From NCBI RefSeq assembly GCF_030548465.1, contig NZ_JAUOSF010000001.1:310001-374000 (forward strand): DNA of 64,000 nt. Direction: 5' to 3'. The stretch is from Tamlana sp. 2_MG-2023 (GTDB lineage Bacteria; Bacteroidota; Bacteroidia; Flavobacteriales; Flavobacteriaceae). The notes beneath the pieces are model-generated. The model saw only the letters and a list, made by a program, of their open reading frames with translations, searched no databases and had not been told where the DNA came from. The translations under genes and the position numbers were made by a program. Shown piece after piece: positions 1 to 64,000 of the stretch (positions are counted from its first letter, which is position 1; each line of letters starts with the position of its first letter).

Positions 1-1
1 A

Positions 2-805
2 AATTGTAAGCAATATCTAAAAGGTATTGTAACCGATAAAGATACCGAAGCATTTATTAGCAACGCCACGGTAACGATTACCTTGGTTTCTAGGGATAGC
101 AGTACCGTTATTGGAGATCATACAACCCAGGAAGATGGTGCATTTAAAGATGAGATTAGTTGTGAAATTACGATCGTTGTTAAAGCAACTGCAGAAGGAT
201 ACCAAGAAGCCTCACGTAAAATAAAAATAGGAGATGAGCGCAATGCAACAACCGATGTGTCTTTAGTACTGGAATCCTTAGCTGCAATTAAGAAAAAAGA
301 AGTAGAAAGAGAAATGCAGTTAGAACAAGCAAGGCAAAGGGAATTACAAGAAAATATTAGGTTAGAGACTAAAAAGAAAGCGGAACGCTATCAAGACATT
401 ATAGCATCAGAACCTCGTATTAAAAAGGATGATAAAACGAATAAGCTTGTTATTGAAACGGACGATATAAATTTTGATTATAAGCTTTGGTACATCCGTA
501 AGGAAGTTAAAAAAATAGTGCAGCCGGTAGTAGATTTAATGACGAAATACCCGAATATGAAAATTGAAATAGGTTCGCACACCGATATTCGAGGTAATGA
601 AGCTTATAACAAAGATTTATCTCAAAAAAGAGCCACATCAACCAAAGAATATTTAGTTTCAAAAGGTATTGAGGCCTCACGTATCGTGGCGGTAGGATAC
701 GGTGAATCCCAGCCTTTGCAAAAGTGTATCACAGAAGATGCTTGTAGTGAAGAACAACACGAAATTAATAGAAGATCGGAATTCGTAATTAAGGAATTAT
801 TATAA
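2..805 (+). CDS. OmpA-family outer membrane protein, C-terminal part (5' truncated by window)
   Basis: The frame is open from base 2, so the gene begins outside the window; the first in-frame TTG at 83 is not a credible start. The visible N-terminal part reads as a carboxypeptidase-regulatory-like beta-sandwich (KGIVTDKDT, then TVTITLVSRDS). A charged, probably helical linker follows (EVEREMQLEQARQRELQEN). The C-terminal third is an OmpA peptidoglycan-binding domain with the typical IEIGSHTD, GNEAYNKDLSQKRA and NRRSEFVI motifs. Family knowledge places such proteins in the outer membrane or periplasm, where the OmpA domain binds peptidoglycan. Full-length flavobacterial relatives often carry PD40/TPR repeats upstream; that part cannot be seen here. 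Confidence 0.88.
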   Translation, partial: NCKQYLKGIVTDKDTEAFISNATVTITLVSRDSSTVIGDHTTQEDGAFKDEISCEITIVVKATAEGYQEASRKIKIGDERNATTDVSLVLESLAAIKKKEVEREMQLEQARQRELQENIRLETKKKAERYQDIIASEPRIKKDDKTNKLVIETDDINFDYKLWYIRKEVKKIVQPVVDLMTKYPNMKIEIGSHTDIRGNEAYNKDLSQKRATSTKEYLVSKGIEASRIVAVGYGESQPLQKCITEDACSEEQHEINRRSEFVIKELL

Positions 806-877
806 TTAGATTTAACTTATGTTATTTCTTTCTTTAATGTAATTACTTTTCTTACATTTATTGCATAAATAATATTT

Positions 878-2413
878 ATGCTTAAAAAAGTTTTTGCCAG
901 CGCCGTTTTTGGTGTTGAGGCGTCCACAATTACTGTTGAGGTCAATGTAGATAGCGGAATTGGTTATCATTTGGTAGGTTTGCCAGATAATGCGATTAAG
1001 GAAAGTAACTTTCGTATTGCGGCAGCGCTTCAAAATAACGGTTATAAAATTCCAGGGAAGAAAATAACGATTAATATGGCACCTGCCGACTTAAGAAAAG
1101 AAGGTAGTGCTTACGATTTAACCTTGGCTATTGGAATTTTAACTGCTTCCAAGCAAATTAAAGCTGAAAATTTAGACCACTATTTAATTATGGGTGAATT
1201 GTCTTTAGATGGTAGTATTCACCCCATAAAAGGCGCTTTACCTATAGCGGTGAAGGCTAGGGAGGAAGGTTTTAAAGGATTCATACTTCCTCATTCTAAT
1301 GCTAAAGAAGCTGCTATTGTTGATAATTTAGAGGTTTTTGGAGTTGATAATATCAAACAAGTTATTGATTTTTTTGACAAAGGAGAGCCGTTAGAACAAA
1401 CCATTATTAATACACGTGAAGAATTCAATAAAAGTTTAAATTTTCCTGAATTTGACTTCAGCGACGTTAAAGGTCAAGAAGGCATTAAACGTTGTATGGA
1501 AATTGCAGCAGCCGGTGGCCATAATATCATTTTAATTGGTCCGCCAGGGGCAGGAAAAACCATGTTAGCCAAACGCTTGCCTAGTATTTTACCTCCAATG
1601 ACGCTTCATGAAGCCTTGGAAACCACTAAAATACACTCGGTAGTAGGGCGTGTAAAAGACACCGGGTTGATGGCGCAACGGCCTTTTAGGAGTCCGCATC
1701 ACACAATTTCGAACGTCGCACTTGTTGGCGGCGGAAGTTACCCACAACCTGGCGAAATTTCTTTGTCACATAACGGTGTTTTATTTCTTGATGAATTGCC
1801 AGAATTTAAACGAGAGGTTTTAGAGGTGATGCGTCAACCGCTTGAAGATCGCGAAGTCACTATTTCTAGGGCGAAATTTACGGTAACTTACCCGTCGTCG
1901 TTTATGTTGGTGGCGAGTATGAATCCGAGTCCGGGAGGATATTTTAATGATCCTAGTGCGCCAGTAACCTCTAGCCCAGCTGAAATGCAGCGGTATTTAA
2001 GTAAGGTTTCTGGACCTTTGCTTGACAGAATTGATATTCATATTGAAGTCACACCAGTCCCTTTTGAAAAACTTTCAGATGAACGAAAAAGCGAAACGTC
2101 TGTAGCTATAAGGGAACGCGTAACGAAAGCTCGAGAAATTCAAACGGAGCGTTTTTCAGATTCAGAAACCGTGCATTATAATGCTCAAATGAATACGAAG
2201 CAAATTCGTAAACATTGTGCTTTAGATGATGTTTCAAAAAACTTACTAAAAACAGCTATGGAACGCTTAAACCTTTCCGCAAGAGCGTATGATAGAATTT
2301 TAAAAGTATCTAGAACCATTGCAGATTTAGAAGGTTCTAAAGATATAAATGGCACCCATATTAGTGAAGCTATTCAGTACAGAAGCTTAGACCGTGAAGG
2401 TTGGTTGGGATAA
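878..2413 (+). CDS. YifB/ComM family Mg-chelatase-like AAA ATPase
   Basis: A 511-residue protein of the usual length for YifB/ComM. The N-terminal ChlI-like domain contains [11 protein letters not shown] and GEL(S)LDG. The AAA core has a Walker A motif [13 protein letters not shown] near residue 220, a Walker B region [10 protein letters not shown], and the HHTIS and NPSP motifs of the Mg-chelatase group. A C-terminal Mg_chelatase_C helical domain ends in YRSLDR. In Gammaproteobacteria ComM is a hexameric helicase that promotes branch migration during natural transformation; in Flavobacteriia its role is inferred only. The ATG at 878 is used. A strong terminator follows the stop codon. Confidence 0.95.
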
Positions 2414-2417
2414 AATA

Positions 2418-2459
2418 AAGAGGTCGTCTAAAAAACAAATGTTTAGACGACCTTTTTTG
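2418..2459 (+). terminator. Rho-independent terminator after yifB
   Basis: Arms AGGTCGTCTAAA (2421-2432) and TTTAGACGACCT (2442-2453) pair perfectly across a 9-nt loop and are followed by a T run. Confidence 0.92.
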
Positions 2460-2486
2460 AATGTCTTTAAGGGTTAATGGTATTAA

Positions 2487-3023
2487 TTAATTTGATGTTT
2501 TTTCGTAAGTTGATACGGTGTTAAGATTTAATTTATTGCCGTTTACATCTTCGTATGGTAATGAGCTTTTAAATGAGAATTCTGTAAGATCATCATTTAA
2601 GTCAAGAACAGTGTTACCTGTTAAACAGTTTGAAACAATAGTTAGTATATTGTCTTGACCTAGTTTCCATGTACCATTTGTCTCGTTCTGTACCTCGCAG
2701 TCATCAGCATTTTTACCTTGCTCAAAACTATATGCTCTATCGCTGCTAAATTCGTAAGCAGTGTCTTGTAGGCACTCATCATATTGCGAGTAAACATCTG
2801 AACTTGGATTGTCTATGTCATCATCAGTCAAGTCAATTTCTTCATCTACAACGATACTTTTCAATGTCCAGTAACCTGAAAAATCGGCTTCATATTCTGT
2901 AAGCTCACCCACTATTGGATCATTACAAATATCATCGTCATTGTCATCGCTACAGCTTACTGTTAATACACTTAGAAAAGTTAAAGTAAGGATGCTCCTT
3001 AATACTAAAATTGATTTGTTCAT
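2487..3023 (-). CDS. Lipocalin-like lipoprotein, function unknown
   Basis: A 178-residue protein. The N-terminus is a signal peptide with a lipobox ending in SVLTVSC, so it is probably anchored as a lipoprotein. An acidic DDNDDD stretch follows, which resembles the lipoprotein surface-export signal seen in Bacteroidota. The core contains GYWTLKSI and later NGTWKLGQDNILTI, the spacing expected of the small lipocalin-like beta barrels common as flavobacterial lipoproteins. It stands alone, convergent with yifB. No ligand can be inferred. Confidence 0.75.
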   Translation of the reverse strand: MNKSILVLRSILTLTFLSVLTVSCSDDNDDDICNDPIVGELTEYEADFSGYWTLKSIVVDEEIDLTDDDIDNPSSDVYSQYDECLQDTAYEFSSDRAYSFEQGKNADDCEVQNETNGTWKLGQDNILTIVSNCLTGNTVLDLNDDLTEFSFKSSLPYEDVNGNKLNLNTVSTYEKTSN

Positions 3024-3269
3024 TGTACTTGGGTTTTTAATTTGTTATCAATAAGATGCTGGCCGATGAGAATAGTTGCGTTAATAAAATGAGTTTTTTT
3101 AGTTTTAAGGATTTGAAGAGTATAGTGTTTTGTTATTCAGTCGGTTGTGCGTTGTGTTGTATTGGATAATGAATAAAAAAGATGAGGAGATGAAGAATAA
3201 TTCGTTTAATGCTTTAGTTTTGTATGTGTAATTAATTGCTTTTCGGAATCCTACTTTTGTTCAAATATT

Positions 3270-4388
3270 ATGAAAAATTATTTTTTATTTTTTTTAGTTG
3301 TCATCATTTCTAGTTGTAATCAGTCAAAGAAAAAGCAGGCTTTAAAACCTGATGAATTAGAGACTGTAGCTATAGCGGAAATCCCTAAGTTAGATTTAGC
3401 TCATGCGAATAAGTTGGCAGAATTACCAATGCATTGCATTAATATAGAATATCCAAACCGCTTATCACAAACATTAGGAGCTGATGAAGATTTACAAACA
3501 CCTCATGTATTACACCCTGCATTTTATGGTTGTTTCGATTGGCATTCTGCAGTACATGGCCATTGGAGTTTGGTGTGTTTATTAAAATCTTTTCCAAATT
3601 TAGAAAATGCCGATACTATAAAGAAGCGGCTTCTACACAATATGTCTAAAGAAAATATTCAAGCTGAAGTAGCGTATTTTAAAGGAAAGCATAATAAAAA
3701 TTATGAGCGTACCTATGGCTGGGCATGGCTTTTAAAATTAGCAGAAGAACTACATAGCTGGGATGATTCCACGGCTAGAGATTTAGAAGAAAATTTAGAG
3801 CCTCTAACTCTTTTAATTGTTGAAAAATATATTGATTTTTTACCTAAATTAAATTATCCTTTACGTGTAGGAACGCACACCAACACAGCTTTCGGATTGT
3901 CTTTTGCTTACGATTATGCTACTACTGTAAATAATGAAGCTCTTAAAGGAGCTATTACTACTCGCGCTAAACACTTCTATTTGTTAGACGAAAATTGTCC
4001 AATAAGCTGGGAACCTAGCGGAAGTGATTTTTTATCTCCATGTCTTGAAGAGGCGGCATTAATGAAACGTTTGCTTTCAAAACAAGAATTTCTAACATGG
4101 ATAAATAAGTTTTTACCACAATTAAAGGATAAAAATTACAAATTAGAACCAGGAAAAGTTTCAGATAGAACAGATGGTCATTTAGTGCACTTAGACGGTG
4201 TTAATTTTTCTAGAGCCTGGAATTTTTATAAGATAGCCGAAGGTTTGCCAGAGTTTAATCATTTAAAAAATATAGCTAATCACAGTATTAACTATTCGTT
4301 GCCAAGTATTTTTGAAGACAGTTATGAAGGCGGACATTGGCTAGGGAGTTTTGCTATTTATGCATTACACGCATCAGAAGAAAATTAA
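3270..4388 (+). CDS. DUF2891 family lipoprotein
   Basis: A 372-residue protein with signal peptide and lipobox (VVIISSC, Cys16). The motif FYGCFDWHSAVHGHW near residue 85 is the signature of DUF2891, and RVGTHTNTAFGL, SWEPSGSDFLSPCLEE and EGGHWLGSFA continue the family pattern. The conserved His, Asp and Trp residues suggest an alpha/alpha-barrel enzyme acting on a small molecule or glycan, but no activity is established. It lies 62 bp upstream of pxpA on the same strand, so it may be cotranscribed with the 5-oxoprolinase genes. Confidence 0.88.
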   Translation: MKNYFLFFLVVIISSCNQSKKKQALKPDELETVAIAEIPKLDLAHANKLAELPMHCINIEYPNRLSQTLGADEDLQTPHVLHPAFYGCFDWHSAVHGHWSLVCLLKSFPNLENADTIKKRLLHNMSKENIQAEVAYFKGKHNKNYERTYGWAWLLKLAEELHSWDDSTARDLEENLEPLTLLIVEKYIDFLPKLNYPLRVGTHTNTAFGLSFAYDYATTVNNEALKGAITTRAKHFYLLDENCPISWEPSGSDFLSPCLEEAALMKRLLSKQEFLTWINKFLPQLKDKNYKLEPGKVSDRTDGHLVHLDGVNFSRAWNFYKIAEGLPEFNHLKNIANHSINYSLPSIFEDSYEGGHWLGSFAIYALHASEEN

Positions 4389-4450
4389 TTATTAGTATCT
4401 TGTTATTGTTTGGGTCTACAATAATGGACGCTCTACAAAAATAATAATAC

Positions 4451-5188
4451 ATGGAAACACGCATAGACATTAATGCAGATATAGGAGAGGGAATTGGAAA
4501 TGAGGCCGAACTCATGCCATACATATCTTCATGTAATATTGCTTGCGGCGGTCATGCAGGCGATTTGGAAACTATGAAAGCGGTTTCGAAATTGGCTAAA
4601 AAACATGGTGTGAAAATTGGTGCGCATCCTTCATTTCCCGATATGGAAAACTTTGGAAGAAAAGCTGTTGAAATGCCTTGCATTGCCTTGTATACGTCTA
4701 TAAAAAATCAAATTAAAGATCTAATAAGCGTTTTAGATAAAGAACATTTGCGTTTGCATCATGTAAAACCACATGGTGCTTTGTATAATTTAGCAGCTGT
4801 CGATGAAAAAATAGCTCATGTCATTATAGAAGTAATGAAGAGTTTAATGTTGCGTGTTCGGCTTTATGTGCCTTACAATTCTGTGATTGCTAAATTGGCG
4901 ATTGAGAATCAAATTCCAATCATGTATGAAGCTTTTGCAGATCGTAATTATAATTCAGATTTAACTTTGGTTTCAAGAACAGAAGCTAATGCGCTTATAA
5001 AAGATTCTGATACCATGTTTGATCATGTTTTTAATATGATTTCAGCTGAAAAAGTAAAAACAATTGCAGGTGAGTTTGCTAATATAAAAGCAGACACCAT
5101 TTGTGTGCACGGTGATAACCCTGATGCTTATGCTTTAATTTCATCCTTAACAAAGCGCTTAAAGTCTAAAGGGATTCAAATAATTTAA
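4451..5188 (+). CDS. pxpA: 5-oxoprolinase subunit PxpA (LamB/YcsF family)
   Basis: A 245-residue LamB/YcsF protein beginning RIDINADIGEG. Other family motifs are SCNIACGGHAGD, GAHPSFPD, HHVKPHGALYN and ADRNYNSDLTLVSR, and the C-terminal CVHGDNPDA. Together with PxpB and PxpC it forms the prokaryotic ATP-dependent 5-oxoprolinase, which opens 5-oxoproline to glutamate. Only 1 bp separates its stop codon from the pxpB start, so the genes are probably cotranscribed and translationally coupled. Confidence 0.95.
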   Translation: METRIDINADIGEGIGNEAELMPYISSCNIACGGHAGDLETMKAVSKLAKKHGVKIGAHPSFPDMENFGRKAVEMPCIALYTSIKNQIKDLISVLDKEHLRLHHVKPHGALYNLAAVDEKIAHVIIEVMKSLMLRVRLYVPYNSVIAKLAIENQIPIMYEAFADRNYNSDLTLVSRTEANALIKDSDTMFDHVFNMISAEKVKTIAGEFANIKADTICVHGDNPDAYALISSLTKRLKSKGIQII

Positions 5189-5189
5189 A

Positions 5190-5918
5190 ATGTCGTTTAA
5201 ACTCTCATATAAATCTTTTGGAGAACAAGCAATTTTGGTAGAATGGCCAAAACAGATTTTGGAAACTATCCTTGAGGATGTTCTAGGGTTTAAAGAAAAG
5301 ATTAATGTTTCTGATGTAGAAAATATTCAAGAAGTACGTTCTGCCTATCAATCACTTTTAATTGTATTCAACGATACGATTTCATTTGAAACCGAAGTGG
5401 TTGTTTTAAAAAGTATTTATAATTCAGAAGAAATTGTTTCAGAAATAAAATCTAATATTTGGCGTGTTCCAGTCTGTTATGATGATGTGTTTGGTTTGGA
5501 TTTAAATGATCTGTCGGAAACTAAAAATTTGTCAAAATCTGAAATTGTAAAGCGACACACTCAAGTATTGTATACGGTTTATTTTATTGGGTTTTTACCA
5601 GGGTTTTTATATTTGGGAGGTTTAGATGAAACATTAAGCACACCTAGAAAAGCTATGCCAAGGATGGTTATTGAAAAAGGGGCTGTAGCCATTGGGGGTA
5701 ACCAAACAGGGATTTACCCTTCTCAAAGTCCGGGAGGTTGGAATATTATTGGGCAAACACCCGTTGATTTTTTTAACCCAAATTTGAAACCGCCATGTTT
5801 TGCAAAATCCGGCGACCGCATTCAATTTTATGGCGTCAGTTTAAAAGAATATAACGATATCAAAATTTTGGTAGATGCAGAAGTATATCAAATAGAAAGC
5901 GAGGTACGCCATGATTAA
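5190..5918 (+). CDS. pxpB: 5-oxoprolinase subunit PxpB (KipI-like)
   Basis: A 242-residue KipI/PxpB protein with the characteristic GFLPGFLYLGGL, RMVIEKGAVAIGG and GIYPSQSPGGWNIIGQTP motifs. It is the middle gene of pxpABC. Its end overlaps the start of pxpC by 8 bp. Some family members were first described as kinase inhibitors (KipI of Bacillus), but the A-B-C gene order favours the 5-oxoprolinase role. Confidence 0.95.
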   Translation: MSFKLSYKSFGEQAILVEWPKQILETILEDVLGFKEKINVSDVENIQEVRSAYQSLLIVFNDTISFETEVVVLKSIYNSEEIVSEIKSNIWRVPVCYDDVFGLDLNDLSETKNLSKSEIVKRHTQVLYTVYFIGFLPGFLYLGGLDETLSTPRKAMPRMVIEKGAVAIGGNQTGIYPSQSPGGWNIIGQTPVDFFNPNLKPPCFAKSGDRIQFYGVSLKEYNDIKILVDAEVYQIESEVRHD

Positions 5919-6759
5919 AGTTTTAAAACACGGGTTTTATTCTACAATTCAAGATTTAGGGCGATTTGGTGTTCAAGAATTTGGTGTCCCGTATTCTGGA
6001 GCTATGGACCCTCAAGCTTTAAAATTAGCCAATGCGCTTTTAGGGAATGATGAAAATTCAGCTGTTCTTGAAATGACTATGGTTGGTGCACAGCTAGAAT
6101 TTCAATGCGATACCTTTATTTGTATTTCTGGAGCCTCTATGCAGCCAAAAGTGAATAGAAAGAAAGTCCCAACTTATAAGTTGTTAAAAATAAATGCTGG
6201 TGATATTTTAAGTTTTTCGGCACCAAAAATTGGTTTTAGAACTTATTTAGCGGTAAAAGGTGGTTTTCAGGGTGAGGTGGTTTTAGGTAGTCGTAGTATG
6301 TATCTAGGTGTAACTCCAAGCGCTGTGATTAAAAATGGAGACGAATTATCCATTCATACCTACATTGATAATAATTTTAATCATCATGCAGTATTAAAAG
6401 TGAATCATGAATACTTTAATAAAACAGAATTACTGGTTAATAAAGGTCCGGAGTTTGATTTGCTGTCTAAAGCACAGCAAAAAAAATTAACTTCTTTTGA
6501 GTTTAGTATTTCTAGTCATAATAATAGAATGGCTTATCAATTGGAGGAACTACTAGAGAATTCCTTAGAAGCCATTATTACATCTCCAGTTCTACCTGGA
6601 ACTGTCCAGTTAACTCCTTCTGGAAAATTAATAGTTTTAATGCGCGACTGCCAAACTACAGGTGGTTATCCTAGAGTCTTGCAATTAAAATCTAGTAGTA
6701 TAGAATTGCTTTCTCAAAAGTATACTGGTCAGACATGTAATTTTAAACTGGATCATTAA
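5911..6759 (+). CDS. pxpC: 5-oxoprolinase subunit PxpC (biotin-dependent carboxyltransferase-like)
   Basis: A 282-residue KipA/PxpC protein that starts with GFYSTIQDLGRFG and contains GVPYSGAMDP, YLAVKGGFQ and the C-terminal TPSGKLIVLMRDCQTTGGYP signature. It completes the 5-oxoprolinase complex. In many bacteria a divalent-metal (NRAMP-type) transporter gene lies in or beside this operon; none is present here. No clear hairpin terminator is visible after it, only a T-rich stretch. Confidence 0.94.
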   Translation: MIKVLKHGFYSTIQDLGRFGVQEFGVPYSGAMDPQALKLANALLGNDENSAVLEMTMVGAQLEFQCDTFICISGASMQPKVNRKKVPTYKLLKINAGDILSFSAPKIGFRTYLAVKGGFQGEVVLGSRSMYLGVTPSAVIKNGDELSIHTYIDNNFNHHAVLKVNHEYFNKTELLVNKGPEFDLLSKAQQKKLTSFEFSISSHNNRMAYQLEELLENSLEAIITSPVLPGTVQLTPSGKLIVLMRDCQTTGGYPRVLQLKSSSIELLSQKYTGQTCNFKLDH

Positions 6760-7225
6760 ATTAACTTTTCTTTTTTTTATTAAAATTTCCTTTTTACAAG
6801 TGGTTGTGAAATCTCTGGTAGTTACTGAATTATATGATGTTTTATATAATGTATTGATTAGTAGTTGTGTATAATCACGCTTAATGAATTTACGGTTTCA
6901 GTAGCTTAACAGTTTGGTTAAAAATCATTAACTATTTGGTAATATTTAGTAAGTCTAGGTTTAGATTTAGTATAAATAATATTCATTTTATTTATTTTAA
7001 ATTATTTGAATTTAGTGATAATGCTTTCAAATTGAAACCTATAATTATTTTAAGGGTTAATATTTCATATATTTTAGTTAAAATAACATAAAAAAGAAAC
7101 TATCTATATCTAAAATTTTAAGGGGTTTATTTATCATATCGAGATTTTTTTGCCATGATTTTTAGATTTCTGCTACAATGATTGTGATTTTAACATATTA
7201 ATAACATATATTAGCAACGCTAAAT
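6760..7225. other. Non-coding AT-rich region between pxpC and susC
   Basis: No convincing reading frame or RNA gene is seen. The segment is very AT-rich. It presumably holds the 3' end of the pxp transcript and the upstream part of the susC control region. Confidence 0.5.
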
Positions 7226-7261
7226 TGGTGGACCAGTTTAAAAAACCAGATTGGTTTACCA
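7226..7261. promoter_or_regulatory. Twin TGGT-N2-ACCA palindromes upstream of susC
   Basis: TGGTGGACCA (7226-7235) and TGGTTTACCA (7252-7261) are two 10-bp palindromes of the same type, 26 bp centre to centre. A further half-site makes AAACCA-GAT-TGGTTT (7243-7257). They end 36 bp before the susC start. GntR-family (FadR-subfamily) proteins bind sites of similar TGGT...ACCA form, though usually with a 3-bp spacer. An operator role is inferred from position and symmetry. Confidence 0.55.
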
Positions 7262-7297
7262 TAGACTAATTATTTTATTAACAAAAAAAATTAACAA

Positions 7298-10200
7298 ATG
7301 AATTTAAAAACTAAACTAACATTAATGTTAATGATGATATTCAATATATCATTGTTTGCACAGGACGGATACCAGTTGTCCGGTACTGTAACAGATGAAA
7401 ACAACACGCCTATTCCGGGTATTAATGTGATTATTGCCAAAACTACCACCGGAACGGCAACAGACTTTGATGGAGGTTTCACATTAGACGTAAAGCCAGG
7501 AGATGTGCTTCAGTTTTCTTACATCGGTTATGTTAAACAATCTATAACTGTTACAGGTCAAAAGTCTATAAACGTAGTTATGGTTGAAGACGCTAGTCAA
7601 CTTGAGGAAGTTGTTGTAGTAGGATATGGAGCTCGTAAAAAGAGTGACGTTACAGGAGCTGTTTCTTCAGTAAAACAAGAAGAATTAACAGCATTTCCTG
7701 TGTTAGATGCTTCTCAAGCATTACAAGGTCGTGCTGCAGGTGTAGATGTACAATCTAATAACGGTGGTGAGCCAGGTGCTCCTATCAGTATTAAAATTAG
7801 AGGTAATACTTCTATTAATGCAAGTAGTGCTCCGCTTATCGTTGTTGATGGATTCGTAGGAGGTACAATGCCACAAGCGGGTGATATTGAGTCTATGCAA
7901 ATCTTAAAAGATGCATCAGCCACTGCGATTTATGGTTCGCAAGGTGCTAATGGTGTGGTATTAGTAACAACTAAGAAAGGTAAAGTAGGTAAATTAAATA
8001 TCGACTTTAACTCAACTTACCAAGTACAAAACACTTCTAATAGATTAGATTTATTAAATGCAAATGATTTTGCTGCTTACCAAAATGATATTCGTGCAAA
8101 TCAAGGAAACTCTAATGCGTATCCACAAGGAGAATATGATACTGATTGGCAAGATATGATTTACAGAAATGGTAGCGTTGCAAACCATCAATTAGCTGTT
8201 TCAGGTGGTACTGAAAAAGTAAGATATTATGCATCTACAACATACTATGCTCAAGATGGTATTTTAGTAAATTCTGATTATGAAAGACTTACTTTCTTAT
8301 CAAACTTAGATGCTCAAGTTACTGATAAATTAAAAGTAGGAGTGAATTTAGTAGGTGGTGCAAGCCAAAAGAGTGGTGTAAGTACACAGTCTAACGGTTC
8401 GGTAACTGTTGGTGGTGATGATGTGGTTACTTTAGCGATGCGTTTTGCTCCAGATAAAGGTGTGTATGAAGGTGATGGTTCTTTCTCGACAAATAATGCT
8501 ATTGGTGACGAGGTAGATAATCCATATGCTGTTGCAACACAAAGAGATGACGATACTGAAATCGAAAACTTTAGAGCAAATTTATATGCTAGTTACGATA
8601 TATTAGAAGGTTTAAACTTCAAAACTACTTTTGGTGTTAGTGATGAAAACACTTTCAGAGGAATTTATATGCCTCGTAGCTTAGAAATAACAGCTGGTAC
8701 AGAGCAAGGTCGTGCTATTATGCAAAATTGGAAATCAAAGAGTATCCTAAGTGAAAACTATTTGACTTACAACAGGGAGATAGGGGAGAGTGTATTAACT
8801 TTATTAGGAGGTTACTCTTACCAAAAGAATACAAACCAAAGTTCTTATAACGAAGGTATTGGTACTATCTCAGATTCATTCTCTTACTATGGTTTATATA
8901 CTGCAACTAGTTTGATTCAACCAACTTCTGGACAAATTTATACTAATGAACGTACGATTCAGTCGGTATTTGGTAGATTAAACTTTGATATCAAAGATAA
9001 GTACTTACTTACTGCAACTTTAAGACGTGATGGAGCTTCTAACTTCGCAGAGAACAAAAAATATGCAAATTTCCCATCAGCGGCCTTAGGTTGGAAAATT
9101 TCTAATGAAAACTTTTTAAAGGATAGCAACGCTATTTCTAACTTAAAGTTTAGAGCAAGTTATGGTGAAACGGGTAACCCTTCTATTGCACCATACCAAT
9201 CTTTAGCAAGTGCTGAAGTTATATATGCTTCAAGTGCAGGTTCTACTGTAGCTGCGATTACACCATACCAAATGGCAAACCCAAATTTAAAATGGGAAAC
9301 TTCTATTCAAACTAATTTCGGTTTAGATTTCGGATTTTTAAATAATAGAATTACGCTTTCTTTAGATTACTATAATATTGATACGGAAGATTTAATTATG
9401 GTTAATAGAGGGCAACCTGATTATTTAGGTTTCTACAACAACGAATCTTTAGTGAATGTTGGAACTATGAATAATACTGGTTTTGAAGTTTTCTTAACTT
9501 CTAATAACATTACTAACGATAACTTTACTTGGTCGACTGATTTTGTATTCTCTAAAAACGTAAATAAAGTAACGTCTTTAATTAATGGAGATGATTGGTT
9601 CGGTAATGGTGCACCTAATTACTTTAGTGTTAATGATACTTACGTGTTAAGAGAAGGAGAAGAAGTTGGACAATTCTGGGGATTTGATTATGCTGGTGTT
9701 TACCAAGGTGGAGCACTTCCTGAAGGTACTGCAGTGATTCCAGCTTCTAAAGATGGTTCTGGAAATCCAGTTCCTGGTGAGCCTCTATTTAGAGATTTAG
9801 AAGCGGATGGAGAAATCGATGATGCGGATAGAACTATGATTGGTAATCCAAATCCAGATTTTACATGGGGTTTCACAAACAACTTTACGTATAAAAACTG
9901 GGATGCAAATATCTTTTTCCAAGGGTCTCAAGGAAATGAAATCTTTAACATGACTCAAGTTCAGTTAAATAATGGTGATGCGAATACAACTTACGATTAT
10001 TATAACAATGCTTGGACTCCTACAAATACTGACACTAATGAGCCACGTGTAGGTAATGCGAGTTTTAGAGAAATTTCTTCTCGTTTTGTTGAGGATGGAA
10101 GCTACGTTCGTTTAAAAAACTTAGCTATAGGATACAACTTATCTTCTCAAGTTTTAGAAAACATTGGTATTGAAAGATTAAGATTATCTGTAAGTGGTCA

Positions 10201-10372
10201 AAATTTATTTACATGGACAGACTACTCTGGTTTAGATCCTGAAGTAAGCTACTTTGGAGCTCAAGGTGGTACCAATGGAAATGACCAAGCAAGAAATACA
10301 ACGAGAGGTTTTGATTTTGGATCTTATCCAACAGTTAGATCTTACAGTTTCAGCTTAAACTTAACATTTTAA
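7298..10372 (+). CDS. SusC/RagA family TonB-linked outer membrane transporter
   Basis: A 1024-residue SusC-type beta barrel. A signal peptide (ending SLFAQ) is followed by a carboxypeptidase-D-regulatory-like domain (LSGTVTDENNTPIPG...), the TonB-interacting segment LEEVVVVGYG near residue 105, and a plug domain with the family motifs IKIRGNTSINASSAPLIVVDG and ILKDASATAIYGSQGANGV. The rest is a 22-strand barrel ending in aromatic F. It pairs with the SusD protein encoded 25 bp downstream to import an oligomer across the outer membrane. No glycoside hydrolase, lyase or peptidase lies beside it, so the substrate cannot be assigned. Confidence 0.97.
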   Translation: MNLKTKLTLMLMMIFNISLFAQDGYQLSGTVTDENNTPIPGINVIIAKTTTGTATDFDGGFTLDVKPGDVLQFSYIGYVKQSITVTGQKSINVVMVEDASQLEEVVVVGYGARKKSDVTGAVSSVKQEELTAFPVLDASQALQGRAAGVDVQSNNGGEPGAPISIKIRGNTSINASSAPLIVVDGFVGGTMPQAGDIESMQILKDASATAIYGSQGANGVVLVTTKKGKVGKLNIDFNSTYQVQNTSNRLDLLNANDFAAYQNDIRANQGNSNAYPQGEYDTDWQDMIYRNGSVANHQLAVSGGTEKVRYYASTTYYAQDGILVNSDYERLTFLSNLDAQVTDKLKVGVNLVGGASQKSGVSTQSNGSVTVGGDDVVTLAMRFAPDKGVYEGDGSFSTNNAIGDEVDNPYAVATQRDDDTEIENFRANLYASYDILEGLNFKTTFGVSDENTFRGIYMPRSLEITAGTEQGRAIMQNWKSKSILSENYLTYNREIGESVLTLLGGYSYQKNTNQSSYNEGIGTISDSFSYYGLYTATSLIQPTSGQIYTNERTIQSVFGRLNFDIKDKYLLTATLRRDGASNFAENKKYANFPSAALGWKISNENFLKDSNAISNLKFRASYGETGNPSIAPYQSLASAEVIYASSAGSTVAAITPYQMANPNLKWETSIQTNFGLDFGFLNNRITLSLDYYNIDTEDLIMVNRGQPDYLGFYNNESLVNVGTMNNTGFEVFLTSNNITNDNFTWSTDFVFSKNVNKVTSLINGDDWFGNGAPNYFSVNDTYVLREGEEVGQFWGFDYAGVYQGGALPEGTAVIPASKDGSGNPVPGEPLFRDLEADGEIDDADRTMIGNPNPDFTWGFTNNFTYKNWDANIFFQGSQGNEIFNMTQVQLNNGDANTTYDYYNNAWTPTNTDTNEPRVGNASFREISSRFVEDGSYVRLKNLAIGYNLSSQVLENIGIERLRLSVSGQNLFTWTDYSGLDPEVSYFGAQGGTNGNDQARNTTRGFDFGSYPTVRSYSFSLNLTF

Positions 10373-10397
10373 GAATCATTTTAAAAAATTATAAATA

Positions 10398-11942
10398 ATG
10401 AAAAATACGAAATATATAATATGGTTATTGGTAATGGGATTATCAATAATGGGATGTTCGGATTTGGAAGAGGAACCAGTTGGGTTATTATCTCCTGATG
10501 GATTCTTTAACACACCAGACGACATTCAAATTGCAGTTGATGGTGCAATGACGCATGCGATTAACGAAGAAATTTGGGGTAGAAAATTATCAGTGGCATT
10601 AATGTTACGTTCTGATATGGTTAACCTGCAATCAGGTCAAACAGTAAGGTTAGAACAGGATATGCATTCTATTTCTGGTAACAACGAAATGGTTTACGAT
10701 CCATGGAGAAGAATTTATTTAGGTATTGCAGCTGCTAATAATGCCATTGCTGGTGCTGAAGATGTTGATGCAGATGATGCTTTAAAAAATCCTGTTACAG
10801 CTCAAGCTTATTTTATTAGAGCATGGTATTATTTTCACTTAGTACGTTTATTTGGTGATGTGCCTTACATTGATGAACCGATTGATGGAACAAATGCTGA
10901 ATTTTATAGAAGTATTGGTTGTACACCGGAAGCTGAGGTTTATGAGAAGATTATTGCCGATTTAGAATATGCTGAGCAATGGTTGCCAGAAGCTACTGCT
11001 GCATCAGGAATTCCTTCTAATGGAGCTGCAAGTTCTTATTTAGCACTAGTATATTTAACAAGAGCAACATCAGATTTTGGTTCTGCTAACGATTTTGCTA
11101 CGGCAAATACTTATGCAAAAAAGGTTATTGATAGTGGTGTTTATTCTTTAGATAATAATTTCCAAAATTTATTTGATGGTGATGAAGCTGGTAATTCTCC
11201 TGAAATGATCTTTACTTTAGATTATAATGCTGTTGAAGCTGATGATAATGCATATGATCAAGTAGCACCAATGACTGGTATTAGAGGTGATGAAGCTTGG
11301 TCTGTTGCTGTACCAAAATTAGAAGTTTATAATTCTTTTGATCCTGCTGATTACAGAACACGTGTAAGTTTTCAAACAGAAGCTACTATTACTGTAGGTG
11401 AAGATAAGTTCACTGTAGATTATACAAACTTTACAATTAGTGGTCATGAACATGCAGCTAACGTGCCATATATTGCTAAGTATACACGTTTCCCAGGACC
11501 TTTTGCTAGAGGAGATAAGCGTGCAACAAGTATCAAATACCCTATGATGCGTTATGCAGAGATTTTATTAATTGCTGCTGAGTGTGCTGTTGAGGCAGGA
11601 GATAATGCGAATGCAGTAAAGTATATTAATGAAGTGAGAGAAAGAGCTAGAAAAGGTGGGGCTACAACAAATGGAGGTTATGTGCCTGAAACAATAGCTG
11701 CTAGTGCTGTACCTGCAGATTTTTCTGGAACTGCAACTATTGCAGATGTTATTGAAGAACGTAGAATTGAATTAGCTTTTGAGTGTAAAAGATGGTATGA
11801 CATCAAACGTAGAGACTTAGGTGATGTGGTATTTGGACCTTCTGGTCTTGAAGGTGCTAAGCCAGACTGGAATGCTAGTGTTGATTATGATACTCCAATT
11901 CCTCAAGATGAAATTCAGAGAAATCCTAACTTAACAAACTAA
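10398..11942 (+). CDS. SusD/RagB family nutrient-binding outer membrane lipoprotein
   Basis: A 514-residue SusD homologue with lipobox (SIMGCSD) and the N-terminal DLEEEPVG...PDGFFNTPDDI pattern typical of RagB/SusD. TPR-like helices carry AYFIRAWYYFHLVRLFGDVPY. The C-terminal motif includes MMRYAEILLIAAECAVEAG and VIEERRIELAFECKRWYDIKRR. It forms the lid of the SusC barrel encoded just upstream and captures substrate at the cell surface. A hairpin terminator closes the two-gene operon. Confidence 0.97.
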   Translation: MKNTKYIIWLLVMGLSIMGCSDLEEEPVGLLSPDGFFNTPDDIQIAVDGAMTHAINEEIWGRKLSVALMLRSDMVNLQSGQTVRLEQDMHSISGNNEMVYDPWRRIYLGIAAANNAIAGAEDVDADDALKNPVTAQAYFIRAWYYFHLVRLFGDVPYIDEPIDGTNAEFYRSIGCTPEAEVYEKIIADLEYAEQWLPEATAASGIPSNGAASSYLALVYLTRATSDFGSANDFATANTYAKKVIDSGVYSLDNNFQNLFDGDEAGNSPEMIFTLDYNAVEADDNAYDQVAPMTGIRGDEAWSVAVPKLEVYNSFDPADYRTRVSFQTEATITVGEDKFTVDYTNFTISGHEHAANVPYIAKYTRFPGPFARGDKRATSIKYPMMRYAEILLIAAECAVEAGDNANAVKYINEVRERARKGGATTNGGYVPETIAASAVPADFSGTATIADVIEERRIELAFECKRWYDIKRRDLGDVVFGPSGLEGAKPDWNASVDYDTPIPQDEIQRNPNLTN

Positions 11943-11978
11943 GTAAGGGTATAACTTAAATTTATAATTAAGTTTTTT

Positions 11979-12012
11979 AAAAGCTGGTCTATTTTAGGCC
12001 AGCTTTTTTTTT
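11979..12012 (+). terminator. Terminator of the susCD operon
   Basis: AAGCTGG (11981-11987) pairs with CCAGCTT around an AT-rich loop, and a long T run follows from 12004. Confidence 0.9.
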
Positions 12013-12281
12013 GTTTTTATATTAAGATTTTTAAAACGAAGTTTCGATCGAATTAATAATATGAGTTTTGCGTGAAATGTTGATGAGTATTTGATATGGT
12101 GAAAGTGTTTATAGGTGGATTTATACTACGCTGTAATTTGTGTATTTCAAAAATATAAAGACGAATACCTAAATAATGCAATTATAGGACATGAAGAAAG
12201 AGTACCATAAAAAGTGCAACGCACTCGCATGGTGTATTTAGGTTGTATTAGGATTTGTAGAATGTTTATTTGAAGATCTGC
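12013..12281. other. Intergenic region between the susCD terminator and deoD, no gene seen
   Basis: AT-rich sequence between the susD terminator and the convergent deoD stop codon. I see no reading frame, RNA or clear repeat in it. Confidence 0.5.
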
Positions 12282-12980
12282 TTAAGCTAATTCCAAAGCA
12301 ATATCAACCATATCTTTAAAGGTTGTTTCGCGTTCTAAACTAGTGGTGCGTTCCCCAGTTACTAAAGAGTCTGATATGGTTAATATAGAAAGCGCTTTCA
12401 CATTGTGCTTTGCGGCAACCGTATATAAACCAGCGGTTTCCATTTCTACACAAAGCACACCGAATTTTGACCATTTTTTATAAGATTCAAAATCATCGGC
12501 ATAAAATTCATCCGAACTAAAAATATTACCCGCTTTTACAGGAATATTCTTTTCTTTAGCGGCGTCTAATGCTTTTTGAAAGAGCTCGAAATTTGCTGTA
12601 GGCGCGTAGTCGGCACCATTAAAGCGCAATTCGTTTAAACCAGAATTTGAAGAAGCGGCCATAGCAAAGACAATATCTCTAATTTTGACTTCTTTTTGGT
12701 AAGACCCCGCACTACCAACGCGAATTAAGTTTTTTACACCGTAATCACTAATCAGTTCGTGTGCATATATAGATATAGATGGAATTCCCATGCCAGTGCC
12801 CATGACTGATACTTTTTTGCCTTTGTAGCTGCCGGTGTAACCAAACATATTACGCACTTTATTAAAGCAAACGGGGTTTTTTAAAAAAGTTTCAGCAATC
12901 CATTTGGCACGCAAGGGGTCTCCTGGTAATAGAATCGTTTCTGCGATGTCTCCTTGTTTTGCTTCTATATGTACGCTCAT
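12282..12980 (-). CDS. deoD: Purine-nucleoside phosphorylase, DeoD type
   Basis: A 232-residue hexameric-type (DeoD) nucleoside phosphorylase. Motifs are [15 protein letters not shown] near the N-terminus, [27 protein letters not shown], and [16 protein letters not shown], which contains the ribose-binding Met-Glu pair. SDSLVTGE near the C-terminus carries the catalytic Asp of the family. It cleaves purine (deoxy)ribonucleosides with phosphate. It is 11 bp downstream of deoC on the same strand, so phosphorolysis and deoxyribose-phosphate breakdown are encoded together. Confidence 0.95.
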
Positions 12981-12991
12981 AGTCTTTCTTT

Positions 12992-13657
12992 TTAATAGTC
13001 AGATTTTGATGTTGTGCCATTTACAATGGCGATTCCTGAAGAAGTTCCAAGTCGTTTAACGCCTAAATTTATATATTCTAAAGCGGTTTCTGCATCGCGA
13101 ATGCCTCCTGAAGCTTTTATTTTTACATCACCTTTTAGGGCGCTTTTCATGATTTTTATATCATGCGTACTTGCCCCACGGGTTCCAAATCCTGTGGATG
13201 TTTTTATAAAATCAGCTCCTGCTTTTATAGCTATTTCGCTGGCTTTTAATATTTCGGAATCATCTAAATAACAAGTCTCTAGAATAACTTTTAAAACTTT
13301 ATTAGGCATGATACTTTTGATAGCTTTTATCTCTTTTTCAACAGTATCAAAAGCTTTACTTTTAAGGAAACCTACATTTATAACCATATCAATTTCATCG
13401 GCTCCATCCTTTAAAGCTTGAGCTGTTTCAGATACTTTAGTTGCAGTAGACATAGCTCCCAAAGGAAACCCGATTACTGAGCATACCTTTACTTGACTTT
13501 CAGATAATGATGCTTTTGCTAAACTTACATAGCAACTGTTAACGCAAACTGAGAAAAACTGATATTGTTTAGCTTCTTCACAGAGCTTAATAATGTCTAA
13601 TGTTGATGCTGTTGCTTTAAGAAGGGTGTGGTCGATGTATTGACTAAAAGGATTCAT
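12992..13657 (-). CDS. deoC: Deoxyribose-phosphate aldolase (active-site complete)
   Basis: A 221-residue class I aldolase of the DeoC family. All expected catalytic residues are visible: Asp90 in [10 protein letters not shown], the Schiff-base lysine Lys152 in [10 protein letters not shown], and Lys181 in KIKASGG. It splits 2-deoxyribose-5-phosphate to acetaldehyde and glyceraldehyde-3-phosphate, following the deoD product in nucleoside salvage. A divergent paralogue lies immediately upstream on the same strand. Confidence 0.96.
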
Positions 13658-13789
13658 GTCTTAACTTTTGGATGAAAAGGATTGTCATTCAAGCATTGAA
13701 ATGCATAAATAGTACCTGTTATTCCAAAGGTATTAACATTTTTCTAGTTAAGCACAATTCCTGTGATAAATAGGGGGTGAAGAAATTTA

Positions 13790-14548
13790 TTAAAGCTTAT
13801 TGATTGTTGTTTCTTTAGAACTTGTATTTAGGTCGGCTCCTTCAGATTTTTTTGCTGCCGATTCTAAGTACTGCTTGTAGATTTTACTGTTTCTTTGCTG
13901 ACGCGTATTATTGTTCAGACCCTTAAATGAGGTTGAAATGCCTAAGCGATCGGCGCCAACTTCTAGATATTTTACGGCCGATTCATAATCAAGAATATCG
14001 CCTGATGCTTTTATCTGAGCAGCATCTTTAATGGTTTTTTTGATGATTTTTATAGCGGTAAGTGTCGCGCCACTTTTTGAAAATCCAGTAGAAGTTTCTA
14101 TAAAGTCAGCTCTAGCATCTATACAGATTTCACTAACTCTAACAATTTCATTTTTGTTTAATTCTGAAATCTCGATAATGACTTTTAATGGCGTGTCTCC
14201 TATAGCCATTTTTACATCACTGATGTCTTTTAAAACAGAAACATAGTTTTTGCTTTTTACATAACCCAAATTTACTACCATTCCAATTTCTTCAGCACCA
14301 TCTTCTAAAGCTTGTTGGGCTTCATAAATTTTTGATTTTGTAGTGGAGCAGCCTAATGGAAAACCCACAACAGTCGATACTTTAATATCGGTATCTATTA
14401 AAAATTGCTTTACTAATGATACATAGGACCCGTTAACGCAAATACCAAAATAGTTATTCTCTCTAGCTTTATTGCATAGATCTATTATTTCACGTTCTGT
14501 AGTTGTTGATTCTAAGAGCGTGTAATCTAGGTGGGCATTAATGTTCAT
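13790..14548 (-). CDS. DeoC-like pseudoenzyme (lacks Schiff-base lysine and catalytic aspartate)
   Basis: A 252-residue paralogue of the neighbouring deoC, alignable along the whole TIM barrel (LDYTLLES, VVGFPLGCSTTKSK, MVVNLGYVKSK, ADFIETSTGFSKSGAT). The key positions are changed. The catalytic Asp is Gly89 (EEIGMVVNLG), the Schiff-base Lys is Glu151 (GAA codon, read directly), and the glycine pair after the second lysine is GD (IKASGDILD); only Lys180 is retained. A polar C-terminal tail of about 40 residues, absent from deoC, follows. The frame is intact with no stops, so it appears maintained rather than decayed. Aldolase activity is unlikely; a regulatory or binding role is inference. 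The gene is 132 bp upstream of deoC and may share its transcript. Confidence 0.85.
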   Translation of the reverse strand: MNINAHLDYTLLESTTTEREIIDLCNKARENNYFGICVNGSYVSLVKQFLIDTDIKVSTVVGFPLGCSTTKSKIYEAQQALEDGAEEIGMVVNLGYVKSKNYVSVLKDISDVKMAIGDTPLKVIIEISELNKNEIVRVSEICIDARADFIETSTGFSKSGATLTAIKIIKKTIKDAAQIKASGDILDYESAVKYLEVGADRLGISTSFKGLNNNTRQQRNSKIYKQYLESAAKKSEGADLNTSSKETTINKL

Positions 14549-14895
14549 TTAGCTTATAATTAGTTTTTTAGTAATCTATTTCTTGAGGATAACAAGTTAT
14601 CATAGAAATAAAAAAGCTTTTAGGGGTAAATTATAAGGCTAATCTAGGGTATAAATCAAATTAATTAATCCTTTTTATATGTATTTTAGATTAACGGTAA
14701 AGTGGATGTGTAAATCGTAGAAAACATCCTTCAAAATTTTATTATTTAAGTTTTTTTTACTAAATAATTAAGAATATGGTTGTAAAAAGTAAAAAGCAAC
14801 AAGAATAATACAATAATATTCCTGTTGCTTTTGTTGTTAATTGCTTAGAATTAAGAGGGTTATGTGCTTTTTTTCTTGTTAAATTATGATTTTTT
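14549..14895. other. Intergenic region between clpB and the deoC-like gene
   Basis: Apart from the clpB terminator hairpin at 14791-14834, I see no gene or repeat. The part next to 14548 should hold the promoter of the minus-strand deoC-like/deoC/deoD group. Confidence 0.5.
14786..14834 (-). terminator. Terminator of clpB
   Basis: AAAAGCAACAAGAATA and TATTCCTGTTGCTTTT pair with a single mismatch or bulge around a short loop. On the minus strand the hairpin is followed by a T-rich stretch, as expected for a transcript coming from clpB. Confidence 0.75.
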
Positions 14896-17502
14896 TTAGA
14901 ATTCTTCTTGAACTAAATCTCCTTGATTTCTAAATACAAGTTCGTCATCAAAAGCGTCTAGCAGAATGACACTGTCTGTGGTTACTTTTCCTGCTAGAAT
15001 TTCTTTACTCAAAGCATTTAATACTTCTTTCTGTATCACACGTTTTACAGGTCGTGCTCCGTATTCAGGATTATATCCTTTTTCAGCTAAATAATTAATA
15101 GCTTCTTGTGTGGCGTCAAATGTTATGCCTTGTTCACCAATCATTTTAGTGATGCCTTTAAGTTGTAAACCTACAATCTCGACAATATTTTCCTTACTTA
15201 AAGGCGTAAACATCACGGTGTCGTCAATACGATTTAAAAATTCTGGTCTAACCGTTTGTTTTAATAAGGCTAACACATCAACTTTCGCACCTTCAATGGC
15301 AGTTTCAATGTCTTTAACAGCCTCAAAACGTTCTTGAATAATTTGACTACCCATGTTAGAGGTCATGATGATAATCGTGTTTTTGAAATCAGCCACACGA
15401 CCCTTATTGTCTGTTAAGTGGCCTTCATCTAAAACCTGTAATAAAATATTAAAGGTATCAGGGTGCGCTTTTTCAATCTCATCAAGAAGTACTACAGAAT
15501 AAGGTTTTCGTCTTACGGCTTCAGTTAATTGTCCGCCCTCATCATAACCTACGTACCCTGGAGGTGCACCAACTAAACGACTTACGGCATGACGCTCTTG
15601 ATATTCACTCATGTCAATTCTTGTCATGGCGTTTTCATCATCAAAGAGGTATTCGGCCAGAGCTTTAGCGAGTTCTGTTTTACCAACACCTGTGGTTCCT
15701 AAGAATAAAAACGTTCCGATAGGTTTATGGGGATTTTGTAATCCGGCACGGCTCCTACGCACGGCATCACTCACGGCTTCAATCGCTTCTTCTTGACCAA
15801 CTACACGCTTGTGAAGTTCATCTTCCAATTTAAGAAGTTTTTCACGTTCACTTTGCAGCATCTTAGTTACTGGAATACCGGTCCATTTAGCAACCACTTC
15901 AGCAATATCATCATAAGTCACTTCCTCTTTAATTAATGAAGTTTCAGCCTGTTCTTTTAGTTTTTCTTGTAAAATTTCAAGTTGTTCTTGAGCTTCTTTT
16001 ATTTTTCCGTAGCGTAACTCGGCTACTTTTCCATAATCACCTTCACGCTCAGCTCTTTCAGCTTCTAATTTAAAGTTTTCAATATCTTGCTTCGTGTTTT
16101 GGATGTTGTCAACAACTTCTTTTTCACTCTTCCATTTCGCATTTATTTCATTTCTTGATTCTTTAATATTGGCTAAATCAGCACGTAAAGACTTTAATTT
16201 TGTTTCGTCCTTTTCGCGTTTAATAGCTTCTATTTCAATTTCAAGTTGCATGATTTTACGGTCTAAAACATCCAATTCTTCAGGTTTAGAATTAATTTCC
16301 ATGCGTAGTTTTGATGCAGCCTCATCCATTAAGTCGATTGCTTTGTCTGGTAAAAATCGGTTCGTAATGTATCTAGAAGATAACTCTACAGCACCAATAA
16401 TTGCTTCATCTTTGATACGAACTTTATGGTGTGTTTCATATTTTTCTTTAATACCACGAAGAATTGAAATCGCACTTTCGTTGTCTGGTTCATCAACCAT
16501 CACTTTTTGGAAACGACGCTCTAAGGCTTTGTCTTTTTCAAAGTATTTTTGGTATTCATCTAATGTTGTGGCTCCAATAGCGCGCAGTTCACCACGGGCT
16601 AAAGCTGGTTTTAAAATATTTGCAGCATCCATAGCGCCTTGTCCGCCACCAGCGCCCACAAGCGTGTGAATTTCGTCAATAAATAGTACGATATCACCAT
16701 TACTTGTTGTTACTTCCTTGATCACGGCTTTTAAACGCTCTTCAAATTCACCTTTATATTTGGCGCCAGCAATAAGCGCACCCATATCTAAGGCGAAAAT
16801 TTGTTTGTCTTTTAGGTTTTCAGGGATGTCACCATCGATAATACGATGCGCTAAACCTTCAGCAATAGCTGTTTTACCTGTACCAGGTTCACCTACTAGA
16901 ATCGGGTTATTTTTTGTTCTACGTGATAAAATTTGAAGTATTCGTCTAATTTCTTCATCACGACCAATGACTGGGTCTAGTTTTCCGTCTTTGGCTAACT
17001 GATTTAAGTTTTTAGCGTATTTGTTAAGTGAATTATAAGTGTCTTCCTGACTTTGAGATGTTACATTTTCACCTTGACGTAATTCGATTATAGCAGCAGT
17101 TAGGCCTTTTTCAGTTACGCCTTGATCTTTCAACATTTGTGAAATTTTGCTGTTAGATTTTAAAACAGCAAGGATTAAATGTTCTACGGAAACATAATCA
17201 TCTTTCATTTTTTTAGCGATGATTGCTGCTTCGTTTAAGGTTTTTCCAGCCTCACGAGAAAGCATCAGTTCTCCTCCTGAAACTTTCGAAAAACTTTCAA
17301 CTTGCTTGTCTAAGGCTTGTTCTAAAATAGAAACATTTACATTCAATTTTTTTAATAAGAATGGTAAAACGTTTTCATCAACTTCAAAAATACCTTTGAA
17401 GATGTGTTCGTTTTCAATTTGCTGATGCCCGAAACCCTGCGCGATTTGCTGCGCTTGCTGTATGGCCTCTTGCGATTTTATGGTATAATTGTTTAAATTC
17501 AT
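14896..17502 (-). CDS. clpB: ATP-dependent disaggregase ClpB
   Basis: An 868-residue Hsp100 protein, normal full length. The N-terminal Clp repeat domain starts [18 protein letters not shown]1 has Walker [14 protein letters not shown] and Walker [16 protein letters not shown]. The coiled-coil M domain spans roughly residues 400-530 (rich in E, K and R, with [10 protein letters not shown] after it). NBD2 has Walker [14 protein letters not shown] and Walker [12 protein letters not shown]. The C-terminal [16 protein letters not shown] is the sensor-2 region. With DnaK it rescues aggregated proteins. Its leader contains several palindromes described separately. Confidence 0.98.
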
Positions 17503-17521
17503 TTGATTATTATTTTTTTAC

Positions 17522-17613
17522 ATTTCCGCGAAGACGGAAATCTTAATTCTTTTTCATTTACAATCACATAATGTCAATAATCCTACCAATAGGATTTATC
17601 CGACAATATGTCG
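17522..17613. promoter_or_regulatory. Three successive perfect palindromes in the clpB leader region
   Basis: ATTTCCG-CGAAGA-CGGAAAT (17522-17541), AATCCTA-CCAA-TAGGATT (17579-17596) and CGACA-ATA-TGTCG (17601-17613) lie within 110 bp upstream of the clpB start. The first resembles the short TTCCGCG..CGGAA intergenic palindromes scattered in flavobacterial genomes. They could be operators or leader hairpins; no function can be assigned. Confidence 0.4.
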
Positions 17614-17874
17614 CTTATCACTAATTTTTAGCTGACTTTTTGTCTTTTTTAAACGCTTGTATTTCCATAGGGGCTTAACTTCACATTAGAAAACAATATG
17701 GTTTTTTGTGAGGTATTGCATTGTTTTTAGATTAAAGTGTTATTTTTTTATTCGAGTATATAATGTTTAGTGTGTTGAAAAGGCGTCTAATAATAGGAAT
17801 ATTGATATTAATATGTAAATTGTGCTGCATATTATCATGATAATATAAAAATACCAACTCTCAACCTATAAATT

Positions 17875-20800
17875 ATGTCCTGCCCCAAAAACCTATTACC
17901 ATTATTGGTATGCTTTGCCTTTTTTTTAAATGTTAATTCTCAAACGGGCCCAGGCGGCGTAGGTGATGGAGCCGCAAATTTAATGCTTTGGCTACGTGCT
18001 GATGCTGGAGTTGAATCTTCTACAGGTGTTGATGCTTTAAATGGAGAAAATGTGTCTTCCTGGCTTGATCAAAGTGGTGATAATAATGATGCTATTTCAG
18101 TTAATGCGCCTAGTTATGAAACGGCCCAACACAATGGTTATCCTGCTGTACATTTTACAAGTGTAACTAGTGAGTACATGAATATTTCTGACCATAGTAA
18201 TTTGCCATCTGGTAGCAAAGACAGAACCTATATATTTGTAGGTGAAGGGTCTAATTCTGGAAGTCAAAATCTGCTTTATCATGGAAATGATGTTAATGAT
18301 ATTTCAACCTCTGGACAGCGAATTAATTTAACTAATAATACTAATGAAATTAGTGTCGCTGTAAATGGCCAAAGGTATGGGAGGACTTTGCCATCTTCTA
18401 CAGCTTTACGTGTAGGAGCTGTTGTTTTTCCTATAGGTGGCTCAAGTTCAAATGAGTTTGTGTTTTATAATAATGGCGGGCTTGTAATTCCAGCTAGTCT
18501 AGCTGGGGTCACTCGTACTGTAAACACTAATAATATAGTTGCTTGGTTGGGTGCTAATCGTGTTCCTAGTAACTATTATAATGGCGACATGTGCGAAATT
18601 ATAGTGTTTGATAGAGAAATTAATGAGGCTGAATTTATTATTATTAACAATTATGTTTCTGCTAAATACGGTACCACACTTACTGACAACGATTTATATA
18701 CACAAGATGATGCTGCGAATGGAAATTGTGATCATAATGTAGCTGGTATAGGTCGTGTTGATGGCTCTAATTTGCATACCGATTCTCAGGGTACAGGTAT
18801 TGTTAGAATAAATAATGCTTCTGCGCTTTCTAATGGTGATTATTTATTTTGGGGTGAAAACACTAAGGATTATTCGTTTTCTACTAATACTTCAACATAT
18901 AAAGAACAGCTAAACTCTATATGGGGTGTTAATAAAATAGGTGATTTGGGTACTGTAACTGTTACTTTAGATTTATCAGGTATCGATTTGTCAGGTAAAC
19001 AAAGTTGTCAAAACTTAGAATTTGTTATTGATGATGATATTGATTTTTCTTCACCTACTACGGTGTATGACTTAGGTAGTAGCCCTGGCACTACAGTTAC
19101 CATAACTGGGGTAGATTTTAGTAATGGAGATTATTTTACGCTTAGGTATTTAGACCAAATTGTTTGGGATGGCACGTCGTTTTTTAATGGTTCTGGTGCA
19201 GGGAATGTTCCAAATAATACTACGGATCAATGTTTAAAATTAACAGTAAAATCTGGTGCACCTGGTACACTTTCTTCTCATGCTTATGTACGTGAAGTAG
19301 AAGTGGAATCTGGAGGGACGTTACATGTTGCTGATGGAGAGTTACTAGAAGTGGATAACCAAGTTGTTGTTGATGGTGTTATCGATTTATTAGGTGAAGC
19401 ACAACTTATTCAAAACCATTCTAGTACAACATCTAACTCAGGTGCAGGCGTTTTAGTAAAAAGGCAACAAGGAACAAACAATTTGTTTAGTTATAATTAT
19501 TGGAGTGCTCCAGTAAATACTGGTGGAGCTTGGCAAATTGAAAATTTAGAAGATGCCACTGGGGTAATCAATTTTAGTAGTAGCCATGATGCTGATGCAA
19601 GCACATCTCCAATAACGCTTAGTACGAGGTGGTTATACAAGTATAATGGATTGATAAATACGTATACCGCATGGCAAAAAATTACAGCAACTACTAGTTT
19701 ATTTCCAGGTATTGGCTATAGTATGAAGGGGTCTGGGACTTCAGATCCTGAACAAGAATATGTGTTTAAAGGCACGCCTAACGATGGTAATTATTCTATA
19801 TCTGTTACTGCTGGTAATGAGATTTTAATAGGAAATCCGTACTCTTCGGCTTTAAATGCAAATCAATTTATAGCTGACAATACTTCGGTTATAGAAGGGA
19901 CTTTATATTTCTGGGAACAGGCAACAACAAATAATAGTCATTATCTAGTTAAATATATAGGTGGATATGCCACTTACAATTCATTAATGGGAACCGCCGC
20001 TGCAACAGCTGATATGTCGGGGCTTACTAGTGGGACTAGTTTTGCTGCAAAAGGGGCACCTACGGGTAATATTGCTGTAGCCCAAGGTTTCTTTGTGCCT
20101 ATTGACAATACAGGGAATATTGTTTTCAATAACCAACAAAGAATATTTGCTAAAGAATCAGATGCATCAGATGCGCCTATATTCTATAAAAACACAAATA
20201 GTAAATCAGCAAAAACATCTAATAGTACCGATCTAAGACCAAAAATGTGGTTATCTTTTACAGATCCTAATCATTTTCAAAGCTTTTTAGGGTTAGGGTA
20301 CGACTCTGAAAACGGAACTACTGGATATGATAAAGGGTATGATGGTAAATTATACGAAGAGAAAGATAATGAGATGTATTGGGTATTAAATGATGAAAAA
20401 TTAGTCATTCAAGCTTTATCTAATATTAACATTGAAGATGAGTTACCAGTCACTATTAAAGTAACGGATGGTGGTTTATATAAATTTGCTATTAGTAAAA
20501 TGGAAAATGTTCCGGAAGATTTAAACGTTTTCTTGAAAGATAATTACACGAACTCTTATTATAATTTAAAAGATGAGACTGCGGAATTGTTTTTACAAAA
20601 AAACAGCTACGAAGATCAATATGTTATTGCATTTCAGGAAAACAATAGTTTAGCAACAGAGGAGTACGAAAACCAAAACCTGTCAGTTTTTTATGATACC
20701 AAGACGAAAGACTTAGTTATAAATAATACCAATGTTTTAAATGATGTGCAATCTATATCCATTTATAATTCTGTTGGTCAAGAAGTGTTGAAGCTTAAAA

Positions 20801-20907
20801 CTTTCGATTCTAATAGAATAGATATATCTAAATTTAATGATGGTTTCTACATTCTTAATGTAAATACAAAAAACAATAAAAACACTGCTAAGTTTTTAAA
20901 ATATTAG
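17875..20907 (+). CDS. Large secreted LamG-like domain protein with T9SS type A sorting domain
   Basis: A 1010-residue exported protein. A signal peptide (NLLPLLVCFAFFLNVNSQ) precedes a concanavalin/LamG-like region at about residues 30-260 (LMLWLRADAGVESS, VSSWLDQSGDNNDA, GDMCEIIVFDREINEAE, ISAKYG-like turn). Low-complexity beta-rich modules follow. The last ~80 residues form a type A sorting domain (LSVFYDTKTKDLVI, SISIYNSVGQEVL, DGFYILNVNTKN, ending KFLKY), which directs export by the type IX secretion system and cell-surface attachment. LamG-like folds often bind carbohydrate or mediate adhesion; which applies is not known. It is divergent from clpB. Confidence 0.88.
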   Translation: MSCPKNLLPLLVCFAFFLNVNSQTGPGGVGDGAANLMLWLRADAGVESSTGVDALNGENVSSWLDQSGDNNDAISVNAPSYETAQHNGYPAVHFTSVTSEYMNISDHSNLPSGSKDRTYIFVGEGSNSGSQNLLYHGNDVNDISTSGQRINLTNNTNEISVAVNGQRYGRTLPSSTALRVGAVVFPIGGSSSNEFVFYNNGGLVIPASLAGVTRTVNTNNIVAWLGANRVPSNYYNGDMCEIIVFDREINEAEFIIINNYVSAKYGTTLTDNDLYTQDDAANGNCDHNVAGIGRVDGSNLHTDSQGTGIVRINNASALSNGDYLFWGENTKDYSFSTNTSTYKEQLNSIWGVNKIGDLGTVTVTLDLSGIDLSGKQSCQNLEFVIDDDIDFSSPTTVYDLGSSPGTTVTITGVDFSNGDYFTLRYLDQIVWDGTSFFNGSGAGNVPNNTTDQCLKLTVKSGAPGTLSSHAYVREVEVESGGTLHVADGELLEVDNQVVVDGVIDLLGEAQLIQNHSSTTSNSGAGVLVKRQQGTNNLFSYNYWSAPVNTGGAWQIENLEDATGVINFSSSHDADASTSPITLSTRWLYKYNGLINTYTAWQKITATTSLFPGIGYSMKGSGTSDPEQEYVFKGTPNDGNYSISVTAGNEILIGNPYSSALNANQFIADNTSVIEGTLYFWEQATTNNSHYLVKYIGGYATYNSLMGTAAATADMSGLTSGTSFAAKGAPTGNIAVAQGFFVPIDNTGNIVFNNQQRIFAKESDASDAPIFYKNTNSKSAKTSNSTDLRPKMWLSFTDPNHFQSFLGLGYDSENGTTGYDKGYDGKLYEEKDNEMYWVLNDEKLVIQALSNINIEDELPVTIKVTDGGLYKFAISKMENVPEDLNVFLKDNYTNSYYNLKDETAELFLQKNSYEDQYVIAFQENNSLATEEYENQNLSVFYDTKTKDLVINNTNVLNDVQSISIYNSVGQEVLKLKTFDSNRIDISKFNDGFYILNVNTKNNKNTAKFLKY

Positions 20908-21086
20908 AGGCCTTCAGCGTTTTAATATTAGTGAAATAACTTTCGTATAATTTGTAAGATTAGCGAAATGAATTATAACTTAATTATAAAAAAGTATCCT
21001 AAATGTATATTTTTAGCTGCCGTTTTCTAGATGTAAGATTTATATAAGTTAACGACTTACTGTGAAATTAGAAAATAATATTCAAA

Positions 21087-21110
21087 TTTTCGCTTACGCG
21101 GAATTTTTTA
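21087..21110. repeat. Short imperfect palindrome, TTCGC-TTAC-GCGGAA type
   Basis: AAATTTTCGC and GCGGAATTT flank a 4-nt loop with one bulge. It is similar to the palindrome at 17522-17541 and may belong to the same family of short intergenic palindromic repeats. It lies just upstream of the ytxJ-like gene. Confidence 0.35.
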
Positions 21111-21122
21111 AAACGATTGATT

Positions 21123-21518
21123 ATGAGTTTATTAAATAAATTATTCGGGTCATCTGAAGGGAAAGAGAAAAAGGAAGAAAAGGTTTTACCATGGATTCCT
21201 TTAGTAAATGTGTCACAGTTAGATGAGATCGAGGAAAAATCTAAAACAAAGACACAGGTTATATTTAAACATTCTACAACCTGTGGAATTAGTAGGATGT
21301 CGATGAAGCAATTTGTTTCTGCATATGGTTTAACCGAGGACGATTTAGATTTATACTATCTAGATTTATTAAATTATAGAGAAGTGTCTAACGAAACAGG
21401 TTACAAGTTTCAGGTGCGTCATGAATCACCACAGCTGTTAGTGATTAAAAATGGGGAAGTGGTGGCTCATGAATCTCATGGCGCGATTAGCAGTGTTGAT
21501 TTAGGAGCTTTTGTCTAA
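21123..21518 (+). CDS. ytxJ: YtxJ-family bacillithiol system redox-active protein
   Basis: A 131-residue thioredoxin-fold protein. VIFKHSTTCGISRMSMKQF gives the single active-site cysteine and the xSxM pattern of the YtxJ family, and RHESPQLLVIKNG gives the cis-proline region. Family members are predicted monothiol bacilliredoxins that remove bacillithiol from oxidised proteins, which implies that this organism makes bacillithiol. The ATG at 21123 is preferred over the in-frame TTG at 21117. The gene ends 12 bp before the next one. Confidence 0.9.
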   Translation: MSLLNKLFGSSEGKEKKEEKVLPWIPLVNVSQLDEIEEKSKTKTQVIFKHSTTCGISRMSMKQFVSAYGLTEDDLDLYYLDLLNYREVSNETGYKFQVRHESPQLLVIKNGEVVAHESHGAISSVDLGAFV

Positions 21519-21530
21519 TTCATAGGAACT

Positions 21531-21944
21531 ATGGCCGCAGAATCTCAATATATTTTTGTTTACGGAACCTTGTTAAAGGATGTAGATAATAATAAGTCTA
21601 AATTCTTGGCTATGTATTCTGAGTTAGTTGGTAGCGGTTATTTTCATGGTAAGCTGTATCGCATTTCTTGGTTCCCGGGGGCTGTTGAAAGTAAAAACGA
21701 CACTGATAAGGTCTACGGTTCCCTTTTTAAGATTTACGATTTTGATATTGTTTTTAAGGCATTAGACGCCTATGAAGGTATTGATATGAATTCCCGTGAA
21801 CCTAATTTGTTTGAAAGAAGCGTAGTACCAATATATATTGAAGATGGTTCTGTGGTGAAGGCTTGGGTATATTTTTATAACCATAGCGTTGAAGACCTAG
21901 AGCAAATTGTCTCTGGTGATTTTCTTAAAAATTGTGGGAAATAA
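21531..21944 (+). CDS. Gamma-glutamylcyclotransferase-like (GGCT/AIG2 fold) protein
   Basis: A 137-residue protein beginning YIFVYGTLLKD, the nucleotide-like YGTL signature of the GGCT fold. Continuing motifs are GKLYRISWFPGAV and VYGSLFKI, and a catalytic-type Glu sits in ALDAYEGID. Members remove gamma-glutamyl groups as 5-oxoproline or handle related amines. A link to the 5-oxoprolinase genes at 4.4 kb is tempting but speculative. It is probably cotranscribed with ytxJ. Confidence 0.88.
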   Translation: MAAESQYIFVYGTLLKDVDNNKSKFLAMYSELVGSGYFHGKLYRISWFPGAVESKNDTDKVYGSLFKIYDFDIVFKALDAYEGIDMNSREPNLFERSVVPIYIEDGSVVKAWVYFYNHSVEDLEQIVSGDFLKNCGK

Positions 21945-21974
21945 AAAGACTGTCTGTAAAGTAAATACTTCGTC

Positions 21975-22068
21975 AACCTGAACTTGATTCACTGCTTTGA
22001 ATCTTCGATTTCAGGTTCTCTTAAAGATAAGACATCAATACGATCAGATTCTGAAACACCTTCAGAAT
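21975..22068. repeat. REP-like nested palindromes
   Basis: AACCTGAA (21975-21982) pairs with TTCAGGTT (22010-22017) and encloses GATTCA-CTGCTT-TGAATC (21986-22003). A second palindrome, ATTCTGAA-ACACC-TTCAGAAT, follows at 22048-22068. Sequences of the form AACCTGAACTTG...TTCAGGTT recur between genes in many flavobacteria, so this is probably a degenerate copy of that repeat. Confidence 0.5.
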
Positions 22069-22076
22069 AAAGTGCA

Positions 22077-22115
22077 AAAAAAGGCTATTCAGTAATTTAT
22101 GAATAGCCTTTTTTT
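22077..22115. terminator. Bidirectional terminator between the GGCT-like gene and fahA
   Basis: AAAAAAGGCTATTC and GAATAGCCTTTTTT pair perfectly around a 10-nt loop, with A and T runs on both sides. Confidence 0.92.
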
Positions 22116-22147
22116 AATATGATTTATGCCTGTTTAAAACACAAAAT

Positions 22148-23434
22148 CTATTTTTTCTTCTTGTAAACAGGAAGTAGTTTTGTAGAAACTTCTCCAAAAC
22201 CAATTCTAGTGCCGTCTTTTTCACAGTGTCCACGCATGATAACGGTATCATTATCATTAATGTATTTTCTAGTACTGCCGTCTTTCATTTTTAATGGTTT
22301 TTCGCCATTTTTAGTGAGTTCTAACATAGAGCCAAAACTGTCTTCCGAAGGGCCAGAAATAGTTCCACTACCCATCATATCACCTGAATTAATAGGGCAA
22401 CCGTTAATGGTGTGGTGTGCTAACTGCTGTACCATATTCCAATACATATATTTGAAATTGGATTTACTAACTACAGTTTCTTTAGCACCTTTAGGTTGAA
22501 TCGCCACTTCTAAATTAATATCGTAACTCTTCTTTCCTTCGTATTTTAAATAATCTAATTGTGGCTTAATAGGTTTCGGACTCTCAACACGGTAAGGTTC
22601 CAAGGCATCCAAAGTGACAATCCATGGTGATATTGAAGAAGCGAAGTTCTTTGCTAAAAATGGTCCTAATGGAATGTATTCCCACTTTTGAATGTCTCTA
22701 GCGCTCCAATCGTTGAATAAAACCAATCCGAAAATATATTCTTCAGCTTCCTTCGTTGGAATCGATTCACCTAAATCGTTGGCATCTGTTGTGATAAAAG
22801 CCATTTCTAATTCAAAATCTACCGAATTACTCGCAGCTAAAATAGGTTGGTCAGAGCCTTCTGGTAGTATTTGTCCTTTGGGTCTGTGTACAGGAATCCC
22901 AGACGGAATGATAGAAGAACTTCTACCGTGATATCCAATAGGAATATGTAGCCAGTTTGGTAATAACGCATGATCTTGATCTCTAAACATTAAACCTACG
23001 TTCGTAGCGTGCTCCATGCTTGAGTAAAAATCGGTGTAATCGCCAATTTGAACAGGCAATTGCATTTCAATCTCATCCAATCTAAAAAGAATGGTTTCCT
23101 TATGTTTCGAGTTGTTTTTAAGCGTGTCATTTTCAGCATCAAAAACTTCAGCAATTCTGTTTCTTACAGCACGCCATGTTTTTCTGCCGTCGGCAATAAA
23201 ATCATTTAAAGAATCTTGTAGAAAGATATCATCGGTTAAAGGGATATCACTAAAATATCCTAATTGATGTAAAGCCCCTAAATCTATTGCGGTATCACCA
23301 ATTCGGGTACCTATAGTAATGATGTCGTCGCGTGTTAAAAACACACCAAACGGAATATTCTGAATTGGGAAATCGGAATTTTTATCTACGTGTAACCACG
23401 ATTTTCTATCTGGGTTGTTAGCTGTTAATGGCAT
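22148..23434 (-). CDS. fahA: Fumarylacetoacetase
   Basis: A 428-residue FAH protein of normal length. The N-terminal SH3-like domain contains NIPFGVFLTRDD, and the C-terminal catalytic domain contains YTDFYSSMEHATNVG, YHGRSSSIIPSG, VDFELEMAFI (metal ligands) and FNDWSARDIQKWEYIPLGP. GTISGPSEDSFGSMLEL completes the active-site region. It hydrolyses fumarylacetoacetate to fumarate and acetoacetate, the last step of tyrosine catabolism. The gene is divergent from glyA. Confidence 0.97.
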   Translation of the reverse strand: MPLTANNPDRKSWLHVDKNSDFPIQNIPFGVFLTRDDIITIGTRIGDTAIDLGALHQLGYFSDIPLTDDIFLQDSLNDFIADGRKTWRAVRNRIAEVFDAENDTLKNNSKHKETILFRLDEIEMQLPVQIGDYTDFYSSMEHATNVGLMFRDQDHALLPNWLHIPIGYHGRSSSIIPSGIPVHRPKGQILPEGSDQPILAASNSVDFELEMAFITTDANDLGESIPTKEAEEYIFGLVLFNDWSARDIQKWEYIPLGPFLAKNFASSISPWIVTLDALEPYRVESPKPIKPQLDYLKYEGKKSYDINLEVAIQPKGAKETVVSKSNFKYMYWNMVQQLAHHTINGCPINSGDMMGSGTISGPSEDSFGSMLELTKNGEKPLKMKDGSTRKYINDNDTVIMRGHCEKDGTRIGFGEVSTKLLPVYKKKK

Positions 23435-23633
23435 AACCTAATTTTTTAAATGTTATTGTATTCTTATCAAACCTACACATTTTTTTTATTTTAAAAGGAA
23501 AAATTGAATAAAATATAAGTAAGCTTTAACAGTTAATAAGATGTTTAAAAACTTACAAGTAAATCTATGTTTTTTAATGCTTTTAACTATCTATTTGCTA
23601 TTTTTGCCGAACATTTAATCAGAATATAATTTT

Positions 23634-24905
23634 ATGCAACGCGACGAACAAATTTTTGAACTTATTCAAGCTGAAAAAGAACGCCAATTACATGGTTTAG
23701 AACTTATTGCATCAGAAAACTTTGTAAGCCCACAAGTGATGGAAGCTGCAGGATCTGTGCTAACTAACAAATACGCCGAAGGGTATCCTGGAAAGCGTTA
23801 TTATGGAGGTTGTGAAGTTGTTGATGAAGTAGAACAAATTGCAATAGATCGTGCTAAGGCACTATTCGGAGCGGCATATGTAAATGTGCAACCGCACTCT
23901 GGAAGTCAAGCAAACACAGCCGTTTATCACGCTTGTTTAAATCCAGGTGATAAGATATTAGGTTTCGATTTATCTCACGGTGGTCACCTAACTCACGGTT
24001 CGCCAGTAAACTTTTCTGGTAAACTTTATAACCCTGTGTTTTACGGTGTAGAACAAGAAACAGGTGTTTTAAACTATGATAAAATTCAAGAGATTGCAAC
24101 TAAAGAGCAGCCAAAATTAATTATTGCTGGTGCTTCTGCTTACTCTCGTGATATCGATTTTAAACGTTTTAGAGTGATTGCTGATAGCGTTGGTGCTATT
24201 TTAATGGCAGATATTTCACACCCTGCAGGACTTATTGCTAAAGGTATTTTAAATGATCCTTTACCACACTGTCATATTGTAACAACAACAACGCACAAGA
24301 CTTTAAGAGGTCCTAGAGGTGGAATGATTATGATGGGGCAAGATTTTGATAACCCTTTCGGAATTACACTTAAAAACGGAAACTTACGTAAAATGTCTTC
24401 TTTATTAGATTCTGCGGTTTTCCCAGGAAATCAAGGTGGACCATTAGAGCACATCATCGCTGCTAAAGCAATTGCTTTTGGTGAAGCTTTAACAGACGAT
24501 TTTTTACACTACCAATTACAAGTGAAGCAAAATGCTGCAACTCTTGCTGATGGTTTAGTGGCTAAAGATTATAAAATCATTTCAGACGGAACAGATAACC
24601 ACTGTATGTTGATTGATTTACGTAATAAAAACTTATCTGGTAAAGATGCTGAACAAGCTTTAGTAAAAGCTGATATTACCGTAAACAAAAACATGGTGCC
24701 TTTTGATGATAAGTCACCATTTGTAACTTCAGGTATTCGATTAGGAACTGCTGCAGTAACATCACGTGGTTTAAAAGAAGAAGACATGAAAGTTATTGTT
24801 GAATTAATTGATGAAGTGATCACCAATTTTGAAGATGAAGCGGTTTTAGAAGCTGTAAAAGTAAAGGTAAATGACATGATGAAGGATCAGCCTTTATTCG
24901 TGTAA
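23634..24905 (+). CDS. glyA: Serine hydroxymethyltransferase
   Basis: A 423-residue SHMT with [15 protein letters not shown] at the N-terminus, [16 protein letters not shown], and the PLP-binding lysine in [16 protein letters not shown]. It interconverts serine and glycine with tetrahydrofolate and supplies one-carbon units. A candidate -7 box TATTTTTG (23599-23606) lies 27 bp upstream of the ATG. A hairpin terminator follows the gene. Confidence 0.98.
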
Positions 24906-24955
24906 TGCACTTTAAAATATAATAATAGAGCTTGAATATTTTTTGAGCTGATAAT

Positions 24956-24985
24956 AAAAAATCCTGCGTGAAGCAGGATTTTTTT
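24956..24985 (+). terminator. Terminator of glyA
   Basis: AAATCCTGC-GTGAA-GCAGGATTT followed by a T run. Confidence 0.92.
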
Positions 24986-25049
24986 GTTTTACAAAGTGTG
25001 CGTCTTTTTCATTGTGAACTGATATATATCATGTTTTTAACGAAAAGCC

Positions 25050-25067
25050 TATCGTAAATTTGCGATA
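25050..25067 (+). promoter_or_regulatory. Predicted ArsR operator wrapped around the -7 box
   Basis: TATCG-N8-CGATA, where the 8-bp spacer is exactly TAAATTTG, a match to the Bacteroidota -7 element. It is 21 bp upstream of the arsR ATG. A repressor bound here would block the promoter, so autorepression is inferred. The same TATCG-N8-CGAT layout recurs at 25411. Confidence 0.75.
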
Positions 25068-25088
25068 AGCAATAAGAAGTAGTCTGTG

Positions 25089-25394
25089 ATGCAAAGAAGT
25101 TTAGAATCCATAGTGTACGAAGATGAAACAGTGAGCTTAGCGAAATTCGCTAAAGCTTTAAGTCACCCTACGCGATTGGCTATTTTGAAACATTTAGAAA
25201 ATCAATCGTGTTGTTTTACTGGTGATTTAGTTGAAGTTTTTCCCTTGGCTCAATCTACAATTTCTCAGCATCTTAAGGAGTTAAAGAATGCTGGCCTTAT
25301 TCAAGGTGAATTAAAACCTCCTAAAATAAAATATTGTATTAATAAAGAAAATTGGAGTCTTGCTCAAATGTTGTTTAAGCAATTTTTCGATTAA
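25089..25394 (+). CDS. arsR: ArsR-family metalloregulator
   Basis: A 101-residue winged-helix repressor. FAKALSHPTRLAILKHLEN leads into the HTH with LAQSTISQHLKELKNAGLI. Adjacent cysteines at positions 41-42 (NQSCCFTGDLV) lie where ArsR proteins bind As(III), and another cysteine sits in the beta wing (KIKYCINK). The start is taken at the ATG at 25089, one codon after an in-frame GTG. It heads a six-gene operon for thiol chemistry and efflux and is the presumed regulator. Confidence 0.9.
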   Translation: MQRSLESIVYEDETVSLAKFAKALSHPTRLAILKHLENQSCCFTGDLVEVFPLAQSTISQHLKELKNAGLIQGELKPPKIKYCINKENWSLAQMLFKQFFD

Positions 25395-25410
25395 TATATT
25401 TTAATAACAT

Positions 25411-25428
25411 TATCGCTTATTGGCGATT
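25411..25428 (+). promoter_or_regulatory. Second predicted ArsR operator, upstream of the thioredoxin-like gene
   Basis: TATCG-N8-CGATT has the same half-sites and the same 8-bp spacing as the operator at 25050. It lies between arsR and the next gene, 17 bp before its ATG. This suggests a second control point inside the operon. Confidence 0.55.
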
Positions 25429-25444
25429 AACAAATTTTAAAATC

Positions 25445-25681
25445 ATGAGTAAATCAATTAAAATATTAGGCACTGGTTGTCCAAAATGTCAAACTATGAC
25501 AGGTGTCGTAAAAACCGTAGTTCAAGAGAATAATATTGATGCAACCATAGAGAAAGTTGAAGACATCATGGAAATTATGAAGTTCAATGTCATGTCAACA
25601 CCAGCATTGGTTATAGATGACGTGGTTACAATTAAAGGGAGAGTGCCTTCAAAAACTGAAGTATTAGAACTTTTAAATTAA
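25445..25681 (+). CDS. Small thioredoxin-like protein (TM0996/MTH895 type), candidate ArsE
   Basis: A 78-residue redox domain with the active site TGCPKCQTM (Cys12, Cys15) and a cis-proline in MSTPALVIDD. This is the minimal glutaredoxin-like family often found beside ArsP/ArsG-type permeases. In Shewanella, ArsE and ArsF were described as acting on nitrophenyl arsenicals and ArsG as the efflux permease. Calling this protein ArsE rests on its position with arsF and arsG. Confidence 0.82.
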   Translation: MSKSIKILGTGCPKCQTMTGVVKTVVQENNIDATIEKVEDIMEIMKFNVMSTPALVIDDVVTIKGRVPSKTEVLELLN

Positions 25682-25688
25682 AATAATC

Positions 25689-26087
25689 ATGCATTATAAA
25701 ATTCAAGCTTCTTCGGTATCGAAGCAGGATGCTGAAATTGATATTAAAGAGTCAAAAATTAAATTTGGTACCACATCAAAAACTGCTGACATTTTACCAA
25801 ACCCAGCAGAATTGTTTCTTGGAGCGTTTGCGGCTTGTATGTTAAAAAATGTAGAACGTTTTTCTTCAATGATGAAATTTAGTTATACCAAGGCAGCACT
25901 TGAAGTGAGTGCTAAACGGCTGGAAAATCCGCCAAGAATGGATGATATTATTTACAATTTAGTCATTCACAGTAGTGATGAGAAACTGAATACAGACCTC
26001 TTAAAAAAGAATCTTGAGAAACATGGTACCATATACAATACAGTGAAATTATCTTCATCGATTTCTGGACAAGTAAATAAATTATAA
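25689..26087 (+). CDS. OsmC/Ohr-family peroxiredoxin-like protein
   Basis: A 132-residue OsmC-fold protein. The N-terminal cysteine position of the family is not obvious, but AELFLGAFAACMLKNVERF carries the conserved central-helix cysteine. YNTVKLSSSISGQVN is the C-terminal family end. OsmC/Ohr proteins reduce organic hydroperoxides using two cysteines; only one classical position is clear, so activity is uncertain. It ends 1 bp before the permease start and is clearly part of the ars operon. Confidence 0.85.
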   Translation: MHYKIQASSVSKQDAEIDIKESKIKFGTTSKTADILPNPAELFLGAFAACMLKNVERFSSMMKFSYTKAALEVSAKRLENPPRMDDIIYNLVIHSSDEKLNTDLLKKNLEKHGTIYNTVKLSSSISGQVNKL

Positions 26088-26088
26088 A

Positions 26089-27063
26089 ATGTTTCAATGG
26101 TTACAAAATTTTGCTGATTGGCTTATATATTCGGCTTTTAATATAGGTGCAGAAACACATTTAGGAACTGCTTTGAATTTTTTTGTGTTTGACACCATAA
26201 AAATTCTTATCCTATTGTTTCTTGTAGTGTTTATAATGGGTATTGTAAATACTTATTTCCCTATTGAAAAGCTAAAAAACTATCTAAATAAAAAGAAGCT
26301 TTACGGCCTAGAATATTTTTTGTCTTCAATTTTTGGAGCCATTACACCGTTTTGTTCTTGCTCGTCAGTACCTTTATTTATTGGGTTTGTGCAAGGCGGG
26401 ATTCCTTTAGGGGTTACTTTTTCTTTTCTAATAACATCCCCATTAGTAAACGAAGTTGCTATAGCCATGTTTCTAGGGATGTTTGGTTTAAAGGCTACTT
26501 TAATTTATGTAGGATCTGGTGTTTTATTAGGAACTCTAGGCGGGTGGGTTCTTGGGAAGTTTAAGTTAGAACCTCTACTATCCGATTGGGTTAAAAAGAT
26601 TCTTGATAATAAACTGAATCAAGCGGCCTATAAGGAAGAAAATAGAACGTTTACCCAAAGACTACCTGAAATAGTTAACGGAGCTTGGGATATTGTCAAA
26701 AATGTATTAGTGTATGTTATTATAGGTATTGCCATTGGTGCAGCTATGCATGGTTATGTGCCTGAAAACTTTTTTAATCAGTATTTAGGAGGTGGAGAAT
26801 GGTGGACGGTTCCGCTTGCGGTAATCATAGCAGTACCCATGTATGCCAATGCGGCTGGAATTGTTCCGGTTATTCAGGTTTTTGTGGCTAAAGGTGTGCC
26901 ATTAGGTACCGCCATCGCTTTTATGATGGCGACTGTAGGTTTATCAATTCCTGAAGCTACTTTACTTAAAAAAGTAATGTCGTTAAAATTAATTGCCATC
27001 TTTTTTGCTGTGGTAACACTCTGTATTATCATTTCTGGATATGTATTCAATCTCATATTATAA
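26089..27063 (+). CDS. ArsP/YraQ-type permease (DUF318)
   Basis: A 324-residue membrane protein with about eight to ten hydrophobic segments in two blocks separated by a charged loop near residue 165-200. The signature cysteines are in TPFCSCSSVPLFIGF, followed by GIPLGVTFSFLITSPLVNE. The second half has the matching PMYANAAGIVPVIQ and GVPLGTAIAFMMATVGLS. Members include ArsP, which exports trivalent organoarsenicals. The substrate here is inferred from the operon. Its partner proteins are the thioredoxin-like and OsmC genes upstream. Confidence 0.9.
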   Translation: MFQWLQNFADWLIYSAFNIGAETHLGTALNFFVFDTIKILILLFLVVFIMGIVNTYFPIEKLKNYLNKKKLYGLEYFLSSIFGAITPFCSCSSVPLFIGFVQGGIPLGVTFSFLITSPLVNEVAIAMFLGMFGLKATLIYVGSGVLLGTLGGWVLGKFKLEPLLSDWVKKILDNKLNQAAYKEENRTFTQRLPEIVNGAWDIVKNVLVYVIIGIAIGAAMHGYVPENFFNQYLGGGEWWTVPLAVIIAVPMYANAAGIVPVIQVFVAKGVPLGTAIAFMMATVGLSIPEATLLKKVMSLKLIAIFFAVVTLCIIISGYVFNLIL

Positions 27064-27083
27064 CCCCATAATCATTTAAACTC

Positions 27084-27524
27084 ATGTATAAGAATATCAA
27101 AATTTTAGTAGTTTTAGCTCTCGGATTCTTTTTATCAGCTTGCAACCATCAGCCTAAAAAAGAACTAACTTCATTAGATCAATCGGTTTCAAAAATTGAA
27201 GTGATTGATTTTCATTCTACAAATAGATGTATGACCTGTAATGCTATTGAAGCGAATACGAGATATACATTAAACACTTATTTTTCAAAAGCGCTTCAAG
27301 AAGATAAAATTGAATTGAAAGTTATAAATATAGACGATGAAATTAATAGTAATATTGTTAATAAATTTGAAGCTTCTGGAACTTCTTTGTTTTTAAACGT
27401 CATAATAAACGGAAAGGAAGCACAAATGGATTTAACGCAATTTGCTTTTATGAATGGTAACGATCAAGCTGATTTTTCAAAAGGCTTAAAAGCAAAAATT
27501 GATGCTGAACTAAAAAAGCTTTAA
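27084..27524 (+). CDS. arsF: ArsF-like lipoprotein with thioredoxin CxxC motif
   Basis: A 146-residue protein with a lipobox (FFLSAC, Cys20) and a CxxC pair, Cys49-Met-Thr-Cys52, in STNRCMTCNAIE, so it is an envelope-anchored thioredoxin-like domain. It matches the proteins annotated as the ArsF subunit of a nitrophenyl-arsenical reductase system. It is immediately followed by arsG: the two stop/start codons abut with no spacer. Family assignment comes from the motif, length and gene order. Confidence 0.8.
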   Translation: MYKNIKILVVLALGFFLSACNHQPKKELTSLDQSVSKIEVIDFHSTNRCMTCNAIEANTRYTLNTYFSKALQEDKIELKVINIDDEINSNIVNKFEASGTSLFLNVIINGKEAQMDLTQFAFMNGNDQADFSKGLKAKIDAELKKL

Positions 27525-28226
27525 ATGGATTTTTTGCAATCGCTTTTAGAGCACTATAATAGCCCGGTTTTTTCAGCATTAATACTCGGACTAATGACAG
27601 CCATTAGTCCGTGTCCTCTAGCAACCAATATTACCGCGACAGCATTTATTTCTAAAAACATTTCAAGTAAACGAAAAGTCTTTTTAAGCGGATTAATGTA
27701 TTCTTTAGGAAGAGGGTTTAGTTATACTGCCATAGGTTTAATACTTTATTTTGGAGCGAGTAAGTTTCAAATAGCACGATTTTTTAACCAGAATGGTGAA
27801 AAGTTTTTAGGGCCGCTACTAATTATAATTGGTTTAATTATGCTTAATATTATCAAGCTACATTTTTTAGGTAAATCCAATTTTCTAGAAAAATTATCTG
27901 AAAAGTTTAAGGATAAAGGGCTGCTAGGAGCGTTTGTTATAGGTGTAATTTTTGCTCTAGCGTTTTGTCCATATAGCGGAGCTTTATTTTTTGGAATGCT
28001 TATACCAATGACTATAGCATCTGTAGATGGCTTGTATTTGCCTGTAGTATTTGCATTTGGCACCGGTTTACCTGTTATACTTTTTACATATCTTTTGGCT
28101 TTTGCAGCAGGGAAAATTGGTGTGTTTTACGAGAAAATAGCAAAAATAGAATCAGTAATGCGTGTTATTGCAGGTGTGGTTTTTATAATCACAGGGGTCT
28201 ATTATATGTTTATATTTTTTATCTAA
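27525..28226 (+). CDS. arsG: ArsG-like aromatic arsenical efflux permease
   Basis: A 233-residue protein with six to seven membrane segments of the DsbD/CcdA-like fold. Cysteine-proline motifs sit in the first and fourth segments: AISPCPLATNITATAF and ALAFCPYSGALFFG. These two cysteines could be redox partners of ArsF or a metalloid site. ArsG exports trivalent aminobenzene arsenicals in Shewanella; the specificity here is inferred from arsF and arsR. Last gene of the operon; no hairpin terminator is visible after it. Confidence 0.82.
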   Translation: MDFLQSLLEHYNSPVFSALILGLMTAISPCPLATNITATAFISKNISSKRKVFLSGLMYSLGRGFSYTAIGLILYFGASKFQIARFFNQNGEKFLGPLLIIIGLIMLNIIKLHFLGKSNFLEKLSEKFKDKGLLGAFVIGVIFALAFCPYSGALFFGMLIPMTIASVDGLYLPVVFAFGTGLPVILFTYLLAFAAGKIGVFYEKIAKIESVMRVIAGVVFIITGVYYMFIFFI

Positions 28227-28265
28227 TTGAATAACAATATTTAGAGAGTCGTTATCCTTTGTTTT

Positions 28266-28421
28266 ATGAGATTTAATAAAAATACTCTAATCAGAATAGG
28301 TAAACTGTTTCTTATTTTATGGTGTATTACTGGAATGCTAGTTAACGGATTATGTATATGGAACGTAGTGTGTAAAAAGGGAATATTTTTAAGGATAAAA
28401 TTTAGCGGACTCGGAAAATAA
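28266..28421 (+). CDS. Possible 51-residue membrane peptide
   Basis: An ATG-initiated frame of 51 codons 39 bp after arsG. It has a basic N-terminus (MRFNKNTLIRIGK), one hydrophobic helix (LFLILWCITGMLVNGLCIW) and a basic end. That layout fits a small inner-membrane protein, but a frame this short in AT-rich DNA may be chance. No family is recognised. Confidence 0.25.
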   Translation: MRFNKNTLIRIGKLFLILWCITGMLVNGLCIWNVVCKKGIFLRIKFSGLGK

Positions 28422-28472
28422 GAAAAAAACTCTGGAGAAGTCTAATTTAGCTATGTTTTACACATGGTGTTA

Positions 28473-28760
28473 TCAACTGTAGTTTTTTATATCTTGTCTT
28501 CCGACGATTGCCATTATTTCGACAATATTTTCATTTATTTTATAGTAAATACTATCAACACCGCATACGCAACGTCGATAATCTTTTTTTATATAGTCAA
28601 CTGATTCGAATGAAAAAGGACGTTCGGAAATAATGTCAAAATATTCAAATAAGGATTCGAAATATTTGTCAGCTTGGGTCATTCCAAACTTTTTAACACC
28701 ATAATGATGAATCCTAATCAAGTCATTTTTTGCTTCGTTGGTTAGCTTGTATTTAGCCAT
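28473..28760 (-). CDS. parE: ParE/RelE-family toxin
   Basis: A 95-residue type II toxin of the ParE/RelE superfamily: KYKLTNEAKNDLIRIHHYGV at the N-terminus, ADKYFESLFEYFDIISERP in the helical hairpin, and YRRCVCGVDSIYYKI with EIMAIVGRQDI at the C-terminus. ParE toxins poison gyrase. The gene overlaps the antitoxin gene by 8 bp and lies downstream of it, the canonical antitoxin-first order. Confidence 0.92.
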   Translation of the reverse strand: MAKYKLTNEAKNDLIRIHHYGVKKFGMTQADKYFESLFEYFDIISERPFSFESVDYIKKDYRRCVCGVDSIYYKINENIVEIMAIVGRQDIKNYS

Positions 28761-28992
28761 TAAGGAAGGACTTTGATTGCGCTAAAATACTTTCTTTGGT
28801 ATCGTCCGTAAATCCACTATTTTCAGCTTTTTCAAGTTTTGCTCTAATCCAGTCAATTTGAACCTGTTGTTTTCTAGCTTGTCTAATCAAGTCATTAACT
28901 AATTCACTTTTGCTTGAATATTCTTTGTTGTCTACTTGAGCTTTTAACCATTCGTCATTCGGTTTTGTAAATGATATGCTTTGTCTTGACAT
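28753..28992 (-). CDS. parD: ParD-family antitoxin
   Basis: A 79-residue ribbon-helix-helix antitoxin. QSISFTKPNDEWLKAQVDNKEY forms the strand and first helix, and YSSKSELVNDLIRQARK the second. The C-terminal part wraps the toxin in known ParDE complexes. It starts the two-gene operon and would autorepress it, as is usual for the family. Confidence 0.92.
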   Translation of the reverse strand: MSRQSISFTKPNDEWLKAQVDNKEYSSKSELVNDLIRQARKQQVQIDWIRAKLEKAENSGFTDDTKESILAQSKSFLNG

Positions 28993-29298
28993 AATTTTAT
29001 TATTTGGTGTAAATATACATCAAATATGAATCGTCTCAAAATTATTGACAACTACCAAATTCTGACTAACGTAAAATTATGTAGCCTTTATTCAGGAGGG
29101 GTTAGATTGTTGCTAACGTTAAATATATGGCAAGTTGGGTAGAAAACAAGCGGATATTTTCAGTATAGGCACAAGTCAAATCTTTTTATTTTGTTTTAAT
29201 TTTTCTTTTTTAATACCAAATCAAAAGATTTGGCGACTTTGTAATTAGACAAGAACTTTTAGATTAAGTATTAATCGCCCTATTTGCTATATATAGTG
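28993..29298. other. Palindrome-rich spacer between toxin-antitoxin and membrane protein genes
   Basis: No gene is seen. The segment contains the perfect hairpin CCAAATC-AAAA-GATTTGG (29216-29233). This sits inside a larger imperfect inverted repeat: ACAAGTC..AAATCTTTT near 29171 against AAAAGATTTGG..GACTTTGT to 29241. Such spacers beside toxin-antitoxin pairs suggest accessory or cassette DNA, but the recombination sites of an integron cannot be demonstrated here. Confidence 0.4.
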
Positions 29299-30177
29299 TT
29301 ATGTTTCTTTTCCTTTTTCCAGCGTTTTTTGAATAAAGGCAATTAATATAGTAAGTAGTATCCCATTTCCTATGAAGAAATGTAAATAAAATAGAATGTT
29401 TGCAAGTTTACTTATAGGGATAAAGTTTCCTGTTGAAAACGTATTAATACTATATGAAAGTAACTGGTTATAAGTCCAGTAATTTCCTTTTTCTGTGATT
29501 TCCTTATGCTCTTTATCAAACTGTTTTATTCGTTTATTGATTTTGTCCTTTTCTAGATTTATGAATTCACGAACAGTTACTTGTTTTGGGTTTAATAAAC
29601 ATCCTTCATTTTTGTCTAGAATAGATGTAATTTTGTTTCCAGCAAAGTCACATATATTTAAGCAAGCCTTGTACATTGGCCTTCTTGCTTTAACTGAATG
29701 ACAGTCTTTAGATAGTAAATACAACTTTGTTTTTATAGTGTTCCCGTTATTTAAGACCGAAATATTTACATCAAGTTCTGCTCCAGTTTCTTCAAGAAGG
29801 CTATTTACTACAAGTAAATTAGATTTTAAATTCTTTGGACTGTAACTGTTTTCTAAATCAGTTATAGAAATAGTTTGTTCAGATTTCGAAATAGAATTTT
29901 CAATCTTAAAACTTTCAGGGTTTACTTTTAGTAACGAAAGGTATAATAAGGGAAATATTAAAAAATTTATAAAAATATAGACCGCAAATACTCTTAATAA
30001 TGTTTTATAGTGTGTTTTGGATGCATAAAGATATATTCCAATGCTACAAAGTAGGACAATGGAAATCAATAAGAAATCCAAGGAATACTTTTCAGGAATT
30101 AATCGGATAATTATCATTAGAAGGATCGCTCCAATAATTGGTAGTGCTGATGCTATCTTTTTATAATTGATTTTCAA
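29299..30177 (-). CDS. Membrane protein with a degenerate ion-channel-like C-terminus
   Basis: A 292-residue protein with three hydrophobic helices at residues 10-85, a soluble region of about 130 residues containing four cysteines (KDCHSVK, KACLNICDFAG, NEGCLLN), and a C-terminal helix. The segment LLSYSINTFSTGNFIPISKLA followed by LHFFIGNGILLTILIAFI matches the layout of a two-TM potassium-channel pore loop and last helix, but the selectivity-filter TVGYGD is replaced by FSTGNF. The frame opens with TTG at 30177; the first ATG (30117) would remove most of the first helix, so TTG is preferred. It is an isolated accessory gene. Confidence 0.6.
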   Translation of the reverse strand: MKINYKKIASALPIIGAILLMIIIRLIPEKYSLDFLLISIVLLCSIGIYLYASKTHYKTLLRVFAVYIFINFLIFPLLYLSLLKVNPESFKIENSISKSEQTISITDLENSYSPKNLKSNLLVVNSLLEETGAELDVNISVLNNGNTIKTKLYLLSKDCHSVKARRPMYKACLNICDFAGNKITSILDKNEGCLLNPKQVTVREFINLEKDKINKRIKQFDKEHKEITEKGNYWTYNQLLSYSINTFSTGNFIPISKLANILFYLHFFIGNGILLTILIAFIQKTLEKGKET

Positions 30178-30280
30178 AAGTGTCTTTATTTATGAAACAT
30201 AACTATAGGATATATAACCCCTTAAGCCAACCGCTAAATTCATCAATATTCATATTTCCTTTAAAACCAAGATATCAAAT

Positions 30281-31843
30281 CTACTCTTTCTCAAAAGTAA
30301 CATGCTGATAAGCGCCTAAATCGGGAGTAGCTGTTCTATTCACATTTAATATATCAAAAGGAACTTGTGAAGCAAAACTCGCATTGCCCTTATTAATAGC
30401 TGCAGATTCATCGCCAATAATCATTAGGTTTAAATCGGTATCTTTAAAATTAGGATCTTCGTTAAACAGGTTATTTTCGTAATGCGTGGTGTTTGTAAAA
30501 TCATAATTTTCACCATCAAATTCGTCATTGCTATCATTAAAACGCACCAAGCAGTTTGTGAATTTAAAGTTGAATTCAACCTGGTCGTCTTCAACTTCAT
30601 CTACTAAAAACTCGATATTTTCATCGCCATAGATTATGCAATTGTTAAAATTTGCTTCGGTTAAATCGGCTGCAAGAATATTACCATCTTCATCAAACGT
30701 GTAATTATTAAGTAAAACCGTTGGGAATTGTCTAAACCCATAGTTCCAGTAATTAGCTAGTGTACTGTGGGTGAAATTGTATTTTCCGCCAATAGTTCCA
30801 GCAAAAGATGATAAACCTGAATTATTAATCACTACATTTTCGGCGTTTATGGAAGTATTACGTCCTAATATCCCGTAGCTACTTGAGTTGTATATTTTAC
30901 TGTTTGTGATTTTAAGTTTATCGTTAGCCTCTAATGGGTTGCCATCACTAATAATTCCGGCAGTAGCATTCTTTATGGTTGCATAATTGATACTGTTATT
31001 TTTACTGCCATCAAAAAGCCAAATAGCACTCCATTGGCCTGGAACTTCAGAGAAATCTGGCTCTAAACGGTCGCCTTCAAAAATGACTTCGTTTTCTAAT
31101 AGATCTTGATCGTTGCTATAAGCGCCATTTACATTTATCGAAGCTTCATTAAGCACCATAATTCCAGAGTTTTCATGAAAATGTATGCGAGCGCCAGCCT
31201 CAATGGTTAATGTTTCACTTTCCGGAACGGCGGCAAAACCATAAATAACGTACGGTTTTTCGTTTGTAAAAGTAAGCTCCGAAGGTAAAAGTTCACGACC
31301 TTCAATGTTGGTTTCCACAATTTCACCATCAATGTTTAATTTTAAAGTTTCAATGACTTTAGTGGTATTGTCACGATCTGGATAAATAAAAACGGCATCT
31401 TGAACAAGAGTCACCAATTCTACTTTTTGAAGGTTTGAACCAGCATCAAATTCAATTTGATCGGTGTATAGAAAAGTGCCATCTAAACTGGGTAGACTAT
31501 TAATATCAATGGTAGATTCTACAAAAATAAATAAGCTATCGTTCGCTTGAATCTCTATGTCTTCAAAGGTTTTTCCAGTAATACCATCCACGCTTAATCT
31601 GTAATTTGAAGCATCTCCTAAAGCAAGTTTCACGGTTGGGATAGAGATATCGTCATCACTGTTGTTGTAAACCTTTAAATTATAAGTACTGGATCCAATA
31701 TTTGTAAAAACGGTGTCCAAATACACGGTGTCTTTTGAAAAATGCAAACTTCCGGTGCTTGGTGAAAATTCAAAATCTTTACGGCAAGAGCTCCAAAGGG
31801 TTAAAAAGGTAAGAGTGATAAAAAAATATAAATAACGTTTCAT
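30281..31843 (-). CDS. Exported beta-helix-type lipoprotein, function unknown
   Basis: A 520-residue protein with lipobox (LTLWSSC, Cys20). The first 150 residues read as an Ig-like/DUF1573-type beta-sandwich (LHFSKDTVYLDTVFTNIGSSTYNLKVYN). The middle has repeated strand-turn units (GARIHFHENSGIMV, SINYATIKNATAGII, NSKIYNSSSYGILG), the pattern of a right-handed parallel beta-helix such as those of pectate lyase-like surface proteins. The end (NVNRTATPDLGAYQ) is the usual closing motif of such flavobacterial proteins. Surface location is likely; no enzymatic role is evident. The next gene upstream on the same strand ends 85 bp away. Confidence 0.75.
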   Translation of the reverse strand: MKRYLYFFITLTFLTLWSSCRKDFEFSPSTGSLHFSKDTVYLDTVFTNIGSSTYNLKVYNNSDDDISIPTVKLALGDASNYRLSVDGITGKTFEDIEIQANDSLFIFVESTIDINSLPSLDGTFLYTDQIEFDAGSNLQKVELVTLVQDAVFIYPDRDNTTKVIETLKLNIDGEIVETNIEGRELLPSELTFTNEKPYVIYGFAAVPESETLTIEAGARIHFHENSGIMVLNEASINVNGAYSNDQDLLENEVIFEGDRLEPDFSEVPGQWSAIWLFDGSKNNSINYATIKNATAGIISDGNPLEANDKLKITNSKIYNSSSYGILGRNTSINAENVVINNSGLSSFAGTIGGKYNFTHSTLANYWNYGFRQFPTVLLNNYTFDEDGNILAADLTEANFNNCIIYGDENIEFLVDEVEDDQVEFNFKFTNCLVRFNDSNDEFDGENYDFTNTTHYENNLFNEDPNFKDTDLNLMIIGDESAAINKGNASFASQVPFDILNVNRTATPDLGAYQHVTFEKE

Positions 31844-31928
31844 TAAAAGCGTAAGTTTTGGATGGCTAAAAATATAACTTTTGAAGCTATGATTTAGTAT
31901 GAAATGCAGTAAATTATATAAAACAACG

Positions 31929-32657
31929 TTAGTTTTTCCTTGCTTCTTCGAGTATTTTTAAATAGGATGTGCTGAAAGTATAAAGTTGATCTAAAAGTAG
32001 AAGCTTGTTGGAAGGCGTAAGTAGTTTTTTATCGATAGCTTGAGCTTCTGTGTAATCGAAAAATTGCTGAGACAAACTTTCGGGGATTTTAAGATCTTCA
32101 TTTAATAGTTTTTTGTTGAAAAAATCATCATGCTGAAAAAGAGAATCTAAATTTTTAGCATTAATAACCTCTGGTTGATTTTTAGACTTTTCAGGTTTGA
32201 ACAATAATTTATACAAGCGTACAAAATCAAGACCATAATTTGAAGAGGTACCGTATAAGTGCGGATTCGCTTTAGAGTCTTTAGTGATTTCTTCTTTTAT
32301 GGTTTTTTCAGCTTTATCTTCATTAAAGGGTTTATGGTTACTGTTGTTTGAAATTAATATTTCTTTAAGTGCATTAATTGTTTTCTGAAGCTCAATAACC
32401 ATAACTCGACCAAAATCTTCTTCTTTTAAAATGACGATCTTTTTGTTATGAAAAGTAGAGTGGAAGGATATGGTATCGTTTACTGATGCTTTAAGGGTAA
32501 AGTTGCCATAATCGTCTGTAAAAGCTTTTGAAAATTCACTAAGATTATAAACGGCAATCCCTTTTACTGTAGTTTCACTGTCGTATACTTTACCATTTAT
32601 TTGTTGAGATACCATTGTTAAAGGGAAAAGTAATAGTAGCCAGTTGAGTTTTTTCAC
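31929..32657 (-). CDS. Carboxypeptidase-regulatory-like domain protein, exported
   Basis: A 242-residue protein when started at the GTG at 32657, which gives a compact signal peptide (KKLNWLLLLFPLTMVSQQ); a TTG nine codons upstream would give an unusually long leader. After the signal comes a CarboxypepD_reg-like beta-sandwich (INGKVYDSETTVKGIAVYN, AFTDDYGNFTLKAS, DTISFHSTFHNKK). The rest is charged and probably helical. Its function is unknown. It may be cotranscribed with the beta-helix lipoprotein gene. Confidence 0.78.
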   Translation of the reverse strand: MKKLNWLLLLFPLTMVSQQINGKVYDSETTVKGIAVYNLSEFSKAFTDDYGNFTLKASVNDTISFHSTFHNKKIVILKEEDFGRVMVIELQKTINALKEILISNNSNHKPFNEDKAEKTIKEEITKDSKANPHLYGTSSNYGLDFVRLYKLLFKPEKSKNQPEVINAKNLDSLFQHDDFFNKKLLNEDLKIPESLSQQFFDYTEAQAIDKKLLTPSNKLLLLDQLYTFSTSYLKILEEARKN

Positions 32658-32768
32658 GATAGTTGGTAATGATTGGTTACTCAAATTAAGTCTATTATCA
32701 CTTTTGAAAGTATTTTATTAAGAGACTTTAACGTTCGTTTTAATGAAGAATTAACATTATTAAATTAT

Positions 32769-32798
32769 AAACCCTTGATGCGTTAACATCAAGGGTTT
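32769..32798. terminator. Perfect hairpin, likely terminator of the gal operon
   Basis: AAACCCTTGATG-CGTTAA-CATCAAGGGTTT is a 12-bp perfect stem. It is the first strong hairpin after galT on the minus strand, but a transposon-like element now separates them. The T run is short in both directions. Confidence 0.6.
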
Positions 32799-32812
32799 AA
32801 GGTAGTAATAAG

Positions 32813-32970
32813 ACCAATTGAACCATATAATGTCGCATATAATTTGTTTCTTTTTCGCCCATATTTCAATATAAAATAAAACCGTAGCTAAGGCTATGCT
32901 TGAATTTTCTATTTCATCTGAACAAAAAATAATTTAAATTAAGAATACGACATTATATAATTAAATTGGT
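32813..32970. mobile_element. Miniature inverted-repeat transposable element (158 bp)
   Basis: The ends are 23-bp inverted repeats, 32813-32835 and 32948-32970, identical at 20 of 23 positions (ACCAATT at the tips, ATATAATGTCG inside). Directly outside them on both sides is ATAAG (32808-32812 and 32971-32975), a 5-bp target duplication. The interior is about 110 bp and codes for nothing. It is inserted between galT and the gal terminator. A transposase acting on it must be elsewhere in the genome. Confidence 0.75.
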
Positions 32971-32993
32971 ATAAGTAGTTGTGGATTTTTAAT

Positions 32994-34016
32994 TTAAAGC
33001 AATTCGCGAAGCATTTTTACGGCGGTTTCAGCGGTAATGTCGCGTTGTGGCGAACCAAACATTTCATAACCAACCATGAATTTTTTAACTGAAGCACTTC
33101 TTAAAAGTGGTGGGTAAAAACTCATGTGCCAATGCCAGTGTTTGTTTTCATTGCCGTCGGTTGGCGATTGATGTATACCACTAGAGTATGGGAATGAGGT
33201 GTTGAATAGTTTATCATAAGCCTTAGTGATGACAGCAATAGCTTCTGCATACTGTAAAGTTTCTTGATCGTTCATGTCAAGAATATTAGCTTGTGGTTTT
33301 TTAGGAACTATCATGGTCTCAAATGGCCAAACAGCCCAAAAAGGGACTAGCACAACAAAGCCATCATTTTCAAAAATGATGCGCTCTTGTTTCTCTAATT
33401 CTTGAGTTAAATAATCACCTAATAAACTGCGCTTATTTTTGTTGTAATAATTAAGCTGTTGTGTGTTTTTTTTGTCTACTTCGTTTGGAAGTGTTGACTG
33501 GCTCCAGATTTGGCCGTGTGGATGCGGATTGCTACAGCCCATTACTGCGCCCTTGTTTTCAAATATTTGTACGTAATTAATATCTGGTTTTTCGGCTAAA
33601 TCTTTAAACTCGTTTTGCCATGCAAAAACCACTTTCTGAATTTCAGAAGGCGTCATGTCAGCCAAACTCTTGGAGTGGTCAGGACTAAAGCAAATCACCT
33701 TACAAATACCAGTTTCACTTTGTGCTACTAGTAAACCGTCATTTACATCAAAAGTTTTAGAATCTTTTTGAAGTGCCGCAAAATCATTAGTAAAAACAAA
33801 AACGTCTTTGTAATCTGGGTTAACTTCACCATTAATTCTTGTGTTTCCTGCACATAAATAACAAGAATCGTCGTAACTCGGACGTTTTTCATTAGAAACA
33901 GCTTCGTTTTGCCCTTGCCACGGACGCTTAGCACGGTGTGGCGATACCAAAACCCATTCGCCGGTTAGGATGTTATAACGTTTATGTGAATAATCTTGTA
34001 AGTCTGTATTTTTCAT
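32994..34016 (-). CDS. galT: UDP-glucose--hexose-1-phosphate uridylyltransferase
   Basis: A 340-residue GalT. The catalytic HPH motif is in GCSNPHPHGQIWSQ, and CYLCAGNTR gives the zinc-binding cysteines. HWHWHMSFYPP near the C-terminus is the second metal and substrate region. It is the second enzyme of the Leloir pathway and swaps uridylyl between UDP-glucose and galactose-1-phosphate. Last gene of the gntR-galM-galK-galT operon, 18 bp after galK. Confidence 0.97.
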   Translation of the reverse strand: MKNTDLQDYSHKRYNILTGEWVLVSPHRAKRPWQGQNEAVSNEKRPSYDDSCYLCAGNTRINGEVNPDYKDVFVFTNDFAALQKDSKTFDVNDGLLVAQSETGICKVICFSPDHSKSLADMTPSEIQKVVFAWQNEFKDLAEKPDINYVQIFENKGAVMGCSNPHPHGQIWSQSTLPNEVDKKNTQQLNYYNKNKRSLLGDYLTQELEKQERIIFENDGFVVLVPFWAVWPFETMIVPKKPQANILDMNDQETLQYAEAIAVITKAYDKLFNTSFPYSSGIHQSPTDGNENKHWHWHMSFYPPLLRSASVKKFMVGYEMFGSPQRDITAETAVKMLRELL

Positions 34017-34034
34017 TTTGAAAGAATATTATTT

Positions 34035-35183
34035 TTATTTTATAAGGTGTGTGCCTTCAGAAAGTTCTATGAAGTAAACAGAACAATCTTTATTGAATTC
34101 TTTTTTATAAGCGATTGAAGCTGTTTCAGAAAAAGCTTTAGCTTCAGATTTTGCCACTAAATTAATGGTGCAACCACCAAAGCCCCCACCCATCATTCTA
34201 GCACCTAGAACATGTTTATTTCCTTTTGCTTGATTAACTAGAAAATCTAATTCCTCGCAACTCACTTTATATTGGTTTTGTAAACCATCGTGTGACGCAT
34301 AAATTAATTTCCCTAAGCTTTCTAAGTCATCATTTTCAATGGCTTTAGCGGCTTGTTGAGTTCTTTTGTTTTCTTGAATAACAAACAATGCTTTTTGGTA
34401 ATTCTCTGGTGCTACTTGGTCTTTAATAGTTTCCAAATCAGCTTCAGTAGCATCTCTTAAAGCTTTGATGCCTAATAGTTCTGATACACTTTCGCAGGCA
34501 GAACGGCGGTCGTTATAAGCACTGTCCGATAAGCTATGTTTTACATTGGTATTAATTAACATCAGTTGATGGTCTTTAAAATCAATTTTGTACGGTTGTG
34601 CTTTTATGGTTCTACAATCCAAATGCAGAGCATTATCCTTTATACCAAACATACTAGCGTATTGGTCCATGATTCCACAGTTAACACCAACATAGTTATG
34701 TTCGGCTTTTTGCGAAATAAAAATCATATCTTCCTTAGATAGCCCTAAGTTGAAGAGTTCATTTAAACCAAAGGCTACAGAGTTCTCTAAGGCAGCAGAA
34801 GAGGACATGCCTGCGCCACCAGGAATATCTCCTTTAAAAGCTATATTAAAGTTTCCTATAGTTTTATTTCGGTTTTGGATTTCGGCAATGACACCAAATA
34901 CATAGTTCTGCCAACTGCCTTCCTTAGAAGGTTTTAGTTCATCCAATTTAAATTCAATTTTACTGTCCTTATCTAAAGCATAAGCCGTTGATATGTTTGA
35001 GTCACTTTTTTCTATGCCAGCGACTATGCCCTTATTTACTGCTGCTGGAAATACAAAACCATCATTATAATCGGTGTGCTCACCTATAATATTAATACGC
35101 CCAGGAGAGAATATCAATAAAGGCTCTTTATTAAACGTGTCGATGTAAACTTTTTTTACATCATTAATTAGTGAATTACTCAT
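34035..35183 (-). CDS. galK: Galactokinase
   Basis: A 382-residue GHMP kinase. GRINIIGEHTDYNDGFVFP is the galactokinase signature, GGAGMSSSAALE the phosphate-binding loop, and GARMMGGGFGGCTINL the third GHMP motif. It phosphorylates alpha-galactose supplied by the mutarotase encoded 12 bp upstream. Confidence 0.97.
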   Translation of the reverse strand: MSNSLINDVKKVYIDTFNKEPLLIFSPGRINIIGEHTDYNDGFVFPAAVNKGIVAGIEKSDSNISTAYALDKDSKIEFKLDELKPSKEGSWQNYVFGVIAEIQNRNKTIGNFNIAFKGDIPGGAGMSSSAALENSVAFGLNELFNLGLSKEDMIFISQKAEHNYVGVNCGIMDQYASMFGIKDNALHLDCRTIKAQPYKIDFKDHQLMLINTNVKHSLSDSAYNDRRSACESVSELLGIKALRDATEADLETIKDQVAPENYQKALFVIQENKRTQQAAKAIENDDLESLGKLIYASHDGLQNQYKVSCEELDFLVNQAKGNKHVLGARMMGGGFGGCTINLVAKSEAKAFSETASIAYKKEFNKDCSVYFIELSEGTHLIK

Positions 35184-35195
35184 TATAGTGTGCTT

Positions 35196-36086
35196 TTAGT
35201 TGTTGTCGATTTTAAGAGTCCAAATAATATTGTATTTAGAATTTGGAGCTAATGTTTGAAGGCCGATTTTATTGTTAAAACTATCGGAAACACCTGTAGT
35301 GGGTTCAATAGCTATCACATTTTTTGATGGCGGTGTATAGGCTTGTAAAAAGTTGTTTTTAACGCTTGATGTTAACTCAAATTGATAGTTAGGTGTTTTA
35401 TAAACAACGTCCCCTTTATTGAGTATCCAACAATCATCAAGTTGTTGATCTTTTATTTGGAATCCGTCAACAGCTTCAATGTTTTCGATACCAGTACCAA
35501 TATTTCTATCCCCGATAATGAGTTTCTTAGTGCTGTCAAAATAAAGCGTACTGTTATGTAAGTCTTCGCAAGAAAAATAAGGGTGCCAGCCAAGCGTAAA
35601 AGGAAAAGGTTTATCGCTTGTGTTTTTGGCTGAAAACTCGAGACTTAAGCCATTTTTATTAAAAGTATATTTAAGTGTTACACTAAACGAATAAGGAAAA
35701 CCAACGGATTCTTTTTCTTCTGTGTATTCTAGTATTACAGTTGCAGAATCGGCATCTGAGTTAGTTTCTAGAATTTGAAAAGTTTTGTCGTAAACCAAAC
35801 CGTGAAGGGCATTGTTTTCTTCTATTTGGTTAATGTTAAACTGAAAGGGTTTGTCATTAAAGGTGTAAGAACCGTCTTTAATTCTATTTGCAAACGGAAA
35901 AAGAATAGCCGAAGCATAAGTGTCCTTATAGGTTAATGGTGCTAAATCTTTAATAATTTCAAGACCCTTAAATGTAAAAACTTGTAATGACGCTCCTTCA
36001 TTTAGGTTAATTTTAGCATAAGTTTTAGAATCTGAATTATCAAATTCTAAAATATTTAGTTCTTTATTATGTTTTATTTTATACAC
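35196..36086 (-). CDS. galM: Aldose 1-epimerase (galactose mutarotase)
   Basis: A 296-residue GalM-type beta-sandwich. FPFANRIKDGSYTFN and NALHGLVYD give the substrate-binding Arg and His, TLGWHPYFSC the second His, and IAIEPTTGVSDSFNNK the catalytic Glu region. It interconverts galactose anomers for galactokinase. Translation appears to start at GTG (36086), 12 bp after gntR. Confidence 0.93.
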   Translation of the reverse strand: MYKIKHNKELNILEFDNSDSKTYAKINLNEGASLQVFTFKGLEIIKDLAPLTYKDTYASAILFPFANRIKDGSYTFNDKPFQFNINQIEENNALHGLVYDKTFQILETNSDADSATVILEYTEEKESVGFPYSFSVTLKYTFNKNGLSLEFSAKNTSDKPFPFTLGWHPYFSCEDLHNSTLYFDSTKKLIIGDRNIGTGIENIEAVDGFQIKDQQLDDCWILNKGDVVYKTPNYQFELTSSVKNNFLQAYTPPSKNVIAIEPTTGVSDSFNNKIGLQTLAPNSKYNIIWTLKIDNN

Positions 36087-36098
36087 GAGTTTACGGAG

Positions 36099-37091
36099 TT
36101 ATAATGAGTTTCTAATTATGATATTATTTGGGTTTTTTAATTGAATATGTTCTTTGTTTAAGATCATTTCAGCTAAACGTTTTCCCATGAAATTAAAATC
36201 GGTTGAAATCGTTGTTATTCCGTCTTCAACAACTTCTTTTAAAAGCGTTTCATTATAGGAAATCACACCAATGTCTTTTGCGAGCTTTAAGTTTTGTTTT
36301 TTCGAGCTTTTAATGATACTTAGTAGACTGCGATCATCTGGAGTAATATATAAAGTAGACTTTTCTAATGTTTCGGCTTCAAAATAGTTGATAACATCAA
36401 AAGCTATTTGGTGTTGTTTACAAAACTTAATAAAACCAACGCGCATACCTTCTGGTTGTTTTTTAGCATTGAAGACTAATATTAATCGTTTATATTTTTT
36501 GATTAGATGTTGAGCTTTATTGAGATTGCTTAAAATATCCTCCTCAAAATCTTGATATATGGCATTGTAATCCAATAAATCATCATGCACTTGATCTAAA
36601 ATATAAACTTCCTCCTTAGAAAGTGTTTTAATGGCTTTACTTGTGTTTTTTAACAGCGCTGGCATAATCACGTAATAATTGTAGTCACCAGCATGGTCAT
36701 TAATAAGTTTAGCAAAACTTTTTTCGTTAAAATGATGAAAGAAAATATCAACTTGGACGTGCCTACCTAAATGACTTAAAAAAGAATTATAAAGATCCTC
36801 CTTAAAAGGGTTTAATTCATCAAAAAGTAAAAATATTTTTTGTTGAATATTAATATGCTCACTTGAAACAAAGTAGCCTTTACCCACTACAGATTGAATG
36901 ATACCTCTGTTTCTTAAGTCGTTATAAGCCATTAAAACGGTGTCTCTCGACAATTTTTGAGAATCCTTGATGCTATTTATCGATGGTAGTTGGTCGTTTT
37001 TTTTTAGTTGACCTTTAGCTATAGCTTGCTCGATAGCATTAATGATTTGCTTGTATTTAGGAATACTTATATTTTTCTTTATTTCTATCAT
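36099..37091 (-). CDS. GntR-family regulator with LacI-type sensor, galactose operon
   Basis: A 330-residue regulator. The N-terminal 70 residues form a GntR winged helix (PKYKQIINAIEQAIAKGQL, LPSINSIKDSQKLSRDTVLMAYNDL). The rest has the periplasmic-binding-protein fold of LacI-type sensors (KRLILVFNAKK, GVISYNETLLKEVVEDGI, NFMGKRLAEMI). It heads the gal operon and is divergent from the symporter gene, so it probably controls both in response to a sugar. A 10-bp-spaced direct repeat in the intergenic region is a likely binding site. Confidence 0.9.
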   Translation of the reverse strand: MIEIKKNISIPKYKQIINAIEQAIAKGQLKKNDQLPSINSIKDSQKLSRDTVLMAYNDLRNRGIIQSVVGKGYFVSSEHINIQQKIFLLFDELNPFKEDLYNSFLSHLGRHVQVDIFFHHFNEKSFAKLINDHAGDYNYYVIMPALLKNTSKAIKTLSKEEVYILDQVHDDLLDYNAIYQDFEEDILSNLNKAQHLIKKYKRLILVFNAKKQPEGMRVGFIKFCKQHQIAFDVINYFEAETLEKSTLYITPDDRSLLSIIKSSKKQNLKLAKDIGVISYNETLLKEVVEDGITTISTDFNFMGKRLAEMILNKEHIQLKNPNNIIIRNSL

Positions 37092-37118
37092 GGTATTTTA
37101 CAAAGATATAAAAAAAAC

Positions 37119-37135
37119 CTACTAGACCCTACTAG
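37119..37135. promoter_or_regulatory. CTACTAG direct repeat, candidate GntR operator
   Basis: CTACTAG occurs at 37119-37125 and again at 37129-37135, exactly one helical turn apart, in the middle of the divergent gntR/symporter region. A candidate -7 box TATATTTG (37180-37187) for the symporter lies 44 bp further on. The regulator link is inferred. Confidence 0.5.
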
Positions 37136-37217
37136 TTGGGTTTTTTTAATTTCTTATAAGGTTTTTATAAATAAATCTCTATATTTGGAGCCAACTTAAC
37201 TAATAAACTAACTAATT

Positions 37218-38846
37218 ATGACAGCAGGATTTCATTTCTGGGACTATGTAGTCTTTATTGCTTATGCCGTATTAATTTTAGGCGTCGGTCTTTGGGTTTC
37301 TAGAGATAAAGAAGGCCATCAAAAAAATGCCGAAGATTACTTCTTGGCAAGTAAATCCCTACCATGGTGGGCTATAGGAACTTCGCTTATTGCGGCAAAT
37401 ATTTCAGCAGAACAATTTATTGGAATGTCTGGATCTGGATTTGCTCTAGGTATTGCAATTGCGTCTTATGAATGGATGGCAGCTTTAACTTTAATTATTG
37501 TAGGTAAGTATTTTTTACCCATTTTTATTGAGAAAGGACTTTATACCATTCCCGAATTTGTGGAAAAACGATTTTCTACAAACCTAAAAACCATTTTAGC
37601 GGTATTTTGGCTGGCACTTTACATTTTTGTGAATTTAGCTTCTGTACTTTATTTGGGTGGTTTGGCCATTGAAACTATTATGGGGGTTGATATGATGTAT
37701 GCCATTATTGGTTTGGCATTATTTGCAGCAGCCTATTCGTTATATGGAGGATTATCGGCAGTGGCATGGACTGATGTCATTCAAGTTGTATTTTTAGTGC
37801 TTGGAGGTTTGGCAACGACTTATTTGGCTTTAAATACAGTTTCTGGAGGAGAAGGTATGATAGCCGGTTTTTCAAAAGTTTTGGAAGCGGCTCCAGAAAA
37901 GTTTCATATGATTCTTGATGAAACCAATGATAATTATAATAATTTACCTGGTATTTGGGTATTAGTCGGCGGACTTTGGGTTGCGAATTTATACTATTGG
38001 GGTTTTAACCAATATATTATTCAACGAACTCTAGCAGCAAAATCGTTAAGAGAATCTCAAAAAGGTATTCTTTTAGCGGCATTTTTAAAGTTAATTATTC
38101 CTCTAATTGTAGTGATTCCTGGTATTGCAGCTTACGTTATGGTAAATGATCCTGAGATCATGGCTAATTTAGGGCAAGATGCTATGTTAAATGTACCATC
38201 TGCAGAACAAGCAGATAAAGCTTACCCTTGGTTATTGCAGTTTTTACCAGTAGGTCTTAAAGGTGTTGCTTTTGCGGCTTTAGCAGCGGCAGTTGTTTCT
38301 TCTTTAGCATCTATGTTAAATTCAACATCCACTATATTTACTATGGATATCTATAAGCAGTACATCAATAAGAATGCTAACGATAAGGAAACTGTAAACG
38401 TGGGACGTATTTCTGCTGCTGTAGCATTAATAATAGCTGTAATTGTAGCGCCATTATTAGGTGGTATCGATCAAGCTTTTCAATTCATCCAAGAATATAC
38501 CGGAATTGTGAGTCCGGGTATCTTAGCGGTATTCATGTTGGGGCTATTCTGGAAAAAAACAACAAACAATGCTGCTATTTGGGGAGCGATTGCGTCAATT
38601 CCAATTGCATTAGCTCTTAAGTTTTTACCGATTCCAATATTGGAGCCTTGGATGCACCAAATGGGAATAACCGCTTTATTAACGATGGCAATTATCATGT
38701 TATTAAGTTACTTGCAAAATAAGGGGGCAGATGATCCAAAAGGAATTGAATTGTCTAAGGAATTATTTAAAACATCACCAGGCTTTAATATAGGCTCATT
38801 TGTAGTTTGTATCATTTTAACCGTGTTGTATGCGTTATTTTGGTAG
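37218..38846 (+). CDS. Sodium/sugar symporter, SSS (SGLT) family
   Basis: A 542-residue membrane protein with about 14 transmembrane helices. It shows the SSS signatures KNAEDYFLASKSLPWWAIG, GTSLIAANISAEQFIGMSG, and AALAAAVVSSLASMLNSTSTIFTMDIYKQY. Its location opposite gntR-galMKT makes galactose (or a galactoside) the most likely substrate, imported with Na+. A very strong terminator follows. Confidence 0.95.
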   Translation: MTAGFHFWDYVVFIAYAVLILGVGLWVSRDKEGHQKNAEDYFLASKSLPWWAIGTSLIAANISAEQFIGMSGSGFALGIAIASYEWMAALTLIIVGKYFLPIFIEKGLYTIPEFVEKRFSTNLKTILAVFWLALYIFVNLASVLYLGGLAIETIMGVDMMYAIIGLALFAAAYSLYGGLSAVAWTDVIQVVFLVLGGLATTYLALNTVSGGEGMIAGFSKVLEAAPEKFHMILDETNDNYNNLPGIWVLVGGLWVANLYYWGFNQYIIQRTLAAKSLRESQKGILLAAFLKLIIPLIVVIPGIAAYVMVNDPEIMANLGQDAMLNVPSAEQADKAYPWLLQFLPVGLKGVAFAALAAAVVSSLASMLNSTSTIFTMDIYKQYINKNANDKETVNVGRISAAVALIIAVIVAPLLGGIDQAFQFIQEYTGIVSPGILAVFMLGLFWKKTTNNAAIWGAIASIPIALALKFLPIPILEPWMHQMGITALLTMAIIMLLSYLQNKGADDPKGIELSKELFKTSPGFNIGSFVVCIILTVLYALFW

Positions 38847-38860
38847 ATATTTTTTTAAGT

Positions 38861-38901
38861 AAAAGCACAAAGGCACCGTTTAATGGTGCCTTTGTGCTTT
38901 T
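38861..38901 (+). terminator. Terminator of the symporter gene
   Basis: A 17-bp perfect stem: AAAAGCACAAAGGCACC (38861-38877) and its complement (38885-38901) around a 7-nt loop. Confidence 0.95.
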
Positions 38902-38975
38902 TAGGTTTCTTTAATGTTCAGGAAATCAAGATGTTTTTATAAATTAAACTTTTTAATGAAAATTATCAACTTTTT

Positions 38976-39007
38976 TTTGGTTAGATATATAGTTAATTTT
39001 ATATTTG
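38976..39007 (+). promoter_or_regulatory. Promoter of tRNA-Arg
   Basis: TTTG (38976-38979) and TATATTTG (39000-39007) are separated by 20 bp, a full match to the Bacteroidota -33/-7 consensus. The tRNA starts 31 bp downstream. Confidence 0.8.
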
Positions 39008-39037
39008 CACACCGGAAATCAAAATTGATTTTCTTTA

Positions 39038-39111
39038 GGGCTCTTAGCTCAGCTGGATAGAGCACCTCCCTTCTAAGGAGGCGGTCTCAGGTTCGAATCC
39101 TGAAGGGCTCA
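39038..39111 (+). tRNA. tRNA-Arg (anticodon TCT)
   Basis: The cloverleaf can be folded by eye: acceptor GGGCTCT with AGGGCTC (two G-U pairs), D arm GCTC...GAGC, anticodon stem CCTCC/GGAGG with loop CTTCTAA (anticodon TCT), and T arm TCAGG-TTCGAAT-CCTGA. The discriminator is A and CCA is not encoded. It reads AGA codons, the dominant arginine codon in an AT-rich genome. Confidence 0.97.
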
Positions 39112-39113
39112 CG

Positions 39114-39146
39114 AAAAGCTTCACTAGAAATAGTGGAGCTTTTTTG
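39114..39146 (+). terminator. Terminator of the tRNA-Arg transcript
   Basis: AAAAGCTTCACTA-GAAA-TAGTGGAGCTTTT with one G-U pair, followed by T residues. Confidence 0.9.
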
Positions 39147-39772
39147 TTTTATCTCTATTTTGAACTAGCCCCCATGAAAAATATCAACAGCTTTCTTTCT
39201 GAAAGTTAGAATGAAATGCCTAATCACTTTTGCTATCGTCTGGATATACAATTGGTTACTAGATTCGAAGTGGAATTATATTAAATAATTATGAAACAGT
39301 TATAAAACATATTTTATAACTGTTTCTTTCAACACGACCCAATATTAAGGAGACTCCATGTAATATTAAAGAGAAAAATAATAATGCCGTAGTAGAATAC
39401 GAGGTAACTTTACCTAATAAGAGATCGAAGAATAAGTGGCTTTATCCTATATATCGTTTTGGTAAATTAGAGCAAGGTGTAGTTATTGACATGGATATTG
39501 AAACACACACACATGCGATAACTCTAATCTTAATCTTTTTATTAAGAAATAACTTAGCCTATCTCGATTTTATTTATTGAGGCTTGTATATTAGGACAGC
39601 CTGAAGCCGTTTTTTTAGTGAAAGGGCAATCAGTTTTACTTATATTGACATCTCATCTAAGATGAAGAATTCAACTAAACTAATTTTTAATTATATTTGA
39701 AAGAGGTATTAAGTTATAATCATTTAATAGTGAGTCTTTTATTTTTTAAAGTTAAATTTTAAATATTTGTTC
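39147..39772. other. Gene-free region downstream of tRNA-Arg with a 15-bp perfect hairpin
   Basis: GAAACAGTTATAAAA (39293-39307) and its exact complement (39312-39326) are separated by 4 nt. A frame without any early ATG is open from 39320 to 39580 and encodes protein-like sequence (VVEYEVTLPNK, LYPIYRFGKLEQG), which may be a decayed gene end; no family was recognised. The last 100 bp should contain the porin promoter. The position behind a tRNA would suit remains of an integrated element, but no att repeat of the tRNA end is present. Confidence 0.35.
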
Positions 39773-41005
39773 ATGAAGCAGTTGTACCCTTATTTATTTT
39801 TCCTCTTCTTCCTTATTTCTGCTTCAGCTCAGGAGCGCTTTTTAACGGTGACTTCTAAAGATTCTGTCAATGAAGCCCCGCGCTTTAAAAGTAGTTTGGG
39901 GGTTAATATGAAACTTAACGGGTATTTTGATGTCTTTGGAGGTTTGCAAGATTCAGATACTTTTAATGTTGGGAAAATAAATGTATTTGGCAGTGATGAT
40001 GCTAATAGCTTGAATGTCGATTTGTATCAGACGCAAATCAAATGGGAAACTTTGGTGGTGATGCCGAATGGGAAAAAAATAAAAGCGATTGTTGAATCGG
40101 ATTTTTGGGGAGGCGATGGGCGTTTAAGACTAAGAAAGGCTTATGTAGAAACTGAGCATTGGCAAATAGGGCAGAACTGGAATAATTTTGGAGATGAAGA
40201 TCTTTGGCCCAATATCATGGAGTGGGAGGGGCCGCCTTCTGGAATATGGCTTCGTAATCCACACATAAAGTACATGAACACTTTTAAAAATACAGATTGG
40301 AAATATGAAATAAGTTTAGAAGCCCCTCAAGATGATTTTTATGCTTATGAAGAGCTCCAACCTTTCATTGAAGAAGCACGACAAAGTACACCCGATGTGA
40401 CATTTGCGGTAACTTATAAGAAGCCATGGGGACACCTTAGAGCGGCTTCGCTTTTACGTAGTATCAATTATAAACTTGATGGTGATGAAGATAATTTTAT
40501 AGGTTACGGACTCACTTTAAGTGGTATTTATAAACCTAATCGGAATAGTTTTCAATATCAATTAGTAGGCGGAAAAGGTATTTCCTCTTACTTAACCACC
40601 ATTGCTGGTTTTGGTTACGACGGTTACCCTGCTGTAAATAACGAATTTAAAGCAACACCTGCCTTTGGGGGTTGGATGGCTTATGAATATTTTATCACTG
40701 AAAAATGGCACGCCAATGCCGTGTTTGGAATGACTAATTTCACCTTATCTGATTCTGAAAGATATGTGATTGTAGATGATTTAAGAGATGAGTTGATTGA
40801 TGTGGCAGGTGATTTCAACCACAAGCAGTATTATGGTATTTTAAACATGATGTATGATGCTTACGACAGAATGACTATTGGTTTAGAAATGGATTATGGC
40901 GTGAAATCTCTCAATATGAATGGAGATGTTGGAACGACACCTTTTGATCAAACCCAAAAACGTGATGCTTTACGTATTAGTTTTGGGTTTATGTTTTTCT
41001 TTTAA
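39773..41005 (+). CDS. DcaP-like trimeric outer membrane porin
   Basis: A 410-residue outer membrane beta barrel starting at the ATG at 39773 (an in-frame TTG lies two codons upstream). The signal peptide is MKQLYPYLFFLFFLISASAQ. The barrel region has LKLNGYFDVFGG-type opening, then NVDLYQTQIKWETLV, ESDFWGGDGRLRLRKAYVE and WQIGQNWNNFGDEDLWP, the pattern of DcaP-like porins. The last residue is phenylalanine. These porins admit small anionic solutes; the specificity here is unknown. It is convergent with the phosphate transporter gene, 34 bp apart. Confidence 0.85.
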   Translation: MKQLYPYLFFLFFLISASAQERFLTVTSKDSVNEAPRFKSSLGVNMKLNGYFDVFGGLQDSDTFNVGKINVFGSDDANSLNVDLYQTQIKWETLVVMPNGKKIKAIVESDFWGGDGRLRLRKAYVETEHWQIGQNWNNFGDEDLWPNIMEWEGPPSGIWLRNPHIKYMNTFKNTDWKYEISLEAPQDDFYAYEELQPFIEEARQSTPDVTFAVTYKKPWGHLRAASLLRSINYKLDGDEDNFIGYGLTLSGIYKPNRNSFQYQLVGGKGISSYLTTIAGFGYDGYPAVNNEFKATPAFGGWMAYEYFITEKWHANAVFGMTNFTLSDSERYVIVDDLRDELIDVAGDFNHKQYYGILNMMYDAYDRMTIGLEMDYGVKSLNMNGDVGTTPFDQTQKRDALRISFGFMFFF

Positions 41006-41039
41006 AGGTTATGATATTTTAAGGTATGAGCTTGTTAAT

Positions 41040-43331
41040 TTAAGTTTCAGATAATACCTTACCAATTAAATTATTATAATCACCCGATTTTAGTTTGTAA
41101 AACAGTTTAACGACTTTTGAAAGTTCTTGAATTAAGTTCTTATTTTCAAATAGAATGGTTAGAATTAATTCGCTATTTTTTCCGCTTAACTTTTTATCTG
41201 TAGCCCAAGAAATTTGATTTGATATAGCCATATCAAGATTTTTAACAATATCATTTTTAACGGTTTTAAACTGAATATAATCTGCTTCCGTTATACGGTC
41301 ATGTTCAAGGCAAATTATTATTTGATTTAAATAGAGTCTTATTTGTTCTTTGCTTGAAGTCAGTAAAATAGTTTGTTCGGCTTCTAATTTAGGATGTAAA
41401 TTTTGTATGTGCTTTTTAACGCTTGTAGAAATGCTTTCAAAATTTTCTAACATAGATTCTTGCAATTCATGAATGTAAAGCAAAGCCTTCCCGCCTTCCC
41501 GAAATTCTTTGGGAACCGATTTTATTTGTTGTGTAAGTTTAAACTTGTAATTTTCGTTAGTAGCTTTTATGTCTTCTAATAACATGGCTTGCCTTTTAAT
41601 TTTTTTTAAATCTGAATTTATAAGTGCATCAATCATTTCATGATAGGACTTATCTATGCGTTTCATTATAAAACTAAGTTTATTTCTGATTTCATGTTCA
41701 ATTTTAAAGAAATCAGATTTAAACCAAACATCTGCCATTTCAAGGTTTATTTCGGCTTTTAATCTATTATTTCGGTAAAATATTAAGCTTTTAAAAAGTA
41801 AAATAATGGTAATAATTAATAATGGAATAAGAGCCCATAATTTAAAATTGATGAGTAAAGAAGCAGTTATAATAGAAGCGGTCAAAGCCATTACTGCTGT
41901 TAAAAACCATCCGCCCACAACACTTAGTACTCCAGAAACACGATACACAGAGCTGCCTTGTGACCAAGCTTTATCGGCAAGCGAAGTCCCCATTAAAACC
42001 ATAAAAGATACAAAAGTTGTTGAAAGCGGTAATTTAAAGGATGTCGCCACTAAAATAAGACCTGCAGCTACAATGAGGTTTACTGCGGCTCTTACCATAT
42101 CGAAAGCAGGACGATCACTTGCTAACTCATAATGGGGCGACGGCGTATTATCTACAAATCTTTTATTGATTTTTTGCCAGGTATGGTCTGGGATTATTTT
42201 AGCTGCCGTGTTTGCCATTTTTGAAATTCTAGAAACAATACTTCTAGAAAGCTCATTGCCTTCAAAACGTTCTTGACCTTCCTCTTGGCGCCCTAAATCG
42301 ACTGCGGTTTTCACTACAGATTTTGCCTTTTTTGAAAACCATAAGGTTAGTGACATGATAATACCAGCCCCTACTAGAAATAACGGATTAGATTTTACAG
42401 GTTCAGATAAGGATGTCATTTGATATTCGTTCGCAGGCACTCCAGAATTTAGCCAATTTAAATAGACATCGTAACCAGCAATGGGTACACCAATAAAATT
42501 AACTAGATCGTTACTAGCAAAAGCCATAGCTAGAGCGAAAGTACCCAGTAACACAATAAATCTATAGATGTTAAATCCTTTGCTAACGCGTAGAATAATC
42601 CGAAAAACTAAGAAAGATAATATAAATGCTAGAATACTAACAAGACCTGAATGCTCTTGAATAGTTTCAACAACGTTTTGATTAACCCCAGGGATACCTG
42701 TTAGTCCTTTTATGATTATAAAATTTGAAATGAGCGCAACAGAAATTGAACCGAAAACAGAAGCAAAACTCCTCATCGTTTTTCCGTAATCGAAGGAAAC
42801 AATAACCCTAGTAACATATTGTACAAACCATCCAACAACAAAAGCAATAGCAACAGATAGGAAGATGCCGATTATAATGGTTAAGGCCCCAGCAGCGTTT
42901 ATGTAATCTCCCCATGAGGCTAAAGAACCATCTTTATTTAAGACTGAAAAAAACGAAATGCCTATAGCCGCTCCTAATAAATTAAAAACTATTGATACCG
43001 TAGTTGAGGTTGGCATGGCTACCGTATTAAAGAAGTCAAGGAGGATAATATCAGTTATCATGACTGCAGCAAAGAGGTACATCACTTCTTCCATGCTAAA
43101 GTAGGACGGATTAAAAACACCACTTCTAGCGATTTCCATCATGCCTCCAGAAAAAACCGAGCCAAACATGATGCCTAATGTGGCAATAATCATAATCATT
43201 TTGAAAGAGCCTGCCTTTGACCCTAGAGCTGAGGTGAGAAAGTTTACGGCATCATTACTCACACCAATAATAAGGTCGGTGATGGCCAAAACAAATAGAA
43301 TGATTACGATAAATAAATATAGGTTTTCCAT
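41040..43331 (-). CDS. PiT-family inorganic phosphate transporter with C-terminal PhoU-like helical domain
   Basis: A 763-residue protein. The N-terminal 520 residues hold about 12 membrane helices with both PiT signature regions (GVSNDAVNFLTSALGSKAG near residue 24 and FASNDLVNFIGVPIAG near residue 270) and PLSTTFVSFMVLMGTSLAD. The last ~230 residues are soluble and helical (EHEIRNKLSFIMKRIDKSY and following heptads), resembling a PhoU-type domain that elsewhere is a separate protein. It imports phosphate with a cation. The fused domain may regulate transport; that is inference. Confidence 0.92.
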   Translation of the reverse strand: MENLYLFIVIILFVLAITDLIIGVSNDAVNFLTSALGSKAGSFKMIMIIATLGIMFGSVFSGGMMEIARSGVFNPSYFSMEEVMYLFAAVMITDIILLDFFNTVAMPTSTTVSIVFNLLGAAIGISFFSVLNKDGSLASWGDYINAAGALTIIIGIFLSVAIAFVVGWFVQYVTRVIVSFDYGKTMRSFASVFGSISVALISNFIIIKGLTGIPGVNQNVVETIQEHSGLVSILAFILSFLVFRIILRVSKGFNIYRFIVLLGTFALAMAFASNDLVNFIGVPIAGYDVYLNWLNSGVPANEYQMTSLSEPVKSNPLFLVGAGIIMSLTLWFSKKAKSVVKTAVDLGRQEEGQERFEGNELSRSIVSRISKMANTAAKIIPDHTWQKINKRFVDNTPSPHYELASDRPAFDMVRAAVNLIVAAGLILVATSFKLPLSTTFVSFMVLMGTSLADKAWSQGSSVYRVSGVLSVVGGWFLTAVMALTASIITASLLINFKLWALIPLLIITIILLFKSLIFYRNNRLKAEINLEMADVWFKSDFFKIEHEIRNKLSFIMKRIDKSYHEMIDALINSDLKKIKRQAMLLEDIKATNENYKFKLTQQIKSVPKEFREGGKALLYIHELQESMLENFESISTSVKKHIQNLHPKLEAEQTILLTSSKEQIRLYLNQIIICLEHDRITEADYIQFKTVKNDIVKNLDMAISNQISWATDKKLSGKNSELILTILFENKNLIQELSKVVKLFYKLKSGDYNNLIGKVLSET

Positions 43332-43690
43332 TATAATACTTTGTGTTTTCTCTGGTTATGAGTTTTGGTCATGAGTGGGAGCCCTAAAAAATGAATTCAT
43401 TAAAATTTTAATTGAATGGTAATTTGAAGACGTGTCGGTTTCTATTTGTTTTTTATTTGTAACTAATGTGAGTGTGAATTTGATTAAAATAAATAAGAAC
43501 AAGAATGATACATTTAAATTTCTCATTATTATAGAGGGGTATTTATATTGAAACTCAGAAGAAATTAACCGCTGTTTAAATATAACAATTATAAATGTTA
43601 TTAATCATAATTGTTTGATTTTTATGTTGTTAATTGGTTGTGTTGGTGTTGTTTTTAGGTTAAGGCATATTAATTCTGTTTTTATTAATA
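43332..43690. other. Gene-free region upstream of sRNA copy A
   Basis: AT-rich sequence that includes the promoter region of the divergent phosphate transporter gene. No gene or repeat is recognised before the CGACA-N5-TGTCG box at 43691. Confidence 0.45.
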
Positions 43691-43736
43691 CGACACCATA
43701 TGTCGCCATGAAACCTCTAAACCTGGCGTAAATTTG
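43691..43736 (+). promoter_or_regulatory. Shared promoter module, copy A (operator plus -7 box)
   Basis: CGACA-CCATA-TGTCG (43691-43705), then 23 bp, then TAAATTTG (43729-43736). No TTTG -33 box lies at the usual distance; the palindrome occupies about -42 relative to the expected start, the position of a class II activator site. Identical architecture occurs at 44196 and 45039. Confidence 0.75.
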
Positions 43737-43739
43737 TCC

Positions 43740-43936
43740 TGTAATTATAACAGATTACATTTTTTCATAAAGTTAGTTTAGTTTGGTTTTTAAAAGATTA
43801 ATGGAGCTGCTGTAGGTGTGGTTACCTGCAGCAGTTAATCTTTTTTAAAATAACTTATGAAAATTCAAATACGCCCAAGTAGATCATTATATATAGTAAA
43901 ACCCTGTAGAAATTTTGTTTCTGTAGGGTTTTCGGT
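43740..43936 (+). ncRNA. Structured small RNA, copy A
   Basis: A predicted ~195-nt transcript between the promoter module and an intrinsic terminator. Elements in order: a 5' hairpin TGTAAT-N8-ATTACA (43740-43759); a long hairpin with lower stem AAAAGATTAA/TTAATCTTTT (43792-43801 with 43835-43844), a 5-nt 5' bulge and upper stem CTGCTGTAGGT/ACCTGCAGCAG around GTGGTT; a 54-nt segment (43854-43907) almost identical in copy B; and a terminator stem 43898-43932. Differences from copy B in the stems keep base pairing (A-T in place of G-C at 43795/43841; G-U pairs in place of G-C and U-A in the terminator). An Rfam match such as the Flavo-1 motif was not testable here. Confidence 0.75.
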
Positions 43937-44195
43937 TTTTAATAGTTTCTCTATAAATAGAGTTTTGCCTAGTTAAGGGGGTGAAATGTAAAAGTTAATC
44001 TTCAGTTTTATTTGCAGTTGACTTCGGAAGATGTTCTTGAGTTCTCATGAATATCATTTTCTATCTTAAACTTTATATTGTTTTTAGAATTCTGTTTCAG
44101 TTTATTTCTATGTCTCTAAAATACGGCTTAAAGTAGGATCTATAAGTGATTCTTGTTCCTTGTAGCTAAGAGTTTGAGATTATGTAATCCAATAC
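43937..44195. other. Gene-free spacer between sRNA copy A and the secreted-protein gene
   Basis: AT-rich, without a recognised gene, repeat or third RNA copy. Copy A's near-palindrome CTCTATAAATAGAG follows the terminator at about 43950. Confidence 0.4.
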
Positions 44196-44241
44196 CGACA
44201 CGTCATGTCGCCATACAAGCTTTGCTCTAGATGTAAATTTG
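44196..44241 (+). promoter_or_regulatory. Shared promoter module, copy C, upstream of the secreted-protein gene
   Basis: CGACA-CGTCA-TGTCG (44196-44210), 23 bp, TAAATTTG (44234-44241). After it the sequence continues GTGTAATTA.AACA.ATTA, still resembling the start of both sRNAs, so the three promoters are related by descent and not only by the box. The leader to the ATG is about 60 nt. Confidence 0.75.
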
Positions 44242-44306
44242 TAGTGTAATTAAAACAAATTATAATTTTTAAGACTGTAATTAATTAAATAAGTAAATTA
44301 TATATT

Positions 44307-44909
44307 ATGAATAACATTTTGAAAAACACGAGAAAAGGATTTTTAATGCTAGCTTTATTTGGTACTATGGCAAGTTTTGCTGATGCTCCTGCAGACGGTA
44401 TTATTGTTGAAGGGAACAACACCACCTTAACTTTGAATTACGCAAAACAAGGTAGTGCTGTATCAATTAAAGATACGAATGGTTCTGTGCTTTATACTGA
44501 AACTATTGAAACTACTGGTAGATATAAGAAAAACTTTGATTTAACCTTTTTACCTGACGGAAACTATCTATTTGAGGTTGATAAAGATCTTGAAATTAAT
44601 GAAATTCCATTTACGTTAAATTCTGGAGTTGCCGTTTTTAACAAGAACGAAGAAAAAGTTGTTTACAAGCCTTTCCTTAGAGTTTCGAATGATTTAGTTT
44701 ATATAAGTAAGTTAAATCTTGATAATGAAGATTTAGACGTTAATATTTATTTTACTAAGAACAATAGTATGAATTCTCAACTTGTTGTTTCTGAAAAAAT
44801 TAAAAGCACTAATAATATAGAAAAAGTCTATAAATTAGAGGATTTGGGACAAGGTAGATATAAAATCGTATTGAACTCTGCAGGTAGAACAGTTGAAAAA
44901 AACATATAA
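44307..44909 (+). CDS. Small secreted flavobacterial protein, function unknown
   Basis: A 200-residue protein with signal peptide (RKGFLMLALFGTMASFA). Two repeated-looking beta-rich halves follow: TLTLNYAKQGSAVSIKDTNGSVLYTETIETTG with FLPDGNYLFEVDKD, then YISKLNLDNEDLDVNIYFT with DLGQGRYKIVLNS. The halves resemble the T9SS sorting-domain fold (strand, DTNG turn, DGNYxFEV end), but the protein consists of these alone. Similar short exported proteins occur in several copies in flavobacteria; no function is known to me. Its promoter is shared with the two flanking sRNAs, and a strong terminator follows. Confidence 0.8.
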   Translation: MNNILKNTRKGFLMLALFGTMASFADAPADGIIVEGNNTTLTLNYAKQGSAVSIKDTNGSVLYTETIETTGRYKKNFDLTFLPDGNYLFEVDKDLEINEIPFTLNSGVAVFNKNEEKVVYKPFLRVSNDLVYISKLNLDNEDLDVNIYFTKNNSMNSQLVVSEKIKSTNNIEKVYKLEDLGQGRYKIVLNSAGRTVEKNI

Positions 44910-44929
44910 ACCTTAAATTAGTATATTTG

Positions 44930-44964
44930 AAAAAGGTGACCCTAAAAGAGGTCACCTTTTTTTA
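44930..44964 (+). terminator. Terminator of the secreted-protein gene
   Basis: AAAAGGTGACC-CTAAAAGA-GGTCACCTTTT followed by T residues. Confidence 0.93.
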
Positions 44965-45038
44965 TACCAATCATTTTATAGCCTAAACAAATCGAATAGG
45001 CTAGACTCGAGGGACTATGTTTAGCTTTATTAAAACAC

Positions 45039-45084
45039 CGACACCGCATGTCGCTATAAAGTTTCTAAATCCGGCGTAAATTTG
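45039..45084 (+). promoter_or_regulatory. Shared promoter module, copy B
   Basis: CGACA-CCGCA-TGTCG (45039-45053), 23 bp, TAAATTTG (45077-45084). Same spacing as copies A and C. Confidence 0.75.
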
Positions 45085-45087
45085 TAA

Positions 45088-45279
45088 TGTAATTATAACA
45101 GATTACATTTTTTCATAAAGTTAGTTTGATTTTTAAGGATTAATGGATCTGCTGCAGGTGTGGTTACCTGCAGCAGTTAATCCTCTTTAAGAAAACCTTA
45201 TGAAAATTCAAATATGCCCAAGTAGATCATTATATATAGTAAAACCCTGTGAATTTTAAGCATTCACAGGGTTTTCGGT
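45088..45279 (+). ncRNA. Structured small RNA, copy B
   Basis: Second copy of the RNA at 43740. It has the 5' hairpin TGTAAT-N8-ATTACA (45088-45107). Its long hairpin has lower stem AGGATTAA/TTAATCCT and a perfect upper stem CTGCTGCAGGT/ACCTGCAGCAG around the same GTGGTT loop (45149-45176). The conserved segment 45197-45250 differs from copy A at one base. The terminator AAAACCCTGTGAAT/ATTCACAGGGTTTT (45241-45275) is fully paired where copy A uses G-U pairs. A short frame (MKIQICPSRSLYIVKPCEF) exists in the conserved segment but extends differently in copy A. The terminator could also serve the convergent DUF349 gene. Confidence 0.75.
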
Positions 45280-45311
45280 TTCTTATAACTGTTTTAAAAT
45301 AGACTTTGCTA

Positions 45312-47306
45312 CTAGTAAAGGTCTTTAATTTTTTTAAGTTTCGTTTTCCACAATTCTAAAGAATCCTCGTGAATTTTGATATTGTTGTGAACTTCTTTCA
45401 CAAGCGGATTATCATCTTCAACATTAGTGAAAAACTGTAAATTGTTTTCCAACTGGTTGATCTGACCTTTCACTTCGTCTATTTTCTTTCTAATAAAAAT
45501 ACGTTCGTTGTCTAGGTTTCTATTATCATCATCGGCAGCATTAAGTACTTCTAATTTATTTTCGTACTTAATGATTTCAGCTTCATTCTTATCTAGGTCT
45601 AATGTGGCAAGCAACTGGTCAATACTCTTTTGAAACTTACCATCAATATAGCGTTTGTCTTGAGGAACACGCCCAAGCTCTTGCCAAGTCTTAATTTGTT
45701 CTTTTATGGCCTCAATTCCCGCTTCCTTGTCCTTTGGTAATTCAAGTGTTTTTAAGCTATTTAGTAGCTCATTTTTCTTGGTGTAAGCTTCGGTCTGCTC
45801 TGCACTTGCAGCATTTCGTTTCGCGTGAATTCTATCAAAATAAAAATTGCAAGCAGCTTTAAATTGTTTCCAAATTTTGTCACTATCCTTTCTTGGCACA
45901 TGACCAATTTTCTTCCAATCACCTTGAATTTTTTTCATCAACGGTGTTACAGTTTCAAAATCGTCACTTTCTTTATTATCTTCGGCAACCTGGATTAAAT
46001 CTAATTTTAACTGAAGGTTTTTATATTGCTCTTTCTTTAAGTCTTTGTAAAAGCTGTTTTTTTGTCTGTTGAACGTTCTAACAGCCTCTTTGAACTTAGC
46101 CCATGTGGCTTCGTTAACTTTTAAAGGTACTTTTCCGGCATTAAAAAAATCTTCGCGCAATGCTTCAATTTGCTTTATTTTCTTTTGTAAACCACCGTGT
46201 GACTTTGCACCTTGGGCACTTACTGCCTCAATGTTTGCAATGATCTCTAGTTTTTTCTCTAGGTTTTTTTCGTAAACTTTATCTATTTCTTGATAATAGC
46301 TGTGGCGTTTGTCATTTATAATTTTTGTAGCCGCTTTAAAGCGTTCCCAGATAGCTTCGCGATGCTCTAATCCTACAGGACCGAGTTCTTCTTTCCACAT
46401 TTTGTGTAACTCTTGTAGTTCTCTAAAAGCACGCATCACATTATCATCTTTCGATAACTCTTCGGCACGTTCAATAATTAATAATTTCTTCTCTAGATTA
46501 TGTTTAAAATCTAAATCACGTAAATCTCTATTTAAGTGTAGAAAATCGTAAAACAATTCCACGTGGTGGTGGTAACTGTTCCAAGCATTATTATATTTAT
46601 CTCGAGGAATAGGGCCCGTTTTTCTCCAACGTTCTTGTAAATCTTTAAAGTGTTTATAGGTTGTGTTAATGTTTTCTTCAACATTAATTAAGCCTTTTAA
46701 TTCTTCAATAATTTCAAGTTTGTCTTCAAGATTTTGCTTCAGGTTTTTTTCTAAACTCTGATAATGGTTATTCAGTTTCGTTCTGTAAACTTTGTAAGCA
46801 TCTTTATAGCGTTTTTGAACAGGAGAAGAATAATAGAAGTCAATTTCATTACCGCCATCATTCAAGAAATCTTCTTTCTTTTCATCTATAATAGACTGTA
46901 ATTTTAATTTAAACTCGTTATTTATGCTGTTCACATGCGTGCGAATCGCTTGAATTTTCTCAGTTTCTAGAAGCCTTTCTAATTCAATGGCTAAGGCTTC
47001 TAAAGACATCGAGTCGTATTCTTTGACTTCAATTTTATGACGATCCTTATTGCCTTCATCTTCGGCATCCTCGGCGTTAGATTCGTCTATTTCGTTAAGT
47101 AATTCATCTTGTTCTTCATTTGAAGTAGATGAGTCATCTTCTTTCGATTCTGTATTTTCAGGGGTGTCAACAACAGGTTTTTCAGTTTCATCTACCTCAT
47201 TGGATGTTGATTCTATGTTTTGATTTTCATTTAACTCTACTGAATTTTCATTAGAATTATTAGCATCCACTTCTTCTACTTTTTGTGATTTCTCGTTGTC
47301 AGACAT
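45312..47306 (-). CDS. DUF349 repeat protein
   Basis: A 664-residue, highly charged, helical protein. The first 90 residues are acidic and disordered (rich in E, N, D and S). The rest has five to six DUF349 units of about 75 residues, each with an FKxAxxxFxxxR/K core and a preceding WKxxGPxPR-like turn (RWRKTGPIPRDKYN, MWKEELGPVGLE, DWKKIGHVPRKDSD, TWQELGRVPQDKR). The C-terminus is coiled-coil. DUF349 proteins are widespread in Bacteroidota, with no settled function; a cytoplasmic scaffold or nucleic-acid-binding role has been guessed. Confidence 0.92.
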   Translation of the reverse strand: MSDNEKSQKVEEVDANNSNENSVELNENQNIESTSNEVDETEKPVVDTPENTESKEDDSSTSNEEQDELLNEIDESNAEDAEDEGNKDRHKIEVKEYDSMSLEALAIELERLLETEKIQAIRTHVNSINNEFKLKLQSIIDEKKEDFLNDGGNEIDFYYSSPVQKRYKDAYKVYRTKLNNHYQSLEKNLKQNLEDKLEIIEELKGLINVEENINTTYKHFKDLQERWRKTGPIPRDKYNNAWNSYHHHVELFYDFLHLNRDLRDLDFKHNLEKKLLIIERAEELSKDDNVMRAFRELQELHKMWKEELGPVGLEHREAIWERFKAATKIINDKRHSYYQEIDKVYEKNLEKKLEIIANIEAVSAQGAKSHGGLQKKIKQIEALREDFFNAGKVPLKVNEATWAKFKEAVRTFNRQKNSFYKDLKKEQYKNLQLKLDLIQVAEDNKESDDFETVTPLMKKIQGDWKKIGHVPRKDSDKIWKQFKAACNFYFDRIHAKRNAASAEQTEAYTKKNELLNSLKTLELPKDKEAGIEAIKEQIKTWQELGRVPQDKRYIDGKFQKSIDQLLATLDLDKNEAEIIKYENKLEVLNAADDDNRNLDNERIFIRKKIDEVKGQINQLENNLQFFTNVEDDNPLVKEVHNNIKIHEDSLELWKTKLKKIKDLY

Positions 47307-47411
47307 TTTTAAAAATGTTAAGGTTCAATTAATTATTTTCGACTTTAAAGATACTAACAAGTATAGTATAAACAAAGTACTAGCAAGTGTTTTAACTTAT
47401 TTATAAAGGTT

Positions 47412-48152
47412 TTAATAAAGGTCCCAAATAGACCAAGATTTTTCTGCTTGTAGTTTTAACATGTTAGCGCCATTCACTATTGTGGCTCCATTTCTTTTCC
47501 CAGCACTTAAAAATGCTGTTTCCTCAGGATTGTAAATTAAGTCGAAAAGTAAATGTTTATCTGTAATACCTTCGTAAGGAATATTAGGGCAGTCTTCAAT
47601 ATCGGGGAAGGTGCCAAGTGGTGTACAGTTTACTATAACTTCATGATTTTTAACGTCTTCTTGGGTTAAGGTATCATAAGAAAATTGAACATGTTCCGAT
47701 AGTTTTCTAGATACATAATGGCAAGTTAACCCCAGTTCTTTTAAGCTGTAAATCACTGCTTTACTTGCGCCACCTGTACCTAAAATCAAGGCTTTTTTAT
47801 GGTGCGGTTTAATGAACGGTTCAATGGTCTTTTTAAACCCGTAGCAATCGGTATTGTAGCCCACTAATTTGCCTTTTTTGGTGATTTTAATGGTGTTCAC
47901 CGCGCCAATGGCTTTGGCTTGTTCGTTTATTTCATCGAGGTAAGGCATCACGGCTTCTTTGTATGGAATGGTCACATTTAAACCTTTTAAGCCTTCAGTT
48001 TGCTTTATAATATCCTGAAACTTGTTGATGTTTTCAATATCGAAGTTTTCGTATGAGGTGTTTTCAATGTGTTCTTTTTCGAATTTCTCTTTAAAGTATG
48101 CTCTTGAAAAGGAGTATGAAATATTTTTACCTAGAAGTCCTAATTTGTTCAT
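47412..48152 (-). CDS. aroE: Shikimate dehydrogenase
   Basis: A 246-residue AroE. LNVTIPYKEAVMPYL carries the catalytic Lys, GYNTDCYGF the Asp, and LILGTGGASKAVIYSL the NADP-binding glycine motif. It reduces 3-dehydroshikimate in aromatic amino acid synthesis. Its ATG overlaps the stop of the upstream DUF368 gene (ATGA), so translation is probably coupled. Confidence 0.96.
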   Translation of the reverse strand: MNKLGLLGKNISYSFSRAYFKEKFEKEHIENTSYENFDIENINKFQDIIKQTEGLKGLNVTIPYKEAVMPYLDEINEQAKAIGAVNTIKITKKGKLVGYNTDCYGFKKTIEPFIKPHHKKALILGTGGASKAVIYSLKELGLTCHYVSRKLSEHVQFSYDTLTQEDVKNHEVIVNCTPLGTFPDIEDCPNIPYEGITDKHLLFDLIYNPEETAFLSAGKRNGATIVNGANMLKLQAEKSWSIWDLY

Positions 48153-49165
48153 GCTGTTTTTTTAGTTTTTTGTCCGTACCACTGCAACACCAACACCATG
48201 GCAATGCCAATGATGATGAAGCCAATAGCGATAGATGTTTCGGTGTTTAGTTCGGGAATAAAACGTTCGTAATTATGAATTATTCTTTGTCCACGAGAAT
48301 CTAATAAAAGGTTGCCACTTTCATGCGTTTTAAAAATAGTTTTTTTCCATGGCCAAACAACGCCTAAAGAACCCACGATAAACCCTATTATAGAAGACAA
48401 AGTAATGCTTTTATAATGCTTTAAAATATAGCTTAACATGTGAGAGAAAGTTACCAATCCAGTAATAGACCCTAAAGTGAAAACTACTAATATTTTTAGC
48501 ATTTGAATGCGCTGGGTATTTTCCGTAAAACTAAAATCACCTACAAAAATTTCTGACATGGTATCGTACAGTGCGTTTACCGAGTCTACTAATAGTAACA
48601 CATAATTACCTAAAAGCATTAAAATGAACGAGCCTGAAAACCCTGGAAGTGTCATTCCCGATACGCTAATAATTCCGCAGAAAAAAACAAACCATAAGTT
48701 ACTGTTTTCGGTAGCAGGGTTTAAGAAACTAATGCTTAACCCTAATAGTATACCAATGGTTAGCGATAGATATGTTTTAGGGTTCCAATCGTCAAAGTCT
48801 TTATGAATGTAGTAGATGGAGCCGATAATCATTCCGAAGAAAACACTCCAAACGTAAAGTTCATGGTGTTGGATTAAGTAATCGAGTACTTTAGAAATAC
48901 TAAAGTAACTAATCACCATACCTAGGAATAAGAGGCTTAAAAAGCGTCCGTTTATGTAATGATAAAAACTTTTAAAGCGGCCGTTTAGTAGTAATGCGAA
49001 GGCTTTTTTGTTAACTTTTTTTAGCGAGTATATGAATTCTTCATAGAAACCAGCAACAAAAGCAACCACACCACCAGAAACTCCAGGGACTTTATTCGCA
49101 GCACCCATGCCTAATCCTTTTAGAACTAGAAAAAGTTTATCGGTAAGTGTTCGGGTACTTTGCAT
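48149..49165 (-). CDS. DUF368 membrane protein (first of two paralogues)
   Basis: A 338-residue membrane protein with about nine hydrophobic helices. Signature sequences are GLGMGAANKVPGVSGGVVAF near the N-terminus and ISVSGMTLPGFSGSFILMLLGNY in the middle. In DUF368/PopT-type proteins a related family has been proposed to translocate undecaprenyl phosphate; that assignment is established for some homologues only. It is the second gene of a coupled trio with the paralogue upstream and aroE downstream. Confidence 0.9.
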   Translation of the reverse strand: MQSTRTLTDKLFLVLKGLGMGAANKVPGVSGGVVAFVAGFYEEFIYSLKKVNKKAFALLLNGRFKSFYHYINGRFLSLLFLGMVISYFSISKVLDYLIQHHELYVWSVFFGMIIGSIYYIHKDFDDWNPKTYLSLTIGILLGLSISFLNPATENSNLWFVFFCGIISVSGMTLPGFSGSFILMLLGNYVLLLVDSVNALYDTMSEIFVGDFSFTENTQRIQMLKILVVFTLGSITGLVTFSHMLSYILKHYKSITLSSIIGFIVGSLGVVWPWKKTIFKTHESGNLLLDSRGQRIIHNYERFIPELNTETSIAIGFIIIGIAMVLVLQWYGQKTKKTA

Positions 49166-50085
49166 TATTGTTTTTTCGAGCCTAACTTTTCAAGTATAAA
49201 AATAGTTAAAAAACCTAAAATTATTAAAGCTATTGCATAAAGCAAATGGTTATCACCTTCAAAATTTAATGGTGAAATACTTTCCTGTAATAGTGGTGTT
49301 TTAATACCTTTTGAATTGGTGTGCCAAGTTAAGGTGTTTTTCCAAGGCCAAACTTTGTTTAACGAACCAAAAATAAATCCTGTTAAAACCGCTAGGGTGA
49401 TGTTGTGATAATTTTTAAAAAGCCATTTTAAGACATGGCTAAAACTTAAAAGACCAACTAGTGCACCAATAGCAAAAATGGCAATTTTTTTTATATCGAG
49501 ATCATGAAAGGCATCACTTAGGGTTTTATAAGCCCCAAGAATGATAAGGATAAATGATCCTGAGATGCCTGGGAGTATCATGGCGCAAATGGCAATAGCT
49601 CCAGCAATGCATAAAAACCATGAACTTTCATTTGTTCCTAGTGAAGGTAGTTTGCTAATATAAAAAGCCACAGCGGCGCCTATAATTAATGATACAATTG
49701 TGGCTGTATTCCATTTTGTAATTTGTTTTCCAACAAAATAAATACTAGCAACTATGAGTCCGAAAAAGAAGGACCATATTAAAACAGGATGATGAATGAG
49801 CAGGTAACTGGCGAGTTTCATAAAGGTTACAAAACTGATGATAATACCAGTCATGAGCGCCAATATGAAATTACCATTTAGCTGCGTCCAGAAATCTTTA
49901 AAACCTTTATTGAAAAGTGTTTTAAATAGTGCGCCATTAATATTACTTATGGTTGAAATTAATTCTTCATAGATTCCAGATATAAAAGCTATCGTACCGC
50001 CAGAAACACCTGGAACAGCATCGGCAGCTCCCATGGCTAGCCCTTTAAAAGTAATGATTAAATAATCACTTAAACGTCTTTGCAT
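49165..50085 (-). CDS. DUF368 membrane protein (second of two paralogues)
   Basis: A 306-residue paralogue of the next gene, with the same two signatures (GLAMGAADAVPGVSGGTIAF and AICAMILPGISGSFILIILGAY). The ATG at 50085 (MQRRLSDYL) is chosen because it aligns with the start of the paralogue (MQSTRTLTDKL); an upstream in-frame TTG at 50118 would add 11 residues. The stop overlaps the next start by one base (TAATG). Undecaprenyl-phosphate translocation is possible by family relation but not shown. Confidence 0.9.
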   Translation of the reverse strand: MQRRLSDYLIITFKGLAMGAADAVPGVSGGTIAFISGIYEELISTISNINGALFKTLFNKGFKDFWTQLNGNFILALMTGIIISFVTFMKLASYLLIHHPVLIWSFFFGLIVASIYFVGKQITKWNTATIVSLIIGAAVAFYISKLPSLGTNESSWFLCIAGAIAICAMILPGISGSFILIILGAYKTLSDAFHDLDIKKIAIFAIGALVGLLSFSHVLKWLFKNYHNITLAVLTGFIFGSLNKVWPWKNTLTWHTNSKGIKTPLLQESISPLNFEGDNHLLYAIALIILGFLTIFILEKLGSKKQ

Positions 50086-50135
50086 GCTTGATTTTTTAAC
50101 AAAACCAAAGGTATACAAATTAATTAAACGTTTTG

Positions 50136-51524
50136 TTACAGATTTGTTTTTAGAATCTTTTTAACTAACCTTTTGTTAGAAATTTTCGGGAAAAGTTCAT
50201 CAATAATGAAATAGTATTCTTCGTTGTATTTAAGTCCGTTTTTTAAATGAAAAGTCCCTTTGTCATTTTCATTTAACTGAAAGTAAAGTCCTGCTAAGCG
50301 GTATTCAATTTCAGCATTTTCAGGATAAAATTCAATCGCTTGTTCAAAATTATAAATGGCAGCTTCAGCTTCACCTAATTTAATTAATAAATCTCCACGT
50401 GATAACCAGGTGTTTAATTCGTAATTCCCTAGCTCTAAGGTTTTCTTGTAACCACGTTCGGCTTCTTCAAATAAACTTAACCGGTGATTAATTTGCGAGT
50501 ATAATTTCCAATAAATAACATTTTCAGAATCTATATTAATCGCTTTATTGATATAATATAGTGCTTTTTGAAAATCGTGTTTTTTGTTGTGAAATTTTGT
50601 TATGGCAATCCAGCCTTTGTCTAATAAAGGATCTTCATGAACGGTTCTATCATAATATTGTAAAGCCAATTCAAGATCCCCTAATTTTTCATGACAATTA
50701 CCAATGCGCAATAACGCAAAAGAGGTTGGATCGTCTAAGCTTAAGGTTATGGTATAATTTTCAATCGCGTCTTTGTAGCGTTTTAGTTTTTCTAGAACTT
50801 TACCACGCTCCAAGTAAGCACCAACAAAAGTATCATCTGAAATGATTGCAAAATCGTAAGCCGCTAAGGCTTTTTTGTAATCTTTTAAAAGGTAATATTG
50901 TTTTCCCAATTGATGCCAAGCCACTTCGCAGTATGGATTTTTATCTAAAAATAAGTTTAAATATGAAATCGCATCTTCGTGCTGCTCTAAAAATTCAAAG
51001 CAGTAAATAATGTTGTAAAGGGCAGAGTAGTCGTCTAAATCTGTTTCGAGACATTTCATGAAGTAGGTTTTAGCTTCTTCAAAATTGTCTAGAAATAAAT
51101 ACTCCATTCCAATTAAGGAATATAGATCAACCACATCGTCTGTTAGCTTCAGTGCCTGTTTAAGTACAACTATAGCTTGTTCATGATCGTCTTTTTTAGA
51201 ATAGATATTAGCTTTCTGAATGTAAATTTCCTCATTATTAGGATCCAAACTATATAACTCACTTAATAAGTTATCAGCTTCATCTAACTTATCTTCAAAA
51301 ACAAATATTTCAACTTTAAAAAGTCTTAAGTTAATTGAAGAAGGGTGTTGATCTAATCCTAATTTTATAGCTTTTTTTGCTAGAGCTATTTTACCTTGGT
51401 TCAGGTAATGATGAATGATGTTTTCAAATTCTTCTGAATCAAAGAATAAAACATGGTTTGTTTTTAACATCGATTCAAACTTGGTAAGCGGCAAATTTTT
51501 GTTGTCATCATGACTAAACTCCAT
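50136..51524 (-). CDS. Tetratricopeptide repeat protein
   Basis: A 462-residue soluble protein made of about ten TPR units (for example EIYIQKANIYSKKDDHEQAI, AWHQLGKQYYLLKDYKKALA, AYLERGKVLEKLKRYKDAIE). There is no signal peptide, so it is probably cytoplasmic. The ATG at 51524 is used; an in-frame TTG seven codons upstream is less likely. Repeats mediate protein contacts; the partner is unknown. Confidence 0.92.
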   Translation of the reverse strand: MEFSHDDNKNLPLTKFESMLKTNHVLFFDSEEFENIIHHYLNQGKIALAKKAIKLGLDQHPSSINLRLFKVEIFVFEDKLDEADNLLSELYSLDPNNEEIYIQKANIYSKKDDHEQAIVVLKQALKLTDDVVDLYSLIGMEYLFLDNFEEAKTYFMKCLETDLDDYSALYNIIYCFEFLEQHEDAISYLNLFLDKNPYCEVAWHQLGKQYYLLKDYKKALAAYDFAIISDDTFVGAYLERGKVLEKLKRYKDAIENYTITLSLDDPTSFALLRIGNCHEKLGDLELALQYYDRTVHEDPLLDKGWIAITKFHNKKHDFQKALYYINKAINIDSENVIYWKLYSQINHRLSLFEEAERGYKKTLELGNYELNTWLSRGDLLIKLGEAEAAIYNFEQAIEFYPENAEIEYRLAGLYFQLNENDKGTFHLKNGLKYNEEYYFIIDELFPKISNKRLVKKILKTNL

Positions 51525-51680
51525 AAGCACATTTGTGAGGTTCAACTTTATTAAAGTTACTATTCTATTTAAAGGTTAGTCGTAATTCGACTAAATGTTT
51601 TCAACAAAGTAATCAACAAAAGTAGTGTTTCGTCGAGTATTTATTTGTTTTTTACTGATAATCAATAAGTTAAATTTTTG

Positions 51681-52865
51681 TTAGACATCAAGGATTTCGT
51701 CAAGAATACTTAAAATAACTTGACAACCTTCGGTAATTTCACTGTTTGAAATGGTTAATGGCGGGGTAATTCTTACTGCTTTAGGCTCAAATAAGAGCCA
51801 GAATAAGATTAAACCTTGATCTTGTGCTGTTAAAATGAGTTGGTTTACCTTATCTAAATCGGGTAAAATCAACGCCAGCATCAGGCCTTTTCCGCGTATT
51901 TCTGAGATTAAAGGGTGCACAAGAAGCTTTCTAAAAAGGGCTTCTTTTTCTAATGCTTGTGACATTAAATTGGACTCGGTAATTTCTTTTAATGTTGCTA
52001 ATGCTGAAGCTGCAATGACAGGATGCCCGCCAAAGGTTGTGATATGGCCAAGTTTGGGATTGTCTTGTAATAAATCCATGAGCGCACTGGAAGCTGTAAA
52101 AGCGCCAATAGGCATGCCACCGCCTAGTCCTTTTCCTGTAACAATAATATCTGGAATACAATTGTAGTTTTCAAATCCGAAAAGTTTCCCTGTTCGACCT
52201 ATACCTGGTTGTATTTCGTCTAAAATTAAAAGCGCACCAACTTTAGTACACTGCGCTTTAACTTTTGTTAAATAATCATTTGTGGGTTCTATAAAGCCAG
52301 CCCCTCCTTGTATGGTTTCTAAAATTACACAAGCTGTATTTTTCGTTATTAGCTTTAAGTCCTCTTCATTATTAAAGTTAATAAAGCGTACATCTGGTAA
52401 TAATGGTCTAAAAGCACGTTTTCGCTCTTCGTACCCCATAACACTCATAGCGCCCATGGTATTACCATGATAGGCATGGTTTGCAGCTATTATTTCGGTA
52501 CGCCCAGTAGCACGTTTGGCTAATTTTAAGGCGCCTTCAATGGCTTCTGTTCCAGAGTTTGTTAAGTATGTTTTTTCAAAAGGTGCAGGTAAGTGACTTG
52601 CGATGAGTTTTGTGAGTTCTACAGCTGGTTGTTGCGCGTACTCGCCATACACCATAACATGCATGTATTTGTCAAGCTGGGTTTTTATGGCATCGATAAC
52701 TTTAGGGTGGTTATGACCTAAGGGACAAGCAGAAACTCCTGCTACAAAATCTAAATACCTCTTGTTATTGGTATCATAAATATACGAACCATTGGCATGA
52801 GAAACTTCCATCGCTAAGGGATGTGTAGTTGTTTGTGCTTGATATTTAAGAAAATCTGAAGTCAT
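51681..52865 (-). CDS. Class III (acetylornithine/ornithine-type) aminotransferase
   Basis: A 394-residue PLP enzyme of the aspartate aminotransferase superfamily, subgroup III. Motifs are YLDFVAGVSACPLGHNHP, TNSGTEAIEGALKLAKR, LLILDEIQPGIGRTGKLF, and the PLP lysine in DIIVTGKGLGGGMPIG. The subgroup transfers omega-amino groups to 2-oxoglutarate; ornithine, acetylornithine or 4-aminobutyrate are all possible. There is no arg gene cluster nearby, so it is not assigned to argD. It lies 11 bp after the OstA-like gene. Confidence 0.9.
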   Translation of the reverse strand: MTSDFLKYQAQTTTHPLAMEVSHANGSYIYDTNNKRYLDFVAGVSACPLGHNHPKVIDAIKTQLDKYMHVMVYGEYAQQPAVELTKLIASHLPAPFEKTYLTNSGTEAIEGALKLAKRATGRTEIIAANHAYHGNTMGAMSVMGYEERKRAFRPLLPDVRFINFNNEEDLKLITKNTACVILETIQGGAGFIEPTNDYLTKVKAQCTKVGALLILDEIQPGIGRTGKLFGFENYNCIPDIIVTGKGLGGGMPIGAFTASSALMDLLQDNPKLGHITTFGGHPVIAASALATLKEITESNLMSQALEKEALFRKLLVHPLISEIRGKGLMLALILPDLDKVNQLILTAQDQGLILFWLLFEPKAVRITPPLTISNSEITEGCQVILSILDEILDV

Positions 52866-52876
52866 TCGCTTTTGAT

Positions 52877-55015
52877 TTATTCCTCTAAAACTTCAATAAG
52901 TTTAGCGCCCCAAACATAGATGGAGTCATCTGTTTGAAGATCACTAATTAAACATCTAAGCTTACTGCCATCGTTACTTTTATGTCCAATTAATGTGTAT
53001 TCCTTCCATTCATTGGTTACTGTTATTGGTAATGTTGCATAAACGGCATAGTTTGTATCAGCACGTTGCAATCTAAGTCTCGTTTTTCCTTTTCCCTTCA
53101 TCCAAACTGAAAATTTGAATGTGCCATATGTTTTATTAATAATTTGGAAAATGTGACCGTCACCTGTTCCTGTTCCCTTGATAAGATCGGATACGTCATT
53201 ATTAGGGGTTTTCATAGGGCTAATATCTGCATTGATGCCATTTTTTAGCCATTTTGAGTGGCTAAATTCATTAGGGAATTCTAATAAGTTTTCTGTTTTC
53301 TTCGGAATATTACGAGCCGCTTTATTTTTGTGAGGTTCACCTTTTCCTGCTAATTTTATGCGTTCCTGCATAGCCTCATCAAAGAATTCGCCTGAAGGGA
53401 TATAATCATCTAAGCCTTTTATAACAGGGAGTTCTAAAGGAGGATCGTCACTAAATAAATCTTCCACACTTGTTGGGCGTTCATCTTCCCGCCAATCAAA
53501 ACCTTTTAAAAATTTATCTTTTTTAGGGTATTTAGATTCAGGAATTAAATCACCATCTACTTGATTAAATCTAGAGTACTCTTCAATATCGCCTTCAGCA
53601 AATAAAATTTTAATGCTACCAGATTTAGCTTTGTCTATTCCTATGAGTTCTTGTTTTTCGTTTCTTGCATAAAAAATTGATTCTGCATTTTTAATGATAT
53701 TAACCTCTCGTAGCGCATTCTCGTCATTAAAAAGTCCGACCAATCGTAAACCATAAATTTGATTATAACCGTTGTCACTTAAGGTATCTTTACTAATGAT
53801 AAAGGAATGATTAAAAACCAAGAGTGAGTCTATTTTTTCCGTTTTACTGTTTGAAATCAGGTGAATGGTGTCTCCAGTCATTTGGTTTTCAAAATTCCAA
53901 AGAATCGGTTTTCTTGCTGTTGAAAATTTATCACCTGCAGATAAACGTGGAATGTTTATTAACTTGGTGAGACCTGTTTTTTGGTTCGCGTGGATAGAAT
54001 CTGATTTCCCCGTAATATCCGATTTAAATATTTTCGCGTTGTAATAGGCGTTAATAATGCGATTATCTGGTTTGCCAGTAACCATAATTTTATCGGCATG
54101 CATAAAAACAGAATCCTTTTCCTGTACGGTAATCGCTAAGGCGCGTTTTGTGATGAATAGCGAATCTTTTTCTTTAAAAACTTCGGCATAGTGCCCTTTA
54201 ATTATACTGTTATTAAGCGTATCGGTAACCTTGATGTTATTGGTTGCTGAAGCGAAACTTTTATTGTTATCAAAAAACAAACTATCACCTTCAACGATAC
54301 GGTTGTCGTAATCTATTTTAGCATTTTTTAGCGCATAACCAACCTCTAATTTGGTGTCGTAAAACCCTTTTTCACAATAGGTTTTGCTAGTTTCGGTAGT
54401 GATGGTTGATGGTCCGAATAGGTAAGCAAAACCAGAATCGGAGTAAAAATCAAAAAAATCTGAATTTATGGTTGATTCTTTGTTAACTAAAACCACATCG
54501 TTTACAAACTGATATTTTTTAATATCCATGTAATAACGACCAATTTTACTTGTAATAGTGCCTGAAGAATCTTTTACAACCTTACCGCCGTTTCTATAAA
54601 AAGCTTGTTGTTTTACACGATCAAAGTATAGGGTGTCTGAAGAAATGGTAGAGTGGGGGTCTGTTAAAACCACATCGCCACTGGCAAAAGCTAATTCTGT
54701 GATACCACTATATTCTACATATTTAGAAGTCATATTAATGGTGTCTCCTTGTTTCACAGATACATTACCATAGGCTTCAACGAAATTTTCTTCACCATAA
54801 TGAATGGCTTTGTCGCACCACATGTTTGAACCGCCATGAATAATATGTACTTGCTGCTTATCGTCGCGTGTTAGAACCTTCGCGCCTGGATAGTTTTCTT
54901 CATCAATAGTGAGTTTTCCCGCGTACTCAATTTGAATTTTTCGTTTTTCTTGAGCGCCGTTAACTGAAACAAAACCTATAACAAAGATTAATAGTAAAAC
55001 TTGAAGTTTGTTCAA
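52877..55015 (-). CDS. OstA/LptA-like periplasmic protein with extra C-terminal domain
   Basis: A ~712-residue exported protein. No ATG is available: TTG at 55015 gives the signal peptide NKLQVLLLIFVIGFVSVNGAQ, while TTG at 55036 would add seven residues. The first ~530 residues show the OstA (LptA/LptD N-terminal) beta-jelly-roll pattern with repeated strand-turn units (VHIIHGGSNMWCDKAIHY, GNVSVKQGDTINMTSKYVEY). It presumably takes part in lipopolysaccharide transport. The last ~130 residues (SKWLKNGINADISPM, FKFSVWMKGKGKTRLRLQR, TNEWKEYTLIGHK, SIYVWGAKLIEV) look like a carbohydrate-binding-module-type beta-sandwich, a domain unusual for this family. Confidence 0.82.
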   Translation of the reverse strand: MNKLQVLLLIFVIGFVSVNGAQEKRKIQIEYAGKLTIDEENYPGAKVLTRDDKQQVHIIHGGSNMWCDKAIHYGEENFVEAYGNVSVKQGDTINMTSKYVEYSGITELAFASGDVVLTDPHSTISSDTLYFDRVKQQAFYRNGGKVVKDSSGTITSKIGRYYMDIKKYQFVNDVVLVNKESTINSDFFDFYSDSGFAYLFGPSTITTETSKTYCEKGFYDTKLEVGYALKNAKIDYDNRIVEGDSLFFDNNKSFASATNNIKVTDTLNNSIIKGHYAEVFKEKDSLFITKRALAITVQEKDSVFMHADKIMVTGKPDNRIINAYYNAKIFKSDITGKSDSIHANQKTGLTKLINIPRLSAGDKFSTARKPILWNFENQMTGDTIHLISNSKTEKIDSLLVFNHSFIISKDTLSDNGYNQIYGLRLVGLFNDENALREVNIIKNAESIFYARNEKQELIGIDKAKSGSIKILFAEGDIEEYSRFNQVDGDLIPESKYPKKDKFLKGFDWREDERPTSVEDLFSDDPPLELPVIKGLDDYIPSGEFFDEAMQERIKLAGKGEPHKNKAARNIPKKTENLLEFPNEFSHSKWLKNGINADISPMKTPNNDVSDLIKGTGTGDGHIFQIINKTYGTFKFSVWMKGKGKTRLRLQRADTNYAVYATLPITVTNEWKEYTLIGHKSNDGSKLRCLISDLQTDDSIYVWGAKLIEVLEE

Positions 55016-55203
55016 AGTGTAAAAAATTTGAGGCAAAAATAACGATAAAAATAATGTTTTATGATATTGTTTAGACCTAAATAATTCAAGCTTTAAGTAA
55101 GTGATTAAATTTATTAGTTAAACCTTAATAATTGTAACTATGTTATAGTTTTTTGATTTGGCTACTTTTTGTTTTTATTGAAGTATTTTAATATGACTTA
55201 ATA

Positions 55204-56670
55204 TTATAACGGACTTACTTTTGTAAGTGGAACTTTTAAAACAACTTTGGTGCCAGGCGAGTTGGTATTGTCATGATACAAGTCTGTGAAAATTATAGAA
55301 TAATTGCCATTATGTTCCTTAGCAAAATTAGAAAGGCGCTCTTCTGTAAGTTTGATTCCTAAAGATTCACTTTTGTAAATTTTCTTTTCTTTTATTTTAG
55401 CTGATTTTTTTCGGCCTATTCCATTATCAGCAATTGAAATATTTAAATGTGATAAACCTGATTTTTTAACCATGATAAATAGTTTTTTATCCTCTTTTTT
55501 GGAAGCAAGGCCATGCCAGATTGCATTTTCAATAAAAGGTTGTAATATAAGCGCAGGAATTTTAATAGTGTCTAGGTTTAGGTTTTCTTCTATTTCTAAA
55601 ACGAAATTTATTTCATTGTTAAATCGGATGTTTTCTATATTGACGTACAATTCCATAGTTTCAATTTCATCAGCCAAACTAATTTCTTTTTCCTGGGTAG
55701 AGCTTAATATTTTTCTAATAAGTTTTGAGAATTTATTGAGGTAATATACCGCATTTTCTTTCTCATTATTAATAATATACATTTTAATAGAATTTAGTGA
55801 GTTAAAAATAAAATGAGGATTCATCTGACTTCTAAGTGAAGTTATTTTTAATTCTGCTATTTCCTTACTCCATTTTTCTTTTAGTGTTAATAGTTTTTCG
55901 TTTTTGGCTTTTTCTTTAAATAAAATTAAATCTTGTACTAATTGATCCTGTACTTTGTCTCGTAAATTTTCATTCTCTTTAAGTTGACCGATTAATTTGA
56001 GTTGCGATACATTTTTTTCTTCTAAAATTAGTTTTTGTTTATGCCCCAATGCTAAAGAGAATAGGATGTTTTCAATTATTACGCCAATGGAAAATATAAT
56101 GGTAACCATTTTATAACCACTTGCAAAGAAAAAAGCATATTCAGCTGTAACTAGATATATAAAAGACCCTATAAGTACATAGTATTTTAAGGGGGTTTTT
56201 AAGCCATAAAGTATATAAAAACTAATTAAAGCTAATACTGCAATAACGGGTGAGAAGAAGTAAGAAAATGCAAAGCCAACAACGTAATAATTTTTAGTTA
56301 ATACCGCGTATATCACCAAAATAAATAAGGATATAAAGAAAACAAACATGCTAATATTTAAAACCTTATTCCAGTTTTTTTTATAGATGTGTAACTCTAC
56401 TAATGCTTTGGCAAACATTAAATAGAGTGTATTATATATCCATTCTCGAGGGATTATAAGGAGTTGCATGTATGGGTCATTATCGTTCGTGGCATCTAAA
56501 AAAGCCGAGTTTTCGGTGTTAGGGTAATTGGCCGTGAAAATTAAAAAGGTGTACAGGCTGTAGTAGAGGTAAACTTTATCTTTATGCTGAAAATACAATA
56601 GAAAATGATATACAGACAAGGTGATTAAAAACCCTGAAAATAATACTGTAAACTCTTTAAAAGGAATCAT
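55204..56670 (-). CDS. Membrane sensor histidine kinase, LytS/7TM-DISM type
   Basis: A 488-residue kinase. Residues 1-220 hold seven hydrophobic helices of the 7TM-DISM type (LSVYHFLLYFQHKDKVYLYY). A coiled linker follows. The His_kinase domain has LRSQMNPHFIFNSLNSIK, with the phosphorylated histidine in NPHF, and the ATPase part shows ENAIWHGL, IADNGIGR and LGIKLTEERL. It should phosphorylate the LytTR regulator encoded upstream on the same strand. Between the two genes lies a fragment of a related kinase. Confidence 0.93.
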   Translation of the reverse strand: MIPFKEFTVLFSGFLITLSVYHFLLYFQHKDKVYLYYSLYTFLIFTANYPNTENSAFLDATNDNDPYMQLLIIPREWIYNTLYLMFAKALVELHIYKKNWNKVLNISMFVFFISLFILVIYAVLTKNYYVVGFAFSYFFSPVIAVLALISFYILYGLKTPLKYYVLIGSFIYLVTAEYAFFFASGYKMVTIIFSIGVIIENILFSLALGHKQKLILEEKNVSQLKLIGQLKENENLRDKVQDQLVQDLILFKEKAKNEKLLTLKEKWSKEIAELKITSLRSQMNPHFIFNSLNSIKMYIINNEKENAVYYLNKFSKLIRKILSSTQEKEISLADEIETMELYVNIENIRFNNEINFVLEIEENLNLDTIKIPALILQPFIENAIWHGLASKKEDKKLFIMVKKSGLSHLNISIADNGIGRKKSAKIKEKKIYKSESLGIKLTEERLSNFAKEHNGNYSIIFTDLYHDNTNSPGTKVVLKVPLTKVSPL

Positions 56671-56840
56671 TTTAGTAATCTAGTTTTAGAATTACAGTTT
56701 GTATCAGTGGAAAACCTATTTTCATTATATAAATTTTCAAATCCTATCTTGTAATAACTGTTACTGTTTTTATGTTGAAAATAAAGTAAAATATGATAAA
56801 TAGAAAGTACAAATAATATGATTAATATAAAAATGACCAT
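56667..56840 (-). pseudogene. Truncated N-terminal fragment of a kinase paralogue
   Basis: A 57-codon frame whose start matches the beginning of the adjacent kinase: LSIYHILLYFQHKNSNSYY here against LSVYHFLLYFQHKDKVYLYY there. After about 35 residues the similarity ends and the frame stops. The stop TGA overlaps the kinase ATG (ATGA), so the fragment could still be translated and couple translation to the kinase. It looks like the remains of a tandem duplication that lost everything after the first helix. Confidence 0.65.
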
Positions 56841-56901
56841 TTCGGTATCTTTAGAAAAGTAAGTAAAGAGCCATATCGAGTTTTTATTGACTAAAGAGAT
56901 G

Positions 56902-57639
56902 TTAATGACTTAATCTCTTTAATAAAGTTTCTTTTTTGGATCGTGCTACGGGTATGGAATTCCCGTTTTCTAAAACCAAATATTGGCCATCACTTTTTAT
57001 AAATTCTTTAACATGTGTTAGGTTAACTAGATAGGAATTATGAACTCTAAAAAATGCAATGCTATTAATAAGTTCTTCAACTTCTTTAATTTTTTTTGAT
57101 AACATTTTGGAAGTGTCATCTTTAAAATAAATTTCGCAGTAATTACCATCTGCCTTACAATAACAAATATCATCTGCATTTATAAAAATGGTTTTGCCTG
57201 CGAGTGGTAAAGCTATTTTAGAGTTATTCGACATAAAATTTTTCAAAACACTTTTTAATTCCTGTCCAAGGAGGTTTTTGTTTTTGTTAACCTTAATTCG
57301 AGCAACTGCGTTTTGTAAATCGTCAGAATCTATTGGTTTTAGTAGGTAATCAATGGCCGATTCTTTAAATGCTTTAATGGCATAATTATCAAAAGCCGTG
57401 GTAATTATTAAGTCGAAATTTCTATATTTTAAATTTTGTAACAATTGAAACCCATCCATTTCAGGCATTTCAATATCGAGAAAAACACAATCAGGCTTTA
57501 AATAATTTATAGCCGAAATAGCTTCAATTGGGTCCGTAAAACTATCACATATCTCTATGCCCTGGCAAAAATTCTCTATTTCCCATTGAAGGCTTTTGAT
57601 GGCATTAAGTTCGTCATCAACAATAATAGCTTTTATCAT
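56902..57639 (-). CDS. LytTR-family response regulator
   Basis: A 245-residue regulator. The receiver domain has MIKAIIVDDELNAIKSL, the phosphorylated Asp in PDCVFLDIEMPEMDG, and IDYLLKPIDSDDL. The C-terminal LytTR DNA-binding domain contains IALPLAGKTIFINADDICYCKA and FFRVHNSYLVNLTHVKEF. The ATG at 57639 gives the standard receiver start; an upstream TTG at 57714 is not credible. It is the expected partner of the LytS-type kinase. Confidence 0.95.
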   Translation of the reverse strand: MIKAIIVDDELNAIKSLQWEIENFCQGIEICDSFTDPIEAISAINYLKPDCVFLDIEMPEMDGFQLLQNLKYRNFDLIITTAFDNYAIKAFKESAIDYLLKPIDSDDLQNAVARIKVNKNKNLLGQELKSVLKNFMSNNSKIALPLAGKTIFINADDICYCKADGNYCEIYFKDDTSKMLSKKIKEVEELINSIAFFRVHNSYLVNLTHVKEFIKSDGQYLVLENGNSIPVARSKKETLLKRLSH

Positions 57640-58163
57640 TTTGAATTCGGTTTGATTACTAAATATAGTAAGCTTACAGTAATTTATGTATTCAAACCTT
57701 ATAATTGGTACCATTTAAAGTACCAATTACATGAATGAGTGTATCAATTGTAAACCTATGGTAATTAGCGTGAAAGATTCAATTTACAAAATTTATTACA
57801 TAGAAGTTAAAATGATCGACCATGATTTCGTTTTTATACTTTGAAGTAAATCGTATTCAGTTGTTAAAATGTAATTATTCGAGTTACTGCAAGGGTTCAG
57901 AAAATAAAAATAGTAAGGATAGCGCTGTCGAGTGCTAACAAAAATATTATTAAAGGTATTCGCTATAACCTTGATGATGTGTTTATGTTTCAATGTTTAC
58001 ATTATGAGATGTTTAACAAGGTTTACGAGTTGTAATTACAACTATACAGTATTTCTAACCAACTATAAAATTCTATAAAAAAAGGATACTTTCCTAATGT
58101 AAATTTGATGTTATAAACCAAAAACAACAGACAAAATTTAAAAACAAAACATTTAATGAACTA
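57640..58163. other. Gene-free region upstream of the LytTR regulator
   Basis: AT-rich. The only notable signal is a candidate -7 box TAAATTTG at 58100-58107, oriented towards the decayed lipoprotein gene that follows. Short frames here have no protein-like features. Confidence 0.45.
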
Positions 58164-58506
58164 ATGGTAATCTCGTGTTTAACCCATGTTATGGTGTGAA
58201 GTAGTTGCGTAGGATTGTATGGTGATTCAATTTCATCGAATGAATGCGGTACCAATTGGGTGACGGAAATAAACACAGAACTTAATGCTTATTTAGGTGC
58301 CATAGAGGTTAATGCCTCCAAACCAACATCGGAAAACTGTGTTGTGGTAAAAAAAAGCTGTGAATGAGTATATAGATACTATAGTCAAAAACGGAAAATG
58401 TGTGCCAACTGGAAGCAAAGCCGAATGGATAGAATACTCGGAGAGAGTAGAAAAGATATGAGCGAAATTGAATTAAATTCTCTTTTAGAGGTAGCGCTTA
58501 GTTACT
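58164..58506 (+). pseudogene. Decayed small lipoprotein gene (stop plus frameshifts)
   Basis: Frame pieces join into one small lipoprotein. A signal sequence MVISCLTHVMV is broken by TGA (58197-58199) just before the lipobox SSC. The frame continues VGLYGDSISSNECGTNWVTE, and after an A8 run (58349-58356) the frame shifts so that VKK is followed by AVNEYIDTIVKNGKCVPTGS with AEWIEYSERVEK. A second shift precedes MSEIELNSLL. The pattern (CGTNW, ENC, cysteine and helical spacing) matches a family of short flavobacterial lipoproteins of unknown function. One defect could be sequencing or phase variation, but the stop and two shifts together suggest a real pseudogene. Confidence 0.65.
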
Positions 58507-58598
58507 AAATCCTGCTCCTGGCGATACTACTAGTTCTCAAAATTTATATCGATGTAATGGTTTAAGTAAATGGAACACTAACATTAAATTTTACTAAA

Positions 58599-59459
58599 AT
58601 GAAAAATCAAATCTTATTATTTGTAATAGTAATCTTTTTACTACCAACCAGGAGTGAAGCTCAGTTTCTTAGAAAATTAAAAGCTCGTGTAGAAGCTGCT
58701 GCAGAAGAAACTGTTCTTGATAGAACAGCTGAAAGGGTTGCTGAAAAATCAAGCGAGGGTGTTGATAAAATATTTGATGTCAATTTTAAAGGAAACGGAA
58801 AATCTGTAAAAATGGAAGATGCTTCGATACTACCAGAAACCTATTCTTTTAATTGGAGATATTCTTTAAAAATGATTACCGACAAAGGTGACATGCTCAT
58901 AGATTATTATTTAATGGAGGCTGGGGAAGCTCTAGGGGTGAATCCAAACCCCAATGACTCCAGTATGAATATGTTTATGGTATTGGACAGTGAACTAAAT
59001 GTAAATGTCATGTTTATGGATTCTGGAGCTAGCAAAATGGGCTCTGTTACTTCAATGGATAACATGGATATTGTGGATGTGGTTGACGATGAGGTAGACA
59101 CTGAAAATAAATTTACTTATAATAAAATTGGCAAAAAGAAAATCTTAGGACATCATTGTCAAGGTTATAAAATTGAAAGCGATGAGGCGGATATAGAACT
59201 TTATATTTATGAAAATTCGCCTGTGAGTTTTGATTTTAACTTTAGTTCCTCTCAAAAAAATATACCAAATGGTTTCGATCCTAAGTTGCTTAAAAATATA
59301 GAAAAAGGCATGGTAATGGAAATGGTTTACATGAGTAAAAAGAAGTCTAAAGATACTTTTAAAATGGAGTGTGTTGGTTTTGAGGAAGAATCAAAAGATA
59401 TCGCTGTGAGCGATTATCAATTTATGAATGTGGGGACTATGAATTCGCCAAACGACTAG
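58599..59459 (+). CDS. Exported DUF4412-like protein
   Basis: A 286-residue protein with signal peptide (QILLFVIVIFLLPTRSEAQ). A short helical segment (EAAAEETVLDRTAERVAEKSS) precedes a beta-rich domain with SFNWRYSLKMIT, MNMFMVLDSELN and KKKILGHHCQGYKIES, the arrangement of DUF4412. Function unknown, probably periplasmic. First of four small exported proteins on this strand. Confidence 0.78.
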   Translation: MKNQILLFVIVIFLLPTRSEAQFLRKLKARVEAAAEETVLDRTAERVAEKSSEGVDKIFDVNFKGNGKSVKMEDASILPETYSFNWRYSLKMITDKGDMLIDYYLMEAGEALGVNPNPNDSSMNMFMVLDSELNVNVMFMDSGASKMGSVTSMDNMDIVDVVDDEVDTENKFTYNKIGKKKILGHHCQGYKIESDEADIELYIYENSPVSFDFNFSSSQKNIPNGFDPKLLKNIEKGMVMEMVYMSKKKSKDTFKMECVGFEEESKDIAVSDYQFMNVGTMNSPND

Positions 59460-59550
59460 CCTTACAACAAAAGGTGTTCCGTTTAGATTAATGACTTAGA
59501 ACTAAAATTTAATTTAAACAAAATGATAATGAATATTAAAAATTAATAAC

Positions 59551-60024
59551 ATGAAAACACTATTCGCCATTACTTTTTTTATAACCATATTCTCTTGTGG
59601 AAATGATAAAAAAAGAGACCAAAATTCATCCGAAATTGATCCGTGCAATTATCTCACGGAAGCTTATATAAAAGCGCTAATACCTGAAGCAAACAATTTT
59701 CGTAAAGAAACTAGTGGCTCTTCTTATCCTACTTGTTTTTATAAATTTAATATTGGTGATGTTGAGTCTAGGGCAATGCTTGTTGTTGTATTGGGGGCTG
59801 GAAAAGCCAAGAATTTTGAAACATCTATGAGTTATCTTAAAAATAAGGAACGCATACAGGGGCTTGGAGAAGAAGCTTTTTATATGCCAAACACAGGTCA
59901 GGTATCTACTTATGCTAATAAAAATCTTATTCACCTAACAATCTCTAAAGATTTGGGACACGTTAAAGGTGAGTATAAAGACCTTACCATTAAAGCAGCA
60001 AAAAAAATTCTAGCAGACTTATAG
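59551..60024 (+). CDS. Small lipoprotein, function unknown
   Basis: A 157-residue protein with lipobox (FITIFSCG, Cys16). DPCNYLTEAYIKALIP and YPTCFYKFNI give a conserved-looking cysteine pair, and GLGEEAFYMPNTGQ is typical of DUF3558-like lipoproteins, to which it has a loose resemblance only. Located between two other small exported proteins. Confidence 0.7.
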   Translation: MKTLFAITFFITIFSCGNDKKRDQNSSEIDPCNYLTEAYIKALIPEANNFRKETSGSSYPTCFYKFNIGDVESRAMLVVVLGAGKAKNFETSMSYLKNKERIQGLGEEAFYMPNTGQVSTYANKNLIHLTISKDLGHVKGEYKDLTIKAAKKILADL

Positions 60025-60119
60025 TTTGATACCTTGTCTCTAAAAAAAAATGTACAACTAGACTAGATAAGGATAGATCAATAAATTAAATAATAATTAA
60101 ATTTTAAAAAATAAAAATT

Positions 60120-60599
60120 ATGAAACTAGTAAAGTTAAGAGTGCTTGTTACAGCATGTATGTTATGTTCAGTGATTTCTTTTTCACAATCTATTGAGGGG
60201 AATCTTTCAGTGAAAGGTGTGTCGAAAACCAGTAGTATAAAACAAAATTCTCCAGTTGAGTTATTTAAAGCTTTTAAAACGGGAGTGTATACCATTAATT
60301 TTAATTTCAAAAGCAACGCTAAACCAGATCAGTTTGTGCTGTTCGATATGAAAACTGTGGTAAAATACAATGGTAAAACAGTTTCTACAACATCACGAGC
60401 CAATTGGCCATGGTTACCAGGTGATATGTTTGTACCTATAGAGGCTTTTGATGCGATTCCTGTTTTACAAAAATTATCAGATAATGGGCGTTCTTTTAAA
60501 AAAGGTAGCTATGAAATTACATTTCAATTAACACCATCCTCAGGACAAAAAGTTAAGGGGAGTATTAGGCCATTTAATATGAAGTTTAACGTAAAATAA
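60120..60599 (+). CDS. Small secreted protein, function unknown
   Basis: A 159-residue protein with a cleavable signal peptide ending SVISFSQ. The mature part is basic and beta-rich (VYTINFNFKSNA, VVKYNGKTVSTTSRANWPW, GSYEITFQLTPSSG). No family is recognised. It starts 95 bp after the preceding gene and ends 10 bp before the next, so it is probably cotranscribed with the latter. Confidence 0.75.
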   Translation: MKLVKLRVLVTACMLCSVISFSQSIEGNLSVKGVSKTSSIKQNSPVELFKAFKTGVYTINFNFKSNAKPDQFVLFDMKTVVKYNGKTVSTTSRANWPWLPGDMFVPIEAFDAIPVLQKLSDNGRSFKKGSYEITFQLTPSSGQKVKGSIRPFNMKFNVK

Positions 60600-60609
60600 A
60601 TTTAAGAAG

Positions 60610-61203
60610 ATGAAATATCTAAAATTTATTGTATTCCTGTCCCTATTGATAACTGTCATATCTTGTGATAAAGATGATGGTGATGACTCAAATGATCAAG
60701 TTTTTGATTACGCATCTCAATTAAACACAGATAATGGTTTTAATTTTGAATTTACCTATCCTGACGGAAAAACAGTTAAAGAAACAGGAACCTCTGTTTT
60801 TGGTCTTGCTTATGGCGCATGGTTAGACAGCGATTATAGAATCGGTTTGTACGGTGGGAATGAAAATTTACGTTTCGATTTTAGATACAGTGTACCTGAA
60901 AATTTAAAATGGAGGGAAGTTATTGATGGTGAACACGATCTTACTGTGGATCGAATTTTTTTGGATGATACTGGTGATTTACAAGATTTAGAGCCTGAAT
61001 TATGGTTTGACTCTAAAGGTAGTAATGATGAATTTGATCCATACATAAATGTCACAGGGAAGATAATTACTCAATCGAATCTTTCGGTTAATAATGAAAA
61101 TTTTGGTTTATTGGTTGAGGTCAAAGGGTATGTGCTAAATAATATGGGAGAGAAATTAACAGTGGAAGGTTATTTTTGGATGAAAGATGCTGAAATAAAA
61201 TAA
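60610..61203 (+). CDS. Lipoprotein, function unknown
   Basis: A 197-residue protein with lipobox (LLITVISCDKDDGDD, Cys19) followed by an acidic stretch that resembles a surface-export signal of Bacteroidota lipoproteins. The rest is beta-rich (FEFTYPDGKTVKETGT, RFDFRYSVPENLKWREV, LLVEVKGYVLNNMG). No family recognised. A bidirectional terminator follows. Confidence 0.75.
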   Translation: MKYLKFIVFLSLLITVISCDKDDGDDSNDQVFDYASQLNTDNGFNFEFTYPDGKTVKETGTSVFGLAYGAWLDSDYRIGLYGGNENLRFDFRYSVPENLKWREVIDGEHDLTVDRIFLDDTGDLQDLEPELWFDSKGSNDEFDPYINVTGKIITQSNLSVNNENFGLLVEVKGYVLNNMGEKLTVEGYFWMKDAEIK

Positions 61204-61228
61204 AGTAGTGTCTCTCAAACTGCCTTAA

Positions 61229-61268
61229 AAAAGAAGAGGCTGTCTTTTCAGGCAGCCTCTTCTTTTTA
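61229..61268. terminator. Bidirectional terminator between the lipoprotein gene and purA
   Basis: AAGAAGAGGCTGTC and GGCAGCCTCTTCTT pair (one G-U) around TTTTCA, with A and T runs on the two sides, so it can serve both convergent genes. Confidence 0.92.
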
Positions 61269-61279
61269 TTAAAAAAATA

Positions 61280-62557
61280 TTACTTCTTTCTAAAAATAGT
61301 TTGCTTTCTGTCTGGTCCAACAGAAACAATAGTAATAGGGATTTCTAATTCTTTTTCTAAAAATTCGATATAACCGTTTAAAGCTTTTGGCATTTGAGAA
61401 GCTTCAGACATTTCTGTTAAATCTTCGTTCCATCCGCTAAATTCAGAATAAACAGGTTCCAAGTTTTCTGGTTCGATGTTGTAAGGAAGATGTGTGATTT
61501 CTTCGCCTTTATATTTATATGATGTACATACTTTTAAGGTTTTAAAACCAGAAAGTACATCACCTTTCATCATCATTAATTGTGTTACACCATTAACTTG
61601 ACAAGCGTATCTCAAGGCAACAAGGTCTAACCAACCACAACGTCTTGGTCTTCCAGTAGTCGCACCGAATTCGTTACCAACTTTAGCCATAGTCGCACCG
61701 TCTTCATCAAAAAGTTCGGTTGGGAATGGGCCAGAACCAACACGTGTAGTGTAAGCTTTGAAAATCCCGAAAACTTCGCCAATTTGATTAGGCGCAACAC
61801 CTAAACCAGTACAAGCTCCTGCAGCAGTCGTGTTACTAGACGTTACAAATGGATACGTTCCAAAATCAATATCTAATAAAGAGCCTTGAGCTCCTTCAGC
61901 AAGAATGGTTTGCCCAGACTTTTGTGCTTGATAAATATATTCTTCAGAATCAATTAATTTTAAAGATTTTAAAACGTCTACTGCTTTAAAAAATTCAACC
62001 TCTAATTCTGCTAAGTTGTATTCAATTTCTACATTATAGAATTTAATCATCGCCTCATGTTTATCGGCTAATGCTCTATAACGTTCTTTCCAATCGCTAA
62101 GTTCTAAATCACCTACACGAATTCCGTTTCTTCCGGTTTTATCCATATAAGTTGGGCCAATACCTTTAAGTGTTGATCCAATTTTCGCTTTCCCTTTTGA
62201 GGCTTCACTTGCCGCATCTAATAAACGGTGCGTTGGTAAGATAATATGTGCTTTTCTTGAAATGTGTAAAGATTTTCTATAATCTACATTTTGCTCTTCA
62301 AGTTTGTCTAGTTCACCTTTAAAAATCACAGGATCTATAACAACACCGTTTCCTACTAAATTCGTAGCATCATCATGAAAAATTCCAGAAGGAATGGTAT
62401 GTAATACGTGTTTTTTACCGTTGAAAACTAAAGTGTGACCTGCATTTGGCCCGCCTTGAAAACGTGCTATGATATTATAGTCTTTGGTAAGGACGTCAAC
62501 AATTTTTCCTTTGCCTTCGTCTCCCCATTGTAATCCTAGTAGTAAGTCTACTGCCAT
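61280..62557 (-). CDS. purA: Adenylosuccinate synthase
   Basis: A 425-residue PurA with the GTP-binding GLQWGDEGKGKIVDVL, GPNAGHTLVF, GIGPTYMDKTGRNGIRV, GSLLDIDFGTYPFVTSSN and TTGRPRRCGWLDLV motifs. It joins IMP and aspartate using GTP in AMP synthesis. The gene begins 8 bp after the fur-like gene, so the two are cotranscribed. Confidence 0.98.
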   Translation of the reverse strand: MAVDLLLGLQWGDEGKGKIVDVLTKDYNIIARFQGGPNAGHTLVFNGKKHVLHTIPSGIFHDDATNLVGNGVVIDPVIFKGELDKLEEQNVDYRKSLHISRKAHIILPTHRLLDAASEASKGKAKIGSTLKGIGPTYMDKTGRNGIRVGDLELSDWKERYRALADKHEAMIKFYNVEIEYNLAELEVEFFKAVDVLKSLKLIDSEEYIYQAQKSGQTILAEGAQGSLLDIDFGTYPFVTSSNTTAAGACTGLGVAPNQIGEVFGIFKAYTTRVGSGPFPTELFDEDGATMAKVGNEFGATTGRPRRCGWLDLVALRYACQVNGVTQLMMMKGDVLSGFKTLKVCTSYKYKGEEITHLPYNIEPENLEPVYSEFSGWNEDLTEMSEASQMPKALNGYIEFLEKELEIPITIVSVGPDRKQTIFRKK

Positions 62558-62565
62558 TGTGAATA

Positions 62566-63024
62566 TTAGTTATTTGTTTCTGATTTTCTATTTCCGTAAA
62601 AATAGAGCGAGTGGTTGTTAATTTTTATATCGAAAACTTCTTCAATTGTTTTTTTGATCGATTCAATTCTAGGGTCGCAAAACTCTATAACTTCACCGGT
62701 GTCTGTAAGAATAACGTGGTCGTGTTGTCTGTCGAAGTAAGATTTCTCGTAATGTGCTTGGTTTTGACCAAATTGGTGCTTTCTTACCAAACCACATTCT
62801 AAAAGCAATTCTATAGTGTTGTAAAGTGTTGCGCGAGATACGCGGTACTTTTTATTTTTCATATTAAGATATAGAGATTCTATATCGAAATGCTCTTCAC
62901 TATTATAAATTTCCTGTAAGATAGCGTAACGTTCTGGTGTTTTACGGTGCCCTTTGTTTTCTAAAAAGCTAGTAAATACACTCTTTACGATGTCTTGATT
63001 CTTTGTATCGGTTTTTGCATTCAT
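62566..63024 (-). CDS. Fur/PerR-family metalloregulator
   Basis: A 152-residue regulator. The winged helix contains [19 protein letters not shown] and [20 protein letters not shown]. The metal site is visible as [30 protein letters not shown]. The second, C-terminal CxxC zinc site of many Fur proteins is absent, as in other Bacteroidota members. Start chosen at the ATG at 63024; a TTG five codons upstream is less likely. Iron, peroxide or zinc sensing cannot be told apart from the sequence. Confidence 0.92.
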
Positions 63025-63052
63025 AATTTCCGTGGGCAAATTTACACATTTT

Positions 63053-64000
63053 TTACACTCTAGTAACCTTATCTATACCATTAATTTTTTTAAGTTTTTC
63101 TAAAAGCTTTTTAATTATGGTATTATTTTTCACAACAACATTGATTTTTCCAGAGAATAAACCATCATCACTTTCAAAACTAATGCTTTTCATATTAACA
63201 TGCATGTTTTCTGAAACGATGGTTGTGATTTCATTTACAAGTCCGATATGGTCGATACCCGTTAATTTAATCTGCGCCATAAACTCTTGCTGAGAAGAAT
63301 CTACCCAACGCGCTGTCATGATACGGTATGCGTAGTTTGACTGTAAACTTAAAGCATTCGGACAGTTCTTTTTATGTACTTTAATGCCTTCGGAAACTGT
63401 TAAAAAGCCAAAAACATGATCGCCTGGAATGGGGTTGCAGCAATTGGCCAGTTTGTAATCTAGTTTTTCAGATTCCTTTCCAAAAACTAAGGAGTCAAAA
63501 TTTGTAGTAACTTCGTTTCGATCCAGTTCTTCTTTCGGAATCGTTGCTTTTCTGGTGATTTTACTTTTGATAAAAGACATTAAAGCATTGCTACGCGAGG
63601 CTGCAAAGTTTTTAATCATCACGTTATCAATAGAACCTATGCCAACACGATAGAAAAGGTCTAAACTGGTTTTTAGTTTAAAGTACTTAACCAATTCATT
63701 AATAGTTCGTTCATTAAGCGTAATTTTTAACTGCTTTAATTTACGACGTAAAATCTCTTTTCCATCTTCGCCAATACGTTTTCTATCTTCTTTTAGAGCT
63801 GATTTAATTTTTCCTCGTGCTCTAGCCGTTGTGGAATAATCCAACCAGTTCGGATTTGGTTTAGCGCTTTCGGAAGTTAAGATTTCCACCTGATCGCCAG
63901 TTTCCAAAACATGGCTTAAAGGCACTAGTTTACCATTAACTTTAGCACCTCTGGTCTTCATACCTATTTCGGTATGAATACTAAAAGCAAAATCTAAAGA
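63053..64000 (-). CDS. RelA/SpoT bifunctional (p)ppGpp enzyme, C-terminal part
   Basis: The frame runs off the window end at 64000; the ATG at 63961 is internal, since [10 protein letters not shown] of the TGS domain precedes it. Visible domains are the end of TGS ([18 protein letters not shown]), a helical region with [19 protein letters not shown], the conserved-cysteine segment [19 protein letters not shown] and HKKNCPNA, and a C-terminal ACT domain ([19 protein letters not shown]). The catalytic hydrolase and synthetase domains lie outside. This regulatory half controls synthesis and breakdown of (p)ppGpp. The gene is followed by the fur-like gene after 28 bp. Confidence 0.95.

Follow-up and report, generated by a model that had tools for sequence, protein, structure and literature searches.

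Multicopy small RNAs of Tamlana carry a putative start-codon-antisense seed behind an operator associated with an HTH-GNAT protein

Enterobacterial RybB and MicA are sigma-E-driven, Hfq-dependent sRNAs that act at the starts of many mRNAs for outer-membrane proteins and silence them. Marine and freshwater Bacteroidota take up much of the ocean's polysaccharide via susC-type transporters, and to our knowledge post-transcriptional control in these bacteria is almost unexplored. In Bacteroides thetaiotaomicron the paralogous FopS sRNA family has been shown to repress outer-membrane glycan transporters; its seed occupies the 5' terminus (nt 1-21), its promoters are of the canonical kind, and the family is linked to the RNA-binding protein RbpB (PMC11697453). 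In Bacteroides the sRNA GibS acts in trans, through a conserved seed that base-pairs with translation initiation regions (PMC7366714), and Rfp18 of Flavobacterium psychrophilum has a predicted pairing region in its third stem-loop and targets metalloproteases and an adhesin (PMC9723704). Here we describe an RNA family first seen in a window of Tamlana sp. 2_MG-2023, the window being the whole 64,000-nt stretch of DNA that was analysed. A literature search found no paper on Tamlana small RNAs.

An initial annotation of the window had proposed two copies (A and B) of a structured RNA lying outside any gene. Reading the sequence directly places both copies where they had been reported (Table 1), and the description of a non-coding, duplicated, pairing-preserving RNA without a described family holds. 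Both fold more stably than their dinucleotide shuffles, of which 0 of 200 were as good. The homology between A and B begins ~50 bp upstream of the starts first given, because the duplication takes in the promoter and operator. A third copy of this unit lies between A and B, where it is the predicted promoter of the small DUF3244-like gene. The DUF349 gene beside copy B has an adjoining copy of the RNA in other Tamlana genomes as well. In Tamlana agarivorans I2M19 the leader of a DUF3244-like gene is itself the 5' half of the sRNA, with promoter, 5' hairpin, seed and hairpin (L024; G005:C20:218098), and related terminators lie near DUF3244-like genes at two other loci (L030, L032), which suggests a common origin of the long sRNAs and the DUF3244-like mRNA.

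Table 1. Positions of the RNA copies, their elements and associated genes in the window
Feature	Position	Strand	Evidence or remark
Copy A small RNA, long form, ~200 nt	43738..43937	+	fold z -6.0; homologues in all six Tamlana genomes
Copy A operator palindrome GACACCATATGTC	43692..43704	+	operator search, spacing fixed at 24 bp
Copy A promoter -7 element TAAATTTG, Bacteroidota type	43729..43736	+	position same in all copies
Copy A 5' hairpin TGTAATtataacagATTACA	43740..43759	+	folding
Copy A putative seed (reverse complement of leader + ATG + AAAAAA)	43760..43795	+	best pairing with susC starts
Copy A central GC-rich hairpin, GUGGUU loop, then T-run	43796..43846	+	covariation; terminator in short forms
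Copy A 54-nt segment, common with copy B; AUGAAAA stretch first, conserved RCCCAAGTARATCATTATATATAG and terminator start last	43854..43907	+	
Copy A final intrinsic terminator	43901..43937	+	covariation
Third operator + promoter copy, upstream of gene 44307-44909	44197..44241	+	seed and hairpin absent at this site
Small secreted-protein gene, DUF3244-like, 200 aa, same operator	44307..44909	+	Pfam PF11589 E 6.6e-6
Copy B small RNA, long form	45086..45279	+	fold z -6.9
Copy B operator GACACCGCATGTC	45040..45052	+	operator search
Copy B promoter TAAATTTG	45077..45084	+	operator search
Copy B putative seed, shorter than that of copy A	45108..45136	+	window scan
Copy B central hairpin	45137..45186	+	folding, covariation
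Copy B 54-nt segment	45197..45250	+	sequence comparison with copy A
Copy B final terminator	45241..45279	+	folding, covariation
Predicted target, susC-type TonB-dependent receptor gene	7298..10372	+	TIGR04056 910 bits; seed duplex -19 to -22 kcal/mol at start

That A and B belong to a genuine multicopy RNA family is practically certain. The family comprises 17 long and 6 short forms at 2-5 copies per genome, and all six sampled Tamlana genomes (the present one and 5 of 5 others) carry it. Three long copies (A, B and C23:274581) and two short ones (C23:405070 and C23:247115) are found in the present genome; the initial annotation had no view of the copies outside the window, of the short forms or of the common promoter and operator. 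Outside the genus, 1 of 54 genomes gave a match, which spans 35 bp only and is the leader of an opposite-strand gene (L014). A covariance model of the 5' domain, run against 200 Flavobacteriaceae genomes, recovered the Tamlana copies and almost nothing else: no clear homologue appeared outside Tamlana, and of the two weak matches one is a bare hairpin-like terminator and no homologue (G208), the other a different scaffold bearing the same seed (G148). At the sensitivity used the family is confined to Tamlana. At the gathering threshold Rfam 15 returned one tRNA only from the whole window and no match to any family at the locus, including Flavo-1 (RF01705) and 6S, both of which were also absent from the below-threshold list, where the matches at the locus were of the chance type only.

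Every copy possesses a promoter of the form TAnnTTTG, preceded at a distance of exactly 24 bp by a GACAN5TGTC palindrome, and we infer that transcription of A and B starts just downstream of the promoter element. The operator followed after 24 bp by TANATTTG occurs at 7 places in the present genome and at 0 in a reversed control. This spacing recurs at 66 distinct sites, part of which came from a pattern allowing 22-30 bp, versus at most 1 site at any other spacing. In a search of 300 Flavobacteriaceae genomes the operator/promoter unit was found in Tamlana and eight others, and in most of those genomes it adjoins a gene whose ~290-residue protein product combines an HTH at the N terminus with a GNAT-like fold at the C terminus. 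Genes for this protein, one of them at G000:C43:176802-177728, are present in 14 of the 14 operator-positive genomes examined versus 12 of 150 sampled overall (~8%), and the palindrome is ~200-fold denser around them (28 in 48 kb versus 1 in 400 kb of background; control palindromes 0). It is usually located at the regulator gene's own start, as expected for autoregulation. The AlphaFold model of the protein (mean pLDDT 88) displays N-terminal HTH-like helices and a GNAT fold; the match to HTH_3 (PF01381) scores 17.2 bits against a cut-off of 23, and Foldseek aligns the C-terminal domain to GNAT structures with a best E of 2.7e-4 and a TM-score by target length of up to 0.66. Inspection of the regulator alignment by eye showed no canonical acetyl-CoA Q/RxxGxG/A motif. 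By association, the HTH-GNAT protein is very probably linked to the GACAN5TGTC operator. The operator centre lies ~43 bp before the inferred start site, a position that would suit an activator, and the protein, for which no link with RNAs of this kind had been described, appears to turn on all copies in concert.

The same operator also precedes a different non-coding RNA beside the regulator gene (L095; G000:C43:176134-176178), consisting of a GGATTAATAGCAAT..AAGTTTGATTTTT motif and a terminator; its relatives in several genera (L031, L128, L129, L130 and L137) suggest that it may be distributed more widely than the other members of the regulon. Operator sites near the regulator were also seen before small unknown genes (4305-4655, 2483-2722 and 11305-11487 of L127, G000:C43:174000-188000), which are candidate regulon proteins.

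The pairing changes first reported between A and B are all present in the sequence, and differ in kind. The A43795-U43841 pair of copy A is G-C in copy B with both sides changed; the upper-stem U.G that becomes C-G, and the terminator G.U and U.G that become G-C and U-A, are each one-sided changes, and two more terminator pairs differ on both sides. The 54-nt segment carries the one substitution described. Two copies alone are weak evidence for selection on pairing, the interpretation originally offered, which gains its support from tests that took in 16-19 sequences. In these, 5 of 14 pairs of the central hairpin have changed on both sides with pairing kept, a count reached by 1 of 500 shuffles, as have 5 of 14 in the final terminator (0 of 500), and none of the slid versions of these structures reached the observed counts. 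The central hairpin of Tamlana sp. I1 has a different loop and different stem letters at the same position, and a short copy in G004 (L023) has another hairpin-terminator behind the same seed. Six short copies stop at the central hairpin with a T-run directly after it, so that this hairpin also acts as a terminator. In the predicted ensemble of the long copies the seed has a mean unpaired probability of 0.3-0.5, i.e. it is ~50-70% paired, its partner being the downstream AUGAAAA segment; of the five short copies folded, three have a seed ~0.8 unpaired and two ~0.55-0.6.

The likely binding region is a stretch between the 5' and central hairpins that had gone unremarked. Here every copy has a stretch of the TTTTTTCATA..GTTAGTTT..GTTTGGTTTTTAA type; its constant part, TTTTTTCATAAAGTTAGTTTAGTTTGGTTTTTAAAG, is complementary, read in reverse, to a flavobacterial leader and start codon. 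In copy A the reverse complement, TTAAAAACCAAACTAAACTAACTTTATGAAAAAA, resembles such a leader followed by the start codon and first lysine codons, and susC leaders of the same look occur in the same genome (e.g. AACTTAAAAACTAACTAAACTTTATGAAAAACAG). Seed duplex energies were -15.3 kcal/mol at 15 susC starts versus -11.5 at 325 background genes (p=2.6e-4), a preference matched by 0 of 200 shuffled seeds and absent with the reversed seed. The energy minimum falls at -30..+9 of the ATG and the effect is gone 60 bp to either side; scanning the whole RNA, susC preference was found only in windows within nt 11-66. Targets were ranked over the susC loci and 464 kb of background, with start codons assigned mechanically. 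A pattern search for a near-perfect mRNA target found the full complementary sequence at the sRNA genes only. We regard the seed as probably a start-codon antisense of outer-membrane genes. The 54-nt segment, which had been put forward as a target- or protein-binding region, is not the most likely place for target binding, since species differ in its 5' half and none of its parts shows a preference for susC starts; the 3' segment was rejected as a susC-binding seed on the same window scan. Two small ORFs were likewise discarded, one in the 54-nt segment (ATGAAAATT...) whose frame differs between copies, and MKKCNLL on the strand opposite the seed, which is unconserved in other species.

The susC effects are moderate, with about half of the susC genes scoring like background and several non-susC genes scoring as well as susC genes; since many flavobacterial leaders share the ACTAAA..ATGAAA style, the preference is a shift in distribution. 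A sodium:solute symporter gene (PF00474; window 37218-38846), for example, has a leader TTAACTAATAAACTAACTAATTATG that pairs with the seed at -19.8 kcal/mol and is a possible non-susC target. It is conceivable, if rather unlikely, that the RNAs inhibit translation of exported proteins in general, their seed simply matching the AT-rich ...ACTAAA..ATGAAAAAA start found in many signal-peptide genes without being aimed at susC in particular. In keeping with this reading, background genes starting with MK also score well (-12.9 versus -11.5 for all), and the top background matches include a symporter, lipoproteins and secreted proteins; susC genes nonetheless stay above the MK-starting genes (p=0.017), and the susC preference also holds with the leader alone (p=0.005).

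The same seed recurs in other sRNA scaffolds, and nothing points more strongly to it as the working part. Two tandem sRNA genes of <100 nt (L094/L126; G000:C41:259368-259720) combine the same operator with another body and a GGCTACAAAA..TTTTGTAGCC terminator; their seed is TTTTTCATAAGTTTAAGTTTGGTTAGTTTGAAAA or a close variant, and it prefers susC (p=6.8e-5). Two genomes of other genera hold a distinct sRNA (L209, L210, L211 and L212), in four copies in G022 and six in G173, which carries TTTTTCATATGGTTAGTTTGGTTAGTTTGAAA or a close variant with a terminator and no GACAN5TGTC operator; tested against the genes of G173 itself, the seed of that genome again prefers susC starts (p=5e-4, 0 of 200 shuffles). 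One further sRNA with the same seed in a different scaffold is found in G148. A tandem pair resembling L094/L126 was also seen in G002 (L216).

Two further readings are in our view improbable to a similar degree. According to one, the central hairpin is a cis-acting attenuator and the loci are orphaned leaders of DUF3244-like genes, yielding free RNA without a function in trans. The leader of the T. agarivorans gene and the related terminators described above speak for this; nearly all copies, however, have no gene before a terminator and sit at unrelated loci, and the seed is kept in scaffolds that lack the central hairpin. According to the other, the conserved 3' segment (RCCCAAGTARATCATTATATATAG) does most of the work, for instance as the site of an RNA-binding protein, with the seed as just a folding partner. 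The segment is indeed nearly invariant across species and mostly unpaired (0.55-0.82 in most long copies), but six short copies lack it and retain the promoter and seed. Finally, mobile or REP-like repetitive DNA without RNA function would account for multiple dispersed copies, and is a very remote prospect given the directional promoter, fixed operator spacing, terminators, two-sided compensatory changes and positions common to different species.

The best explanation, and in our judgement a fairly likely one, is a regulator-controlled set of trans-acting sRNAs that block translation of outer-membrane transporters. The HTH-GNAT protein would bind GACAN5TGTC ~43 bp ahead of the start site and activate all copies together; the sRNAs would then cover the start codons of susC/TonB-receptor mRNAs by base pairing and keep ribosomes from loading, so that several transporters would be lowered at once. 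The activation half of this mechanism draws on association and position, the translation-block half on complementarity, and repression is the somewhat probable outcome. Termination at the central hairpin might yield a short RNA whose seed is more accessible, and read-through a long RNA in which the downstream AUGAAAA segment partly masks it, a switch that we offer as a rather doubtful hypothesis. Although speculative, and tentative as a whole, a broader picture is that of an sRNA-dominated regulon in which one HTH-GNAT regulator, scattered in Flavobacteriaceae, directly activates structurally unrelated sRNAs with the same seed, the Tamlana RNAs being active short and self-masked long forms set by an internal terminator, a built-in dosage control over all outer-membrane receptors.

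If true, the anti-susC strategy of gut Bacteroides also exists in Flavobacteriaceae, where it comes with a named regulator and operator, and its presence on different scaffolds suggests convergence. It would further offer a search rule for species that make little use of Shine-Dalgarno sequences, namely the reverse complement of a leader plus ATG before a terminator.

In comparison with known systems, the Tamlana RNAs as proposed here recall RybB and MicA in that one regulator governs several sRNAs aimed at outer-membrane mRNA starts, but those RNAs are unrelated, Hfq-dependent and driven by a sigma factor instead of an HTH-GNAT regulator. Rfp18, compared by description only, is likewise a structured flavobacterial regulatory sRNA acting on secreted or surface functions. 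GibS shares the trans-acting mode and a seed aimed at translation initiation regions (a prediction in Tamlana), and differs in being GlcNAc-induced, in having metabolic-enzyme targets and in its single-stranded 5' end. FopS is alike in its many paralogous copies per genome and in a seed near the susC-type start codon, placed there in silico for Tamlana, and the repression of outer-membrane transporters that has been shown for FopS is predicted here. Unlike FopS and GibS, the Tamlana RNAs begin with a conserved 5' hairpin followed by the seed (~nt 24-58) and have no single-stranded 5'-terminal seed, and unlike FopS, from which they are set apart by description, they have a palindromic operator at their promoters and both short and long forms. 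With a common logic, no open 5'-terminal seed and a different promoter architecture, the Tamlana RNAs would work like FopS without being members of that family.
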